A DNA stretch of 64,000 nt from Erwinia aphidicola (GTDB taxonomy: Bacteria; Pseudomonadota; Gammaproteobacteria; Enterobacterales; Enterobacteriaceae). A model generated the notes under the pieces. It did no database searches. It was not told the origin of the DNA and saw only the letters and a program-made list of their open reading frames with translations. The translations under genes were made by a program, and so were the position numbers. Location: contig NZ_JAMKCQ010000001.1 in the NCBI RefSeq assembly GCF_024169515.1, forward strand, positions 1,674,001 to 1,738,000, in the 5' to 3' direction. Positions 1 through 64,000 of this stretch are shown here, in pieces (the stretch's first letter is position 1; each line of letters starts with the position of its first letter).

Positions 1-1
1 G

Positions 2-766
2 GGTGACGACTCGTTTGGCCGCTTCACCTGTCAGCAGCTCGATCTGGAAGGCGTCGACCGCCGTCAGGTCACCTGTGACCCGCGTTATCCTACGGGTTTC
101 CAGATGAAATCCCGCGTGGATGATGGCTCCGATCCGCTGGTCGAATACTTCCGTAAAGGCTCAGCTGCCAGCCATCTCTCGCCCGCCGATTTTGATCGCG
201 ACTACTTTGCCAACGCACGCCACCTGCATCTGAGCGGCGTGGCGGCGGCCATTTCTGACAGCTCGCTGGCGCTGTCTCTGCATGCGGCCCGTGAAATGAA
301 GGCGCTGGGGAAAACCATCTCCTTCGACCCGAACCTACGCCCGGTGCTGTGGTCGAGCGAAGCCGAAATGATTAAACAGCTGAACGGTCTGGCGCAGTAC
401 GCCGACTGGGTGCTGCCGGGTATCAAAGAGGGCCAGATCCTGACCGGCTATCAGCAGCCGGAAGCGATTGCCGATTTCTATCTGGCGATGGGCGTGCAGG
501 CGGTGGCGATCAAAACCGGCAGCGACGGCGCCTGGTATAAAACGGCGGCAGGGGAAAAAGGGCAGATTGCGGCGGTGCTCACGGATAACGTGGTGGATAC
601 CGTCGGCGCTGGCGATGGCTTTGCCGTCGGAGTGATCAGTGCCCTGCTGGAAGGAAAATCGTTACCCGCAGCGATCCTGCGCGGTAACAAAATCGGTTCT
701 CTGGCAATCCAGGTATCGGGCGACAGCGAAGGGTTACCCACGCGCGCCACGCTGGGTGATTTCTAG
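2..766 (+). CDS. kguK: PfkB-family sugar kinase, probably 2-ketogluconate kinase (5' end outside window)
   Basis: The frame is open from the first bases of the window, so the gene starts upstream; about 254 codons are present and roughly 60 N-terminal residues of a normal ~315-aa family member are missing. The C-terminal PfkB signature DTVGAGDGF, which holds the catalytic Asp and the anion hole, is encoded near 596. PfkB kinases phosphorylate sugars or keto-sugar acids with ATP. The next genes encode a KguT-type carrier and a 2-ketoaldonate reductase, so the likely substrate is 2-ketogluconate, giving 2-keto-6-phosphogluconate. A KdgK-type 2-keto-3-deoxygluconate kinase is the main alternative; the family is certain, the substrate is inferred from context. 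Confidence 0.78.
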   Translation, partial: GDDSFGRFTCQQLDLEGVDRRQVTCDPRYPTGFQMKSRVDDGSDPLVEYFRKGSAASHLSPADFDRDYFANARHLHLSGVAAAISDSSLALSLHAAREMKALGKTISFDPNLRPVLWSSEAEMIKQLNGLAQYADWVLPGIKEGQILTGYQQPEAIADFYLAMGVQAVAIKTGSDGAWYKTAAGEKGQIAAVLTDNVVDTVGAGDGFAVGVISALLEGKSLPAAILRGNKIGSLAIQVSGDSEGLPTRATLGDF

Positions 767-838
767 CTGTTGCCACTGACCGGAACATAACAAAACCGCA
801 TCGCCCTACCACAGAATGCGGACATCGAGGACAGAACT

Positions 839-2122
839 ATGAGCAATCAGACAATCGCGCCAAAACGCTGGTGGTACATCATGCCCATCGTGTTTATCAC
901 CTACAGCCTGGCGTATCTGGACCGTGCAAACTTTAGCTTTGCTTCCGCTGCGGGGATCAACGAAGACCTCGGCATCACCAAAGGGGTGTCATCCCTGCTC
1001 GGTGCGCTGTTCTTCCTCGGCTACTTCTTCTTCCAGATCCCCGGTGCCATCTATGCCGAGCGGCGCAGCGTGAAGAAGCTGGTGTTCTGGTGCCTGATCC
1101 TGTGGGGAACCTGCGCCACGCTGACCGGGCTGGTGAGCAACATTCCGATGCTGGCGGCGATCCGCTTTACGCTGGGTGTCGTAGAGGCGGCGGTGATGCC
1201 GGCAATGCTGATCTACATCAGCAACTGGTTTACTAAATCCGAACGCTCACGCGCCAATACCTTCCTGATCCTCGGTAACCCGGTTACCGTACTGTGGATG
1301 TCGGTCGTGTCTGGCTATCTGATTGAAGCCTTTGGCTGGCGCGAGATGTTTATTATCGAAGGCTTCCCGGCGGTGATCTGGGCAGTCGCCTGGTGGTTCC
1401 TGGTGCAGGATAAACCGGCGCAGGCCAAATGGCTGAGCGATGCGGAGAAAGCCGCGCTGCAGGCGCAGCTGCAAAAGGAGCAGGAGGGCCTGAAGGCGGT
1501 ACGCAACTACGCCGAAGCCTTTAAGTCGCGCAACGTTATCATCCTGTGCGCCCAGTACTTTACCTGGAGCATCGGCGTGTACGGCTTTGTGCTGTGGCTG
1601 CCATCTATCCTGCGTAACGGTACCGGGATGGGCATGGTCGAAGCTGGCTGGCTGTCGGCGGTCCCCTATCTGGCCGCAACCATTGCGATGATCGTTGTCT
1701 CCTGGGCCTCTGATAAGTTACAAAACCGCAAACTGTTTGTCTGGCCATTGCTGCTGATTGGTGCGCTGGCGTTTTTAGGTTCATATTTGGTGGGGCCAGG
1801 CAACTTCTGGCTCTCATATGCCCTGCTGGTGATTGCCGGGGCGGCAATGTACGCACCTTATGGCCCGTTCTTTGCCATTATCCCGGAGATGCTGCCGCGT
1901 AATGTCGCCGGCGGCGCGATGGCCCTGATCAATGCGATGGGCGCCCTGGGATCGTTTCTTGGCTCGTGGGTGGTCGGTTACCTGAACGGCGCCACCGGCA
2001 GCCCGTCCGCGTCCTATATCTTTATGGGTGGGGCATTACTGATTTCCGTCGGACTGACGCTGGCCGTAAAACCGGCGCGTAACAAGCAACAGCCGCTGCC
2101 CGACTGCGCTAAACACGCTTAA
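839..2122 (+). CDS. kguT: MFS transporter, 2-ketogluconate carrier (KguT-like, ACS family)
   Basis: A 427-residue hydrophobic protein with about 12 membrane segments and a first helix carrying the LAYLDRANF motif of the anion:cation symporter (ACS) family. The N-terminal part (KRWWYIMPIVFITYSLAYLD and the following segments) resembles Pseudomonas 2-ketogluconate transporters as I remember them. It should import 2-ketogluconate across the inner membrane with protons. It lies 72 bp after the kinase and 17 bp before the reductase, as expected for a kguKTD-type operon. Uptake of other hexonates is possible, since ACS carriers differ little at this level. Confidence 0.8.
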   Translation: MSNQTIAPKRWWYIMPIVFITYSLAYLDRANFSFASAAGINEDLGITKGVSSLLGALFFLGYFFFQIPGAIYAERRSVKKLVFWCLILWGTCATLTGLVSNIPMLAAIRFTLGVVEAAVMPAMLIYISNWFTKSERSRANTFLILGNPVTVLWMSVVSGYLIEAFGWREMFIIEGFPAVIWAVAWWFLVQDKPAQAKWLSDAEKAALQAQLQKEQEGLKAVRNYAEAFKSRNVIILCAQYFTWSIGVYGFVLWLPSILRNGTGMGMVEAGWLSAVPYLAATIAMIVVSWASDKLQNRKLFVWPLLLIGALAFLGSYLVGPGNFWLSYALLVIAGAAMYAPYGPFFAIIPEMLPRNVAGGAMALINAMGALGSFLGSWVVGYLNGATGSPSASYIFMGGALLISVGLTLAVKPARNKQQPLPDCAKHA

Positions 2123-2139
2123 TGCTTTTGGAGAAATGA

Positions 2140-3120
2140 ATGAAACCTTCTGTGGTGCTGTATAAATCGTTGCCTGAAGACCTGCGTGCAAAGCTGGATG
2201 ACCATTTCAGCGTGACTGAAATCAACGGCTTAACCCCGAAAACCGTCGCGCAACATGCTGACGCCTTCCGTCATGCCGAGGGGATCCTCGGCTCCGGCGG
2301 CAAAGTGGATGCGGAGTTTCTACAGCACGCGCCGAAGCTGCGCGCCGCCTCTAGCGTCTCGGTCGGTTACGACAACTTTGACGTCGCCGCGCTCAACGAC
2401 CGCAAAGTGCTGCTGATGCACACCCCGACGGTGCTGACCGAAACGGTGGCCGATACCATGATGGCGCTGGTGCTCAGCTCCGCACGCCGCGTGGTCGAAA
2501 TGGCGGAACGCGTGAAGGCGGGCGAATGGCAGGGCAGTTTCGGGGCGGAGTGGTTCGGCATTGATGTCCACCACAAGAAGCTCGGCATTCTGGGCATGGG
2601 CCGCATCGGTCTGGCGCTGGCGCAGCGTGCGCACCTCGGTTTCGGCATGCCGATCCTGTATAACGCGCGTAAGCATCATGAAGAGGCCGAGCAGCGCTTT
2701 GACGCGCAGTACTGCGACCTGGATACCCTGCTGGCCGAGTCAGACTTCCTCTGCATCAGCCTGCCGCTGACCGAGCAGACCCATCACCTGATCGGGCGTG
2801 AGCAGCTGGCGAAGATGAAGAAAAGCGCGGTGCTGATTAACGCCGGGCGCGGCCCGGTGGTCGATGAGCAGGCGCTGATCGACGCATTGAAAGATGGCAC
2901 GATTCACGCTGCCGGGCTGGACGTGTTTGAGCGGGAGCCGCTGCCGGTCAGCTCAGAGCTGCTGCAGCTGCGCAACGTGGTGGCGCTGCCGCATATCGGC
3001 TCCGCGACCCATGAGACCCGCTACGGTATGGCGAAGGACGCGGTAGATAACCTGATTGCCGCGTTAACCGGTAAGGTGGAGAAGAACTGCGTTAATCCAC
3101 AGATATTGTCCCAGGACTGA
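2140..3120 (+). CDS. ghrB: 2-hydroxyacid dehydrogenase GhrB / 2-ketoaldonate reductase
   Basis: This 326-residue D-isomer 2-hydroxyacid dehydrogenase closely resembles E. coli GhrB (TkrA, 324 aa). The NAD(P)-binding loop GMGRIG lies near residue 150. The catalytic Arg is in [11 protein letters not shown], the Glu in the [10 protein letters not shown] segment and the His in [11 protein letters not shown]. The family reduces glyoxylate, hydroxypyruvate and 2-keto-gluconates in the cytoplasm. Placed 17 bp behind the kguT-like carrier and behind a PfkB kinase, it probably serves as the KguD-type reductase that turns 2-keto-6-phosphogluconate into 6-phosphogluconate. Start: ATG after GGAGAAATGA. 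Confidence 0.88.
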
Positions 3121-3133
3121 GGCACGCCAAAAC

Positions 3134-3157
3134 GGGCGGGGCATGCCCCGCCCCTAC
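3134..3157 (-). repeat. GTAG-type REP element
   Basis: Read on the minus strand the sequence begins GTAGGGGC and continues into a perfect GC-rich palindrome around GCATGC. A GTAG head followed by a palindrome is the hallmark of REP sequences mobilised by RAYT transposases. It sits between the convergent ghrB and DUF4432 genes and could double as a transcription end. Four similar sequences occur later in the window (23075, 43298, 48197, 48229). Confidence 0.75.
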
Positions 3158-3168
3158 CGCGGGGAGGG

Positions 3169-4377
3169 TTACTCCGTCGCGATCGGCGTTTGGTTAATCT
3201 CTACCGTGTCATCCCCCTGGATCTGCTTCACGCGCTGTTCAACCTTCTGCACCGCGCTGGCGTCCTTCAGTAGGGAATAGGTCAGCGTAAATTCGGTGCT
3301 CTGCCCCGGCTGCAGCTGTTTCACTCTTCCCTGCTCTTTCTCGATTGTCACCGGATAAGCATAGTTGGTGCCCGGCTCAATCCCGGTGACATAACCCTGC
3401 TTCAGGGTGTCGGTGTTCTTCCACATGGTCAGCAGCGGCAGCTGGCGGGTATCAAACTCAATCGCGGCCCCCTTGTCGCCCTTGCTGTTAATCACCGCCG
3501 CCACGGTTTTGCCATTGCTGTCCGCTTTGGGCTGCAGGTTAAACACCATCTCGTCGAAATCTTTGGTCGGCGCGCCATAAACGTTCCAGCCATCCAGCCC
3601 TTTTTTGGCGTAGTCGTTAAAAGGCGATACTGATTTCAGCGGGGCGATAAAGCGCGCGTCTTTTTCCAGGATCGGCGTGCCGAAGTTACTGTGGTAGATA
3701 ATCTGGTAGTCGTGCGGATAGTCTGCCTCATTGGTCAGCACATCATGCACGGTGAACGAGTCCGAGCCCGGCACGTAACGCAGCTCGGTCCAGGTTTCGA
3801 GTTTCGCCTTCTTAAAGGTGACCTCTTTCAGCAGCCCGCGAATGCGAATTTCATGCGGGGCTTGATCATCAACAATCACTTCCACCTTCGACGCTGGCGT
3901 GTTGCCCGCCTTGCCGTGCAGGGTGTAGATCATCCCGTCTTTGGTCACCGGGTGCCCGGTCCACTCAAAGCCGCAGCGCACCATCATCTCGTTGAATCCT
4001 TCCAGCCAGCCCAGCCCGTTACGGCTCTCCAGGTTGATATAGGCCGGGTTGACCACTTCCTGCACCGGAGAATCCCAGCCCAGGCGCACGCCGTGACCGC
4101 TGACGTGCAGCAGATCCATACCGCGCGTCGGGCTGAGCGCGATGGTGAGCCCATTTTTGCTGGTCAGCGTCAGCACTTTGGAGCCCTCCTGCTTGCCGCC
4201 GTGCAACACCTTTTGCTCAATGCTGAAACTCTCGCCTGGCAACTTCAGCTGCTGGCTGCTAATTTGCCAGTTGCCCTTTTCTGTCCCGCTTTCAGCATCC
4301 GTCAGCAGCCAACTTTGCGCCGCAGCCTGACCGCTAAGAATCGCCAACACACACCCTGACAGAACTGTTTTTCTCAT
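3169..4377 (-). CDS. Secreted DUF4432 / aldose-1-epimerase-like protein
   Basis: A 402-residue protein with a clear Sec signal (MRK, hydrophobic core, cleavage expected after GQAAA near residue 21), so it should be periplasmic. The body resembles the DUF4432 group of the galactose-mutarotase superfold; visible landmarks are SPTRGMDLLHVSGHGVRLGW, a GLGWLEGFNEMMVRCG segment and YHSNFGTPIL. Members of this group are thought to act on the anomeric centre of sugars, but no precise reaction is established. It is convergent to the 2-ketogluconate operon, separated by a REP element. A role in periplasmic sugar handling is inference only. Confidence 0.7.
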   Translation of the reverse strand: MRKTVLSGCVLAILSGQAAAQSWLLTDAESGTEKGNWQISSQQLKLPGESFSIEQKVLHGGKQEGSKVLTLTSKNGLTIALSPTRGMDLLHVSGHGVRLGWDSPVQEVVNPAYINLESRNGLGWLEGFNEMMVRCGFEWTGHPVTKDGMIYTLHGKAGNTPASKVEVIVDDQAPHEIRIRGLLKEVTFKKAKLETWTELRYVPGSDSFTVHDVLTNEADYPHDYQIIYHSNFGTPILEKDARFIAPLKSVSPFNDYAKKGLDGWNVYGAPTKDFDEMVFNLQPKADSNGKTVAAVINSKGDKGAAIEFDTRQLPLLTMWKNTDTLKQGYVTGIEPGTNYAYPVTIEKEQGRVKQLQPGQSTEFTLTYSLLKDASAVQKVEQRVKQIQGDDTVEINQTPIATE

Positions 4378-4781
4378 CTCTTTATCCCTTTAGCTGAATT
4401 GATTTAGCTTTATGCGGGTCCAGACTACAAATCACCGGCAGATAAAAACGTGACAACCATCACCGCCTGACTTTTAAGCTGTTTTTGCTCCATTAAACGC
4501 GATGTTGGTCACGTAAAAATGATGAGTCAGGATTAATTACATAAATAAATGTGATGTTTAGCGGAAGATTGAGCGGGATGTAAAAAACGATTCAGCTATG
4601 GGGTGCTGCTCGCCCTCTGCAAGTAAGGGCTGCCCCGATCCTACACCGCTCGCCCTCCTGCTTAGGGGCCAGGCAGGCTGGCACAATCAGACAAATGCGA
4701 TTCTGCCGCCGCAGCATTGCATTCATCCGTCTGCTGACGTTAAGGTGGTCCTCCTGAGGACTAACAAGTGATTAACAGGGT
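4378..4781. other. Divergent regulatory region between the DUF4432 gene and avtA
   Basis: About 400 bp without a convincing gene. Near the DUF4432 start an imperfect inverted repeat pairs 4448-4461 (ACGTGACAACCATC) with 4501-4514 (GATGTTGGTCACGT), which could be a regulator site. Next to avtA a perfect short hairpin, GTCCTC-CT-GAGGAC, occupies 4748-4761. No strong sigma70 promoter could be fixed by eye. Confidence 0.45.
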
Positions 4782-6032
4782 ATGAGCTTTTCGGCATTTG
4801 GTGACAAATTTACGCGCCACTCGGGCATCTCTCGTCTGATGGAAGATATGGGCGAAGGCTTACGCACGCCGGGGACGGTGATGCTCGGCGGCGGTAATCC
4901 CGCGCAGATCCCGGCGATGAACGACTATTTCCAGCAGCTGCTGCAGCAGATGCACGACGAAGGCAAGCTGGCGGAAGCGCTGTGTAACTACGATGGCCCA
5001 CGCGGTAAAAGCACCCTGCTGGATTCACTCTCCCGGCTGCTGCGCGATGAGCTGGGCTGGCAGATCGCCCCCGAAAATATCGCCCTGACCAACGGTAGCC
5101 AGAGCGCCTTCTTCTATCTGTTTAACCTGTACGCTGGCCGCCGCGCCGACGGCAGTATGAAACGCGTGCTGTTCCCTCTGGCCCCGGAATACCTTGGCTA
5201 TGCCGATGCCGGACTGGATGAAGATCTGTTTGTCTCAACGCGCCCGAATATCGAACTGCTGCCGGAAGGCCAGTTCAAGTATCACGTCGATTTTGAGCAC
5301 CTGCATATCGGCGACGATACCGGGCTGATCTGCGTATCGCGCCCGACCAACCCGACCGGCAATGTCATCACCGATGAGGAGCTGCTGAAGCTGGATGCGC
5401 TGGCGCAGCAGCATCAGATCCCGCTGCTGATCGATAACGCTTATGGCGTGCCGTTCCCCGGTATTATCTTCAGCGAGGCGCGCCCGCTGTGGAACCCTAA
5501 CATTATTCTGTGCATGAGCCTGTCCAAGCTCGGCCTGCCGGGCTCGCGCTGCGGCATCATTATTGCCGATGAGAAAGTGATCTCCGCCATCAGCAATATG
5601 AACGGCATTATCAGCCTGGCACCCGGCAGCATTGGCCCGGCGATCGCTAATGAGATGATCCAGCGCGGCGATCTGCTGCGGCTCTCTGAAGAGGTAATTA
5701 AGCCGTTCTACCAGCAGCGGGTTAACCAGACAATCGCCGTTATTCGCCGCTATTTATCCCCCGAACGCTGCCTGATCCATAAACCGGAAGGGGCGATTTT
5801 CCTCTGGCTGTGGTTTAAAGACCTGCCGATCACCACCGAAGTGCTGTACCAGCGCTTAAAACAGCGCGGCGTGCTGATGGTGCCGGGGCACTTCTTCTTC
5901 CCGGGGCTGGAGCAGGCGTGGCCGCATACGCATCAGTGCATGCGCATGAACTATGTGCCGGACAGCGAGAAGATTGAGCGCGGAATTGCGATTCTGACGG
6001 AAGAGGTCGAGCGGGCGCATTGCGAAGGCTAA
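4782..6032 (+). CDS. avtA: Valine--pyruvate aminotransferase (transaminase C)
   Basis: A 416-residue fold-type I PLP aminotransferase very similar to E. coli AvtA (417 aa) from the first residues (FGDKFTRHSG) to the C-terminal HQCMRMNYVP. The PLP lysine is K249 in SLSKLGLPGSRCG; the cofactor pocket includes NPTGN near 190 and DNAYGVPFPG near 218. It exchanges amino groups between valine and pyruvate, making alanine and 2-ketoisovalerate in the cytoplasm. The start matches the family, but no good Shine-Dalgarno stands at the usual distance: only CAGGGT directly touches the ATG, with a small hairpin 20 bp upstream. Confidence 0.95.
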   Translation: MSFSAFGDKFTRHSGISRLMEDMGEGLRTPGTVMLGGGNPAQIPAMNDYFQQLLQQMHDEGKLAEALCNYDGPRGKSTLLDSLSRLLRDELGWQIAPENIALTNGSQSAFFYLFNLYAGRRADGSMKRVLFPLAPEYLGYADAGLDEDLFVSTRPNIELLPEGQFKYHVDFEHLHIGDDTGLICVSRPTNPTGNVITDEELLKLDALAQQHQIPLLIDNAYGVPFPGIIFSEARPLWNPNIILCMSLSKLGLPGSRCGIIIADEKVISAISNMNGIISLAPGSIGPAIANEMIQRGDLLRLSEEVIKPFYQQRVNQTIAVIRRYLSPERCLIHKPEGAIFLWLWFKDLPITTEVLYQRLKQRGVLMVPGHFFFPGLEQAWPHTHQCMRMNYVPDSEKIERGIAILTEEVERAHCEG

Positions 6033-6055
6033 CGCCGCAAGAGCGGATAGAACAA

Positions 6056-6075
6056 GGGCCGCCAGCTGGCGGCCC
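6056..6075. terminator. Palindromic hairpin between convergent avtA and ibpA
   Basis: A perfect 20-bp GC-rich palindrome (GGGCCGCCAG and its complement) lies between the two stop codons. Read on the minus strand it is followed by TTGTT, so it may end ibpA transcription. There is no strong T tract on either side, so termination is a guess from position. Confidence 0.5.
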
Positions 6076-6084
6076 GTAAGCATG

Positions 6085-6507
6085 TTATTTCATGATTTCG
6101 ATACGGCGCGGTTTATTGGCTTCAGGCACCACGCGCTCAAGGTCGATATACAGCAGGCCATTTTCCAGTTTGGCATCACGCACGTGTACGTGCTCGGCCA
6201 GCTGGAATTTACGCTCGAAGTTGCGCTCGGCAATGCCCTGATAGAGATAGGTGCGTTCCTGCTGCTCTTCCGGGTGCGAACCGCGCACGCTGAGCAGGTT
6301 GTCGTGGGAGGTGATCTCCAGTTCGCTTTCCGCGAAGCCCGCCACGGCAATGGTAATTCGGTAGTTGTTTTCTGCCACCAGCTCCACATTGTACGGAGGG
6401 TAGCCGCCATTGTTGTTGCTCTGACCCTGGCTGGATTCCAGCAGGTTGATCAGACGGTCAAAGCCAATGGATGAACGATACAGTGGGGCAAGGTCAAAAT
6501 TACGCAT
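6085..6507 (-). CDS. ibpA: Small heat-shock chaperone IbpA
   Basis: The 140-residue protein starts [19 protein letters not shown] as in enteric IbpA, contains the alpha-crystallin domain (about 35-125) and ends with the PRRIEI anchor motif. It binds unfolding proteins in aggregates and hands them to DnaK/ClpB. ATG 6507 is preceded by AGGAG with 7-bp spacing. No ibpB follows: avtA is directly convergent downstream. Relative to E. coli, residue 66 Gln is His (H68 here, after a 2-aa insertion) and residue 109 Gly is Asp (D111). I recall both as the changes that let Erwiniaceae IbpA work without IbpB. A sigma32 promoter and a ROSE-like leader precede it. Confidence 0.95.
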
Positions 6508-6535
6508 GTTGCAGCTCCTGATAGTCAGCGAGATG
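6508..6535 (-). promoter_or_regulatory. ROSE-type RNA thermometer in the ibpA leader
   Basis: In the minus-strand mRNA the leader contains UCGCU (plus-strand 6527-6531) seven bases before AGGAG (6515-6519). U(U/C)GCU facing the Shine-Dalgarno sequence is the diagnostic motif of ROSE thermometers, which melt on heating to expose the ribosome site. The full leader is about 110 nt from the sigma32 promoter. Pairing was checked by eye only at this motif. Confidence 0.75.
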
Positions 6536-6627
6536 TGATTAACAAAGTCGATCCTCCACATTGGACGGACCGCCGGTTCAGTAAACGCTGCCCTGTCGGC
6601 GCAGGCTTCACTGACCGTAAGAGTAAA

Positions 6628-6653
6628 ATGGTGACAGACGCGATGCTTTCAAG
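6628..6653 (-). promoter_or_regulatory. Sigma32 heat-shock promoter of ibpA
   Basis: On the minus strand CTTGAAA (6647-6653) and CACCAT (6628-6633) are separated by 13 bp, matching the sigma32 consensus CTTGAAA-N13/14-CCCCAT. It points towards ibpA and gives a leader of about 110 nt. Confidence 0.85.
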
Positions 6654-6808
6654 GGGAAAATGCGATTTTTTTAACCGGAAAGCAGTGAATGTCATACACT
6701 CAGGGATGAGTTTGCCGGAACACGATGCCAGCCACCACAGAGTGGACTACGCTTTTTTGCGCACACCGGCGACAAGTCTCAGCAGGCTTGCCATAACAAG
6801 GGATATTG

Positions 6809-7222
6809 ATGATGAACGCATTAAAGAAGTGCCATATTGCCGGTTTTATTGCCTGCGTTTCGCTGGTCAGCACCAGCGGCTGCTCCAGCGTGATGATGCA
6901 CTCCGCGCCTTACGAGGGTTACTACCCCGGCACGCGCGCCAGCGCAGAGACGATCGTCGATAAAAACAGCGGCTGGGTGATGAAACCGCTGGCCGCTATC
7001 GATCTGCCGTTCTCGGCGGTGCTGGATACCCTGCTGCTGCCGATGGACTATTACCGCTCCGGCGACAAAGGGGAAGATGACTCCCCGCGCGCGCGCGTGC
7101 TGCGCAGCGAGCAGGCCAATCATACCGATGCCATCATGAATGAAACCATGGCCCCGATGTCGCCCACCCGCGATGCCGCACCTTCACCCGCCAGTGGCGC
7201 TAGCCACGCACCCGCGCGATAA
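6809..7222 (+). CDS. yidQ: YidQ-like lipoprotein (YceK/YidQ family)
   Basis: A small protein with a type II signal peptide; the lipobox is STSGC near residue 25, so it should be lipid-anchored. The middle (SAPYEGYYPGTRAS, then AAIDLPFSAVLDTLLLPMDYYR) is typical of the YceK/YidQ family of unknown function. ATG 6809 is preceded by AAGGGA with 6-bp spacing. As in E. coli it is divergent from ibpA. It is longer than E. coli YidQ (about 110 aa) because of a low-complexity Pro/Ala/Ser tail. The last 23 bp overlap the 3' end of convergent yidR. Confidence 0.85.
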   Translation: MMNALKKCHIAGFIACVSLVSTSGCSSVMMHSAPYEGYYPGTRASAETIVDKNSGWVMKPLAAIDLPFSAVLDTLLLPMDYYRSGDKGEDDSPRARVLRSEQANHTDAIMNETMAPMSPTRDAAPSPASGASHAPAR

Positions 7223-8459
7223 ATATCTGCCGCCACGGGTCGCCGTCCCGCAAATAGGCGACTGACTCACCGTCCGGCGAGAACACCACCGCATCCGCTA
7301 CCGGCGGGATTGCGCTGCGTGCGGTAATGCGCCGCACAGCTCCGCTGGCAAGCTGACAAATCATCACGCTGTTATCGCAGACGAACACCAGCTGCTGCCC
7401 GTTCGGGTGCCAGCTGAACGCCGACTGAATGCTGTGCTGGCCGTGCGTTACCTGCCGCGGCTCGCCCCCCAGTGGGGAAACGGTCCACAGCTGCACCACC
7501 TCCGCCTCGTCCGCCATCAGAAAAGCAATCGCGCTGCCGTCCGGCGAGCTACGCAGCCAGTGGCGCGGGGTTCTGGCCAGGCCACGGCGGGTAAAGGTCA
7601 GGCGCCGCTGTTTTACGCCGCGCGGTGGCGCTGGCAGGCTGTGTGCGGTGCCTTCCAGCGGCGCGTCCCCGGCCAGCGCATAGTCGGCACTGTTTTCCGG
7701 CAGATCGACAATAAACACCTCGGCCACTTTCTCGCCGCCTGGCGCGACGGTATCGCCAATAAAGGCCAGCGCCCAGCGCTGACGGCTACCGTCGGCGCGC
7801 TGATACCCCCGATTTCCTACCCAGCCCTCTTCATAGGCGCGGTTGATTTCATCGCTGCCCGGCAGCGGCTGAACGGTGGTGCGGCTCACCAGCACGCAGT
7901 AGTGGCTGCCGTCATATTCACGCGGATGGTTTTTTGGCGGGCAGACCGCATGCAGCGGCACCGCCACGCCCACATTGCGCAGGTCCTGCTTCACGTCCAG
8001 CTCATGCATCACGTGGTCGTTATAGGTAAAGCTCAGGCGTGAACCGTCCGGGCTGAACACGTGCACGTGCGAGCCGCCGCGCAGCGCCCCGGCGGTAAAC
8101 GGCGGGGTGATATCGCAGGCATCAAGATTTTCCGCCACCCCGTGCTGAACGATCACCCCGCGCCGATGATGGAAATCATACTTCCACTGGCTGTCCGGGT
8201 GCTCGGGGCCGTGAATGCAGACGTAGCGCGGGGGCAGGTCCGGGCTGGCGGTTACCACGCCAACGTGCGCACCGTCGCGCGCCTGATAGAGCACCTCGGT
8301 GTCACCGCTGCTGGCGTTCACCCGCTCAATGGTCAGGCCGGTAAAGGAGGCGCCGGAAGGGCGCACGTCGTACACCAGCCACTGGCTGTCCGCGGTCCAG
8401 ACATTGATATTGGTCAGCTGGTGGTGGCGCGGGGCGAAGGTGAGTTGCTTTTCTTTCAT
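7200..8459 (-). CDS. yidR: YidR, DUF3748 TolB-like beta-propeller protein
   Basis: This 419-residue protein resembles E. coli YidR (about 415 aa). Repeated blades contain FSPDGSRLSF, WHPNGQQLVFV and FSPDGESVAYL, the pattern of TolB-type propellers, so a binding role is likely; no function is established. No signal peptide is visible, which suggests a cytoplasmic location. It follows yidA on the same strand after two hairpins and overlaps the end of yidQ tail to tail. Confidence 0.85.
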   Translation of the reverse strand: MKEKQLTFAPRHHQLTNINVWTADSQWLVYDVRPSGASFTGLTIERVNASSGDTEVLYQARDGAHVGVVTASPDLPPRYVCIHGPEHPDSQWKYDFHHRRGVIVQHGVAENLDACDITPPFTAGALRGGSHVHVFSPDGSRLSFTYNDHVMHELDVKQDLRNVGVAVPLHAVCPPKNHPREYDGSHYCVLVSRTTVQPLPGSDEINRAYEEGWVGNRGYQRADGSRQRWALAFIGDTVAPGGEKVAEVFIVDLPENSADYALAGDAPLEGTAHSLPAPPRGVKQRRLTFTRRGLARTPRHWLRSSPDGSAIAFLMADEAEVVQLWTVSPLGGEPRQVTHGQHSIQSAFSWHPNGQQLVFVCDNSVMICQLASGAVRRITARSAIPPVADAVVFSPDGESVAYLRDGDPWRQIFIARVRG

Positions 8460-8479
8460 AGAAGGCCGTTGAAAAGGGG

Positions 8480-8549
8480 GGCGGGGAGGATCCCCGCCAC
8501 CGATGACTAAGGATAGTGGTGGATACGGCGGATGCAGAATATCCGCCGT
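8480..8549 (-). terminator. Two hairpins between yidA and yidR
   Basis: Hairpin one pairs GGCGGGGA with TCCCCGCC (8480-8498); on the minus strand it is followed by C-rich sequence and TTTT. Hairpin two pairs ACGGCGGAT with ATCCGCCGT (8525-8549) with no T tract. They lie after the yidA stop and before yidR, so they may end or attenuate yidA transcription. Confidence 0.5.
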
Positions 8550-8567
8550 CTGACGCGGTCAGGCAGG

Positions 8568-9377
8568 TTACAGCACGAACTTCTCAATCGCGTGGGCGAC
8601 GCCATCTTCAAAGTTCGGCCGGGTGACAAACTGCGCCATCGCCTTCACTTTCTCAATGCCGTTGCCCATCGCCACGCCGGTTCCGGCATATTCCAGCATT
8701 GCCAGGTCATTCTCCTGGTCGCCGATAGCCATCACCTCTTCACGCTTCAGCCCCAGCAGATCCGCCAGCGCTTTAACGCCCGCTCCTTTATTGACGCTTT
8801 TATCGAGGATTTCGAGGTAGTAAGGCGAACTTTTCATGATGGTGTAGCGATCGTACGCTTCCTGCGGGATCTGTTTAATCGCCGCATCCAACTGTTCTGG
8901 CGGGTCGATCATCATCACTTTCGGGAAGCTCAGGCTGCGGTCCATTTCAGCGACGTCGCGCTGGCGCAGCGGAATACCGGTCAGCCACGCCTCATGGACG
9001 GTATATTCACTGATATCCTTATTCGGCGTGAACAGCTCGGTTTTGGTCAGCGCCTGGAAATGCACGCCCAGCTCGCGCGCCAGCTTTTCGAAGTAGAGAT
9101 AATCATCGAAATGCAGCGCCACTTCCGCCACGCACTCACCGCTTTCCGCCTTTTGAACCAGTGCGCCGTTGTTGGTGATGCAGTACTGCCCCGGCTGCTG
9201 TAAATCCAGCTCCCTCAGGTAGTTCTGGACGCCGACAAACGGGCGCCCGGTCGCCAGGACAATCGCCACGCCGTTATCGCGCGCCGCCTGAATGGCCTGC
9301 TTCACGCCTGGGGTGATCTGGTGCTGTGGATTCAGTAACGTGCCGTCCATATCAATCGCAATCAGTTTTATCGCCAT
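8568..9377 (-). CDS. yidA: HAD-superfamily sugar-phosphate phosphatase YidA
   Basis: A 269-residue Cof-type HAD phosphatase that begins MAIKLIAIDMDGTLL. The nucleophile and acid/base Asp are D9 and D11, motif II is the ATGRP stretch, and motif IV is GDQENDLAMLEYAG. E. coli YidA dephosphorylates several sugar phosphates with Mg2+ in the cytoplasm. ATG 9377 is chosen because it matches the family start and has GAGG five bases upstream; an ATG 18 bp earlier is unsupported. A separate promoter is likely, since the upstream gene belongs to a different locus. Confidence 0.93.
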   Translation of the reverse strand: MAIKLIAIDMDGTLLNPQHQITPGVKQAIQAARDNGVAIVLATGRPFVGVQNYLRELDLQQPGQYCITNNGALVQKAESGECVAEVALHFDDYLYFEKLARELGVHFQALTKTELFTPNKDISEYTVHEAWLTGIPLRQRDVAEMDRSLSFPKVMMIDPPEQLDAAIKQIPQEAYDRYTIMKSSPYYLEILDKSVNKGAGVKALADLLGLKREEVMAIGDQENDLAMLEYAGTGVAMGNGIEKVKAMAQFVTRPNFEDGVAHAIEKFVL

Positions 9378-9468
9378 ACCATCCTCGTTAGCCAACAGTT
9401 TGTTCCCATGCTAGCGCGATTCAGCTCATGATCACCAGCCTGATTACGCGCTGAACGGCACGCATCCA

Positions 9469-10773
9469 TCAGCGCTGCGCTGCCAGCGGTTTATTAACAA
9501 AGAAACCGTAGCTGATCGCACCCAGCATCAGCAGCCCGGCCCCGAGCAGGAACACGTTGGTGAATTTTCCGGTCATATCCAGAATCACCCCGGTAACAAT
9601 CGGTGCCATTGCGGCGCCAAGGAAGCCGCCAAAGTTCTGAATCGCCCCGAGTGACGCCACCTGATCCTTCGGCGCGATGTCGGTCGCCAGCGTCCAGATA
9701 GCCCCCTGTGGCATCTGCGAGCAGAAGTAGCCCAGCGACAGCAGGGTAATCGCCAGCGGGGTACTGTCGACGAACGGGATCGGGGCGACAAAGCAGGCTG
9801 CCAGCGCCGCCCCCGCAACGATGGGGATCTTACGCGCGTGAATGGCCTTCATGCCGCCTCGCACCAGCTTATCGGACAGCATCCCGCCCACCAGCACGCC
9901 GAGGATCCCGGCAAAGAAGGGAATCGAGGCAATCCAGCCGGTCTGCTTCAGGCTAAAGCCGAGCGATTTTTCCAGATAGCTTGGCAGCCAGGTGAGATAC
10001 ACCCAGATGGTAAACATGATGGAGAAGTTACCGATCACCATAAACCACGTGGTGCGGTGCTTAAACAGCGCGCCCCAGCTGGTTTTGACCACGTTTTCCC
10101 CGGCGGCCGTGACGCTGCGGTGCCCGGCATGGATCAGCGCATCTTCACGCGCATCCGGATCGCGGTAAAACTTCCACCACGCCAGCAGCAGTGGGAGCCC
10201 CATCAGGCCGATTGCCATAAACATCCCGCGCCAGCCAAAGCTCAGCAGCAGCACGGTCAGGATTGGCGGGGCGATGGCGTTAGCGATCTGCGAACCGGTA
10301 TTGATGATTGAGGTTGGCAGGCCGCGCTCTTTATCGCCAAACCAGCGGTGGGTGATTTTAATGCCGGAGGTAAAGAACGGCGATTCGGAAATACCCAGCA
10401 GCATACGCAGGCCGTAAAACACCGAGTAGCTGTTGACAAAAGCGGCGAGGAAAGTGAAGCCGGACCACAGCCCCAGCGCCCAGGAGAACATGCGTTTCGG
10501 GCCGAACTTATCCACCAGCCAGCCCGCCGGCAGGTTGGCCAGCGCATACGGCCAGAGGAAGGCCGACAGCAGCAGCCCCATTTCGGTCTGCGAGAAGCCA
10601 AACTCGGCGGCAATGGTGGTGTTGGCGATGCTGAGATTGGCGCGATCCAGATAGTTAACCACCGCTGCCAGCAGCAGGATAAAGATAATGCCCCAGCGCA
10701 GGCGAGAGATCGGCGGCCGGTTGGCGGCCAGCGGCTGCACGGAGGAGGTTGCGGCTACAGAGGTCTCTTTCAT
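9469..10773 (-). CDS. MFS sugar-acid transporter (ACS family, galactonate-carrier-like)
   Basis: A 434-residue protein with about 12 membrane helices and the ACS signature VVNYLDRANLSIA in helix 1. The segment GAIWTLATDIAPKDQVASLGAIQNFGG is typical of galactonate/glucarate-type carriers. Its ATG overlaps the stop of the YhcH-type gene (ATGA), so translation is probably coupled, and it is the last gene of the four-gene unit that starts at 13515. It should import the keto-acid or sugar acid processed by the aldolase and kinase of this unit. The substrate is unknown. Confidence 0.82.
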   Translation of the reverse strand: MKETSVAATSSVQPLAANRPPISRLRWGIIFILLLAAVVNYLDRANLSIANTTIAAEFGFSQTEMGLLLSAFLWPYALANLPAGWLVDKFGPKRMFSWALGLWSGFTFLAAFVNSYSVFYGLRMLLGISESPFFTSGIKITHRWFGDKERGLPTSIINTGSQIANAIAPPILTVLLLSFGWRGMFMAIGLMGLPLLLAWWKFYRDPDAREDALIHAGHRSVTAAGENVVKTSWGALFKHRTTWFMVIGNFSIMFTIWVYLTWLPSYLEKSLGFSLKQTGWIASIPFFAGILGVLVGGMLSDKLVRGGMKAIHARKIPIVAGAALAACFVAPIPFVDSTPLAITLLSLGYFCSQMPQGAIWTLATDIAPKDQVASLGAIQNFGGFLGAAMAPIVTGVILDMTGKFTNVFLLGAGLLMLGAISYGFFVNKPLAAQR

Positions 10774-11261
10774 GATGATGTCTCGTCAGTAAACAGGCTC
10801 AGGTGAATTTTGATTACCGCTTTGCGGATGCGGGAAACACCGTGGGTCTGGCAACAGGGGCGATGAACATCATGGGGAAACAGCACCACAAAGGTATCCG
10901 CTTCCAGCGCAATCATCGATTCATTGTGGGTCTGATGGTAGAACACGATATCGCGCTGTTCGGCGTCGTCTTCGACTACCACATGGCTTGGGTGCGCGCG
11001 CGCCACGCCGATGCTCTCTTCACCGGACAGCAGATACTGAATATCAACATAGTTAACATGTGACTCGGCGCGGCGGGCGCTGGCCGGTTCGGTTGCCATG
11101 GTCTGATAGAGGCAGAACATCTTATTATCCGGCAGGATGTCGAATTTTCCCGGTTCCAGCGCGGCAAAATCCGTGGCGGCAATCCATTCCAAAGCCTGAT
11201 TAATCACCGGGTGCAGGGTGTGACGTTCCCTCGCCCAGTCGTTGCGATCGCAAAAAATCAT
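10770..11261 (-). CDS. YhcH/YjgK/YiaL-family protein, probable keto-acid anomerase
   Basis: The 163-residue protein matches the YhcH/YjgK/YiaL cupin family; landmarks are ESHVNYVDIQYLLSGEE, HQTHNESMIALEADTFVVLFPHDVHRP and the C-terminal RKAVIKI. E. coli YhcH (NanQ) is reported to speed ring opening of N-acetylneuraminate so that NanA aldolase can act on it. Here the gene lies between a NanA/DapA-type aldolase and a transporter, so the same role on a cyclic 2-keto acid is likely. It overlaps the transporter start by 4 bp. Confidence 0.82.
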   Translation of the reverse strand: MIFCDRNDWARERHTLHPVINQALEWIAATDFAALEPGKFDILPDNKMFCLYQTMATEPASARRAESHVNYVDIQYLLSGEESIGVARAHPSHVVVEDDAEQRDIVFYHQTHNESMIALEADTFVVLFPHDVHRPCCQTHGVSRIRKAVIKIHLSLFTDETSS

Positions 11262-11342
11262 CGTCGTTGTCCCGTATTGTTATTTGTTTGGCGGGTGTGG
11301 GTACAGCGGGCAGCCCCTGGTAGCGCTGCCCGGCGCGAACAG

Positions 11343-12266
11343 CTAGCCCGCGATTTTCTTCTGCCACAGCGTGGTGCCCTGCTGGATTTGATCCAGCAGC
11401 ACGCCGAGGCCCCAGAATTTTTCCAGCACGTTATCTTTGTTCACGCGGCAGAACTCGCTGCTGAACGTGCCCAGATGCTGATGATAAATTTTGGCATTTT
11501 TCGGGTAGCCCAGCGTCTCCGTGACCGCGGACAGCGACAGGAACAGCGACAGCTCCTGGGCTTTTTCCGGCTGCTCTGCCCCGTGGTGATACAGCCAGTG
11601 ATACAGCTCCGGGTGGAAGTTGGTAAACACACCGCTGAAGCCTTTCGAGCCTGCCTGGATAGCGGGCCAGGCGATCGCCGCGTTGGCGTTGATGATATTG
11701 AACGGCGTGCCCTCTGCCAGCTTCACGCGGCGCTGCACGGTCGGCAGGTCGCAGCTGACATCTTTCAGCACCACGAAGCGGCCGCTTTTGGCGCAGAAGC
11801 TGAACTCTTCGTCGCTCAGCAGGCGGCGATACGGGGCCGGGCACTCGTAAAGGCCAAGCGGCATGCTGGCTGGCAGGGCTTCCAGCAGCGCGTTCAGCGT
11901 GGAGAAGAACACCTCGCTACCCTCGTTTTTCGGGTCAAGATGGTTGGTCACCAGCACCAGCGCATCGATGCCGGTGGCGGCCATCGCGCTCAGCTCTTCG
12001 ATCTGCGCGTCAAGCGCATCGCTGATATGTCCGGAGGCAATCACCGGTACGCGGCCCTGCACTTTGCCGACCACAAATTCCGCAAGCGATACGCGCTCCT
12101 GCAGCGACAGGAACTGCATTTCGCTCGACTGACAGACGGCAAACAGCGCATCCACGCCCTGCGTCAGATACCAGTCAATTAAACGTTCGAGGCCCGGATA
12201 GTCGATCTGGTTATCAGGGGTAAACGGCGTCAACATCACCGGGACAATGCCTTCAATCTTCTTCAT
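11343..12266 (-). CDS. DapA/NanA-family class I aldolase
   Basis: A 307-residue (beta/alpha)8 lyase of the dihydrodipicolinate synthase / N-acetylneuraminate lyase family. The Schiff-base lysine is K168 (FVVLKDVS) and the partner tyrosine Y140 (GLYECPAPYR). The usual GTTGE/GSTGE loop is replaced by CQSSEM, so it is neither DapA nor a standard NanA. It should cleave a 2-keto-3-deoxy acid to pyruvate and an aldehyde. ATG 12266 is preceded by AGGAG with good spacing; the frame is open far upstream, but that part overlaps the kinase gene and looks non-coding. Confidence 0.82.
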   Translation of the reverse strand: MKKIEGIVPVMLTPFTPDNQIDYPGLERLIDWYLTQGVDALFAVCQSSEMQFLSLQERVSLAEFVVGKVQGRVPVIASGHISDALDAQIEELSAMAATGIDALVLVTNHLDPKNEGSEVFFSTLNALLEALPASMPLGLYECPAPYRRLLSDEEFSFCAKSGRFVVLKDVSCDLPTVQRRVKLAEGTPFNIINANAAIAWPAIQAGSKGFSGVFTNFHPELYHWLYHHGAEQPEKAQELSLFLSLSAVTETLGYPKNAKIYHQHLGTFSSEFCRVNKDNVLEKFWGLGVLLDQIQQGTTLWQKKIAG

Positions 12267-12309
12267 CTTGTTCTCCTGATGGCAGCGTACTGCCTGAAAA
12301 TGGGGCGGT

Positions 12310-13515
12310 TCAGCGCTGCGCCAGTCGCGCAACCACCTGGGGGTGATCGGGCATATTGCTGGCCCCTTCACGCTCCACCGCCAGTGAAGCAAACGCCGCG
12401 GCATAGGTCGCCGCCTGCGCAATGGTCTGTCCGCTTGCCAGCGCGGCGGCGAAGGCGCCGTTAAAGGCATCGCCCGCGCCGGTGGTATCAACGCTGAGCG
12501 CCGGAAATGCCGGAATATGCTGGAACTGGCCGTTATCGAGGATCAGCGCGCCGCGCGAGCTCATGGTGATAATCACCCGCTTCGCGCCCTGGCGCACGAT
12601 GGCCTGCGCCGCTTCTCTGGCGCTCTCCAGATCCGTCACCTCAACCCCCGAGAGCAGCGACGCCTCGGTCTCATTGGGGGTGATCACGTCGACATACTGC
12701 AGGCATTTGAGTACATCGTCCGAGAACGGTGCCGGATTCATAATCACCCGCACGCCCAGCGTATTGGCCAGCTTCATGGCGTTGAGCGTGGCGGAGAAGT
12801 TGTTCTCCAGCTGTAGCAGCAAGACGTCAGCGCCGGACAGCTCGTGCGTCATCTCCGCCACTTCGCCATCGGTGAGCGTCTGATTGGCGCCGGAGTAGAT
12901 GGCGATCATGTTTTCGCCATCCTGCTGCGACACATAGATAATCGCATTGCCGGTCGGCTCGCTTTCACTCTGATAGAGCTTGAAGGAGTGAATATCCGAT
13001 GCCGAAAGGTGATCGAAAGCAAACTGGCTGAACTGGTCTTTACCCACTTTAGAGACAAAGTGCACCCGCGCCCCGGTACGGCTGGCGGCCATTGCCTGAT
13101 TGGCCCCTTTGCCACCCGGACCCAGCGTGCTGCCAAGCGCCAGCAGCGATTCACCGCCTCTGGGAAAGCGCGCGACCTTCGCCACGATATCGACGTTAAA
13201 CGAGCCAAGGATACACACCCGCCCCTGAGTTTTACGCTTGCCGCGCTGCCCGCTCAGGCGCTGGCTCTCCAGCCGCTGCAGCAGCACCTCAAAGTTGCCG
13301 CCGGTCTCTGAAATCAGCCTGGCCTGCAGATTGCGGCGTAACACCATCGCCCCGCCGTGGCAGCGCTGAATCAATCCCAGCCCCGCCAGCGCCGCCAGAT
13401 CGCTGCGAATCGTCTCTTTCGATACGGCAAAGGTCCCGGCCAGCCAGGCGACGCTCAGCGTTTCATGGCGATCGAGATACTCAAGAATGTGGTTACGCCG
13501 CTGTTCCAGATACAT
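12310..13515 (-). CDS. DeoR-type HTH domain fused to a PfkB/ribokinase-family sugar kinase
   Basis: A 401-residue fusion. Residues 1-57 form a DeoR-type winged helix (RRNHILEYLDRHETLSVAWL, then VSKETIRSDLAAL and GLIQRCHGGAM). A basic linker covers about 60-98, and residues 98-401 are a ribokinase-type PfkB domain with GPGGKGANQA near 132 and the catalytic DTTGAGDAFNGAF near the end. It could both phosphorylate a sugar and sense it as a repressor. It heads the unit with aldolase, anomerase and carrier. ATG 13515 has GAGG five bases upstream. Tandem AAACGGAAG repeats just upstream are a possible operator. Confidence 0.85.
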   Translation of the reverse strand: MYLEQRRNHILEYLDRHETLSVAWLAGTFAVSKETIRSDLAALAGLGLIQRCHGGAMVLRRNLQARLISETGGNFEVLLQRLESQRLSGQRGKRKTQGRVCILGSFNVDIVAKVARFPRGGESLLALGSTLGPGGKGANQAMAASRTGARVHFVSKVGKDQFSQFAFDHLSASDIHSFKLYQSESEPTGNAIIYVSQQDGENMIAIYSGANQTLTDGEVAEMTHELSGADVLLLQLENNFSATLNAMKLANTLGVRVIMNPAPFSDDVLKCLQYVDVITPNETEASLLSGVEVTDLESAREAAQAIVRQGAKRVIITMSSRGALILDNGQFQHIPAFPALSVDTTGAGDAFNGAFAAALASGQTIAQAATYAAAFASLAVEREGASNMPDHPQVVARLAQR

Positions 13516-13792
13516 AGTCACCTCTTTGTATTAAGAGACTAAGGGAGCACGATACGTTTAAAAGTGATAGCGGTCATAGCGCGCGGGGAAAAACGGAAGC
13601 AAACGGAAGGGAAACCAAAGGGTGGAATGGTAGGCTGCTATTTTAAGCTAAGCCTGTAGTTAAAATAACCATCGGCACTCATTTAACTTAACCACGGGTC
13701 AGTGATATGTCGATGCGCTTAACATGACGAGCAGACGTGTCGAAATTATGCTCTTTTTTCGACATGAGAAAAATAACGCGCAGAGTGCAGGC
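13516..13792. other. Intergenic region upstream of the HTH-kinase operon
   Basis: This stretch lies between the HTH-kinase start and the gyrB terminator. Beyond the tandem repeat at 13589-13610 it has only AT-rich sequence suitable for a minus-strand promoter. I see no small gene and no strong consensus promoter that I could assign. Confidence 0.4.
13589..13610. promoter_or_regulatory. Candidate DeoR-type operator (tandem AAACGGAAG)
   Basis: Two copies of a 10-mer, AAACGGAAGC and AAACGGAAGG, stand head to tail about 75 bp upstream of the HTH-kinase start. Read on the minus strand they give repeated CTTCCGTTT, similar in shape to the T-rich CTTTCGTTT repeats bound by DeoR-family regulators such as AgaR. 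Autoregulation by the fused HTH domain is inferred. Confidence 0.4.
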
Positions 13793-13855
13793 GAAAAAAA
13801 AGCAGACCCGAAAGTCTGCTTTCTACTGTGGGGCGACCGGAAAAGAAGGTCGCCC
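13793..13855 (-). terminator. Rho-independent terminator of gyrB (plus a second hairpin)
   Basis: On the minus strand AGCAGAC (13814-13820) pairs with GTCTGCT (13801-13807), followed by a run of at least seven T: a standard terminator at the end of the dnaA-dnaN-recF-gyrB operon. A second stem, GGGCGACC with GGTCGCCC (13831-13855), lies between it and the gyrB stop. Confidence 0.9.
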
Positions 13856-13871
13856 GAAGGAGGTTTATCAA

Positions 13872-17383
<3,512 letters not shown>

Positions 17384-17450
17384 AACGAATCCAGCGTGAA
17401 GGGGATTTTACCTGACATATGCGATCCAGGCCGTCGGCGGCGCAGCCAGT

Positions 17451-17542
17451 CTGGTTACGGCCAGCGCACAGAACTTGGGAGCATACTGAAGTATGTGACC
17501 AAGGGCGAGCACTGCCCGGGACCAGAATGGCAAGTAAGCCAG
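17451..17542 (+). repeat. ERIC-like imperfect palindrome in the dnaN-recF gap
   Basis: The centre (17474-17503) folds as outer stem CTTGG/CCAAG, a GAG/TGA internal loop, inner stem CATAC/GTATG and a TGAA loop. That is the architecture of the ERIC core (CCCCAG-GAG-CTTAC/GTAAG-TGA-CTGGGG), but both stems have different, compensated bases. The outer arms, CTGGTTACGGCCA (17451) and TGGCAAGTAAGCCAG (17528), pair imperfectly and do not resemble the normal ERIC ends seen at 37351 and 58191. It lies inside a core operon, between the dnaN stop and recF start. Confidence 0.65.
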
Positions 17543-17553
17543 GCCGATATTCT

Positions 17554-18654
17554 CTACAATCTCATCGGCATGACAACGTAGGCTGCAGACTGACTGGCCG
17601 CATCTTCGATCTGCACGCTGGACACGGAGTCGGTCAGCAGCAGACGCACGTTCTCGCACTTCAGCGCGTTAAGCACATCCAGCACGTAGCTGACGTTAAA
17701 GCCAATTTCGAGATCGGTGCCGCCGTAGGTGACATCCAGCATCTCTTCCGCTTCTTCCTGCTCCGGGTTATTCGCGGTAATTTTCAGCTGATTTTCGCTG
17801 ATATACAGGCGAACGCCGCGGAACTTCTCGTTGGAGAGAATGGCGGCACGCGAGAAGGCCTGCTTCAGCAGATCGCAGCTGGCATCCAGCGTTTTGTCCG
17901 GATTCTTCGGCAATACGCGGCGATAGTCCGGGAAACGGCCATCAACCAGCTTCGAGGTAAAGATAAAGTCACCCACGTGCGCACGAATATTGTTGCTGCC
18001 GATCTGCACCTGCAGTGGCGTGTCGCCACCATCCAGCAGACGCACCAGCTCAATCACCCCTTTACGCGGCACGATCACCGAATGGCTCGGCAGCGTTTGG
18101 CCGACCGGCATCGAGCAGACTGCCAGACGGTGCCCGTCGGTTGCCACGGTGCGCAGCTCTTCGCCTTCGGTTTCAAACAGCATCCCGTTGAGGTAGTAGC
18201 GCACGTCCTGATGAGCCATAGAGAACTGCGTGGCTTCGATCAGGCGCTTCATCGTCGCCTGCGGCAGAGTGAATTCAACTTCACTCTGCCAGTCGTCGAG
18301 GTTCGGGAAGTCGCTGGCGGGCAGGGTGGAGAGCGAGAAGCGGCTGCGGCCGGAGCGCACCAGCATTCTTTCGCCGTCCAGAATCACCGCGATCTCCGCA
18401 CCTTCCGGCAGGCCACGGCAGATATCAAAGAATTTGCGCGCCGGCACGGTAGTCGCGCCCGGTTCGTGGTCCTGCGTCAGCGCAACGCGGGCCACCATCT
18501 CCATTTCTAAATCGGTACCGGTCAGCAGCAGGGTGCCTTCATTAACCTGCAGCAGCAGGTTACCGAGGATAGGCAGCGTCGGGCGGCCGCCTAACGGGCT
18601 GCTGACCTGCTGTAATGGCTTGAGTAAATGCTCGCGTTCTACAATAAATTTCAT
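17554..18654 (-). CDS. dnaN: DNA polymerase III sliding clamp (beta subunit)
   Basis: A 366-residue protein, the same length as E. coli DnaN, starting MKFIVEREHLLKPLQQVS and ending AAYVVMPMRL. Two head-to-tail copies of the three-domain clamp encircle DNA and tether polymerase III. It starts 2 bp after the dnaA stop, so the two are cotranscribed. The C-terminal peptide that forms part of the partner-binding cleft is intact, so the repeat inserted directly behind the stop codon has not damaged the gene. Confidence 0.98.
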   Translation of the reverse strand: MKFIVEREHLLKPLQQVSSPLGGRPTLPILGNLLLQVNEGTLLLTGTDLEMEMVARVALTQDHEPGATTVPARKFFDICRGLPEGAEIAVILDGERMLVRSGRSRFSLSTLPASDFPNLDDWQSEVEFTLPQATMKRLIEATQFSMAHQDVRYYLNGMLFETEGEELRTVATDGHRLAVCSMPVGQTLPSHSVIVPRKGVIELVRLLDGGDTPLQVQIGSNNIRAHVGDFIFTSKLVDGRFPDYRRVLPKNPDKTLDASCDLLKQAFSRAAILSNEKFRGVRLYISENQLKITANNPEQEEAEEMLDVTYGGTDLEIGFNVSYVLDVLNALKCENVRLLLTDSVSSVQIEDAASQSAAYVVMPMRL

Positions 18655-18656
18655 AG

Positions 18657-20048
18657 TCAGGAAGATAGTGTTCTGATGAGATTTGAGAAATCTTCTTTAA
18701 TGTCGTGACTCTCTTCGCGCAGCTGCTCAATTTTTCGGCAGGCATGTAGCACGGTGGTATGGTCACGACCCCCGAAAGCATCACCGATTTCCGGCAGACT
18801 GTGGTTGGTCAGTTCTTTTGCCATCGCCATCGCCATCTGGCGCGGGCGGGCTACCGAGCGCGAACGGCGCTTCGACAGTAAATCGGCCACTTTGATTTTA
18901 TAATACTCGGCGACGGTCTTCTGAATATTATCAATGGTGACCAGCTTCTCCTGCAAGGCCAGCAGATCGCGCAGCGCTTCGCGCACGAAATCGATGGTAA
19001 TGGCCCGGCCGGTAAAGTTGGCGTTAGCGATCACGCGGTTCAGCGCCCCTTCCAGCTCGCGCACGTTAGAGCGCAGGCGCTTGGCAATAAAGAAGGCCAC
19101 TTCGCCCGGCAGACGAATGTCGTTTTCGTCAGCCTTTTTCATCAGGATCGCCACGCGGGTTTCCAGTTCTGGCGGTTCGATCGCGACCGTCAGCCCCCAG
19201 CCGAAGCGGGATTTCAGTCGATCCTCAACGCCGTTGATCTCTTTCGGATAACGATCTGAGGTCAGAATGATCTGCTGATTACCTTCCAGCAGGGCATTAA
19301 AGGTGTGGAAAAACTCTTCCTGCGATCGCTCTTTATTCGCAAAGAACTGAATGTCATCGATCAGCAGCGCATCAACCGAACGGTAGTAGCGCTTAAACTC
19401 TTCAATGGCGTTGTTCTGCAGCGCTTTGACCATGTCCTGTACAAAACGCTCGGAGTGCATGTACACCACTTTGGCATTCGGCTTGCGCGCCATAATGCCG
19501 TTACCCACCGCGTGCAGCAGGTGCGTTTTACCCAGACCGGTGCCGCCATAAAGGAACAGCGGGTTATAGGCTCCGCCAGGGTTATCCGCCACCTGGCGTG
19601 CCGCCGCACGTGCCAGCTGGTTCGATTTACCCTCAACGAAGTTGTCAAAGTTGTGTTTAGTATTGACGTTGGAGCGGTAGGAGAGCTCGGCCGGAGCCGG
19701 CATATTGTCCCAGCTTGGCCGCATCGGCGCCGGGCGGCTGATAATGCCTGGAGAGCTGGCATTGGCGCTGGCTAACACGGGCTGGCTGATGGCCTGCGCC
19801 ACTGGCTTACTGCCGACTTCAAAACGCAGCAATGGCACATTGCTGCCGCAGAAGTCATTCAGCAAGGCATTAATATTATTCAGGTATTTATCCCGAACCC
19901 AGTCGAGTACAAAACGGTTTGGTGCATACAAGGCCAGCGTATTGTCATTCAGTTCGGCCTGCAAGGGGCGTATCCACATGCTGAATTCTGTGGCAGGTAG
20001 CTCATCCTGTAAACGGGCAAGACACTGTTGCCAAAGCGTTAGTGACAC
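18657..20048 (-). CDS. dnaA: Chromosomal replication initiator DnaA
   Basis: A 463-residue initiator. Domain I starts [20 protein letters not shown]; the AAA+ domain has Walker [10 protein letters not shown] and Walker B LLIDDIQF; domain IV ends with the DNA-binding [17 protein letters not shown] and [21 protein letters not shown]-DnaA opens oriC. The start is taken as the GTG at 20048, preceded by GGAG at 7 bp, because E. coli also uses GTG before SLxLWQQC; a GTG four codons upstream lacks a site at proper distance. It heads the dnaA-dnaN-recF-gyrB operon and is divergent from rpmH. Confidence 0.97.
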
Positions 20049-20196
20049 GGCGGACTCCACTCGAAAAAGTTCGATAAGAAATAAAGGCGCTGAAGCGATA
20101 ATTTCATCATTGTTGACGCATGCCGATGATACGCATGCGAACCGCTATCCGCGGTTACTCCGCCCGTCCCCGACATTGATACTACTTTCGGGTTAG

Positions 20197-20293
20197 GATC
20201 CGACCCGGGGATCGTTAGCGGAAGGGCGGATCATAGCGTAAAGCGCAGCAGAGATCTTCACTTTCTACACAGTTTTGATCCAATTTATCCACA
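20197..20293 (-). promoter_or_regulatory. dnaA control region: DnaA box and GATC cluster
   Basis: A perfect DnaA box TTATCCACA lies at 20285-20293. Five GATC sites stand at 20197, 20210, 20229, 20253 and 20277, a density that allows Dam methylation and SeqA binding. In E. coli the dnaA promoters are autoregulated by DnaA and sequestered by SeqA after replication, and the same is inferred here. A TATGAT-like -10 lies on the minus strand near 20230, but I could not fix the -35. Confidence 0.7.
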
Positions 20294-20435
20294 GGGGCGG
20301 ATAGCGGGGATAAGTTTACGCCACCCTGCACAAAAGGCATTCAGGATCGTCTGCATTCGTTGAAATTTAATGGTGCCGTCACGTTATTGCCGCAAATGTC
20401 ATGTAACCGGATCGCGAGAAGATCCTGCGCGATCC

Positions 20436-20463
20436 TTGCGCTTTTTACTGGACACCGTATAAT
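20436..20463 (+). promoter_or_regulatory. rpmH promoter P1
   Basis: TTGCGC (20436-20441) and a perfect TATAAT (20458-20463) with 16-bp spacing form a sigma70 promoter towards rpmH. Confidence 0.75.
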
Positions 20464-20549
20464 TTGTGCCCCGGCGTGTGCGCCATGGCCGTTTTGGCTG
20501 TTTTTCGGTCACTACGGGCAATCAGGATGCGCTTTTCACGCGAAGTAAA

Positions 20550-20578
20550 TTGACTCTGGACTGTACAATTATTACAAT
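20550..20578 (+). promoter_or_regulatory. rpmH promoter P2
   Basis: TTGACT (20550-20555) and TACAAT (20573-20578) with the ideal 17-bp spacing. Multiple promoters upstream of rpmH are known in E. coli. Confidence 0.75.
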
Positions 20579-20665
20579 CCCGCCTCTTTATTAAAGACAC
20601 ACTGAGGCGTCGGTCGTTTTTTCGGGCCAGATAACGCGTCACCAAGTGAAATTTTTCAAGTTTAG

Positions 20666-20818
<153 letters not shown>

Positions 20819-20835
20819 TAAAAGCTAACCGCTGA

Positions 20836-21195
20836 GTGGTTAAGCTCGCATTTCCCAGGGAGTTACGTTTGTTAACTCCCACTCATTTCACTTTCGTCTT
20901 CCAGCAGCCACAACGGGCTGGCACGCCGCAAATCACTATACTCGGCCGCCTGAACACGCTGGGGCATCCCCGCATCGGTCTCACCGTCGCCAAAAAACAT
21001 GTTAAACGTGCGCATGAACGCAACCGGATCAAGCGATTGACCCGCGAAAGCTTTCGTCTACGTCAGCATGAATTACCGGCAATGGATTTTGTGATTGTGG
21101 CGAAAAAGGGTGTCGCGGATCTGGATAACCAGGCACTGACGGAAGCGTTGGAGAAACTATGGCGTCGTCACTGTCGCCTGGCTCGCGGCTCTTAA
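20836..21195 (+). CDS. rnpA: Ribonuclease P protein component
   Basis: The 119-residue protein matches E. coli RnpA almost residue for residue; the RNA-binding RNR motif is in [19 protein letters not shown]. It binds the catalytic M1 RNA for tRNA 5' maturation. The start is GTG ([10 protein letters not shown]), as in E. coli. Its last 37 bp overlap yidD in another frame, a usual enteric arrangement. Confidence 0.97.
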
Positions 21196-21401
21196 TCGGG
21201 CTGATTCGCGTTTATCAGCGCGTGATCAGCCCGCTTTTAGGTCCCCATTGCCGTTTCCATCCCACCTGTTCTCAATACGGTATTGAGGCATTGCGCAGGT
21301 TCGGATTGGTAAAAGGGTGTTGGTTGACGCTAAGACGCATATTAAAATGCCACCCTTTAAACCAGGGTGGCGACGACCCGGTGCCGCCACATAACCATTG
21401 A
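21159..21401 (+). CDS. yidD: Membrane protein insertion efficiency factor YidD
   Basis: An 80-residue protein with the family core [12 protein letters not shown], then [16 protein letters not shown] and [16 protein letters not shown]. It has an amphipathic N-terminal helix and conserved cysteines. YidD is associated with the inner membrane and assists YidC-dependent insertion. Slightly shorter at the C-terminus than E. coli YidD (85 aa). It overlaps rnpA and ends 18 bp before yidC. Confidence 0.95.
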
Positions 21402-21419
21402 TCTCAGAGAACATTAACG

Positions 21420-23066
21420 ATGGATTCGCAACGCAATCTTTTTCTCATCGCTTTTCTGTTCGTGTCCTTTATGATCTGGCAAGCCTGGCAGACGGACCAC
21501 GCTCCGCAGCCATTGCAGACCCAGACCACGCAGAACACGACCAGCGCTGCCGGTGATGCCGCTAATCAGGGTGTACCTGCCAGCGGACAGGGCAAAACGA
21601 TCACCGTTAAGACCGATGTCCTGTCTTTAAACATCAATACCCGCGGTGGCGATATTGATCAGGCACAGCTGCTGACTTACCCGGACAAACTGGGTTCAGA
21701 CCAGCCTTTCCAGCTGCTGGAAACCACACCAGGCTTCCTGTATCAGGCACAAAGTGGCCTGACCGGTCGTAATGGCCCGGATAACCCGGCCAATGGTGCG
21801 CGCCCTCTGTACACCAGCAGCCAGGATCACTTCGAACTGGCAGAAGGCCAGAGCGAACTGCGTATCCCGCTGACCTTCACCGCTGAAAACGGCGCGACCT
21901 ACACCAAGACCTTCGTCCTGAAGCGCGGCGAGTACGCGATCAATGTCGATTATCAGGTCAACAACGCCACCCAGCAGCCGCTGGAAGTGTCGATGTTTGG
22001 TCAGCTGAAGCAGACCATTGATCTGCCGAAGCATCGCGACACCGGCAGCAACAACTTTGCGTTGCATACTTTCCGCGGTGCGGCTTACTCCAGCAGTGAG
22101 ACCAACTACGAGAAGTACAAATTCGACAAGATCAGCGATAACGAAAACCTGAGCACCACCACCAACAACGGTTGGGTGGCGATGATGCAGCAGTATTTCG
22201 CTACCGCCTGGGTTCCGCAGACTGCGGGCAGCAACACCCTTTACACCAGCAACCTGGGTAATGGTATTGCCGCTATCGGCTACAAATCTGCGCCAGTGAC
22301 CATCGCGCCGGGTTCCCAGCAGCAGCTGGCCGCGACCCTGTGGGTTGGCCCGGAAATTCAGGACAAAATGGCGGCGGTTGCCCCACACCTGGATCTGACC
22401 GTGGATTACGGCTGGCTGTGGTTTATCTCCCAGCCGCTGTTTAAGCTGCTGAAGTTCCTGCACAGCTTTATCGGTAACTGGGGCTTCTCAATTATCGTTA
22501 TCACCTTCATCGTGCGCGGCATCATGTACCCGCTGACCAAAGCGCAGTACACCTCGATGGCCAAAATGCGCATGCTGCAGCCGAAGATTCAGGCAATGCG
22601 TGAGCGTTTAGGTGAAGACAAGCAGAAGATGAGCCAGGAGATGATGGCGCTGTACAAAGCGGAGAAAGTGAACCCGCTTGGCGGCTGTCTGCCACTGGTT
22701 ATCCAGATGCCTATCTTCCTGGCACTGTACTACATGCTGATGGGCTCGGTGGAACTGCGCCATGCGCCGTTTGCACTGTGGATCCATGACCTGTCCGCAC
22801 AGGACCCGTACTACATCCTGCCGATCCTGATGGGTATCACGATGTTCTTCATTCAGAAGATGTCGCCAACCACCGTGACCGACCCGATGCAGCAGAAGAT
22901 CATGACCTTTATGCCTGTCATCTTCACCGTGTTCTTCCTGTGGTTCCCGTCTGGTCTGGTGCTGTACTACATCGTCAGTAACCTGGTGACCATTCTCCAG
23001 CAGCAGCTGATTTATCGCGGGCTGGAAAAACGGGGTCTGCACAGCCGCGACAAGAAAAAAGCGTAA
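21420..23066 (+). CDS. yidC: Membrane protein insertase YidC
   Basis: A 548-residue insertase (E. coli: 548). The N-terminal helix is [20 protein letters not shown], followed by the large periplasmic P1 domain (about 60-340) and the conserved five-helix core, beginning at [27 protein letters not shown] with the key hydrophilic-groove Arg in this segment. It inserts membrane proteins alone or with SecYEG. It belongs to the rpmH-rnpA-yidD-yidC cluster and is followed by a REP element and a terminator. Confidence 0.98.
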
Positions 23067-23074
23067 TTTGTCCG

Positions 23075-23098
23075 TAGGGGCGAGGCATGCCTCGCCCG
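23075..23098 (+). repeat. GTAG-type REP element
   Basis: GTAGGGGC head followed by a perfect palindrome centred on GCATGC, directly after the yidC stop. It differs from the copy at 3134 by only one compensated base pair in the stem. Confidence 0.75.
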
Positions 23099-23126
23099 TG
23101 CTAAATTTCGGCACAATGCTTACACT

Positions 23127-23155
23127 AAGGCGGTCATCATGACCGCCTTTTTTTA
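23127..23155 (+). terminator. Rho-independent terminator after yidC
   Basis: AAGGCGGTCAT and ATGACCGCCTT form an 11-bp stem around a single C, followed by a T run. Placed between yidC and mnmE, it ends or attenuates the upstream transcript. Confidence 0.88.
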
Positions 23156-23176
23156 TCTTAAAAAAGAGAGTTCAAC

Positions 23177-24541
23177 ATGAGCCATAGCGATACTATCGTC
23201 GCCCAGGCGACCCCACCAGGCCGCGGCGGCGTCGGCATCCTGCGCATTTCCGGCAGCAAAGCCCGCGACGTGGCGCAGCTGCTGCTGGGCAAACTGCCAA
23301 AGCCGCGCTACGCCGACTATCTGCCCTTTACCGATGCGGATGGCAGCACGCTCGACCAGGGCATTGCGCTGTGGTTCCCCGGCCCGAACTCCTTTACCGG
23401 TGAGGACGTACTGGAGCTGCAGGGCCACGGCGGCCCGGTGATCCTCGACCTGCTGCTGAAGCGCATTGTCGCGCTGCCGGGGCTGCGCATTGCTAATCCG
23501 GGGGAGTTCTCCGAGCGCGCCTTTCTCAATGACAAGCTCGACCTCGCCCAGGCCGAGGCGATAGCCGACCTGATCGACGCCAGCTCCGAGCAGGCCGCGC
23601 GCTCGGCGGTCAACTCACTACAGGGGGTTTTCTCCACCCGCGTTAATGCCCTGGTGGAAGCACTCACTCACCTGCGCATCTACGTGGAGGCTGCGATTGA
23701 TTTCCCTGATGAGGAGATCGACTTCCTCTCCGACGGTAAAATTGAGGCCCAGCTTAATCAGGTTATCGGCGATCTGGATGGCGTGCGCGCTGAAGCCCGT
23801 CAGGGCAGCCTGCTGCGTGAAGGGATGAAGGTGGTGATCGCTGGCCGCCCTAACGCCGGAAAATCCAGCCTGCTCAACGCGCTGGCCGGGCGCGAAGCGG
23901 CGATTGTCACCGATATTGCCGGCACCACGCGCGACGTGCTGCGCGAGCATATCCACATTGACGGCATGCCGCTGCACATCATTGATACCGCTGGCCTGCG
24001 TGAAGCCAGTGACGAAGTGGAACGCATCGGTATTGAACGCGCATGGAAAGAGATAGAACAGGCCGATCGCGTGCTGTTTATGGTGGATGGCACCACCACC
24101 GGCGCCACCGAACCCGCTGAGATCTGGCCGGACTTTATTGCCCGCCTGCCGCAAACTCTGCCGATCACCGTGGTAAGGAATAAAGCGGATATCACTGGCG
24201 AAGCAGAGGGTCTGAGCGAAGTGAACGGTCACTCACTTATTCGCCTGTCGGCGCGCACCGGGGACGGTATCGATATCCTGCGCGACCATCTGAAAGCCAG
24301 CATGGGCTTTGCCGGCAATATGGAGGGCGGCTTCCTCGCCCGCCGGCGCCATCTTCAGGCGCTGGAGTTAGCAGCCACTCACCTGCAGCAGGGTAAACAT
24401 CAGCTGCTGGGTGCATGGGCTGGGGAACTGCTGGCGGAAGAGCTGCGCCTGGCCCAGCAGGCGCTGAGTGAGATCACCGGCGAATTCAGCTCCGACGATC
24501 TGCTGGGACGGATCTTCTCCAGTTTCTGCATCGGCAAATAA
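23177..24541 (+). CDS. mnmE: tRNA modification GTPase MnmE (TrmE)
   Basis: A 454-residue protein with an N-terminal folate-binding domain ([21 protein letters not shown]), a helical domain, and an inserted G domain: G1 GRPNAGKSS, the GTTRD switch, DTAGLRE and NKAD. The catalytic C-terminal FCIGK is intact. With MnmG it forms the cmnm5 modification of tRNA wobble uridine. It is the last conserved housekeeping gene before the accessory fimbrial region. Confidence 0.98.
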
Positions 24542-25091
24542 CTCTTTTCGCACTTCCGTTGTAACACGCCGTCCCGCTGTACAAACGTATGGCGGGATGG
24601 CCTGGTTTAAAAAACCCCTCCTTGTCAGTAAAAATAAACTAACACCTTGAATTTAATCATATAATAATCCCAGGCGAAATAATGTTTCATCGTACTGCGG
24701 CTAGTATTTAATTTCTTATAATTGGATTATGCGATATTTTTTTCTATCAATTAACTTCAAATTCAAATTTGCGACATAAATAATATTATGGGAAATGATA
24801 TTAACTAAATAATATCGCATTTATTATAAAGAGGCATTTTGTGAATGTTCGGTGATTGTATTGGAAAATTAGCTATGTAAGAATCCACGTCGTTGTCAGC
24901 TAAGGCAACATGTGACTAAAACAAGCAGGCTCACTCTGCATTCAATTAATAAGACAATTAATCCTTATTACCCACTTATATAATAAGCCGAAGGGTTATC
25001 TTATTATCGAGTCACTAAATCTGTTGGTTTAATCCCGCCCGGATTAAGTTAAGTCGGAATTTGTTATTAATCACCGTAAGGATACATTTAT
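24542..25091. other. AT-rich regulatory region upstream of the fimbrial operon
   Basis: About 550 bp, strongly AT-rich compared with its surroundings, without a convincing gene. Just after mnmE, CCGTCCCGC and GCGGGATGG can pair as a weak terminator near 24570-24600. Two copies of a TAATAAG...CTTATTA dyad lie at 24947-24970 and 24981-25006. The composition suits H-NS silencing. A 9-bp inverted repeat TGCGATATT/AATATCGCA (24730 and 24811) is also present. Confidence 0.5.
24947..25006. promoter_or_regulatory. Two identical dyads upstream of the major pilin gene
   Basis: TAATAAG and CTTATTA pair across 10 bp at 24947-24970. The same two half-sites pair across 12 bp at 24981-25006. The centres are 35 bp apart, and both lie 85-145 bp before the pilin ATG. 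Tandem dyads with the same arms suggest two operators for one dimeric regulator; no regulator gene lies in the operon. Confidence 0.45.
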
Positions 25092-25649
25092 ATGAAAATG
25101 AATAAAATTATGCTGGCTGCGGCCATGACTTTTGCCGCTGTTTCCCTGGCGCATGCTGCAGACGCCACGCCAGGTGCAGCGGCTGGCTCTCAGGGTAGTG
25201 GGCAGTTGTCGTTCAGCGGGTCTATCGTTGATGCACCTTGCTCAATCAAGAGTGAGTCCACCAAGCAGGATATCAACCTGGGTGCTATCTCTAAAGCTCT
25301 GCTGGCTAAGGCAGACGGGCACTCAACGCCTACGCAGGTGAACATCAAACTGGAAAACTGCGAGCTGGCGAAAGACAAAAATGGCGTAACCATTACCTTT
25401 AGCGGCGCGGCAAACGATACCGACGACTCCATGCTGGGTCTGGCAGGTAATGCTTCCGATGCCGGGATTGTGTTTGTTGATAACAAGGGCCAGAAAATCA
25501 AACTGGGTGAAGCAAGCCAGCCAACCAAACTGGTCGGTAGCGACTCCACTCTGAGCTTCAGCGCCTACGTTCAGCAGACTAAAGCCACGCCATCCATTGT
25601 GCCTGGTGACTTTACCGCTGTGGCTAATTTCCAGCTGGCTTACCAGTAA
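25092..25649 (+). CDS. Major fimbrial subunit (MrpA/PapA-like pilin)
   Basis: A 185-residue type I-superfamily pilin with a Sec signal (cleavage expected after AHA near 22). A disulfide pair C50 (VDAPCSI) and C90 (LENCELA) and the C-terminal FTAVANFQLAYQ with penultimate aromatic residue are standard for donor-strand-exchange subunits. The QGSGQLSFSGSIVDAPCSI stretch is close to MR/P- and P-type major pilins. First gene of the operon, with AAGGA before the ATG. It should form the shaft of the pilus outside the cell. Confidence 0.9.
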   Translation: MKMNKIMLAAAMTFAAVSLAHAADATPGAAAGSQGSGQLSFSGSIVDAPCSIKSESTKQDINLGAISKALLAKADGHSTPTQVNIKLENCELAKDKNGVTITFSGAANDTDDSMLGLAGNASDAGIVFVDNKGQKIKLGEASQPTKLVGSDSTLSFSAYVQQTKATPSIVPGDFTAVANFQLAYQ

Positions 25650-25716
25650 GCTTTAGCGCATGCCGTCAACGTGCGGCGCATAGCCGCACGTTTTTTCCAT
25701 GCAGCAGGAGTCGGTG

Positions 25717-26250
25717 ATGTTAGTAACAGAAACAAGCCTGCGGGCCTTTCCCACTCTGATACTGGCGCTGTTTTTTCTTTCTACTGTTAGCCAGGCAGCG
25801 CAACAGGGTAAGGGAGAAGTCTCCATGAGGGGTGCCATCGTCGATACCGCCTGCACTATTGCGACCCGTGATGCTCAACAGAGCATTGATTTGGGTTCTC
25901 TGCCGGTATCCACCCTTGCGCGCGAGGGTAAAGGGCCCGCCTTCCCCCTCACTATTCGTCTGACAGACTGCGTGCTTGGGCGCGCACACAATAACAAAAC
26001 ATTTAACATCACGTTTGATGGTCCTGCCGAAGGATCAACGTTTAATTTACAGGGTAAGGCCTCTGGCGTCGCCCTGCGTATCAGCGATGCCACCGGGCGT
26101 ATAGCCAAAGCCGGTGTCGCGCTCCCACCGCAGGATATTACCCCTGGTGATATGCGTCTGGAATACTTTCTCACCCTGGTGAGCGATCAAAAGCCGCTAA
26201 TGGCCGGAGCCTATTTTATCACCGTCCGTTTCAAGCTGGACTATTTCTGA
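25717..26250 (+). CDS. Minor fimbrial subunit (MrpB/PapH-like, possible terminator)
   Basis: A 177-residue pilin with signal peptide, a cysteine pair C46 (VDTACTI) and C85 (LTDCVLG), and a C-terminal FKLDYF beta-zipper motif. Position two, between the major pilin and the usher, is that of PapH/MrpB, which end assembly and anchor the rod. ATG 25717 is chosen because GGAG lies six bases before it; an ATG six codons upstream has no ribosome site. The terminator role is inferred from gene order. Confidence 0.82.
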   Translation: MLVTETSLRAFPTLILALFFLSTVSQAAQQGKGEVSMRGAIVDTACTIATRDAQQSIDLGSLPVSTLAREGKGPAFPLTIRLTDCVLGRAHNNKTFNITFDGPAEGSTFNLQGKASGVALRISDATGRIAKAGVALPPQDITPGDMRLEYFLTLVSDQKPLMAGAYFITVRFKLDYF

Positions 26251-26296
26251 TGATGAAAAGTCAGGGATAATAAATTAACGGAAAAGCGGATTAACC

Positions 26297-28816
26297 ATGA
26301 AACACTACGCAGCACGGAAGCTGTTCAATCTAAAATTACTATCAGCCTTAATTGTTCTGACGCTGGGTCATTCCGGGCGGGTTTTTTCCTCTGACGATAT
26401 CCAGTTCAATATGGATGTGCTGGATGTTAACGACCGTAAGCATGTTGACCTGAGCCAGTTTTCACGTCAGGGATATATTATGCCCGGTGATTACAGCCTG
26501 ACGGTGCGTATTAACAAAACCGAGCTCTCCGAGCGCACTGTCACCTTTATGGCCGATGAAAACGATGCAAAATCGAGCGTAGCCTGCCTTACCCCCGACC
26601 TGGTTAAGCAATTCGGCCTCAAGCCGCAGCCGTTAGCCGCTCTGAAATGGCATCAGCAGGGGAAGTGCCTCGACATAAGTAGCCTTAAAGGGCTGCAGGC
26701 CCGTGGCGATCTCTCCACTTCCTCGCTCTATATCACTATCCCGCAGGCCTGGCTGGAATATACCGCCGACGACTGGGACCCGCCTTCCCGCTGGGACAAC
26801 GGCATCCCTGGGATTTTGCTCGACTACAGCCTGAATGCCCAGCAGCAGCGCAGCCATAACAGCGGCGACAGGCTTAACCTCAGCGGTAACGGTACCGCAG
26901 GTGTAAACCTGGGTGCATGGCGGCTGCGTGCTGACTGGCAGGGCCGGGCAGAACGCCAGAGCGGTGAGCACGCGCAGACCAGCCGCGAGTTTGACTGGAG
27001 CCGCTTCTACGCCTGGCGTGCACTGAGCTGGCTTGGCGCCAAACTGATGATCGGTGAGAACTATCTCGACTCCTCCATCTTCGACAGCTTCCGTTTTACC
27101 GGCGCCAGCCTGACATCGGATGACAGCATGCTGCCGCCTAATCTGCGCGGCTACGCGCCGGAAGTGACGGGTATCGCCAGAACCGATGCCAAAGTGACCG
27201 TCAGCCAGCAGGGGCGAGTACTGTATGAAACTCAGGTCGCCGCAGGCCCGTTCCGTATTCAGGATCTGAGCGATGCGGTCACCGGCCAGCTGGACGTGCG
27301 CGTTGAAGAGCAGGACGGCAGCGTGCAGACCTTTACCATTAATACCGCCAGTATTCCCTATCTGACCCGCCCGGGCACCATTCGCTTTAAGGTCTCATCG
27401 GGGAAACCCTCAGACTGGAAGCACCGCACCAATGGCGCGCTGTTCAGCGCCGGTGAATTGACCTGGGGGATCAGCAACGGCTGGTCAATGTACGGCGGCG
27501 CTATCGGCGGTGATAAGTATCAGGCACTCTCCATCGGTATTGGCCGTGACCTGCTGGCGCTGGGCGCCATCTCGCTGGATGCCACCCAGTCGCGCGCGCG
27601 TTTGTCGAGTGAGGATAACACCCTGAGCGGCGGCTCATACCGGGTGAGCTATGCGAAAAGTTTTGAGAGCTACGACAGTCAGATTACCTTCGCCGGCTAT
27701 CGCTTCTCGCAGGAGAACTTTATGAGCATGTCAGAGTATCTGGATGCCAAAGAAGATAGCAGCCGCATGGGTAAAAGTAAGCAGATGTATACCGTGACCT
27801 TCAATAAACAGTTCCGCGATGTCGGTCTGTCAACGTACATGACCTACACGCATCAGACTTACTGGAACCGGCCGACCAATGACCGCTACAGCCTGATGCT
27901 GTCGCGCTACTTCGACTGGTGGAAGATCCGCTCAGCCAGCGTATCACTTTCCGCCTACCGTAACCGCGTCGACCAGCGTAATGACGATGGTATGTATCTC
28001 TCCCTCTCTATCCCGTGGGGAGATCGCGGCAGCATTGGCTACAGCATGTCAGCGGCAGGAAAAGAGCGCAGCAATAGCCTGACGTGGAACGATCGCATCA
28101 ACGCCAGTGATAACTACTCGCTCAGCGCCGGTAACAGCCGCAGCGGCGGCAGGGTGAGCGGCTACTACAACCATGACGGTGATATCGCCCGCGTCAGCGC
28201 CAACGCCAGCTATGACCAGGGGCATTACCGCTCGCTGGGATTGAATGCTCAGGGTGGCATGACGCTGACTGCGGAGGGCGGGGCCCTGCATCGTAACAAT
28301 ACCAACGGCGGTACCCGACTGTTAGTGGATACCGACGGCGTGCCGAATGTACCCGTGAAGGGCTACGGCAGCAACCTCCATACCAACTACTTTGGTAAAG
28401 CGGTGATTGCCGATGTTAGCAACTACTATCGCAACAGCGCCCGCATCGACCTTGACAAGCTTGGCGATGATGCGGAGGCCCTGACCTCAGTGGTGCAGGC
28501 CACGCTGACCGAAGGGGCGATTGGCTACCGTCGGTTTAATGTCATTTCCGGTGCGAAAGCGATGGCGATCATCAAGCTGGCAGACGGCAGCACGCCACCG
28601 TTTGGTGCCAAAGTGATCAACTCGCGTAAGCAGGTAACCGGGCTGGTTAACGATGATGGCACTCTCTACCTGAGCGGCATCCGGGCCGGCGAAATCATGA
28701 GCGTAGAGTGGGACGATAAAGCGCAGTGTGAAGTGCGCCTGCCCACGCCGCTACCCGCAGATATGATCAGTCATTCTCTACTGCTGCCGTGTGAAGTCTC
28801 TGACGCGCGCAGCTGA
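26297..28816 (+). CDS. Fimbrial outer-membrane usher (PapC/MrpC-like)
   Basis: An 839-residue usher. After the signal peptide the N-terminal domain reads DDIQFNMDVLDVNDRKHVDL; the barrel and plug follow, with APEVTGIARTDAKVTVSQQG at the plug boundary. The C-terminal domain has a cysteine pair (QCEVRLPTP and LLPCEV). The usher threads chaperone-bound subunits across the outer membrane. Gene order pilin-pilin-usher-chaperone is that of MR/P and P fimbriae rather than type 1 fimbriae, where the chaperone comes first. Confidence 0.93.
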   Translation: MKHYAARKLFNLKLLSALIVLTLGHSGRVFSSDDIQFNMDVLDVNDRKHVDLSQFSRQGYIMPGDYSLTVRINKTELSERTVTFMADENDAKSSVACLTPDLVKQFGLKPQPLAALKWHQQGKCLDISSLKGLQARGDLSTSSLYITIPQAWLEYTADDWDPPSRWDNGIPGILLDYSLNAQQQRSHNSGDRLNLSGNGTAGVNLGAWRLRADWQGRAERQSGEHAQTSREFDWSRFYAWRALSWLGAKLMIGENYLDSSIFDSFRFTGASLTSDDSMLPPNLRGYAPEVTGIARTDAKVTVSQQGRVLYETQVAAGPFRIQDLSDAVTGQLDVRVEEQDGSVQTFTINTASIPYLTRPGTIRFKVSSGKPSDWKHRTNGALFSAGELTWGISNGWSMYGGAIGGDKYQALSIGIGRDLLALGAISLDATQSRARLSSEDNTLSGGSYRVSYAKSFESYDSQITFAGYRFSQENFMSMSEYLDAKEDSSRMGKSKQMYTVTFNKQFRDVGLSTYMTYTHQTYWNRPTNDRYSLMLSRYFDWWKIRSASVSLSAYRNRVDQRNDDGMYLSLSIPWGDRGSIGYSMSAAGKERSNSLTWNDRINASDNYSLSAGNSRSGGRVSGYYNHDGDIARVSANASYDQGHYRSLGLNAQGGMTLTAEGGALHRNNTNGGTRLLVDTDGVPNVPVKGYGSNLHTNYFGKAVIADVSNYYRNSARIDLDKLGDDAEALTSVVQATLTEGAIGYRRFNVISGAKAMAIIKLADGSTPPFGAKVINSRKQVTGLVNDDGTLYLSGIRAGEIMSVEWDDKAQCEVRLPTPLPADMISHSLLLPCEVSDARS

Positions 28817-28861
28817 AAACGGATAGTCAATTATCAACTTGATGAATTTTAAGGTAACCAC

Positions 28862-29614
28862 ATGTTTTCAAATAAAATTATTCCTTTTTTACTGCTGAGC
28901 ACCACGCTGGCGACACAGCAGGCTTCTGCCGCCATTTCACTCGACCGCACCCGGGTTATTTTTGACGGCAAGGCAAAGTCAGCCAGTCTCAGCATCAGTA
29001 ATCAGAATACCCAGCTGCCCTATCTGGCCCAGACGTGGATTGAAGATGAGAAGGGTAACAAAATCAACTCGCCGCTGACGGCGCTGCCGCCCTTGCAGCG
29101 CGTGGAGCCGGGGAAAAAAAGCCAGGTGAAAGTGCAGGCGCTGCCGGCAGCCAACGCGCTGGCGCAGGATCGTGAGACGCTTTACTACTTCAACCTGCGC
29201 GAGATCCCGCCTAAGAGTGATAAGGCCAATACGTTACAGATTGCCCTTCAAACCCGTATCAAGCTGTTATACCGCCCTGCGGCGCTCTACATTGCGCAAA
29301 ATAGCGCACCCCCGCAGGAGCAGCTGACGCTGACGCGTAAGGGCGACCGCTATCTGGTTAATAATCCCACAGGCTACTACATCACGCTGATCGACGGGGG
29401 TGCCAGCAAGCAGGGAACCCCGCTGGCAGATTTTCAGCCACTGATGGTGGCCCCCAAAACCAGCGGCGAGCTGAACGTTACCGCAGCCCAGCTCGGCACC
29501 AGCCCGGTGTTGAAATATATCGATGACTACGGTGGCCGCCCGTCGCTCAGCTTTAGCTGTTCCGGCAATCAGTGTCAGGTCGTGCCAGGCAATAGCCAGG
29601 GCCTGACAGACTGA
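28862..29614 (+). CDS. Periplasmic fimbrial chaperone (PapD/MrpD-like)
   Basis: A 250-residue PapD-type chaperone with signal peptide (cleavage after ASA near 23). Landmarks are ISLDRTRVIFDG, the hydrophobic G1 donor strand with short F1-G1 loop (KVQALPAANAL), ETLYYFNLREIPPK, and TGYYITL in domain 2. It folds the pilins by donor-strand complementation and delivers them to the usher. The short F1-G1 loop places it in the FGS group, which serves rod-shaped pili. AAGG stands 8 bp before the ATG. Confidence 0.92.
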   Translation: MFSNKIIPFLLLSTTLATQQASAAISLDRTRVIFDGKAKSASLSISNQNTQLPYLAQTWIEDEKGNKINSPLTALPPLQRVEPGKKSQVKVQALPAANALAQDRETLYYFNLREIPPKSDKANTLQIALQTRIKLLYRPAALYIAQNSAPPQEQLTLTRKGDRYLVNNPTGYYITLIDGGASKQGTPLADFQPLMVAPKTSGELNVTAAQLGTSPVLKYIDDYGGRPSLSFSCSGNQCQVVPGNSQGLTD

Positions 29615-29650
29615 GTATTAAAGATAATCCAGCCAGGGAATGACAACGAT

Positions 29651-30274
29651 ATGAAGCAGAAGGAATTAGCGGGCGAACCGCGACGGTCAACGGGAAAAAA
29701 CGGTATTGCAGGCGTGCTGATCTGCACCTGTGGGCTGTTCGCGGCTGCTGCGCTGGCCGGGGAACATCGCCCCGTCACCTTCGGTGAAGGTAGCCTGACC
29801 CTCTCCGGCTCACTAACCGAAAGCGCCTGCCGGCTGGAGATGACCAGCCTGCACCAGGTGGTATGGCTCGGCAATACCGATACTGCCTCGCTGCGGCGGC
29901 CGGGGGACCGCGCTGCGCCGGTGAGCTTTCAGCTGAAGCTGGAGGACTGCGGGCGTGGCCCAACATCATTACGCGACAGCAAAAGCGGCAATGTCAGCTG
30001 GAGCACAATGCAACCCGCAGTGTCAGTCTGGTTTTATGGTACCCGCGATGACGATATGCCCGATTATCTGAAAATAAACGGCACCAGCGGGCTGGCGCTG
30101 GCGCTGGCCGACAGCCAGGGAGAGCCTCTGCCGCTTAACCAGCGCGCCGCGCCGCTCTTTCTCTCACCCGGCCGAAACACGTTAACCTACACCGTCACGC
30201 CGGTGCGCACGCCTGCGCCACTGCGTGCAGGTGGCTGGAACGCCAACCTTGATTTCAGGATGATTTATGACTAG
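29651..30274 (+). CDS. Minor fimbrial subunit (MrpE-position pilin)
   Basis: A 207-residue pilin-like protein. A basic N-terminus leads into a hydrophobic signal ending at ALAGE (near 37). A Cys pair lies in LTESACRLEM and LEDCGRG, and the C-terminus LDFRMIYD fits the subunit beta-zipper motif. Its signal region is longer than usual. It lies 36 bp after the chaperone and overlaps the next gene by 8 bp. By position it corresponds to MrpE; whether it is an adaptor or rod subunit cannot be seen from sequence. Confidence 0.78.
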   Translation: MKQKELAGEPRRSTGKNGIAGVLICTCGLFAAAALAGEHRPVTFGEGSLTLSGSLTESACRLEMTSLHQVVWLGNTDTASLRRPGDRAAPVSFQLKLEDCGRGPTSLRDSKSGNVSWSTMQPAVSVWFYGTRDDDMPDYLKINGTSGLALALADSQGEPLPLNQRAAPLFLSPGRNTLTYTVTPVRTPAPLRAGGWNANLDFRMIYD

Positions 30275-30761
30275 CCGTAATGCCCTACGCTGGCTGCCGA
30301 TGGTGCTGTCGGCGGGCTGGGTTTCGCTTGCGGTCGCCGGTACCGCGCAAAGCACCATCACGATATCCATGACCGTGCTGAATCCGCCCCCCTGCACCAT
30401 TAACGATGGCAAGGCGATTGAGGTGGATTTTGGTGAGTTAATTGCAGATGACCTTGACGGCATTCAATTCGGTCGTGCGGTAAACATTGACCTCTCCTGC
30501 AGCGGCCAGAGAAAAAATCAGCTGCGGCTGCAGTTCCAGGGCACGCCAGATAAGGCCATTGCAAACTATCTGCAGACTAACCACGAGGGGCTGGCGATAA
30601 AATTCTTTAGAAATGGCCAGCTATTACCGCTTAACAGCTGGCTTAACTTTAACTGGCCGGATGTACCTGAGCTGCGCGCAGCACCTGTGATTAGCAATAA
30701 AAAGGTGCTGACCGGCGGTACCTTCAGCGCCAGCGCTACGCTGCGCGTGGAGTATCAATAA
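30267..30761 (+). CDS. Minor fimbrial subunit (MrpF/PapE-K-like)
   Basis: A 164-residue pilin with signal peptide (AVAGTAQ region near 25), a Cys pair in NPPPCTIND and IDLSCSG, and the C-terminal ATLRVEYQ motif. The stretch KAIEVDFGELIADDLDG is typical of tip-fibrillum minor subunits. It overlaps both neighbours (8 bp upstream, 1 bp downstream), so translation is coupled. Likely a tip or adaptor subunit. Confidence 0.8.
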   Translation: MTSRNALRWLPMVLSAGWVSLAVAGTAQSTITISMTVLNPPPCTINDGKAIEVDFGELIADDLDGIQFGRAVNIDLSCSGQRKNQLRLQFQGTPDKAIANYLQTNHEGLAIKFFRNGQLLPLNSWLNFNWPDVPELRAAPVISNKKVLTGGTFSASATLRVEYQ

Positions 30762-31258
30762 TGAAACATAGCATACTGCTAGCGCTGGCATTGGTCCTGC
30801 CAGCCATCGAGGCCAGCGCCGGTGTCGCCACCGTCTCGTTTACCGGGACGCTGCTTCTGACGCCTTCCTGTAAGGTCACTTCACCCGAGAGCGGCCGGAT
30901 AGAGGTTAATTTTGGCGATAACGTCGGCATAACGCAGGTTGATGGCGTGCACTACCGTCAGCCGCTTAACTACCGCATCACCTGCAACAACGATAAGCCA
31001 GCCGGGACGGGCCTGAACCTGACGATGCGAGGGGAAATTGCCAACTTTGATGCCAGCAAAGCCGCGCTGCAGACCAGCGTGAAAGGGCTGGGGATCCGCA
31101 TTCTGCAGAACGGCAGCCCGATGGTGATTAATCAGCCGATCAAGGTCACCCCGACAGCGCTACCCGCGCTGGAGGCAGTGCTGGTCAAACAGAGCGACGT
31201 GACGCTGCAAGAGGGCCCGTTCGACGCCGTCGCTACCCTGATGGCCGACTATCAATAG
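30761..31258 (+). CDS. Minor fimbrial subunit (tip/adaptor pilin)
   Basis: A 165-residue pilin with a Sec signal ending near EASAG (about 20), a Cys pair in LTPSCKVTS and YRITCNN, and a C-terminal ATLMADYQ motif. It resembles its upstream neighbour (xxxEVxFGxxx then VDGVHYRQPLNYRI), so the two probably arose by duplication. Its ATG overlaps the upstream stop by one base. By analogy to MrpF/G it sits near the pilus tip. Confidence 0.8.
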   Translation: MKHSILLALALVLPAIEASAGVATVSFTGTLLLTPSCKVTSPESGRIEVNFGDNVGITQVDGVHYRQPLNYRITCNNDKPAGTGLNLTMRGEIANFDASKAALQTSVKGLGIRILQNGSPMVINQPIKVTPTALPALEAVLVKQSDVTLQEGPFDAVATLMADYQ

Positions 31259-31265
31259 GAAAATT

Positions 31266-31808
31266 ATGCCGATAAAACACCTGAAGTCGCCCACGCTGGC
31301 AGTATGTTTCACTCTCTGCATGGTTTCACCGCCATCCAGCGCCATACCCTATGGTGATAACGTTCATCTTTCCGGCACGCTGGTGGCTGAACCCTGCGCA
31401 CTGCGGCCCGGCGACGAGAATATTCGCGTGGACTTCGGCGGAATTGTCGATAAATACCTCTATATTAACGGCCGTAGCCCGTCACAGGCTTTTCAGCTAC
31501 ATCTGCAGGGGTGCGATCTCAGTATTGGAAAGCAGCTCAACGTTTCCTTCAGCGGGAATGAGAGCAGCGTATTACCGGGGCTGCTGGCGGTACAGCAGAC
31601 TAACAGCGGTATTGCTGTCGGTATTGAAGATGCCGGGGGAAAAGCGATTGCGCTTAACAGCGGCAGCAAAGAGGTCACGCTGGAAAAGGGCGATATGACG
31701 CTGAAGTTTGCCGCCTGGATCCAGGGCGAGCCGCAGGCGATTAAGGCACATACCATTGCGCGCGGGGAATTTAGCGCTGTGGCAACGTTCCGGCTGGATT
31801 ATCGCTAA
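31266..31808 (+). CDS. Minor fimbrial subunit (adaptor next to adhesin)
   Basis: A 180-residue pilin with signal peptide (SSA, near 26), a Cys pair in VAEPCALRP and HLQGCDLS, and the C-terminal VATFRLDYR motif. IRVDFGGIVDKYLYINGRSPSQAFQLHL is typical of adaptor subunits beside the adhesin in MR/P-like operons. It lies 7 bp after the previous gene. It is the last subunit gene of normal base composition; everything downstream to yieE is AT-rich. Confidence 0.8.
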   Translation: MPIKHLKSPTLAVCFTLCMVSPPSSAIPYGDNVHLSGTLVAEPCALRPGDENIRVDFGGIVDKYLYINGRSPSQAFQLHLQGCDLSIGKQLNVSFSGNESSVLPGLLAVQQTNSGIAVGIEDAGGKAIALNSGSKEVTLEKGDMTLKFAAWIQGEPQAIKAHTIARGEFSAVATFRLDYR

Positions 31809-31903
31809 AGGACTAAATCGGCTTTGAAAAGATCGTGCTGTTGGACGGTAATTTTATTTGCCAATCAAACTAAATAAAAACCCAATAGATATCAAAATAA
31901 TAA

Positions 31904-32674
31904 ATGAAAAACTCCATAAAAAAATCAAAAAAAACACTTTTCAAAAAAACAGTTTTTTTATTAATGCTTGCATCTCCATTCAGCGCCATCGGCGAAATTC
32001 GTTATGGTGAAGTAAACGGCAATTACAGAATCTACGGTCATGTAGAAAACCCGACTTTTAAAAAAGAATCCGGGTGGAAAACTATAGGTTTTTTCATGTA
32101 TATGTCCAGAAATAAAATCCTCCGGAATGATACTGCTGAATATTGCCCAGATGAGAAAAAAGCCGCTGAAATATTAAACAAGATGTTATCCGGATTAGGA
32201 ACTAATGTAACTTCAGCTTTTACTGACAGTACTTCTACTGACTATTATTTTATATTTCGTTGCAAAAAATCAAAGGAAGAATTTTTGGATATGTGGAGTT
32301 ATGTCGTACACACTCAATTTTCCCCCCCGACCGACTGCAAACTAGACATCCCGACTAACGTAGAGTTTGGAGAAGTTCCGATGAGTACTAACGGAATTCA
32401 GCGCAGGCTGGAAGGTAGCCTGACCTGTGATTATAAAACATCGGTTAATCTGTCACTCACCGGAACGGCTATCAGTGGCACCGCTGATAACAAGCAGATT
32501 AAGGTCGGTGACGCGATAGTGAGCTATGCCTTTGATAACGGCAAAGCCACCACCAGCGTCAGTACCGAAAAAGGCGTGAAGTCATCATTTAGCCTGGATT
32601 TTATCCTTAAAGACAGCGGAAAGAGTGCCGGTAACAAACAGGCTAGCGTGGTGATGACAGCCAGCTGGTATTAA
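31904..32674 (+). CDS. Two-domain fimbrial tip adhesin, copy 1
   Basis: A 256-residue protein with signal peptide, an N-terminal receptor-type domain (about 28-140) and a C-terminal pilin domain starting at the Cys in CKLDIP and VEFGEV. The receptor domain has RIYGHVE near the start and a pattern shared with the two copies downstream: YC, a DEKKAAE helix, LSG, then a second Cys. The C-terminus ends ASVVMTASWY. It resembles MrpH-type tip adhesins in layout, not visibly in detail. Codon use is AT-rich. The signal region contains A7, A8, A7 and T7 runs, and no Shine-Dalgarno is seen before the ATG. Confidence 0.8.
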   Translation: MKNSIKKSKKTLFKKTVFLLMLASPFSAIGEIRYGEVNGNYRIYGHVENPTFKKESGWKTIGFFMYMSRNKILRNDTAEYCPDEKKAAEILNKMLSGLGTNVTSAFTDSTSTDYYFIFRCKKSKEEFLDMWSYVVHTQFSPPTDCKLDIPTNVEFGEVPMSTNGIQRRLEGSLTCDYKTSVNLSLTGTAISGTADNKQIKVGDAIVSYAFDNGKATTSVSTEKGVKSSFSLDFILKDSGKSAGNKQASVVMTASWY

Positions 32675-33129
32675 TGCACAACCACCGTTATAAAATTTAC
32701 AATAAAGCGTGCTGAAGATATCGGGGTTGCCATCAACCTGCGTGGATTTTTTATCCAGAGATAATGGTTGTTTCCACATTACCCCCTTCATATAAACAAC
32801 CCATCCTACCTTGATTTTAACTTTAGCTGAAAATGGATAAAAACAAAGAACAAAATATCGCACATTAACAAAAGATGATATTCCACTGGAAAAAACAATG
32901 GCGAAAATACATTATTGATCAACGATAAGATTATACAATTTCAGGCTGTATCTTTTACTCTTACAGGGGCTACTAGCGGTCAACCCTGCCCGCTGCCGGA
33001 CTGTAATAGGCAAGGACGTAGCGACCTTCCGGTTGGATAATGACCAGCCACTCTCGGTAGAGGCTGATTATACCCCTGTGAATAGCATAATATTTTCTTT
33101 ACACTCATGGCATAAAGTAGGGATCTGAA
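32675..33129. other. Spacer between adhesin copies 1 and 2
   Basis: About 455 bp, mostly AT-rich, without a convincing gene. A distinctly more GC-rich block of 117 bp (32963-33079) is bounded by inverted ACAGGGG/CCCCTGT. The length is far larger than the 7-45 bp spacing in the rest of the operon, which suggests insertion or decay between the adhesin genes. Confidence 0.5.
32963..33079. repeat. 117-bp GC-richer block with 7-bp inverted ends
   Basis: ACAGGGG at 32963 and CCCCTGT at 33073 bound the block inside an AT-rich spacer. Both strands hold short open frames; the minus strand reads REWLVIIQPEGRYVLAYYSP before a stop, the plus strand KDVATFRLDNDQPLSVEADY. Neither has a start or ribosome site. 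It may be a small non-autonomous element or a gene remnant; I do not recognise it. Confidence 0.35.
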
Positions 33130-33885
33130 ATGTTTAACGTATTGATAAAAATCAATAATTTAAGAATGCTAATCTTTTTTTGTTTAATACTCTCTTTCGC
33201 AACCTGTGCCACTACTAACGTTCACTATAGCAAAGAAAATGGAATATACAGAGTTTATGGTCACGTAGAAGGAAGGATGTCTTTAGTTAACATTAACCTT
33301 ATAAACGAATTATATTTAATTATACCTGGAGACAAATCACTCGGAGTCAATGTTGGCAAGGAATACTGCAAAACAGAGGAAGATGCACTTAAAAAGGTGA
33401 ACGAACTCCTTTCAGGCCAGGGAAGCATCGCGTATCTAGGCTCAGTAGGCGCATTAAGCTCTACATTCAGTTTTTATTGCCGGAGGGAGAAAGGCTCAAT
33501 GACTATGTGGTCTTATACTAAAAATTTTCCTCAGGAGCCACCTACCCCCTATGTCAGCTGTAATATCGATATTCCTGGCGCCGTAGATTTTGGTGAAGTC
33601 TCGATGGGCGGCGGGGCGATTCTGCGCACGCTAAAAGGCAGTGCAACCTGCGATGCGAAAACCTCAGTAGCGCTGACGCTTAGCGGCAAGGATATCATTA
33701 ACCAGCAGATTAAGGTCGGTGATGCCGTTGTCGAGTATGCCTTTGAAAATGGCAAAGCCACCACTAACGTCAGCGCTGAGAAAGCGGTAATGTCATCTTT
33801 TGACCTGAATTTCATTCTTAAAAATACCGGTAAGACTGCCGGTAACAAACAGGCTAGCGTGGTGATGACAGCCAGCTGGTATTAA
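33130..33885 (+). CDS. Two-domain fimbrial tip adhesin, copy 2
   Basis: A 251-residue paralogue of the previous adhesin. It has a signal peptide, RVYGHVEG near the start, the EYCKTEEDALKKVNELLSG core with a second Cys in FYCRREKG, and a pilin domain from CNIDIP and VDFGEV onwards. The two pilin domains are close, and the last 50 bp (33837-33886) are identical to 32626-32675, while the receptor domains have diverged widely. AGGG stands 8 bp before the ATG, unlike copy 1. It probably competes with copies 1 and 3 for the pilus tip. Confidence 0.8.
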   Translation: MFNVLIKINNLRMLIFFCLILSFATCATTNVHYSKENGIYRVYGHVEGRMSLVNINLINELYLIIPGDKSLGVNVGKEYCKTEEDALKKVNELLSGQGSIAYLGSVGALSSTFSFYCRREKGSMTMWSYTKNFPQEPPTPYVSCNIDIPGAVDFGEVSMGGGAILRTLKGSATCDAKTSVALTLSGKDIINQQIKVGDAVVEYAFENGKATTNVSAEKAVMSSFDLNFILKNTGKTAGNKQASVVMTASWY

Positions 33886-34170
33886 TTATAGCCGCACGGT
33901 ATTAATGTGCAGTTACGGCGATAATAGCTGGTAATAAGCCACCTTTAGAGGATCACGGAGTTTGAAAAGAAGGAAAGTCTTTCTTATGGAATGCACACCA
34001 CTGAGTACATAGGCTTTTTATCGTTAGCTTTGTAATTTAACCAAGCGAATTCGATAAAGTCAGTGATATTATCAGAAAACCCAAACTCAATGAAATATCG
34101 AGTTCTGGCAGGTTTATTTATAAGAAAAACCTTAATCACCCATGAAAAAAATAAAAACCAAGGTCGAAAA

Positions 34171-34914
34171 ATGAAATTAAAACCTAGAAGCATCGCATCA
34201 ACACTATTGCTGTTTGCTTTATTATTACCAAAAGAATCTTTCTGCTATAACTTGTGGGTAGATATATCTCAAAAAATGCCTGTCGTTTACGGTACAGTAG
34301 ATGAAAATGACTTTGACATAAAAACCACTAAGGGAACCGGAAAAGTTATTTTCGATTATTCTACCGCCGGTATATCACCCTCCATGTACGTGAGAAATGG
34401 TGTTTATTGCTATTCAAAAAAAGACGCTGCGGAAAAAATAAACAGCATATTATCTGGCGGAGCACAATTACATCGGCAGAGTGTGTACGGGGCATATAGG
34501 GATAAAGTATTAATTTCCTGCCCTAATAATAATACAACCCCAATATCTCAATATGTTCTGCTGACGGAAAAAATACCCAGACCTGCGCCGAAGTGTCAGG
34601 TTAATATTCCAGATACGGTAAATTTTGGAACAGTGGAATGGGGAAGATCAGGAAAAAAAATTGAACTGAGCGGATATGTTATGTGCAATAGTGCCACCTC
34701 AGGCCAGTTACGTCTGTTAAGCCCAATCGTGAGCAACATTTTAGTCAAAGATGCTTTGGTCTCTTATGCATTTAACGAGGGTAAAAACAGTCAACGGTTC
34801 TATACGACACCGTATGAAAAAGAGCCTTTCTCGTTGATTTTCGCCCTGGATGACACTGGGGCAACATCAGGATATAAGGAAGCCTCCGTGGTATTCGAAA
34901 CGACCTGGGACTGA
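34171..34914 (+). CDS. Two-domain fimbrial tip adhesin, copy 3
   Basis: A 247-residue protein that starts MKLKPRSIASTLLLFALLLP, a good signal peptide. An upstream in-frame ATG at 34063 would add 36 residues before the signal and is not supported. The receptor domain contains VVYGTVDE, then YCYSKKDAAEKINSILSGG and a second Cys (LISCPNNN). The pilin domain runs from CQVNIPDTVNFGTVEW to SVVFETTWD. It keeps the architecture and Cys spacing of copies 1 and 2 but is the most divergent in both domains. It is the last gene of the operon; yieE follows with normal composition. Confidence 0.77.
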   Translation: MKLKPRSIASTLLLFALLLPKESFCYNLWVDISQKMPVVYGTVDENDFDIKTTKGTGKVIFDYSTAGISPSMYVRNGVYCYSKKDAAEKINSILSGGAQLHRQSVYGAYRDKVLISCPNNNTTPISQYVLLTEKIPRPAPKCQVNIPDTVNFGTVEWGRSGKKIELSGYVMCNSATSGQLRLLSPIVSNILVKDALVSYAFNEGKNSQRFYTTPYEKEPFSLIFALDDTGATSGYKEASVVFETTWD

Positions 34915-35112
34915 ATTTTTTCTGTTCACACGTGCCTGCGCTCCCTGTCATTTTTGCTGCCCGGATTGAACACCACTTTGACCGGTATGGTCAGTCTCTG
35001 GCCTGCCATAAATCTGATTTATGTCGCGAATTGCGTTTGCGTGATGCAAATAGCTAAGAAAATTCTTACAATAGGAGGTGATGATTATCCGACCATTTTC
35101 ACGGAGCGACAG

Positions 35113-35856
35113 ATGGCAAGTCATTTTGCACGTTGGGCACTCGCCCAGACCCGAACCCCGGTACACCGACTCCCACTTCAGCTGGTTGAGCGCGCCGCCC
35201 GCTTTGGTGAGAAACGCCGCAGCCGCTATCTGGCCGCCCGCACGCTGCTGGCCGAGCTGTTGCTGCGCGTTTATGGGCTGCCGTCGCTGCCTGAGATGGT
35301 TATCAACAGTAATGGACGCCCCTGCTTTAGCAACCCAGATCTGCCCGATTTCAGCTTCGCCTACGCCGGTAATATGGTCGGCGTGCTGCTGGCGGAAGAG
35401 GGTGGCCACGCCGGGCTGGATATGGAGATCGTGCGCGCCCACAGCCGACAGACGCTGGAACACCACTTTGAGTGCCTCTCCTCCGGGGAGAAGGCGTGGA
35501 TCAACGCACAGAATGACGTCATGGAAGCCTCAACCCAGCTGTGGACGCTGCGCCAGAGCATTCTTAAGCTGACGGGAGAAGGGGAAAAGGGGATGGATTC
35601 GCTGCGCCTGCACCCGGCATCCGGGCGTCTGCGTTCGGCGAGCTGGCCGGATATTCATGCCCTGTGCGACGTCGAACCGCTGCTGGTCTGGTCCTGTGCG
35701 CTGTCACCCGGCACCGATCGGCTGCATCTGTGGGAGTATGACGGGGAGAAAGGCTGGGAGTCGCTGCGCGAGATTAATCTCTATGCGCAAAATATGGCAA
35801 CCAGCACGCTGCGTCTGACCAGTCTGCCGACGGAAAAACTCCAGCCTCACTGCTGA
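35113..35856 (+). CDS. yieE: YieE-like 4'-phosphopantetheinyl transferase superfamily protein
   Basis: A 247-residue protein that aligns with E. coli YieE along its length: MASHFARWALAQ start, RSRYLAARTLLAELLLRVYG, FSFAYAGNMVGVLL, GLDMEIVRAH (the Mg2+-binding Asp motif of Sfp/AcpT enzymes) and LRQSILKLTGEG. The family transfers phosphopantetheine from CoA to carrier proteins; the natural partner of YieE is not known. ATG 35113 is chosen from the E. coli alignment and GGAG seven bases upstream. As in E. coli it lies beside adeP, here tail to tail. Confidence 0.88.
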   Translation: MASHFARWALAQTRTPVHRLPLQLVERAARFGEKRRSRYLAARTLLAELLLRVYGLPSLPEMVINSNGRPCFSNPDLPDFSFAYAGNMVGVLLAEEGGHAGLDMEIVRAHSRQTLEHHFECLSSGEKAWINAQNDVMEASTQLWTLRQSILKLTGEGEKGMDSLRLHPASGRLRSASWPDIHALCDVEPLLVWSCALSPGTDRLHLWEYDGEKGWESLREINLYAQNMATSTLRLTSLPTEKLQPHC

Positions 35857-35862
35857 TAAAGC

Positions 35863-35883
35863 GGGTGGCAGCGCCTGCCACCC
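35863..35883. terminator. Hairpin between convergent yieE and adeP
   Basis: GGGTGGCAG and CTGCCACCC pair perfectly around CGC, in the 38 bp between the two stops. No T tract follows on either side, so its strength as a terminator is uncertain. Confidence 0.5.
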
Positions 35884-35894
35884 TCGTCAATCGA

Positions 35895-37208
35895 TTAATG
35901 CGCGTCGATAAAGGCGATTTTCAGCACGAACAGCAGCGCCACCACCACCACGCACGGGCTGATTTCACGCCAGCGGCCGGTGCCCAGCTTCATCACGCAG
36001 TAGGAGATAAAGCCCAGCGCAATCCCTTCGGTAATCGAGAAGCTGAACGGCATCATCGCCGCGGTGACAAACGCCGGTACCGCTTCGGTCAGGTCGTCCC
36101 ACTTCACGCGGGCCAGGCTGGAGGTCATCAACACCCCCACATAAATCAGCGCGCCGGCAGCGGCATAAGCCGGAACCATGCCCGCCAGCGGTGACAGGAA
36201 CATCACCAGCAGGAACAGCACGCCCGTCACCACCGCCATCAGGCCGGTGCGGCCTCCGACAGAGACCCCGGAAGAGCTTTCGATGTAGGCAGTGACCGAA
36301 GAGGTGCCGATAAAAGAGCCGGCCACGGAGCTGATACTGTCTACGTACAGCGCCTGCTTCATGCGCGGGAACTTGCCTTTCTCATCGGTCAGCCCGGCCT
36401 TGTCGGTCACGCCAATCAGCGTGCCGGAGGAGTCAAACAGGTTAACCAGCATAAAGGAGAAGATGATCCCGGCCATGCCCACGTTGAGCGAGTCCTTCAG
36501 GTTGACCTGACCCAGAACGGAAGTCACCGGCGGGGGGGCTGAGAACACCCCGGTGAATTTCACATCGCCAATCGCCAGGCCAATCGCCGTGGTGACCACA
36601 ATCGAGACCAGCACCGCCGCGTGAATATTGCGCGAGGCGAGAATGGCAATAATAAAGAAGCCCAGCGCCCCCAGCAGCACGCTGTGCGAGGTCAGATTGC
36701 CGACGGTTACCAGGGTCGCTTCATTGGCAACGATAATGCCGGCATTTTTCAGCCCCATCAGCGCGATAAACAGCCCGATGCCGGCGGTGATCCCCACGCG
36801 CAGGCTCAACGGAATATTGGCAATCATCCAGTAACGCACGCGGAAGATGGTCAGCAGCAGCAGGCCCACCGCGCCCCAGAAAATGGCCCCCATCCCGACC
36901 TGCCAGGAGATACCCATCGCGCCCACCACCACAAAGGCAAAGAAGGCATTAAGGCCCATCGCCGGAGCCAGCGCCACCGGCAGGTTAGCCACCAGGCCCA
37001 TCAGGATACTGCCGAAAGCGGCAATCAGGCAGGTAGTGACAAATACCGCCTGGGTATCCATCCCGGCAACGCCCAGAATCTGTGGATTAACGAAAACGAT
37101 ATACACCATCGTCAGGAAAGTGGTGAAACCGGCAATCACCTCGGTACGGACAGTGGTGCCATGCTCCTGCAGTTTAAAAATCCGTTGTAACAGGCCGGGA
37201 GTAGTCAT
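35895..37208 (-). CDS. adeP: Adenine permease AdeP (NCS2/AzgA family)
   Basis: A 437-residue membrane protein resembling E. coli AdeP (YieG, 445 aa). Family landmarks are TEVIAGFTTFLTMVYIVFVNP, ALAPAMGLNAFFAF, NLFDSSGTLIGVTDKAGL and SSVTAYIESSSGVSVGGRTGL. It imports adenine with protons at the inner membrane. In E. coli yieH is directly divergent from adeP; here a GH31 locus and an ERIC element separate them. Confidence 0.93.
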   Translation of the reverse strand: MTTPGLLQRIFKLQEHGTTVRTEVIAGFTTFLTMVYIVFVNPQILGVAGMDTQAVFVTTCLIAAFGSILMGLVANLPVALAPAMGLNAFFAFVVVGAMGISWQVGMGAIFWGAVGLLLLTIFRVRYWMIANIPLSLRVGITAGIGLFIALMGLKNAGIIVANEATLVTVGNLTSHSVLLGALGFFIIAILASRNIHAAVLVSIVVTTAIGLAIGDVKFTGVFSAPPPVTSVLGQVNLKDSLNVGMAGIIFSFMLVNLFDSSGTLIGVTDKAGLTDEKGKFPRMKQALYVDSISSVAGSFIGTSSVTAYIESSSGVSVGGRTGLMAVVTGVLFLLVMFLSPLAGMVPAYAAAGALIYVGVLMTSSLARVKWDDLTEAVPAFVTAAMMPFSFSITEGIALGFISYCVMKLGTGRWREISPCVVVVALLFVLKIAFIDAH

Positions 37209-37531
37209 TATGTGATTCCAGAGCGGAGAAAAAATTGTCGGTGGCTATCCTACCCCATAATTTTGCATTTGGGATGCGGGGAGGCGGGTTTTTTCGCAAC
37301 CGATTGCGCTGTTTTCACCGGCTAATCACCGCCATTAACAGTAATTGACTATACCCGTCATACTTCAAGCTGCAGGTGCGTTGGCTACATTCGTTCACCC
37401 GAATCACTTACCAGCGTAAGCTCATCGGGACTCACTCATTTGCCGCCTTCCTGCAGCTCGAATTATTTAGGGTATCTCTACCCGCGCAAACGCGGGGGAT
37501 ATTCCACAAGCTGTCGGTTAACCGGAATAAA
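37209..37531. other. Region between adeP start and the GH31 gene
   Basis: About 320 bp. Next to adeP there is AT-containing promoter-type sequence with no clear consensus; 37351-37475 is a complete ERIC element; the remaining 55 bp before the glucosidase stop hold nothing recognisable. Confidence 0.5.
37351..37475 (-). repeat. ERIC (IRU) element, 125 bp
   Basis: Ends ATACCCGTCATACTTCAAGC and its imperfect complement at the right end form about 26-bp inverted repeats. The centre (37398-37429) folds, read on the minus strand, as outer CCCGA/TCGGG, a GAG/TGA internal loop, inner CTTAC/GTAAG and a 4-base loop. GAGCTTAC and GTAAGTGA match the classical ERIC core. It has the same length and alignable sequence as the element at 58191 in opposite orientation. 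Confidence 0.9.
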
Positions 37532-39898
37532 TCATTCCAGCTCGAAGCGCTGCGTGCGCTCGCCGTTGAGCCAGATTTCGCGCTGCTCACCCGCCGGTAA
37601 GCTCAGCGTCAGCGACCGCCACGCCGGGCGGAACTGACCGCGGGTGGTGAGGGTAACGTCGATGCGCTGCGCACTGGTTTTCATCTGCCAGTTCAGCCAC
37701 AGGGCATCATCGCGCTGCCAGCCGTGGCTGACGCCATCATCCTCGAAAATCATCCCTTCTGACTGCCCGTCACCGCGCAGCGGGAACAGTTTTAACTCCC
37801 GGCTCTGGTCCTGTGCGCTGTCGGCATAGGCAAGACGTGAGGAGAGCGGTAAACCGGCACCGGCGCGCACCAGCAGCGGCAGGCGTTCCAGCGGGGCGTT
37901 CAGGGTAATGGTCTGCCCGCCGCCGAACCAGACGCCGCTCCAGAAGCAGTACCAACCTTCACCGTTGTCCGGCAGCCACACCTCGCGCTGACGCTGGCCC
38001 TGTTCCACCACGCTGGCTACCAGCAGATCGCGGCCAATCATAAAGTCGTCGTTTTCACGCCAGGTATTGGCGTCATGCTCGTGGTCGAGGAAGGTCGGGC
38101 GCAGCATCGGCTCATCTTCGCTGCTGGCCTGCCACAGCAGGGTATAGAAGTAGGGCAGCAGCCGGTAACGCAGCTGGATGGCTTCGCGGATCATCGGGGT
38201 CACCTGCGGATACATCCAGGGCTCATTGACCGTGCCGTCATCGTTCCACGAGTGGATGGTAAAGCGCGGATGCATGACGCCGTTTTGCACCCAGCGCACC
38301 AGCAGCTCGGGATCGGGCCGGTCGCCAGAGAAGCCGCCGACGTCGTGACCCATGTTATACAGCCCGGACAGGCTCATCCCCAGCCCCATGCGCGTGTTAT
38401 AGCGCAGGGTTTGCCAGCTGGTGCGGTTATCGCCGCTCCAGGTCTGCACGTAGCGCTGCATTCCGGCACAGCCGGAGCGCGAGATCAGATACGGGCGCAG
38501 ATCCGGGGCAAAGCGCTGCTGCGCTTCCAGCGAGGCACGCATCATCAGCAGCGGCATCACCGGGCGGATATGCTTGATGGCTATCGGCTGACCGAAGCCG
38601 TGACAGCGCGCTTCGCCGTCCCACACCTCATATTCGTTGTTATCGTTCCAGGTCGCGTCGATGCCCTTTGCCAGCAGCTGGGTAGTGACGCCCTCCTGCC
38701 ACCAGCGCACGGTCGCCGGGTTAGTGAAGTCGAGGTGCGAACCTTCGTCGTCCCAGAAGCTGGAGCGTTCCGGCCTGTCGCTTTCCGAATCGCGGATAAA
38801 CAGCCCCTGCTGCGCCACCTGCTGATACTGCGGATGGTCATGCAGCAGGCAGGGCTTGATATTGGCGGCCAGCTTCAGCCCGGCGTCGTGGAACGCGGCG
38901 CTCAGCTGCTCCGGCTCCGGCACCTTGTCGTAGTTCCAGTTGAACACGTAGCGCTTGTTGTTGATCGAGGTATAACCGGATGACAGCTGGAATGAGTCAC
39001 AGGGGATCGCCTGCTCGCGGCACAGGCGAATAAACTGCTGGAGCTGCTCCTGTGCGTCATCCGCATCGGTGTAGTGCATGGTGGAACCACTGTAGCCGAG
39101 ACTCCATTTTGGCCCGAATAGCGTTTTGCCGGTCAGGCGCACAAAGGCTTTGGTCACGTCGATCACCTGCGGCCCGAGCATCAGATAGTAATCCACGTCC
39201 CCCGCTTCTGCCTGCCAGCGGCGATAGGCCAGATGGTAGTTATCCAGCTCGTTGCCCAGGTCCAGCCAGCAGCTGCTGAGGTTGTCGTAAAACAGCCCGA
39301 AGCTGACGCCGGGGCGCCGGGTGATGGTAAACGGGATATGTTTATACAGCGGATCGGTGCTGGCGGCGTTGTAGCCCATCGCGTCGAGGTTGCGCATCTC
39401 AAAGCGGCGGCCGGTACGCTCCAGATCGCCGGACTTCTCCCCCAGCCCGTAGTAATGGTCATCCGCGAAGCGGCGCTGATAGTGCGCCACGCCGTCGCCG
39501 TGCGCATTCAGCAGATAAGCACCGGTCGGGCGGTCGGCGGCCAGCGGCTGCCACTCGCCCGCTGCATCACGGTATTCCCACGTCAGGCACAGCGGCTGAT
39601 GTACGGTGACGCGCAGCTTATCGGTGCTCAGCACCAGCCGGTCATCATCATGGTCCAGCCGGTAGCCCGGCAGGCTGAAGCCTTGCGTACTCAGGCGATC
39701 GCGCCCCTGCCACGGCACATCCTGATCCGGCGCGATGCTCCAGCTACGCTCCAGGCGCAGCGCATGATGCTGCTTGATCAGCACGCGGCACAGGTGCGGC
39801 TCCAGCACGTAAAGGCAGAAACTGTGCTGCTCATCCACCGTGAGCTCGATGCGGTCAGGATGCTGGCCAGCCAGCGTCCAGTTTTTTAAGGTTTTCAT
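37532..39898 (-). CDS. GH31 family alpha-glucosidase
   Basis: A 788-residue glycoside hydrolase of family 31 without signal peptide, so cytoplasmic. Catalytic nucleophile D419 lies in GIDATWNDNNEYEVWD and the acid/base is D490 in TWSGDNRTSW. The N-terminal beta-sandwich has the typical YYGLGEKSGDLERTGRRFEM. GH31 enzymes remove alpha-linked glucose, xylose or sulfoquinovose; the WNDNNE motif fits alpha-glucosidases, with substrate undecided. It lies 6 bp after the MFS gene, with which it forms an operon opposite a LacI regulator, so it probably processes an imported oligosaccharide or glucoside. Confidence 0.9.
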   Translation of the reverse strand: MKTLKNWTLAGQHPDRIELTVDEQHSFCLYVLEPHLCRVLIKQHHALRLERSWSIAPDQDVPWQGRDRLSTQGFSLPGYRLDHDDDRLVLSTDKLRVTVHQPLCLTWEYRDAAGEWQPLAADRPTGAYLLNAHGDGVAHYQRRFADDHYYGLGEKSGDLERTGRRFEMRNLDAMGYNAASTDPLYKHIPFTITRRPGVSFGLFYDNLSSCWLDLGNELDNYHLAYRRWQAEAGDVDYYLMLGPQVIDVTKAFVRLTGKTLFGPKWSLGYSGSTMHYTDADDAQEQLQQFIRLCREQAIPCDSFQLSSGYTSINNKRYVFNWNYDKVPEPEQLSAAFHDAGLKLAANIKPCLLHDHPQYQQVAQQGLFIRDSESDRPERSSFWDDEGSHLDFTNPATVRWWQEGVTTQLLAKGIDATWNDNNEYEVWDGEARCHGFGQPIAIKHIRPVMPLLMMRASLEAQQRFAPDLRPYLISRSGCAGMQRYVQTWSGDNRTSWQTLRYNTRMGLGMSLSGLYNMGHDVGGFSGDRPDPELLVRWVQNGVMHPRFTIHSWNDDGTVNEPWMYPQVTPMIREAIQLRYRLLPYFYTLLWQASSEDEPMLRPTFLDHEHDANTWRENDDFMIGRDLLVASVVEQGQRQREVWLPDNGEGWYCFWSGVWFGGGQTITLNAPLERLPLLVRAGAGLPLSSRLAYADSAQDQSRELKLFPLRGDGQSEGMIFEDDGVSHGWQRDDALWLNWQMKTSAQRIDVTLTTRGQFRPAWRSLTLSLPAGEQREIWLNGERTQRFELE

Positions 39899-39904
39899 AA
39901 AAAC

Positions 39905-41218
39905 TTATTCTCCAGCCTGGGGGATTTTTTTCCTGCTGCGCTCGGCGACCAACGCAATCAGGAACAGCGCGCCGATCAGGTCAAAAAAGCCCATGGCGAC
40001 AAACAGTGGGTTAAAACCAACGGTGTCGGATATCGCACCGATCAGTAAGGTAAACAGGAAGCTGGCGACCCACGCGCAGCTGCCGCGCAGGCCGTTGACC
40101 GTAGCCATCTGATTTTTATCGAAGGATTCGACCACCAGCGCGCTGAGCATGCAGGAGATCACCTGGTGGCCGAAGCCGCCAACGGAGATCAGCGCGATCG
40201 CCACCAGCGGATCTTTGGTCAGCGCCACCAGCGCCAGCGACACCATCAGAAATGCGCCGGTGACCGAGCTGGCGACCACCGAGTTAACCAGCGTGCAGCC
40301 AAACCACCTGCGGTACAGGCGGGTGAGGTAGCCGCTGGCAACACTGCCCAGGTCGGCGGCGAGGAACGGCAGCCAGGCGAACATCGCGATCTGCTTGAGG
40401 TCCATCCCGCGTTCGGTCGCGAGGTAGAGCGGCACCCAGAAGCTGAACACCGCCCACGCTGGTTCCGCGAGGAAGGCCGGAATCGCGATGCCGTAGAACT
40501 TGCGGTTTTTACTGAGGATTTTCAGCGATGTCCAGAATGGCAGAGCGGGCAACATCGGCTCATTATCCTGGTGGATCAGCGCGTACTCCTGCTGGCTGAG
40601 GTTGGGGTGCTGCTGCGGCGAGTGGTAGAAGCGCCACCACAGCAGCACCCACACCAGCGCCAGTCCGCCCGAGAACAGAAAAGCACCCTGCCAGCCCATG
40701 GTGGCGTGCGCCAGCACGATCACCGGCGGGGCCAGCATCGCGCCGATGGAGAAGCCGACGCCCGCCCAGCCCGCCGCAACCGGGCGCTCTTTTTTCGGGA
40801 ACCAGTCACCGATCGCTTTGGCATTCGCCGGGGTAGCTGCCGCTTCGGCACCGCCCATAAAGAAGCGCAAAATAGCCAGATGCAGCCAGCTTCCGGCCCC
40901 GGCATGCAGCATGCAGACAATCGCCCAGACGCTGGCGCACAGCAGGAAACCGAGCTTCAGGCCAACCACGTCGATCAGCCAGCCGCAGATCGGCTGAAAC
41001 AGGGTGTAGGCCAGCTGGAACGCCGCCACCACCCAGGAGTACTGTTCGGTGCTCATGTTCAGGCTGGTTTTCAGCTCCGGCGCCAGGATCCCCAGCGAGT
41101 TACGCGTCAGATAGTTGACGGTAATTCCCAGTAAAAACAGCGCCAGCATCCACCAGCGCAGGGACTTAATTTTACGTCGGTTGCTTTGTACCGCAGTGCG
41201 GTTGATTTCCACGCTCAT
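39905..41218 (-). CDS. MFS transporter (ACS family) of the GH31 locus
   Basis: A 437-residue, 12-helix carrier with the ACS motif GITVNYLTRNSLGIL in helix 1 and GGAEAAATPANAKAIGDWFP in the next conserved loop, similar to hexuronate-type carriers. AGGAG precedes the ATG. It lies upstream of and in one operon with the GH31 glucosidase, and divergent from a LacI-type gene. ACS carriers mostly move organic anions, so an acidic glucoside would be a reasonable substrate; this is inference. Confidence 0.82.
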   Translation of the reverse strand: MSVEINRTAVQSNRRKIKSLRWWMLALFLLGITVNYLTRNSLGILAPELKTSLNMSTEQYSWVVAAFQLAYTLFQPICGWLIDVVGLKLGFLLCASVWAIVCMLHAGAGSWLHLAILRFFMGGAEAAATPANAKAIGDWFPKKERPVAAGWAGVGFSIGAMLAPPVIVLAHATMGWQGAFLFSGGLALVWVLLWWRFYHSPQQHPNLSQQEYALIHQDNEPMLPALPFWTSLKILSKNRKFYGIAIPAFLAEPAWAVFSFWVPLYLATERGMDLKQIAMFAWLPFLAADLGSVASGYLTRLYRRWFGCTLVNSVVASSVTGAFLMVSLALVALTKDPLVAIALISVGGFGHQVISCMLSALVVESFDKNQMATVNGLRGSCAWVASFLFTLLIGAISDTVGFNPLFVAMGFFDLIGALFLIALVAERSRKKIPQAGE

Positions 41219-41261
41219 TCATTTCTCCTGGCGACAAAAGTGCCTGAATCGAAACTAGCCA

Positions 41262-41338
41262 GCGCACGACTTCAGCGAAACCGGCATTTTTGCAAGGATT
41301 TGCATGGAATGGCGCACGACTCACACTAATCACGATTA
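41262..41338. promoter_or_regulatory. Candidate LacI-type operators in the divergent promoter
   Basis: Between the MFS and LacI starts are TGCAA-GGAT-TTGCA (41291-41304), TAATC-AC-GATTA (41327-41338), and a 10-bp direct repeat GCGCACGACT at 41262 and 41312. Any of these could be bound by the local LacI-family protein. No choice between them can be made by eye. Confidence 0.45.
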
Positions 41339-41407
41339 ATCTCAGGCACAGTGCGGCTATCCGGCCATGAAAAAATTCTCATGGCGCAATTTGAAGGAGA
41401 TCACAGA

Positions 41408-42493
41408 TTGAACGGAAAGCTGAAAATCGCCGAAATTGCCCGACAAACCGGGCTGTCGATCAGCACGGTTTCACGCGTGCTGGCGGGCAAGATGAATACC
41501 AGCCCGGCGGCACGCCAGCAGGTGATGGCCTGCGCCCGCAGCAACGGCATTTTGCAGACGATCTCCTGCGGGCGGCTGATGCTGAACAATATTGTGGTGT
41601 TTGCCCCGCAGCGTGCGTTCGACGTGCGCAGCGATATCTTCTACTACAAGGTGATTCAGGGAATTACCGCAGCGCTGGCCAGCCATGAAGTGCGCCTGCG
41701 CTACTGCGGCCTGGAGGAGACCGACAGCGACCGCAGCCTGTTTCTCAGCAAGATGAGCGAGCCGGAAAGCGAAGCGGCGCTGATTATTGGTATTGATGAT
41801 GACGTGATCCACCAGCTGGCCGCCGAGCTGCATAAACCCTGCGTGCTGATCAACTGCAGCGATCGCCAGATGCGCCTCGACAGCGTTTCTCCCGATCATC
41901 AGCGCATCGGCGAGTTCGCCGCCAGCTACCTGATCGAGCAGGGCCACACCCGCATTCTCAACCTGCAGTGCCTGCGTCGCGCCACCATGGAGCTGCGCCT
42001 GAGCGGTATTCGCCAGGCCTGGGCGCGGCATCATATGGCGTTTGACGAGCAGCAGCATCTGATCACCACCGCCGGCTTTGGCAGCGAAGAGGCGGAGCAG
42101 GCGCTGGGTGCCTGGCTGCGTGGGCTGCCCGCCAGCGAACGGCCCACCGCCATCCTCGCCGGTGGCGACTATATGGCTGCTGGCGCGCTCAGGGCGCTGC
42201 AAAAACAGCAGATTGCGGTGCCGGGGGAGATCTCGGTGATGAGCACCGACGGCTTTAACCTGGCGGAGATCGAAGATGTGCCGCTAACCTCGGTGCAGGT
42301 GCCGCGCGACGAGCTGGGCTTTGAGGCGCTGCAGCTGCTACAGCGCCGCATCCTGCAGCCTGACTCGCCGGCCTGCGCCATGCTGCTGCAGGGAAAGCTG
42401 GCGCTGCGCGACTCGGTGAAACGCCTCGGCGCCTCACGCATCATGCCCGCTTACAGCAGCGGCAAGCACGGTTTATACGATCAGACATCGTAG
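41408..42493 (+). CDS. LacI-family transcriptional regulator
   Basis: The protein has an N-terminal LacI-type HTH (KLKIAEIARQTGLSISTVSRVLAGK) and a periplasmic-binding-protein-like sensor domain (about 60-345) ending with the usual SVQVPRDELGFEALQLL stretch. TTG 41408 is the probable start: AAGGAG stands 8 bp before it and the HTH begins at once. An ATG at 41381 and a GTG at 41351 are alternatives without ribosome sites. It is divergent from the MFS-GH31 operon and should control it in response to the imported sugar. Confidence 0.85.
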   Translation: MNGKLKIAEIARQTGLSISTVSRVLAGKMNTSPAARQQVMACARSNGILQTISCGRLMLNNIVVFAPQRAFDVRSDIFYYKVIQGITAALASHEVRLRYCGLEETDSDRSLFLSKMSEPESEAALIIGIDDDVIHQLAAELHKPCVLINCSDRQMRLDSVSPDHQRIGEFAASYLIEQGHTRILNLQCLRRATMELRLSGIRQAWARHHMAFDEQQHLITTAGFGSEEAEQALGAWLRGLPASERPTAILAGGDYMAAGALRALQKQQIAVPGEISVMSTDGFNLAEIEDVPLTSVQVPRDELGFEALQLLQRRILQPDSPACAMLLQGKLALRDSVKRLGASRIMPAYSSGKHGLYDQTS

Positions 42494-42553
42494 ATCAGCC
42501 CATATTCACGCTACTATCTGACCTCAGCCCTGCAAAAAATTGAAGGAAGCGGT

Positions 42554-43219
42554 ATGTCGGTGGAGTGTATTTTTTTTGATTGCGACGGCACGCTGGTGGA
42601 CAGTGAAATGCTCTGTACCCAGGCCTATGTGAACACCTTTGCGAAGTTCGGCGCGCAGCTGTCGCTGCAGGAGATGTTCGAGAAATACAAAGGCGTGAAG
42701 CTGTACGACATTATCGCCGATGTCTGCCAGCAGCACCGTCTTGATACCCCGGTCGAGGTACTGGAACCGGCCTATCGCCAGGAGGTTGCGCGGCTGTTTG
42801 ATCTTGAGCTGCAGCCCATCCGCGGGGCAAAAGCGCTGCTGGAACAGATCGGCGTGCCGATGTGCGTGGTGTCCAACGGCACGGTGCCCAAAATGCAGCA
42901 CTCGCTCGGCCTGACGGAAATGCTGCCGTTCTTCGGTGACCGTCTCTATAGCGGCTACGATATCCAGCACTGGAAACCGGAACCGGAACTGATGTACCAC
43001 GCGGCCGAACGGATGGGCGTGGCGATTGAGCGCTGCATTCTGGTGGATGATTCAGAAGCGGGGGCCAGAGCGGGCATCGCCGCCGGGATCCCGGTATTCT
43101 ACTACTGCGTGGATGCGCACAATCCGCCGCTCGATCATCCGCTGGTGACGGTATTTGACGATATGGCCCAGCTGCCCGATCTGTGGCGCGCCAGGGGCTG
43201 GCAGCTGACTCGCGGATAA
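42554..43219 (+). CDS. yieH: HAD phosphatase YieH (6-phosphogluconate phosphatase)
   Basis: A 221-residue HAD hydrolase that matches E. coli YieH. Nucleophile and acid/base lie in FFDCDGTLVDSE (D9, D11), motif II in VVSNGT, and the motif III/IV region in HWKPEPE and LVDDSEAGARAG. E. coli YieH hydrolyses 6-phosphogluconate and some purine nucleotides. GAAGGAAG stands just before the ATG. It marks the far edge of the GH31 insertion relative to the E. coli adeP-yieH arrangement. Confidence 0.92.
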   Translation: MSVECIFFDCDGTLVDSEMLCTQAYVNTFAKFGAQLSLQEMFEKYKGVKLYDIIADVCQQHRLDTPVEVLEPAYRQEVARLFDLELQPIRGAKALLEQIGVPMCVVSNGTVPKMQHSLGLTEMLPFFGDRLYSGYDIQHWKPEPELMYHAAERMGVAIERCILVDDSEAGARAGIAAGIPVFYYCVDAHNPPLDHPLVTVFDDMAQLPDLWRARGWQLTRG

Positions 43220-43238
43220 AATAACGGGAACGGTATCG

Positions 43239-43265
43239 GGGCGGACCTTCTTTTTCGCTCCGCCC
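43239..43265. terminator. Hairpin after yieH
   Basis: GGGCGGA (43239-43245) and TCCGCCC (43259-43265) pair across a T-rich loop behind the yieH stop. It may end yieH transcription; no T run follows the stem. Confidence 0.4.
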
Positions 43266-43297
43266 TCTTGCTGACCGGAGTGCATTGGTCACAGGCC

Positions 43298-43327
43298 GGC
43301 CGACCAGGAAAAGCGGTCGGCCCCTAC
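43298..43327 (-). repeat. GTAG-type REP element
   Basis: On the minus strand GTAGGGGCCGACC is followed, after a 10-bp loop, by the pairing GGTCGGCC. Same GTAGGGGC head as the other REPs in the window. It lies between the convergent yieH and AAHS-like transporter genes. Confidence 0.7.
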
Positions 43328-43385
43328 GCGACCGCCGGCAGATAAATCATCGTCATCAGGCCTGCGTGCCCTATCCGCTAATTTC

Positions 43386-44627
43386 TCAACCAATCGCCCC
43401 CAGCGTATCCTCATCCTGCCCCTGCTTTTTCGGCAGCAGGAACAGCGTGGCGAAGATATCCAGCAGGTAGATCAGCGCCAGCAGGGTGATGGCGGCGGTA
43501 AATGACCACTGGCTGACCAGCAGGCCAATCACCAGCGGACCAAAGCCCCCCACGCCACGGCCGAGGTTAAACAATACGTTCTGCGCGGTCGCACGCACTT
43601 TCACCGGGTAGGTATCAGAAATTAGCGCGCCGTAGCCGCCAATCATGCCGTTGACGAACATCCCCATCAGCGCGCCGGTAAACAGCATCACCGTCGGGTC
43701 ACGCAGCTGCGCATAAACCACCACCATCACCACCGCACCGACCTGATAAATCAGGAAGATCTTCCAGCGCGCGAAGCGATCCGCCAGCAGGCCAAACAGC
43801 CAGATGCCGAAGGTCATGCCGACCACGGTTACCGCCGTCCACAGGCCGGATTTGGTCAGCGAGAAGCCAAACTGCGTGGAGAGGTAGCTTGGCATCCAGA
43901 TCATCAGGCCGTAATAGCCGAAGTTCTGCACCGAGCAGAGAATAAAGATGCCAATACTGGCTTTGGTGGTGGCGGCATCGGCAAACAGCAGCCTGATGCG
44001 CGCCGGGAACGACAGTCCCTGATTGACATCCACATGCTGGGTGAAGGCTTCCGGCTCACCCATGCCGCGGCGAATGGCGAACGAGGCCAGCGCGGGCAGC
44101 AGCCCAACGAGGAACATGCCGCGCCAGCCGATAATATCCAGCAGGAAAGGGGTGATAAACGCCGCCAGCAGCACACCCAGCTGCCAGCCCATGCCAACCC
44201 ACGCCGAGGCGCGATTGCGCTTGTTAGCAGGCCAGGCTTCGGCAATCAGCGCCATGCCAATGCCAAACTCACCGCCCAGCCCCATTCCCGCCAGAGTACG
44301 GTAGGCCAGCAGATCCCAGTAGCCCTGCGCCACGGCGCACAGCCCGGTGAACAGAGAAAACATCAGAATGGTAAAAGTCAGCACGCGAATACGCCCAAGG
44401 CGATCGCTGAGGTGGCCGAAGATAATCCCGCCCAGCACCGCGCCTATCAGCGTCCAGGTCACCAGTGAACCCGCCTGTGAGGAGGTCAGCACCAGCGCCG
44501 CGCTAATCGCCGGCAGCATAAACCCGAGGATCAGCAGATCGAAGCCGTCCATTGCATAGCCGCTGACGGCGGCGATCATCGCTTTACCCGGCGTGACGCC
44601 GCGCTTGTCCGGTGGGGAGACTGACAT
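43386..44627 (-). CDS. MFS transporter (AAHS-like aromatic acid/sialate carrier family)
   Basis: A 413-residue, 12-helix carrier. The first helix has the GYAMDGFDLLILGFMLP motif characteristic of the aromatic acid:H+ symporter type; loop 2-3 is GHLSDRLGRIRVLT, and GMGLGGEFGIGMALIAE follows. ATG 44627 is preceded by AAGG and fits the family start; a farther upstream start lacks support. It stands alone between yieH and phoU, with no catabolic genes, so its substrate is open: benzoate/protocatechuate-like acids or small carboxylates are usual for this group. Confidence 0.8.
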   Translation of the reverse strand: MSVSPPDKRGVTPGKAMIAAVSGYAMDGFDLLILGFMLPAISAALVLTSSQAGSLVTWTLIGAVLGGIIFGHLSDRLGRIRVLTFTILMFSLFTGLCAVAQGYWDLLAYRTLAGMGLGGEFGIGMALIAEAWPANKRNRASAWVGMGWQLGVLLAAFITPFLLDIIGWRGMFLVGLLPALASFAIRRGMGEPEAFTQHVDVNQGLSFPARIRLLFADAATTKASIGIFILCSVQNFGYYGLMIWMPSYLSTQFGFSLTKSGLWTAVTVVGMTFGIWLFGLLADRFARWKIFLIYQVGAVVMVVVYAQLRDPTVMLFTGALMGMFVNGMIGGYGALISDTYPVKVRATAQNVLFNLGRGVGGFGPLVIGLLVSQWSFTAAITLLALIYLLDIFATLFLLPKKQGQDEDTLGAIG

Positions 44628-44716
44628 GCTTTTAACCTTCTGGTTTGAATTTTGCCGCAAGTATAAGTTTCAACGCGGCGACAAGCCAAAGGAAAAACGG
44701 TGCACAGTTCATAGAC

Positions 44717-44750
44717 AAAAAAAAGGCCAGACGTGCTGGCCTCTATTTTT
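44717..44750. terminator. Terminator of the pst-phoU operon
   Basis: AGGCCAG and CTGGCCT form a 7-bp stem. On the minus strand it is followed by eight T, directly after the phoU stop. The plus strand also has a T-rich tail (CTATTTTT), so it could work for transcription from both sides. Confidence 0.9.
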
Positions 44751-44760
44751 CTCCGGCTGC

Positions 44761-45498
44761 TTAGCCCGGACTGTTTTCGCCGCTGTCGTCGCCGGTCAGC
44801 AGCTTATCCAGCTGGTCGCCCCCCACGTGGCGGAAATCCTGGCCTTTGACGAAGTAGAAGATAATTTCGCAGATGTTCTGGCAGCGGTCACCGATACGCT
44901 CGATGGCGCGGGCGCAAAACAGCGCGGTCAGCACGCTGGGGATGGTGCGCGGGTCTTCCATCATATAGGTCATCAGCTGACGCACGATGCCCTCATACTC
45001 CTGGTCCACTTTCTTATCTTCGCGGTAGATCTCAATCGCCGCGTTCAGGTCCATACGCGCGAAAGCATCCAGCACGTCGTGCAGCATCTCAATGGTGTGG
45101 TGTCCCATCGACTCCAGGCTCACCAGCAGCGGCTGATGCTGCTGGGTAAATTTTTCCAGCGCGGTGCGGCAGATCTTCTCGGCCACGTCACCAATGCGTT
45201 CCAGCTCGGAGATGGTTTTGATGATCGCCATCACCAGCCGCAGGTCGCTGGCGGTCGGCTGACGTTTGGCGATGATGCGCACGCAGGCTTCATCAATCTC
45301 CACTTCCATCATGTTGACCTTGTGATCGCCTTCGATCACCTTATTCGCCAGCTCACCGTCCTGATTGTGCATCGCGGTGATCGCGTCGGTCAGCTGCTGT
45401 TCAACCATGCCGCCCATGGTCATCACCTGGGTGCGGATGTGCTCCAGCTCGGCGTTGAACTGGCCGGAGATGTGTTTATTCAGGTTCAGGCTATCCAT
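44761..45498 (-). CDS. phoU: Phosphate signalling regulator PhoU
   Basis: A 245-residue all-helical protein with two PhoU repeats; landmarks are [30 protein letters not shown] and the second [13 protein letters not shown]. PhoU links the Pst transporter with the PhoR sensor and keeps the Pho regulon off when phosphate is ample. It is the last gene of pstSCAB-phoU, 17 bp after pstB, with GGAG before the ATG. The C-terminus carries a short extension ([11 protein letters not shown]). Confidence 0.96.
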
Positions 45499-45515
45499 TG
45501 TGTTCTCCAGTCAAA

Positions 45516-46328
<813 letters not shown>

Positions 46329-47216
46329 TTAATGTTTGCTCTTGGCGAAAATCACGCGGGCCAGGATGTTCAGTAACAGTACGCACAGCGTAATAATCAG
46401 CACGCCCGCCCAGGCCAGGCTCTGCCAGTCGGCAAACGGGCTCATGGCGAACTTAAAGATGGTGACCGGCAGGTTCGCCAGCGGCTGCATCATGTCGGTG
46501 CTCCAGAACTGGTTCGACAGTGAGGTAAACAGCAGCGGAGCGGTCTCACCGGCAATACGGGCAATCGCCAGCAGTACGCCGGTGAGGATGCCGGAAACCG
46601 AGGCTTTCAGGGTGATTGCCGAAATCATCTTCCATTTCGGGGTACCCAGCGCGTAGGCCGCTTCACGCAGGCTGTCCGGCACCAGTTTCAGCATGTTCTC
46701 GGTGGTGCGGATCACAATCGGGATCTGCAACAGCGCCAGCGCCACCACGCCAGCCCAGCCGGAGAAGTGCTGCATCTGCGCCACCACGATGGTGTAAACG
46801 AACAGACCGACGACGATAGACGGCGCGGAGAGCAGGATATCGTTGATAAAACGGGTGATCTCGGCCAGCCAGGATTTACGCCCGTACTCGGCAAGGTAGA
46901 TACCCGCCATAATGCCCAGCGGCGTGCCAAACACCGTGGACCAGAGGATCAGCAGGCCGCTGCCCGCGAGGGCGTTAGCCAGCCCGCCACCCGCCGTGTT
47001 CGGCGGTGGGGTGTTTTCAGTAAACAGCGATAGCGACATGCCGTCGATACCGCGTGTCACCGTAGCGAACAGGATCCACACCAGCCAGAACAGGCCAAAG
47101 GCCATGGTCAGCAGCGACAGGGTGAGGGCAATGCGGTTCTTCATGCGGCGCCACGCCTGCATTTTGCGGCGTGAGGCTAGCAGCTCGGCGCGAGCCTGCA
47201 TTTCCATGGTGGTCAT
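46329..47216 (-). CDS. pstA: Phosphate ABC transporter permease PstA
   Basis: A 295-residue inner-membrane permease with about six helices and the EAA-type loop [22 protein letters not shown]. It forms the channel with PstC. Its start overlaps the pstC stop by 4 bp, so translation is coupled. N- and C-terminal ends are collinear with E. coli PstA. Confidence 0.96.
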
Positions 47217-48175
47217 GAGCGCGCTCCTTCACTTTTCGCCAGGCGCATAATCATCAGTTTTGAACAGGCCAGCACGATAAAGGTAATCACAAACAGGATC
47301 AGGCCCAGCTCCATCAGCGCAGCGGTGTGCACGCCGGATTCGGCTTCGGCAAACTCGTTGGCCAGCGCGGAGGTAATGCTGTTGCCCGGCATAAACAGCG
47401 ACGCGCTGTCGAGCTGGTAGGTGTTACCGATGATAAAGGTCACCGCCATGGTTTCACCCAGTGCGCGCCCAAGGCCGAGCATCACGCCGCCGATCACCCC
47501 GTTCTTGGTGAACGGCAGCACCACGCGCCAGATCACTTCCCAGGTGGTACAGCCGATGCCATAAGCGGACTCTTTCATCATCACCGGCGTCTGCTCGAAT
47601 ACGTCACGCATTACCGAGGCAATGTAAGGAATGATCATGATCGCGAGGATAATTCCGGCGGCCAGGATACCGATACCAAATGCCGGACCGGAGAACAGCG
47701 CACCGACGATCGGGATGTTCGCCATCACATCGCCCACCGGCTGCTGGAAATAAGTGGCGAACAGCGGGGCGAAGATAAACAGCCCCCACATGCCGTAGAC
47801 AATGCTGGGAATCGCCGCCAGCAGTTCAATCGCCACCCCTAACGGGCGACGCAGCCAGGCGGGTGCCAGTTCAGTCAGGAACAGGGCGATGCCGAAACTG
47901 ACCGGGACAGCGATCAGCAGGGCGATAATCGAGGTCACGACGGTTCCGTAAATCGGCACCAGCGCACCAAATTGTTCGTTTGGCGCATCCCACTCTTTGG
48001 TCCACAGGAAGGAGAAACCAAATTTCTGGATGCTCGGCCATGAGGAGAACAGCAGGGAAACGATAATACCGCCAAGCAGCAACAGCACAATCAGCGCAGC
48101 CAGTTTGACCAGTGCGCCGAAGATGATGTCACCTTGCTTGCCGGGAGCTTTGAATGTCGGCTTGGTTGCAGCCAT
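47213..48175 (-). CDS. pstC: Phosphate ABC transporter permease PstC
   Basis: A 320-residue inner-membrane permease with about six helices and the EAA loop [24 protein letters not shown]. Arg and Glu residues needed for phosphate passage in E. coli PstC lie in conserved segments. It overlaps pstA by 4 bp and is separated from pstS by 91 bp that hold two REP sequences, which may separate the high expression of pstS from the rest. Confidence 0.96.
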
Positions 48176-48196
48176 AGCAGTCTCGATAGTGAAATT

Positions 48197-48251
48197 GTCG
48201 GGGCGGCATCGCTGCCGCCCGGAGTACAGGCCGGGGGTTCCCGGCCCCTAC
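48197..48251. repeat. Pair of inverted REP sequences (BIME) between pstS and pstC
   Basis: On the minus strand 48229-48251 reads GTAGGGGCCGGG and continues as its palindrome. On the plus strand 48197-48220 reads GTCGGGGCGGCA and its palindrome, a GTCG variant. Two REPs in opposite orientation make a BIME. In E. coli such elements within operons stabilise the upstream mRNA, here pstS. Confidence 0.7.
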
Positions 48252-48266
48252 AAATACTGACTTCGC

Positions 48267-49307
48267 TTAGTACAGTGCTTTACCTGAGCTGTCTTTTACG
48301 TTGGCTTTCCAGGCAGCACGGATCTGCTCAACCACGGAATCCGGCAGCGTGGCGTAGTCGAGGCTGGTCGTGGTTTTGCCACCGTTTTTGTAGGCCCAGT
48401 CAAAGAACTTCAGCACGGTTGCGCCTTTCTCAGCGTTAGCCTGCTCTTTGTGAACCAGAATGAAAGTGGTTGAGGTGATTGGCCAGGCGTTGTCGCCCTT
48501 CTGGAAAGTCAGATCCTGAGCAAACGATTTGCTCCAGTCAGCGCCTTTAGCCGCATCGCTGAAGCTCTGCTCGCTTGGCTCAACCGCTTTACCATCGGCA
48601 TCCATCAGCTTGGTGTACGCCAGGCTATTCTGCTTGGCGTAGGCATACTCAACGTAACCGATTGAGCCTGGCAGACGCTGAACAAACGCGGCCACGCCGT
48701 CGTTGCCCTTGCCGCCCAGACCGACTGGCCAGTTAACGGTGCTGCCTGCGCCAATTTTGCCTTTCCAGTCGCTGTTCACTTTTGACAGGTAGCTGGTGAA
48801 GACGAATGAGGTGCCTGAACCGTCAGCGCGGCGCACCACGTTGATGTTGGAGTCTGGCAGCTTCACGCCCGGGTTCAGCTTGGTGATAGCCGGATCGTTC
48901 CACTTTTTGATGGTGCCAAGGTAGATGTCGCCAACGGTTTTGCCGTCCAGCGTCAGCTGGCCAGATTTGATACCAGGAATATTAACCGCCAGTACCACGC
49001 CGCCAATAACTGTCGGAAACTGGAACAGGCCATTTTTGGCTAAATCTTCGTCTTTCATCGGCGCATCTGACGCACCGAAATCGACGGTTTTCGCAATGAT
49101 CTGCTTCACGCCGCCGGATGAACCAATCCCCTGATAGTTAACCTGGCTGCCCGTTTCTTTGTTGTACTCCGCAGCCCATTTGTTATACACAGGGGCAGGG
49201 AAAGTCCCGCCAGCACCGGTCAGATTCGTCGCTGCCATGGCAGAAACAGCGCTCAGAGAAAGGGTTACTGCGACGAATTTAGCCAGGGTTTTGTGCATCA
49301 GTGTCAT
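48267..49307 (-). CDS. pstS: Periplasmic phosphate-binding protein PstS
   Basis: A 346-residue protein with a Sec signal (cleavage after SAMA near 25), then [20 protein letters not shown]. Phosphate-contacting parts such as [18 protein letters not shown] and [13 protein letters not shown] are present. It captures phosphate in the periplasm for PstCAB. GGAGG precedes the ATG. It is first in the operon and stands behind two Pho boxes, so PhoB activates it in low phosphate. In E. coli pstS is adjacent to glmS; here about 7 kb of accessory genes lie between. Confidence 0.97.
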
Positions 49308-49382
49308 GTTCCCTCCACGGGATTGAAAAGTCAGGTCAGTTGCCGTGTTTGTCTAATTAATGATTGCTGCTGGAGGCAAAAT

Positions 49383-49432
49383 AGGACAGTTTGGTGACAG
49401 TAAAATGTACGTTATATGACACTTTTGTGACG
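49383..49432 (-). promoter_or_regulatory. Two Pho boxes of the pst promoter
   Basis: On the minus strand CGTCACAAAAGTGTCATA (49415-49432) and CTGTCACCAAACTGTCCT (49383-49400) match the PhoB box (two CTGTCAT-like 7-mers with 4-bp AT spacer). A TATTTT -10-like sequence follows about 10 bp downstream. This is the usual layout of a PhoB-activated promoter without a good -35. Confidence 0.88.
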
Positions 49433-49570
49433 ACCTTCGAAATCCTGCCGTGCTGTATTCATCAGCACCTTGATGCTAAAACCCGCTTTAAGTGCGATCG
49501 CTCTCCATGCCGCTGCGCTGCTTTTTCACGGTGCTATTTTTGACTCTCCATTGGACAGGAGATAAACATC

Positions 49571-50686
49571 ATGAAAATTACCGCCGCAGTGGTTAATCAG
49601 GTCAATGCCCCCTATCAGCTGGAAACGCTGGAGCTGGCGCCATTACGCGAAGATGAGGTGCGGGTGAAACTCGTTGCCTCCGGTATCTGCCACTCTGATG
49701 AAGCGCTGCGCGTCGGTGATGAGCAGCATTTTTTCCCCGGCGTGCTCGGTCACGAGGGCGCAGGTATCGTTGAAGAGGTGGGCAAAGCGGTCAAAGGCCT
49801 TCAGCCCGGCGATCACGTGGTGATGTCCTACGCATACTGCGGCCACTGTGCTCAGTGCCGCCAGGGACATCCCTCTCACTGCCACGACTGGGGGATGATG
49901 AATAACTCAGGATTTCGCGCCGATGGCAGCGCCATCCACCTTAAGCCTGACGGCAGTAAAGTCTCCAATATGTTTTTCCAGTCCTCTTTCGCTACCTACA
50001 GCCACACTTCCTTCAACAATCTGATCGTGGTGGATAAGCGCACCGATCTGCGTCTGGTCGCGCCGCTCGGCTGTGGCCTGCTGACCGGGGCAAGCACGGT
50101 GCTCAACGGACTGAAGCCTCAACCCGGTTCGACCATGGCGATTTATGGCACCGGCGCGGTCGGGCTGGCCGCGATGATGGCGGCAAAAATTGCCGGCTGC
50201 CGGAAAGTGATCGCCATTGATATCCATGATTCACGCCTGGCGCTGGCGCGCGAGCTTGGCGCGACGGATTCGATCAACAGCGGCAGAGAAAACGTGGCGG
50301 CAACGATTGCCAGCCATACGCAGGGCCTTGGGGTGAATTATGCGATCGACACCACCGGCCTGTCGGAGGTGATGAAAAGCGCGCTGGAGGCGCTGGCAAC
50401 CGGCGGTACGCTGGCTCCGGTTGCCGTGACGCGCCACGACCTGACCTTCAACCCCATGCGCAGCCTGGTGGCCTCCAGCAAGAAGGTGATCGGCGTACTG
50501 ATGGGCGATGCCATTCCGCAAATCGCCATTCCCCAGCTCATTGACTGGCACCAGCGCGGCCTGTTTCCGTACGAGAAACTGGTGAAGTTCTACGACTTTG
50601 CCGATATCAATCAGGCCAGAGAAGACTCCGCCAGCGGCGTCACTATCAAGCCGGTGCTGATCATTGATAAAACCTACCAGCTTTAA
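49571..50686 (+). CDS. Zinc-dependent alcohol dehydrogenase (aryl-alcohol type)
   Basis: A 371-residue MDR-family enzyme. Catalytic Zn ligands are C40 and H61 (SGICHSDE, LGHEGAG); the structural Zn site is C90, C93, C96 and C104 (AYCGHCAQCRQGH...C); the NAD-binding loop is GTGAVGLAAMMAAK near 194. It resembles benzyl/aryl-alcohol dehydrogenases. AGGAG precedes the ATG. The aldehyde dehydrogenase 15 bp downstream should oxidise the product, so the pair would turn an alcohol into an acid. The substrate is unknown; reduction of toxic aldehydes is the alternative role. Confidence 0.85.
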   Translation: MKITAAVVNQVNAPYQLETLELAPLREDEVRVKLVASGICHSDEALRVGDEQHFFPGVLGHEGAGIVEEVGKAVKGLQPGDHVVMSYAYCGHCAQCRQGHPSHCHDWGMMNNSGFRADGSAIHLKPDGSKVSNMFFQSSFATYSHTSFNNLIVVDKRTDLRLVAPLGCGLLTGASTVLNGLKPQPGSTMAIYGTGAVGLAAMMAAKIAGCRKVIAIDIHDSRLALARELGATDSINSGRENVAATIASHTQGLGVNYAIDTTGLSEVMKSALEALATGGTLAPVAVTRHDLTFNPMRSLVASSKKVIGVLMGDAIPQIAIPQLIDWHQRGLFPYEKLVKFYDFADINQAREDSASGVTIKPVLIIDKTYQL

Positions 50687-50701
50687 AAAGGAGACTGTGC
50701 G

Positions 50702-52012
50702 ATGGACGCAACATGGCAAGGTCGGCTGCTGGATATTTTCCACAGCCAGAAAAAAGTGTTTTTATCCGGCATCACCCGCGATAACCCGTTCAAAAAGGCC
50801 CAGCTCACTAAACTGCGCCATGCGCTGTTGTTGCATAAGGAAGCCGTCTGCGAGGCGATGTGGTCCGATCTTGGCCGCAGTCATCACGCAGTAGAACAGG
50901 CTGAGCTCGCGCCGCTGCTGAATGAAATCAGCTTCGCACTCGAGCATCTCGATGAATGGTCGATAGAGAAAAAAGTGCCGACCCCGCCCCTGCTCGGCAA
51001 CAGCGAAAGTTACATCACGCGTGAGGGCTACGGGGTTAACTACATTATCGGGCCGTTTAACTACCCGCTCTACCTGAGCTGCTGCCCGCTGATCGGCGCC
51101 ATTATCGGCGGCAACACCGCCATTATTAAACCCTCGGAGGCCACGCCAGCCACCTCTGCCGTCATAGAGAAGATCATCAACAGCACCTTTGACTCTGACT
51201 ACATCCACGTCTGTCAGGGGGCAAAAGAGGAGAATGCGTACCTGCTCACCCTGCCGTTCAACCTGATTTTCTTCACCGGCAGCCCGCAGGTGGGGAAAAT
51301 TGTGATGGCCGCTGCGGCGAAAAACCTCACCCCGGTGCTGCTGGAGCTGGGCGGTAAATGCCCGGCGATTATTCTGGATGATGCCGATCCTGACGTCGTG
51401 GTAGAGGAGCTGCTTGCCAGCAAAATGATCAACAGCGGGCAGACCTGCGTGGCTGCAGATTACCTTTATATCGATCGGCGCATTAAAGCCGTGGTGCTGG
51501 CAAAGCTCAGCGCCGCGCTGAGCGAACATTTTCAGCGGGCGGGCAGCAACGGTAAAATAGTCTCCCATGCCGCTTACGCCAGACTGGAGCAGATCCTCGC
51601 CACCAGCCAGGGGGAGATTATCTGGCGCGGTGAGTCTGACCCGGCGCAGCGGTTTTTTGCCCCGGCAATCGTGGATAACGTCAGATTTGATGACAGCACC
51701 ATGCAGAGTGAGCTATTCGGCCCAATCTTTCCGGTGCTGACCTTTGACAGCGAGCAGGAGGTGGCGATAAACGTCAATAAGCACCATCCCCAACCGCTGG
51801 CGGCGTACGTTTTCTCACGCAGCCTGCAGCGGGCGCGCACCCTCATTGATGCTATTCCCGCCGGGGATGCCGGTATCAACGCGCTGATGCTGCACGCGGC
51901 TTCGCACTACCTGCCGTTTGGCGGGGTCGGCTCGTCAGGGATGGGCTGCTATCATGGCGAGTTTTCTTATCAGGCCTTTACGCATCCGAAGTCGCTGCGC
52001 GTGAGAAAATAA
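50702..52012 (+). CDS. Aldehyde dehydrogenase (class 3 / coniferyl-aldehyde type)
   Basis: A 436-residue ALDH of the short class 3 type. Catalytic residues are C249 (NSGQTCVAADY) and E215 (LLELGGKCPAI); the oxyanion Asn lies in GPFNYPLYL. It should oxidise medium-chain or aromatic aldehydes with NAD(P)+. AAGGAG lies just before the ATG, 15 bp after the alcohol dehydrogenase, so the two form an operon. The C-terminus keeps PFGGVGSSGMGCYHGEFSY, the family signature. Confidence 0.88.
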   Translation: MDATWQGRLLDIFHSQKKVFLSGITRDNPFKKAQLTKLRHALLLHKEAVCEAMWSDLGRSHHAVEQAELAPLLNEISFALEHLDEWSIEKKVPTPPLLGNSESYITREGYGVNYIIGPFNYPLYLSCCPLIGAIIGGNTAIIKPSEATPATSAVIEKIINSTFDSDYIHVCQGAKEENAYLLTLPFNLIFFTGSPQVGKIVMAAAAKNLTPVLLELGGKCPAIILDDADPDVVVEELLASKMINSGQTCVAADYLYIDRRIKAVVLAKLSAALSEHFQRAGSNGKIVSHAAYARLEQILATSQGEIIWRGESDPAQRFFAPAIVDNVRFDDSTMQSELFGPIFPVLTFDSEQEVAINVNKHHPQPLAAYVFSRSLQRARTLIDAIPAGDAGINALMLHAASHYLPFGGVGSSGMGCYHGEFSYQAFTHPKSLRVRK

Positions 52013-52018
52013 CCTTAA

Positions 52019-52047
52019 CTCCGCCGGCGTGTTTTTCGCCGGCGGAG
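52019..52047. terminator. Hairpin between convergent aldehyde dehydrogenase and serine hydrolase
   Basis: CTCCGCCGGCG and CGCCGGCGGAG form a perfect 11-bp stem with a T-rich loop between the two stops. No T run follows, but position and strength suggest it ends transcription from both sides. Confidence 0.7.
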
Positions 52048-52054
52048 CGTTGCG

Positions 52055-53362
52055 TTAGCGATCCAGCTTATTGGCTATCGCATTAAACATCAGCGAGGCT
52101 TCGCGCGGCTGAGCGCCCGCTGCGGGTTCCGCCAGCGGCCAGCTCGACCACTGCACAATCACCAGCTTATGCAGCGGATCAACCACTATCATCTGGCCGA
52201 AGATCCCCTCTGCCGACAGCGTTTTGCCGCGGGTAAGCCCCTCTTTTGGCCCATCCTCGCTGCTGGCAGGTACTGCGATATTCCACCACTGCAGTCCGTA
52301 AACGCCGTCTGGATTGTCCGCGCTGACCGAGTTGCTGGCTTTGGTCCAATCGGTGGCCTGCTGTAGCCAGTCGTCAGGCAGGGTTTTCGTACCGTCAGGC
52401 AGCACGCCGTTGTTCATGACAAACAGGCCAAACTTGCCCCAGTCCTCCAGCGTGGCGTTAAAACCGTGTGCGCCAACGTCATGTTGACCCGGCTGATAGC
52501 TGTGCCAGACGCCGTCGTGCACCATGCCAAACGGCTGCCAGATATGCTCCTGCAGATACTGAGCCAGGGTTTTACCCGTGGCTTTTTCCAGCGTGTCCCC
52601 CAACAGCCACGCGCCGCCGGAGTCGTATGACCAAACCTCTCCCGGTTTGGCCAGCGCCTGGCGCTGCGGGTTGAGCACCAGCTGGCTGACGCAGGCATAG
52701 GTATCCTTACCTGCCTCACACTGGGTCAGCTTGCTGAAGTCAGAGTTTGGATCGGTGTAGTCTTCATTCCAGCGAATGCCGGAAGTGTGCTGTAGCAGAT
52801 TACGCAGCGTCACCTTTTCCCACGCGCTGCCGCGCACCGCCGGATTGTATTTCACCAGTTCATCATCCAGCGAGGTGATTTTCCCTTCGCGCAGCGCAAT
52901 ACCCACCAGCGTGGAGACCACCGACTTACCCACCGAGCGCGAGGTCCACAGGGTAGTCGGCATATTGCCGTGCGCGTAATAGTCCCAGACGTCCTTACCA
53001 TCCTTAATCACCATCATGCCGGTGACGTTATTGCGCCGCAGATAATCATCCAGCCGGTAGCGGTGCCCCTGATACTGATAGCTGACGGTCGACAACTCCC
53101 GGTAGGCTTTCGGGATCGGCACGGGGTTCGCGGCATGGAAGATATCACCCGGATATGAGCGGTAGTCGTTGCGAAAACCGATCGTCCGCTGCTGCGGGCT
53201 CCAGGTGAGCATATCTTTGACATCGGGCAGCTGTTTATCCAGCGGTGCCGGGCAGGTGGTGAGCGGGAGCGGGCAGGTGGTCACAGGTGCATTGGCATTC
53301 GCCTGAAATGCGGTAACGAGATATAGCGAGAACAGACAAATTCCACTTTTTATCTTTTTCAT
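52055..53362 (-). CDS. Secreted class C beta-lactamase-family serine hydrolase
   Basis: A 435-residue protein with signal peptide (cleavage after ANA near 24). Active-site motifs of the PBP/class C family are S143-V-G-K146 (TSRSVGKSVV) and Y246-D-S248 (VWSYDSGGAW). NQHTSGIRWNE-type context and FNATLEDWGKFGLFVMNNG are common in the esterase/6-aminohexanoate hydrolase branch rather than true beta-lactamases. It probably hydrolyses an ester or amide in the periplasm. ATG 53362 is preceded by AAGGG at 7 bp; an upstream ATG adds eight residues before the signal and is rejected. Confidence 0.83.
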   Translation of the reverse strand: MKKIKSGICLFSLYLVTAFQANANAPVTTCPLPLTTCPAPLDKQLPDVKDMLTWSPQQRTIGFRNDYRSYPGDIFHAANPVPIPKAYRELSTVSYQYQGHRYRLDDYLRRNNVTGMMVIKDGKDVWDYYAHGNMPTTLWTSRSVGKSVVSTLVGIALREGKITSLDDELVKYNPAVRGSAWEKVTLRNLLQHTSGIRWNEDYTDPNSDFSKLTQCEAGKDTYACVSQLVLNPQRQALAKPGEVWSYDSGGAWLLGDTLEKATGKTLAQYLQEHIWQPFGMVHDGVWHSYQPGQHDVGAHGFNATLEDWGKFGLFVMNNGVLPDGTKTLPDDWLQQATDWTKASNSVSADNPDGVYGLQWWNIAVPASSEDGPKEGLTRGKTLSAEGIFGQMIVVDPLHKLVIVQWSSWPLAEPAAGAQPREASLMFNAIANKLDR

Positions 53363-53459
53363 AGCAATCCCTTCAGATGTCATCAAGTGAGAGATGATTG
53401 TAAGAAAGGAGGAGCGCGGTGTTTGGTTAAAAAAGGCCCCACGGGCACCAGAACCTGTG

Positions 53460-54362
53460 TTAATCGCCCTCGCCGTAGCCAGTTTGCAGCCTCAGAAAAT
53501 CTATCAGAGCACGCACTTTCGCCGGAACATGTCGTGTGTTGGGATAAACGGCATAGATACCCTGCTGTGGGAAGGCGTATTGCGGCAGTAAATGCGTCAA
53601 TTTTCCACTGGCCAGCATCGGCCGGACCAGCCATTCAGGTAGCAACCCCACACCACAATCCTGCAGGACAAAGCTCATTAATGATGAAGCACTGTCAGTT
53701 GAGTACCGCACAGACCGGGTTATCTCAAAATCAATCTGCTGCCCCTGTGAGTGGACGATCTGCCAGTTAAAAGGGGATTTAAGCCGATTATGAATAATCC
53801 ATGGCGCCTTCCCCAGATCTTCAAGTGAATGGATTGGGTTAGCGGCTAACCATTTTGGCGTGGCGACGGGGAGTATTGAAAAGCGATCGATGAGCGCTGC
53901 GTGATAACTTGAGTCTGCCAGCTTACCCAGCCTGATGGCGATATCAAAACGTTCTGAGACCAGATCGGCATGTGAAGAAGAAGAGACATGGCGCACGCTG
54001 AGCTCGGGATGGAGCTGACCAAATGCAACCAGGGCAGGGATCACCTTCTCAGAACCATATTCCGCGGTGCTGGTGATACAAAGTTCACCGCGGAACCCAT
54101 GATGGCTGAGTCGCACATCATTGGCTATCTGTTCGGCGTCCTTTAATAGCTGAAGACTACGTTGATAAAAAGCCGCCCCTGCCTGCGTCAGAGTCAGACG
54201 TCGCGTCGTTCGCAGCAATAGCGCTACGCCAAGCTCTGATTCCAGCCGCTGAATACTCGCACTAATTGCCGCTTTCGTTTGGCCTGAGGAAGCCGCTGCG
54301 GAGGTAAAGCTACCTGCATCGGCGACCGCAACGAACATCGCCACCCGCTGTAAATTGAGCAT
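53460..54362 (-). CDS. LysR-family transcriptional regulator
   Basis: A 300-residue LTTR: N-terminal winged HTH (MLNLQRVAMFVAVADAGSFTSAAA, then QTKAAISASIQRLESELG and LLLRTTRRLTLT) and a substrate-binding domain. ATG 54362 fits the family start; the frame continues upstream to a TTG that lies inside a palindrome and is not a likely start. It is divergent from a DHA2-type efflux gene and probably controls it. A 27-bp dyad overlaps its own promoter, consistent with autoregulation. Confidence 0.87.
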   Translation of the reverse strand: MLNLQRVAMFVAVADAGSFTSAAASSGQTKAAISASIQRLESELGVALLLRTTRRLTLTQAGAAFYQRSLQLLKDAEQIANDVRLSHHGFRGELCITSTAEYGSEKVIPALVAFGQLHPELSVRHVSSSSHADLVSERFDIAIRLGKLADSSYHAALIDRFSILPVATPKWLAANPIHSLEDLGKAPWIIHNRLKSPFNWQIVHSQGQQIDFEITRSVRYSTDSASSLMSFVLQDCGVGLLPEWLVRPMLASGKLTHLLPQYAFPQQGIYAVYPNTRHVPAKVRALIDFLRLQTGYGEGD

Positions 54363-54373
54363 AAACGACTCAC

Positions 54374-54400
54374 ACACTGTCAAAAATTATTTGACAGTGT
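54374..54400. promoter_or_regulatory. Perfect dyad between the LysR and efflux genes
   Basis: Arms ACACTGTCAAA and TTTGACAGTGT are perfect 11-bp complements around AATTA. It contains T-N11-A matches expected of LysR boxes and lies 12 bp before the LysR ATG and 72 bp before the efflux gene. A joint operator for both genes is the simplest reading. Confidence 0.6.
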
Positions 54401-54471
54401 ATCACCCCGCGGGCGGTTTATCTGCTGCAGGATTCTCCCTATATTAGCCACTCTCAACAGGGAGTGATGGT

Positions 54472-55854
54472 ATGAGTTATCGCAAAAAAGTGGCTATGGT
54501 TTACCTTCTTGGTTTTTTCCTCGACTTAATCAATATGTTTATCTCTACCGTTGCTTACCCGGCGATTGGTCTGGCGATGCAAACCTCTGTCGCTCAACTG
54601 GCCTGGATCAGTAATGGTTATATTTGTGGGCTGACGCTGATCGTTCCTCTCGGCGCATGGCTGACACAACGTGTGGGAGCACGGCGCGTGTTTTTAACAT
54701 CGCTAGTTTTATTTGTTGTTGGTACAGCGCTATCCGGCTTATCCCGTTCTATTGAAGGGCTGATTTTCTGGCGCGTAGTGCAGGGGCTCGGTGGCGGATT
54801 ATTGATCCCGATAGGCCAGGCGTTAACCTGGCAGCTGTATGCCAGCCATGAACGCGCCAGGCTCTCGTCCGCTGTGATGCTGGTGGCACTTCTCGCCCCG
54901 GCACTCTCACCGGCTTTGGGGGGGTGGCTGATTCAGGCACTGAACTGGCGCTGGGTATTCTTCGCCAGTCTGCCGCTGGCAGTGCTGACATTGATCATGG
55001 CTTTCGCCTGGCTGAAAGATGGGGTCCGATCGCCTAAAGAGGGAAAGCTCGACCTTACAGGCCTGATCATCGGCTGCGCGGGGCTTTTTCTGGTTTTAAC
55101 CGGCATGACGGAACTTGCTGAGAATGGCGGAGTTATCAGGGGAGGCGGTTTTTTACTGCCGGGGATCCTGCTACTCATATTTTTCATCATCCACAACCGC
55201 CGGGTTTCCTCCCCGCTGTTCAGCTTTGACCTGCTTTCCGATCCGTTAATGCGCTACTCAATGATGGTATATCAGTGTGTGCCAGGACTGTTTATGGGGG
55301 TGAGCCTGGTCAGCATGTTATATCTCCAGGCCTCTCTGAGTCTGTCCCCTGCTGCCACGGGTGCCTTGATGCTCCCCTGGTCAGCCGCATCATTTTTTGC
55401 GCTGTTGATAACAGGTAAGACATTTAATCAGCTGGGGCCGCGCCCTTTGATTATTGCTGGTTGCCTGCTGCAGGCAACGGGGATTGTGATACTTTCCCTG
55501 GTTTCTCACGGCGCCCAGTACTCCCTGCTGACGATCGCCTTTGCGCTGATGGGGCTGGGAGGGAGCCTGTGTAGTAGCACCGCCCAAAACAGCGCTTTTC
55601 TTAACATCGCCGCCTCTGACATGCATGAAGCCAGCGCGTTATGGAATATCAATCGTCAACTCAGCTTCTGTTTTGGCGTGGCGTTGTTAAGCCTGTTACT
55701 GAACCTGCTTATCAGCCACATGTCCTTACGTCAGGCCTATCTGTGGACATTTTATGCTGCGGCTACAGGTACGCTGATCCCGGCATTGCTGAGTTTGAAA
55801 CTCAACAACCGCACTATCAAAGAGAACATCAAATCTGAGGGAAAACCCGAATGA
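54472..55854 (+). CDS. MFS drug-efflux transporter (DHA2 family, EmrB-like)
   Basis: A 460-residue protein with about 14 membrane helices. Motifs are FLDLINMFISTVAYPAIG (motif D1 region), LGAWLTQRVGARRVFL (motif A) and ALLAPALSPALGGWLIQALNWRWVF (antiporter motif C plus following segment). It should export a small hydrophobic compound against protons at the inner membrane. AGGGAG precedes the ATG. It is divergent from LysR and overlaps the next small gene by 4 bp. No EmrA-type membrane-fusion partner is present. Confidence 0.85.
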   Translation: MSYRKKVAMVYLLGFFLDLINMFISTVAYPAIGLAMQTSVAQLAWISNGYICGLTLIVPLGAWLTQRVGARRVFLTSLVLFVVGTALSGLSRSIEGLIFWRVVQGLGGGLLIPIGQALTWQLYASHERARLSSAVMLVALLAPALSPALGGWLIQALNWRWVFFASLPLAVLTLIMAFAWLKDGVRSPKEGKLDLTGLIIGCAGLFLVLTGMTELAENGGVIRGGGFLLPGILLLIFFIIHNRRVSSPLFSFDLLSDPLMRYSMMVYQCVPGLFMGVSLVSMLYLQASLSLSPAATGALMLPWSAASFFALLITGKTFNQLGPRPLIIAGCLLQATGIVILSLVSHGAQYSLLTIAFALMGLGGSLCSSTAQNSAFLNIAASDMHEASALWNINRQLSFCFGVALLSLLLNLLISHMSLRQAYLWTFYAAATGTLIPALLSLKLNNRTIKENIKSEGKPE

Positions 55855-56228
55855 ATATTTATGTTAATGAAGTACTGGCAGCGCACGTTGCAATTGAGAA
55901 CTGGTTGAGCAAAGGGGAAGGTGAGCTGCCGTTACTGCTTGAGCGCTTCAGTGCGCGCTACTCGATGATCGCCCTGTCAGGCGCGAGACTCGATCGCGAA
56001 GCATTACGCCATTTTTTCCTTCAGCAGCGTGCCAGCCGTCCGGGGCTGAAAATTGTCGTGGATAAGGTCTCTGTTCTGCATGAAGGGAAGGATGGGGCGG
56101 TATTGTTATACCAGGAAACGCAGACGCAGCCAGATAAAGAGAGGACGATTCGCTGGTCAACCGTGCTGTTTAACGTCCAGGAAGGGAAGCCAGTCTGGTT
56201 ACATTTACACGAAACGTTACAGCCCTGA
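55851..56228 (+). CDS. Small conserved-looking protein, possibly NTF2/SnoaL-like
   Basis: A 125-residue soluble protein that starts on the ATGA overlap with the efflux gene and is therefore probably co-translated with it. The length, an N-terminal helix (NEVLAAHVAIENWLSKGEGELPLLLERFS), strands ending in RWSTVLFNVQEGKPVWLHLHETL, and the overall alternation suggest an NTF2/SnoaL fold such as the DUF4440 type. I do not recognise the family with certainty. A role linked to the exported compound is inferred from coupling only. Confidence 0.65.
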   Translation: MNIYVNEVLAAHVAIENWLSKGEGELPLLLERFSARYSMIALSGARLDREALRHFFLQQRASRPGLKIVVDKVSVLHEGKDGAVLLYQETQTQPDKERTIRWSTVLFNVQEGKPVWLHLHETLQP

Positions 56229-56233
56229 GGTGA

Positions 56234-56267
56234 TAAAAAAGTCCGGCAGCCAAAGGCATACCGGACT
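56234..56267 (-). terminator. Terminator of glmS
   Basis: On the minus strand AGTCCGG and CCGGACT pair, then T6 follows, about 20 bp after the glmS stop. In enterics the Tn7 insertion point lies at this place, 25 bp downstream of glmS (about 56264 here). Confidence 0.85.
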
Positions 56268-56288
56268 GTTAAGCAACGGCGTGAAGGC

Positions 56289-58121
56289 TTATTCCACCGT
56301 AACGGACTTCGCCAGGTTACGCGGCTGATCCACATCGGTGCCTTTAATCAGGGCGACGTGGTACGAGAGCAGCTGCAGCGGCACGGTGTAGAAGATTGGC
56401 GCAATCACCTCTTCAACGTGCGGCAGTGGGATAATGCGCATCCCTTCGCTGTCGGCAAAACCGGCATCAACATCGGCGAAGACATACAGCAGGCCGCCGC
56501 GGGCGCGCACTTCTTCGATGTTCGACTTCAGCTTCTCCAGCAGTTCATTGTTCGGCGCGACCACAATCACCGGCATATCAGCATCGATTAGCGCCAGCGG
56601 GCCATGCTTCAGCTCGCCGGCGGCGTAGGCTTCTGCGTGAATGTAGGAGATCTCTTTCAGCTTCAGCGCCCCTTCCATCGCGATAGGGTACTGATCGCCA
56701 CGGCCAAGGAATAGCGCATGATGCTTGTCGGAGAAGTCTTCCGCCAGCGCGGCGATCTTCTCATCCTGCGACAGCATCTGCTCAATGCGGCTCGGCAGCG
56801 CCTGCAGAGAGTGCACGATGTCGTGTTCTACCTGCGGGTTCACCCCTTTCAGCCGGCCAATTTTCGCCACCAGCATCAGCAGCACGGTCAGCTGGGTGGT
56901 GAAGGCTTTGGTCGAGGCCACGCCAATTTCGGTTCCGGCTTTGGTCATCAGCGCCAGGTCAGATTCACGCACCAGTGAGGAACCCGCCACGTTGCAGATT
57001 GCCAGCGAGCCGAGGTAGCCCAGCTCTTTTGACAGGCGCAGCGCTGCCAGGGTGTCGGCGGTTTCACCGGACTGGGACAGGGTGATCAGCAGGCTGTTAT
57101 TGCGCACCGCGGATTTGCGATAGCGGAACTCAGAGGCGATCTCCACGTCGCACGGCACGTTCGCCAGCGACTCAAACCAGTAGCGCGAAACCATCCCGGA
57201 GTTATAGGAGGTACCGCAGGCCACGATCTGGATATGCTCAACGTTGGCCAGCAGCGCATCCGCGTTCGGGCCCAGCTCGGAGAGGTCGACTTCGCCATGG
57301 CTGAAACGCCCGCTGAGGGTGTTTTTGATCGCGACCGGCTGCTCGTAAATCTCTTTCTGCATGTAGTGACGGTAAACGCCTTTATCACCGGCGTCGTACT
57401 GCGCCGTGGATTCGATCTCTGCGCGCTTCACCTGAGCGCCGCTGCGATCGAAAATCGTGACGTCACGACGGGTCATTTCCGCGATGTCACCCTCTTCCAG
57501 GTAAACAAAGCGGCGCGTCACCGGCAGCAGGGCCAGCTGGTCGGAGGCGATAAAGTTTTCGCCCACGCCACGGCCAATCACCAGCGGGCTGCCGGAACGG
57601 GCGGCCACCAGCACGGACGGGTCACGGCTGTCGACGATCACCATGCCGTAGGCGCCGCGCAGCTGAGGGATAACGCGCTGCACCACTTCACGCAGCGAGC
57701 CGCCAGCCTGTTTCTGCTCCCAATGCACCAGATGCGCCACCACTTCGGTGTCGGTTTCTGACGCAAAGGTGTAGCCACGGGCGATCAGCTGCTCGCGCAG
57801 CGGTTCGTGGTTCTCAATAATACCGTTGTGAACAATGATGATATGTTCAGAGATATGCGGGTGCGCATTGGCTTCCGACGGCTCGCCGTGGGTTGCCCAG
57901 CGCGTGTGCGCGATACCGGTTCCGCCAATCAGCGCGGTGCTCTCTGCCGCTTCAGCAAGGTTCTGAACCTTACCCAGGCGGCGCAGGCGGGTGGCATTTC
58001 CCTGCTGATCGACCACGGCCAGACCCGCAGAGTCATAACCACGGTACTCCAGACGGCGCAGCCCTTCGAGCAGGATCTCTGCAATATCACGCTGCGCTAC
58101 AGCTCCAACAATTCCACACAT
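56289..58121 (-). CDS. glmS: Glucosamine-6-phosphate synthase
   Basis: A 610-residue enzyme (E. coli 609). The start must be MCGIVGA so that Cys1, the glutaminase nucleophile, is exposed after Met removal. The N-terminal Ntn glutaminase domain (1-240) is followed by two SIS isomerase domains ([30 protein letters not shown]); the C-terminus is [11 protein letters not shown]. It makes glucosamine-6-phosphate for peptidoglycan and LPS. A 125-bp ERIC element and the glmU terminator separate it from glmU. A GATGACG/CGTCATC hairpin (58140-58158) stands just before its ribosome site. Confidence 0.98.
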
Positions 58122-58190
58122 AGTAAATTTTCCTGACAGGATGACGTTCAGCGTCATCTGCGTTGTCTTCTGACCTGATTATTCCGGTGC

Positions 58191-58315
58191 ATACTCTAAA
58201 TAATTCACGTTGCAGGAAGGCGGCAAGCCCGTGAATCCCCGGGAGCATAGACAACTATGTGACCGGGGTGAACGGGTGCAGCCAACGCACCTGCAATGTG
58301 AAGAATGACGAGTAT
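58191..58315 (+). repeat. ERIC (IRU) element, 125 bp, between glmU and glmS
   Basis: Ends starting ATACTC and their imperfect complement form about 26-bp inverted repeats. The core (58237-58268) folds as CCCCGG/CCGGGG, GAG/TGA loop, CATAG/CTATG and ACAA loop; GTGAATCCCC and GCCAACGCAC are classical ERIC sequence. It aligns along its length with the copy at 37351. It stands about 70 bp before the glmS start, inside the region where enteric glmS mRNA is controlled by GlmZ. Confidence 0.9.
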
Positions 58316-58362
58316 TTTTCGGTTCCCCGAGCCTTGTAGAGTGGGGATTATTTTTATGTTTA

Positions 58363-58402
58363 CTGCTTTAAAACAAAACACAGGGCCAGGCGAGCCTGGC
58401 CC
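58363..58402 (-). terminator. Terminator of glmU
   Basis: On the minus strand GGGCCAGGC and GCCTGGCCC form a 9-bp perfect stem (58383-58402) followed by a T-rich tail (TGTGTTTTGTTTT), directly after the glmU stop. It would reduce read-through into glmS. Confidence 0.85.
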
Positions 58403-58412
58403 CTGGAATGGA

Positions 58413-59783
58413 TTATTTTTTCTTTTCCGGACGCTGCCAGCTGGCGTTCAGCTGCTGCTCTTTGCGGTTATACACCAGGCCCGCCGCCGGAACGTTTTTC
58501 ATAATGGTGGTACCGGCCGCGATGGTGGCCCCCGCCGCGACGCTCACCGGGGCGATCAGCTGGGTATCGGAACCCACAAACACGTCGTCGCCGATGATGG
58601 TCTTCGATTTATTCACGCCGTCGTAGTTGCAGGTGATGGTGCCCGCGCCGATATTGACGTGACTGCCAATCTCGGCATCGCCCAGGTAGCTGAGATGCCC
58701 GGCTTTCGAGCCTTTGCCCAACCGTGCCTTTTTCATCTCAACAAAATTACCGACGTGCGCGCCTTCGGCCAGTTCGCTACCGGGACGCAGGCGGGCGAAA
58801 GGCCCGACGCTGCAGCCGGTGTCCAGCCGTGCGTCTTCAATCACGCTGTACGGGCTGATGACGCTGTCGTCGGCAATCACGCTGTTTTTAATCACGCAGC
58901 CGCTGCCGATTTTCACCCGGTTACCCAGGGTAACGTGACCCTCAATGATCACATTGGTATCGATCACCACATCGCGACCGTGCTCCAGCGTGCCGCGCAG
59001 ATCGAAACGTGCCGGATCCAGCAGCATCACCCCGGCCAGCAGCAGTTTTTCTGCCTGCTCCGCCTGGTAAACACGCTCCAGCGTCGCCAGCTGTAAACGG
59101 TTGTTCACGCCGTCGGTTTCGGTGGAGCGGGACGGATGTACCGCCGCAATCTGGCGGCCTTCCTGATGGGCGAGGGCGATGATATCGGTAATGTAATACT
59201 CGCCCTGCGCGTTGTTGTTGGTCAGCTTGCCGAGCCAGCGCTTCAGATCCGCGCCGTTCGCCAGCAGGATGCCGGTATTGATCTCATTAATCAGCAGCTG
59301 CTCAGGGGCGGCATCTTTCTGTTCGATAATGCCGACCACCTGGCCGTTTTCACGAATGATGCGCCCGTAACCGGTTGGGTTATCGAGCATCACCGTCAGC
59401 AGGCCAATGCCGCCCGCCGGTTTAGCCGACTGCAGGCGGCGCAGCGTCTCGACCGAGATCAGCGGCACATCGCCGTACAGCATCAGAATGTCTTCGTCAT
59501 CAGCAAAGCAGGGGGCGGCCTGCTGCATCGCGTGGCCCGTGCCCAGCTGCTCCGCCTGCAGCACCCAGTTCAGTGAGGCATCGTTTAGGGTGCTTTTCAG
59601 CAGGTCACCACCGTGGCCATAAACCAGATTAACGCGCTGCGCGTTCAGCGCCTTCGCCGCATCAATCACATGCTGAACCATCGGTTTTCCTGCCAGTAAG
59701 TGCAGCACTTTCGGCAGTTCGGAGTACATGCGCGTACCTTTACCAGCGGCAAGGATAACGACGCTCATCGGGCTCTCAGACAT
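58413..59783 (-). CDS. glmU: Bifunctional GlcNAc-1-P uridyltransferase / GlcN-1-P acetyltransferase
   Basis: A 456-residue protein, the E. coli length. The N-terminal pyrophosphorylase domain has [18 protein letters not shown] and YGDVPLIS; the C-terminal left-handed beta-helix carries hexapeptide repeats with the acetyltransferase residues in [14 protein letters not shown] and ITCNYDG. It makes UDP-GlcNAc. ATG 59783 is preferred because AGG stands about 6 bp before it and the length then equals E. coli; an ATG two codons upstream is possible. Confidence 0.97.
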
Positions 59784-59896
59784 AGACATCCTGACTCTTT
59801 ATTTGATGTTGAAAGTAAAACGGTTTAACACTAAGAATACTACATTTTTCTCAGCCCGAAATTAGCCTGAAGCGCAGCGGGTGGCGGGATTGGGGC

Positions 59897-59928
59897 AAAA
59901 AAAATGCCAGTCAGTTTCCTGACTGGCA
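59897..59928 (-). terminator. Terminator of the atp operon
   Basis: TGCCAGTCAG and CTGACTGGCA form a perfect 10-bp stem around a 4-base loop, followed on the minus strand by eight T, directly after the atpC stop. Confidence 0.95.
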
Positions 59929-59949
59929 CTCGAACAACTTAAACCTGAG

Positions 59950-60369
59950 TTACATCGCGTTCTTGGTCAACTCGATCACGCGCAGTTTGGCGATCGCTTT
60001 AGCCAGTTCCGCAGACGCCATAGCGAAGTCAACATCACCGTGCGAGCTGTTCATATGCTCTTCGGCTTTGCGTTTCGCTTCCAGCGCGCGAGCTTCATCA
60101 AGATCGCTGCCGCGGATCGCCGTGTCAGCCAGCACGGTAACCGCGCCAGGCTGCACTTCCAGCACGCCGCCGGAGAGGTAAATCACCTCTTCTTCGCCGT
60201 GCTGCTTAACGATGCGAACCATACCAGGCTTAATGGCGGTCAGGAGCGGGGCGTGGTTTGGGCGAATACCCAGCTCACCTTCGCTACCTGATACCTGGAT
60301 GCTCTGTACAGTACCGGAGAACATCTGCTGCTCCGCGCTGACAACGTCCAGGTGAAAAGTCATAGCCAT
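59950..60369 (-). CDS. atpC: ATP synthase epsilon subunit
   Basis: A 139-residue protein collinear with E. coli epsilon: [19 protein letters not shown], beta-sandwich to about residue 85, then the two-helix inhibitory domain ending [10 protein letters not shown]. It sits on the central stalk and regulates F1. Last gene of the atp operon. Confidence 0.97.
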
Positions 60370-60393
60370 TGTTAACCTCCAGGGAAACTGAAA

Positions 60394-62678
<2,285 letters not shown>

Positions 62679-62732
62679 AAGCTTCTCCTCAAAGCCTTGC
62701 AGCCTGCCCCCGAAGGAACAAGCCGCCAGACA

Positions 62733-64000
<1,268 letters not shown>

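Follow-up and report, generated by a model that had tools for sequence, protein, structure and literature searches.

Two-domain tip adhesins such as FimH and PapG act as the first subunits of their pili. The PapG and FimH operons have one adhesin gene each, and adhesin variation is usually allelic, at a single adhesin gene per operon. The earlier note on this DNA took one tip adhesin to be normal for pili of this class, which needs a qualifier, since two operon types carry two. Salmonella ste frequently carries two adhesin genes in tandem and in some strains one, the single-gene strains being read as recombinants of both genes (PMC3373541); and in ETEC O169YN10, an E. coli strain, an F4-type operon ends 3' in the paralogous fayG1 and fayG2, of which only FayG1 was detected (PMC12050912). 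The "three adhesins" of PMC5343171 belong to three different fimbriae, and no comparable three-adhesin tip locus appeared among the matches listed by full-text literature searches (most subscription journals lie outside them).

The pilus operon and its three adhesin genes

The window, a 64,000-nucleotide stretch of Erwinia aphidicola DNA (C1:1674001-1738000), comes from a genome of 4,929,485 bases in 3 contigs, in which mnmE and yieE flank an operon of the order A1-A2-usher-chaperone-m1-m2-m3-m4 (25092-31808; Table 1). It combines an usher and a chaperone with adjoining pilin subunits and, judged by sequence, is a chaperone-usher pilus operon of Stf/Ste type. Its usher, one of eight usher matches in the host genome, passes the curated cut-off of the NCBIfam subfamily PRK15284, a model that, by its number (between the StfA and StfD models), presumably represents Stf; the chaperone and minor subunits did not reach the Stf equivalog cut-offs (StfD 270.9 vs. 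447, StfF 101.9 vs. 253, StfE 76.1 vs. 264). The best NCBIfam score of both A1 and A2 is with LpfA, below its cut-off, and m2 and m3 are candidate tip adaptors.

Table 1. Features of the pilus locus (window coordinates unless a locus is named)
Feature	Position	Strand	Remarks
A1, major-pilin-like subunit, first gene of the operon	25092..25649	+	PF00419 (Fimbrial), E 2e-19
A2, pilin-like subunit	25699..26250	+	PF00419, E 8.9e-8
Outer-membrane usher	26297..28816	+	NCBIfam NF011812/PRK15284, 1151.3 bits, cut-off 972
Periplasmic chaperone	28862..29614	+	PapD_N and PapD_C; best NCBIfam match StfD, below cut-off
m1, pilin-like subunit	29651..30274	+	PF00419, E 1.2e-11; best NCBIfam FimI, below cut-off
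m2, minor subunit	30267..30761	+	PF00419; StfE/SteD/SteE-like, below cut-offs
m3, minor subunit	30761..31258	+	PF00419; StfF/StfE-like, below cut-offs
m4, pilin-like subunit	31266..31808	+	PF00419; SteF/StfG-like, below cut-offs
Variable adhesin module relative to JCM 21238	31809..34914	+	96% in m4, then largely unalignable, then recovers
Tip adhesin copy 1	31904..32674	+	256 aa; receptor half residues 29-141, pilin half 145-256
Repeat, first arm	32488..32675	+	188 nt, 83% identical to 33699-33886
Tip adhesin copy 2	33130..33885	+	251 aa
Repeat, second arm	33699..33886	+	last 50 nt (33837-33886) identical to 32626-32675 of copy 1
Tip adhesin copy 3	34171..34914	+	247 aa; start in ORF list GTG 34063
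Tandem adhesin-like pair, genome G012	L024 7673..9901		after m4
Tandem adhesin-like pair, genome G012	L036 7124..9254		after m4

The three consecutive genes read from the sequence alone are indeed three intact ORFs on the + strand. In each, a separate putative receptor domain is followed by a C-terminal adhesin-type pilin domain, which supports the claim of two-domain adhesins behind a single chaperone-usher operon. All three contain the pilin motifs C-x-x-x-IP (CKLDIP, CNIDIP, and CQVNIP) and VxFGxV, and their receptor halves start with the proposed Y(G)xV(E/D) pattern (YGHVE, YGHVE, and YGTVD in copies 1, 2, and 3). The "DA" of the proposed receptor core is present in copies 2 and 3 but not in copy 1, which has KKAAE there. 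The signal peptide of copy 1 was recognised by eye; the start of copy 3 was placed at its ATG because of (i) a signal-peptide-like N-terminus, again judged by eye, and (ii) a better ribosome-binding site (-4.7 kcal/mol at ATG 34171 vs. -1.5 at GTG 34063). None of the copies matched an NCBIfam adhesin model, and the family is without a Pfam or NCBIfam name. The adhesin genes are AT-rich against a GC-richer operon, as described earlier: GC content is 56.3% over A1-m4, 43.4-49.4% in the pilin halves, and lowest in the receptor halves (34.7-37.8%, signal peptides included).

The copies differ in their expression signals. The pairing energies predicted with the 16S tail are -7.7 (copy 2), -4.7 (copy 3), and 0.1 kcal/mol (copy 1), so that copy 2 has a strong ribosome-binding site and copy 1 no recognisable one; a low pairing score does not prove silence, since another gene of the operon, A2, has a score of 0.7. 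The spacers between the copies (455 and 285 bases) make co-transcription uncertain. Across 31700-35200, promoter-like sites were about as frequent as chance predicts (10 against an expected 8.6), and the sole terminator-like site lies on the - strand, with none on the + strand between copies; the spacers, translated in six frames, yielded no clear pilin remnant. A phase-variation switch between mnmE and A1 was considered and rejected: the one inverted pair in the stretch covered (24400-25150), 14 nt long with 64 nt between the arms, is too short for a fimS-like element.

Divergence of the receptor and pilin halves

Copies 1 and 2 share 69% identity in their pilin halves and 28% in their receptor halves; copy 3 is more distant, with 40% (copy 1) and 37% (copy 2) in the pilin half and 15-16% to either copy in the receptor half. 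This is the pattern proposed from the letters alone. Searched with copy 2, the genome gave copy 1 (E 2.7e-55) and copy 3 (E 2.9e-19), a likeness far beyond chance; neither this query nor the family profile matched anything else in the genome (E <= 0.001).

To compare the halves across the family, receptor and pilin profiles were all taken from one joint alignment and compared anew with hhalign. The receptor profile of copies 1/2 (13 rows, including P0006, P0020, and P0021) matched that of copy 3 with 93.6% over 102 columns, against 0.2% in one run of a column-shuffled control, and on these profile comparisons the receptor halves of copies 1-3 are probably homologous. Among five groups, 6 of 10 receptor comparisons gave 88.0-96.9%, another two gave weak values of 66.8% and 49.7%, and the last two were near zero, namely the copy-3 group with P0008/P0009 (0.3%) and L028/L029 with P0008/P0009 (0.4%); all 10 pilin comparisons reached at least 97.4%. 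Some family members thus appear too diverged in the receptor half to be linked. The earlier note had held that differing N-terminal folds, or fixed genes, would tell against its reading; as far as the comparison reaches, the receptor profiles of the three copies are related, and copy number differs between the two assemblies compared (next section).

In structure models of full-length copy 1 (pTM 0.56) and copy 3 (pTM 0.49), the best structural match of both is the PapG pilin domain; at E <= 0.001, Foldseek gave one match for copy 1 (PapG, 6.1e-4) and none for copy 3, which is weak taken alone. The pilin half fills the lists of both models, so the absence of MrpH and UclD from the best 50 structural matches listed per model is no counter-evidence. 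In a viral fold library, a single protein, an uncharacterised one from a phage, matched at E <= 0.001 (6.4e-4, TM 0.27). Membership of the MrpH/UclD lectins found no support by sequence, as Pfam and PDB sequence searches gave no family match: the PDB searches returned no relative of the window adhesins and only unrelated chains (E 0.26 to 1.6), and MrpH_C (PF24223) was unlisted for copies 1-3 at E up to 1, where HMMER filters can drop weak matches. No histidine occupies an invariant or nearly invariant column among 28 relatives, though a single copy may carry a zinc-binding site of its own.

Three protein searches yielded 21 distinct relatives, two of them fragments (P0007 and P0019) and two incomplete at one end (P0017 and P0021); each stands for a cluster at 90% identity, within which finer variation is invisible. 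P0007 and P0019, copy-1-type proteins labelled at source as E. aphidicola, look truncated. Variable columns were counted in alignment A6 (28 rows, P0019 excluded, gapped columns skipped). In the copy-3 clade (six proteins, P0011-P0015 and that of L006, in effect four receptor types), 58 of 111 receptor columns vary and 1 of 106 pilin columns; the counts are 63/107 and 17/108 in the copy-2 clade (six proteins) and 19/113 and 5/112 in the copy-1 clade (three proteins). Fisher p values for the copy-3, copy-2, and copy-1 clades are 2e-20, 4e-11, and 0.004, with columns treated as independent. Of the 21 signal-peptide positions in the copy-3 clade, 4 are variable. Copy-3 alleles are 99-100% identical in the pilin half and 59-82% in the receptor half; L006, P0012, and P0013 share 100% and 59-81%, respectively, the longest contigs of the P0012 and P0013 clusters being 73.9 and 138.9 kb (short metagenome contigs could be chimeric). 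The relatives of copy 2, P0001-P0005, are 85-100% identical to it in the pilin half and 54 to 96% in the receptor half. The contrast is absent in P0008/P0009 (receptor 92%, pilin 90%) and in P0016 vs. copy 1 (96% and 97%). Also against the pattern, both halves differ between the window's copy 3 and the P0011-P0015 clade (receptor 29-32%, pilin 61-62%), and P0018 shares 42% (receptor) and 71% (pilin) with copy 1. Uneven variation, as read from these sequences, is therefore sharp in some clades and not universal.

A repeat joins the 3' parts of copies 1 and 2, and its identical 50-nt tract runs over the stop codon. Without the last 47 coding nt, the two pilin halves are 69.7% identical, and none of 20000 codon shuffles reached an aligned identical run of 46 nt (largest 45). 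P0002-P0005 end in VVLNTEWY or VVLNVEWY, whereas copy 2, P0001, and copy 1 end in VVMTASWY; since copy 2 and P0001 end like copy 1, unlike P0002-P0005, a transfer of the 3' tract is suggested, presumably from copy 1 to copy 2.

Copy number at the mnmE-yieE site

JCM 21238 (L006), which we take to be the type strain of E. aphidicola, has the same operon at the mnmE-yieE site, with an mnmE 99.8% identical to that of the window. Genome G003 is classed as the same species and was treated with L006 as one assembly, because their matches end at the same coordinate. The JCM 21238 operon holds a single adhesin, 45% identical to copy 3, and the family profile found no further adhesin match in that genome. 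The proposed variable copy number at this site is thus seen in the two E. aphidicola assemblies compared, with three adhesins in the window and one in JCM 21238.

At the DNA level the usher genes of the two are 93.5% and their m4 genes 96.1% identical; at the end of m4 this identity disappears. The pilin half of copy 3 is mostly 58-70% identical (50-base steps), with 82-90% at its end, and the spacer before yieE shows one dip (70%), then 96%. A second variable block comprises m2 and m3 (30267-31258; 76.1% and 78.5% nucleotide identity, against 88.8% in m1 and 96.1% in m4), and may follow adhesin type. In A2 of JCM 21238, about 350 bases are missing (window 25745-26089; L006 3943-3952), so that its second pilin gene looks broken. 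Past yieE, its permease gene (L006 11576-12888) is split into two overlapping ORFs, apparently by a frameshift or a sequencing error in the record.

Across the genus, 34 of the 37 genomes searched have mnmE and yieE on a single contig, at intervals under 400 bases (12 genomes), of 400 to 6000 bases (13), of 6 to 15 kb (8), and of 55.6 kb (1). Ushers (E up to 1e-100) lie within the interval in three genomes (G000, G003, and G022). At the same site, the G022 operon ends after an m3-like gene (L020 2301-3046), and neither m4 nor an adhesin gene was seen before yieE among ORFs at least 90 aa long. The adhesin profile matched 3 of 37 genus genomes (G000, G003, and G030) and 9 of 392 family genomes, and five of the eight family-genome matches besides the window's own cover little more than the pilin part. 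One scan of genome contigs found a single relative, L006; copy 2 had no match in the plasmid collection, and none of 65 viral contig stretches encodes a relative.

We also read 14 operons by eye, namely 12 Erwinia operons (among 20 regions retrieved, and mostly the closest of 50 usher matches), the window, and L006, for adhesin candidates (ORFs of 130 aa or more, up to 5.5 kb past the last subunit). Three of the 14 have two or more: the window with three, and L024 and L036, both of genome G012, with two each. One candidate each was seen in L006, L021, L023, L025, L034, and L037, and none in L020, L022, L032, L033, or L035. The lone adhesin-like protein of L025 (8815-9588) scores 24 bits on PapG_C (cut-off 20) and 23.3 on MrpH_C (cut-off 27).

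Readings of the locus and known systems

We consider it moderately likely that the adhesin position holds three functional-looking tandem alternatives, with one adhesin per pilus. Each adhesin, judged from its N-terminus, would be secreted; the operon's one chaperone would cap it through its pilin half; and the one usher would take it as first subunit, giving each pilus one adhesin. The copies would thereby compete for one tip, and a cell or population could display several binding specificities. The copy-3 type, also the single adhesin of JCM 21238, would be the resident, and copies 1 and 2 related extras whose 3' ends are kept alike by duplication or gene conversion, with receptor halves that may diversify among strains and alter the binding target, and pilin halves that remain compatible with the assembly machinery. 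This reading is weakened by (i) the lack of a recognisable ribosome-binding site in copy 1 and the truncated look of P0007 and P0019, (ii) the detection of FayG1 only in the FayG1/FayG2 precedent (PMC12050912), and (iii) the exceptions to uneven variation (P0008/P0009, and copy 3 with its 61-62% pilin half). Further, equal fit of the copies to one adaptor is not assured, as the copy-3 pilin half is only 37-40% identical to those of the other two copies.

Unlikely, in our estimate, is a silent store, in which copies 1 and 2 would feed one expressed position and recombination would shuffle receptor halves among copies and strains, as gene conversion does in antigenic variation. The identical 50-nt tract, the copy-3 alleles with their near-constant pilin halves, and the unrecognisable ribosome-binding site of copy 1 would fit such a store; however, copies 2 and 3 are both intact ORFs with ribosome-binding sites, the window copies (receptor identity 28% at most) show no exchange of receptor halves, and both halves of the copy-3 gene, not the receptor half alone, differ between the two assemblies. 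We are equally doubtful of a constant-variable system, in which receptor halves would be exchanged by recombination on a near-fixed pilin socket and the copies would serve as alternatives or donors; if true, this Erwinia could reset the target of one pilus type. Somewhat less probable again is a leftover duplication, in which copy 3 alone functions and the extra copies are adrift, beginning with copy 1. The single adhesin of JCM 21238, P0007 and P0019, and the lack of a recognisable ribosome-binding site in copy 1 agree with this, but all three ORFs are intact, and P0001-P0005, with pilin halves conserved over receptor halves, are unlike the product of neutral decay. That the extra copies sit elsewhere in the pilus, for instance at adaptor positions, and so avoid tip competition is very improbable: pilin halves 37-69% identical could prefer different partners, and m2 and m3 likewise vary between strains, but in all three copies the receptor half directly precedes the pilin half, the layout of a two-domain tip adhesin.

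Tandem alternatives are the reading we favour. Several described systems resemble the locus in part. As in PapG and FimH, a receptor half precedes an adhesin-type pilin domain. The copies resemble MrpH in having a small receptor domain with helices before the pilin domain (PMC7444556), and differ from it in matching no PF24223 and in having no conserved histidine column, H72 belonging to the MrpH zinc site in the same paper. FayG1 and FayG2 are likewise paralogous adhesins encoded last, on the 3' side, in a chaperone-usher operon, but are major adhesin subunits of the kappa class, in two copies rather than three (PMC12050912). The usher (above the PRK15284 cut-off) and the chaperone (best match StfD) resemble Stf, whereas the chaperone and minor subunits fall under the Stf equivalog cut-offs. 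Ste is approached by the chaperone (248 bits on the SteC model, cut-off 417), by the usher (955.6 bits on PRK15273, cut-off 1371, a model assigned to Ste by number only), and by the tandem adhesin genes; it differs in that the window has three copies and that the recombinant single-gene pattern of Salmonella was not seen here. The G012 pairs lie in the same operon type and are likewise tandem, but belong to another adhesin group whose pilin parts are remotely related to the window family (hhalign 92.4%), and their two halves diverge about equally (54/65%, the first figure including the signal peptide, and 43/46%). With one to three tandem adhesins, and alleles that pair an almost invariant pilin half with a hypervariable receptor half, the locus offers a natural experiment on which tip subunits an usher and adaptor accept and on how binding targets shift, in a bacterium that is not among the standard models. 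The window extends the tandem-adhesin theme to three copies, an unnamed family, and a contrast between halves that is sharp in some clades.
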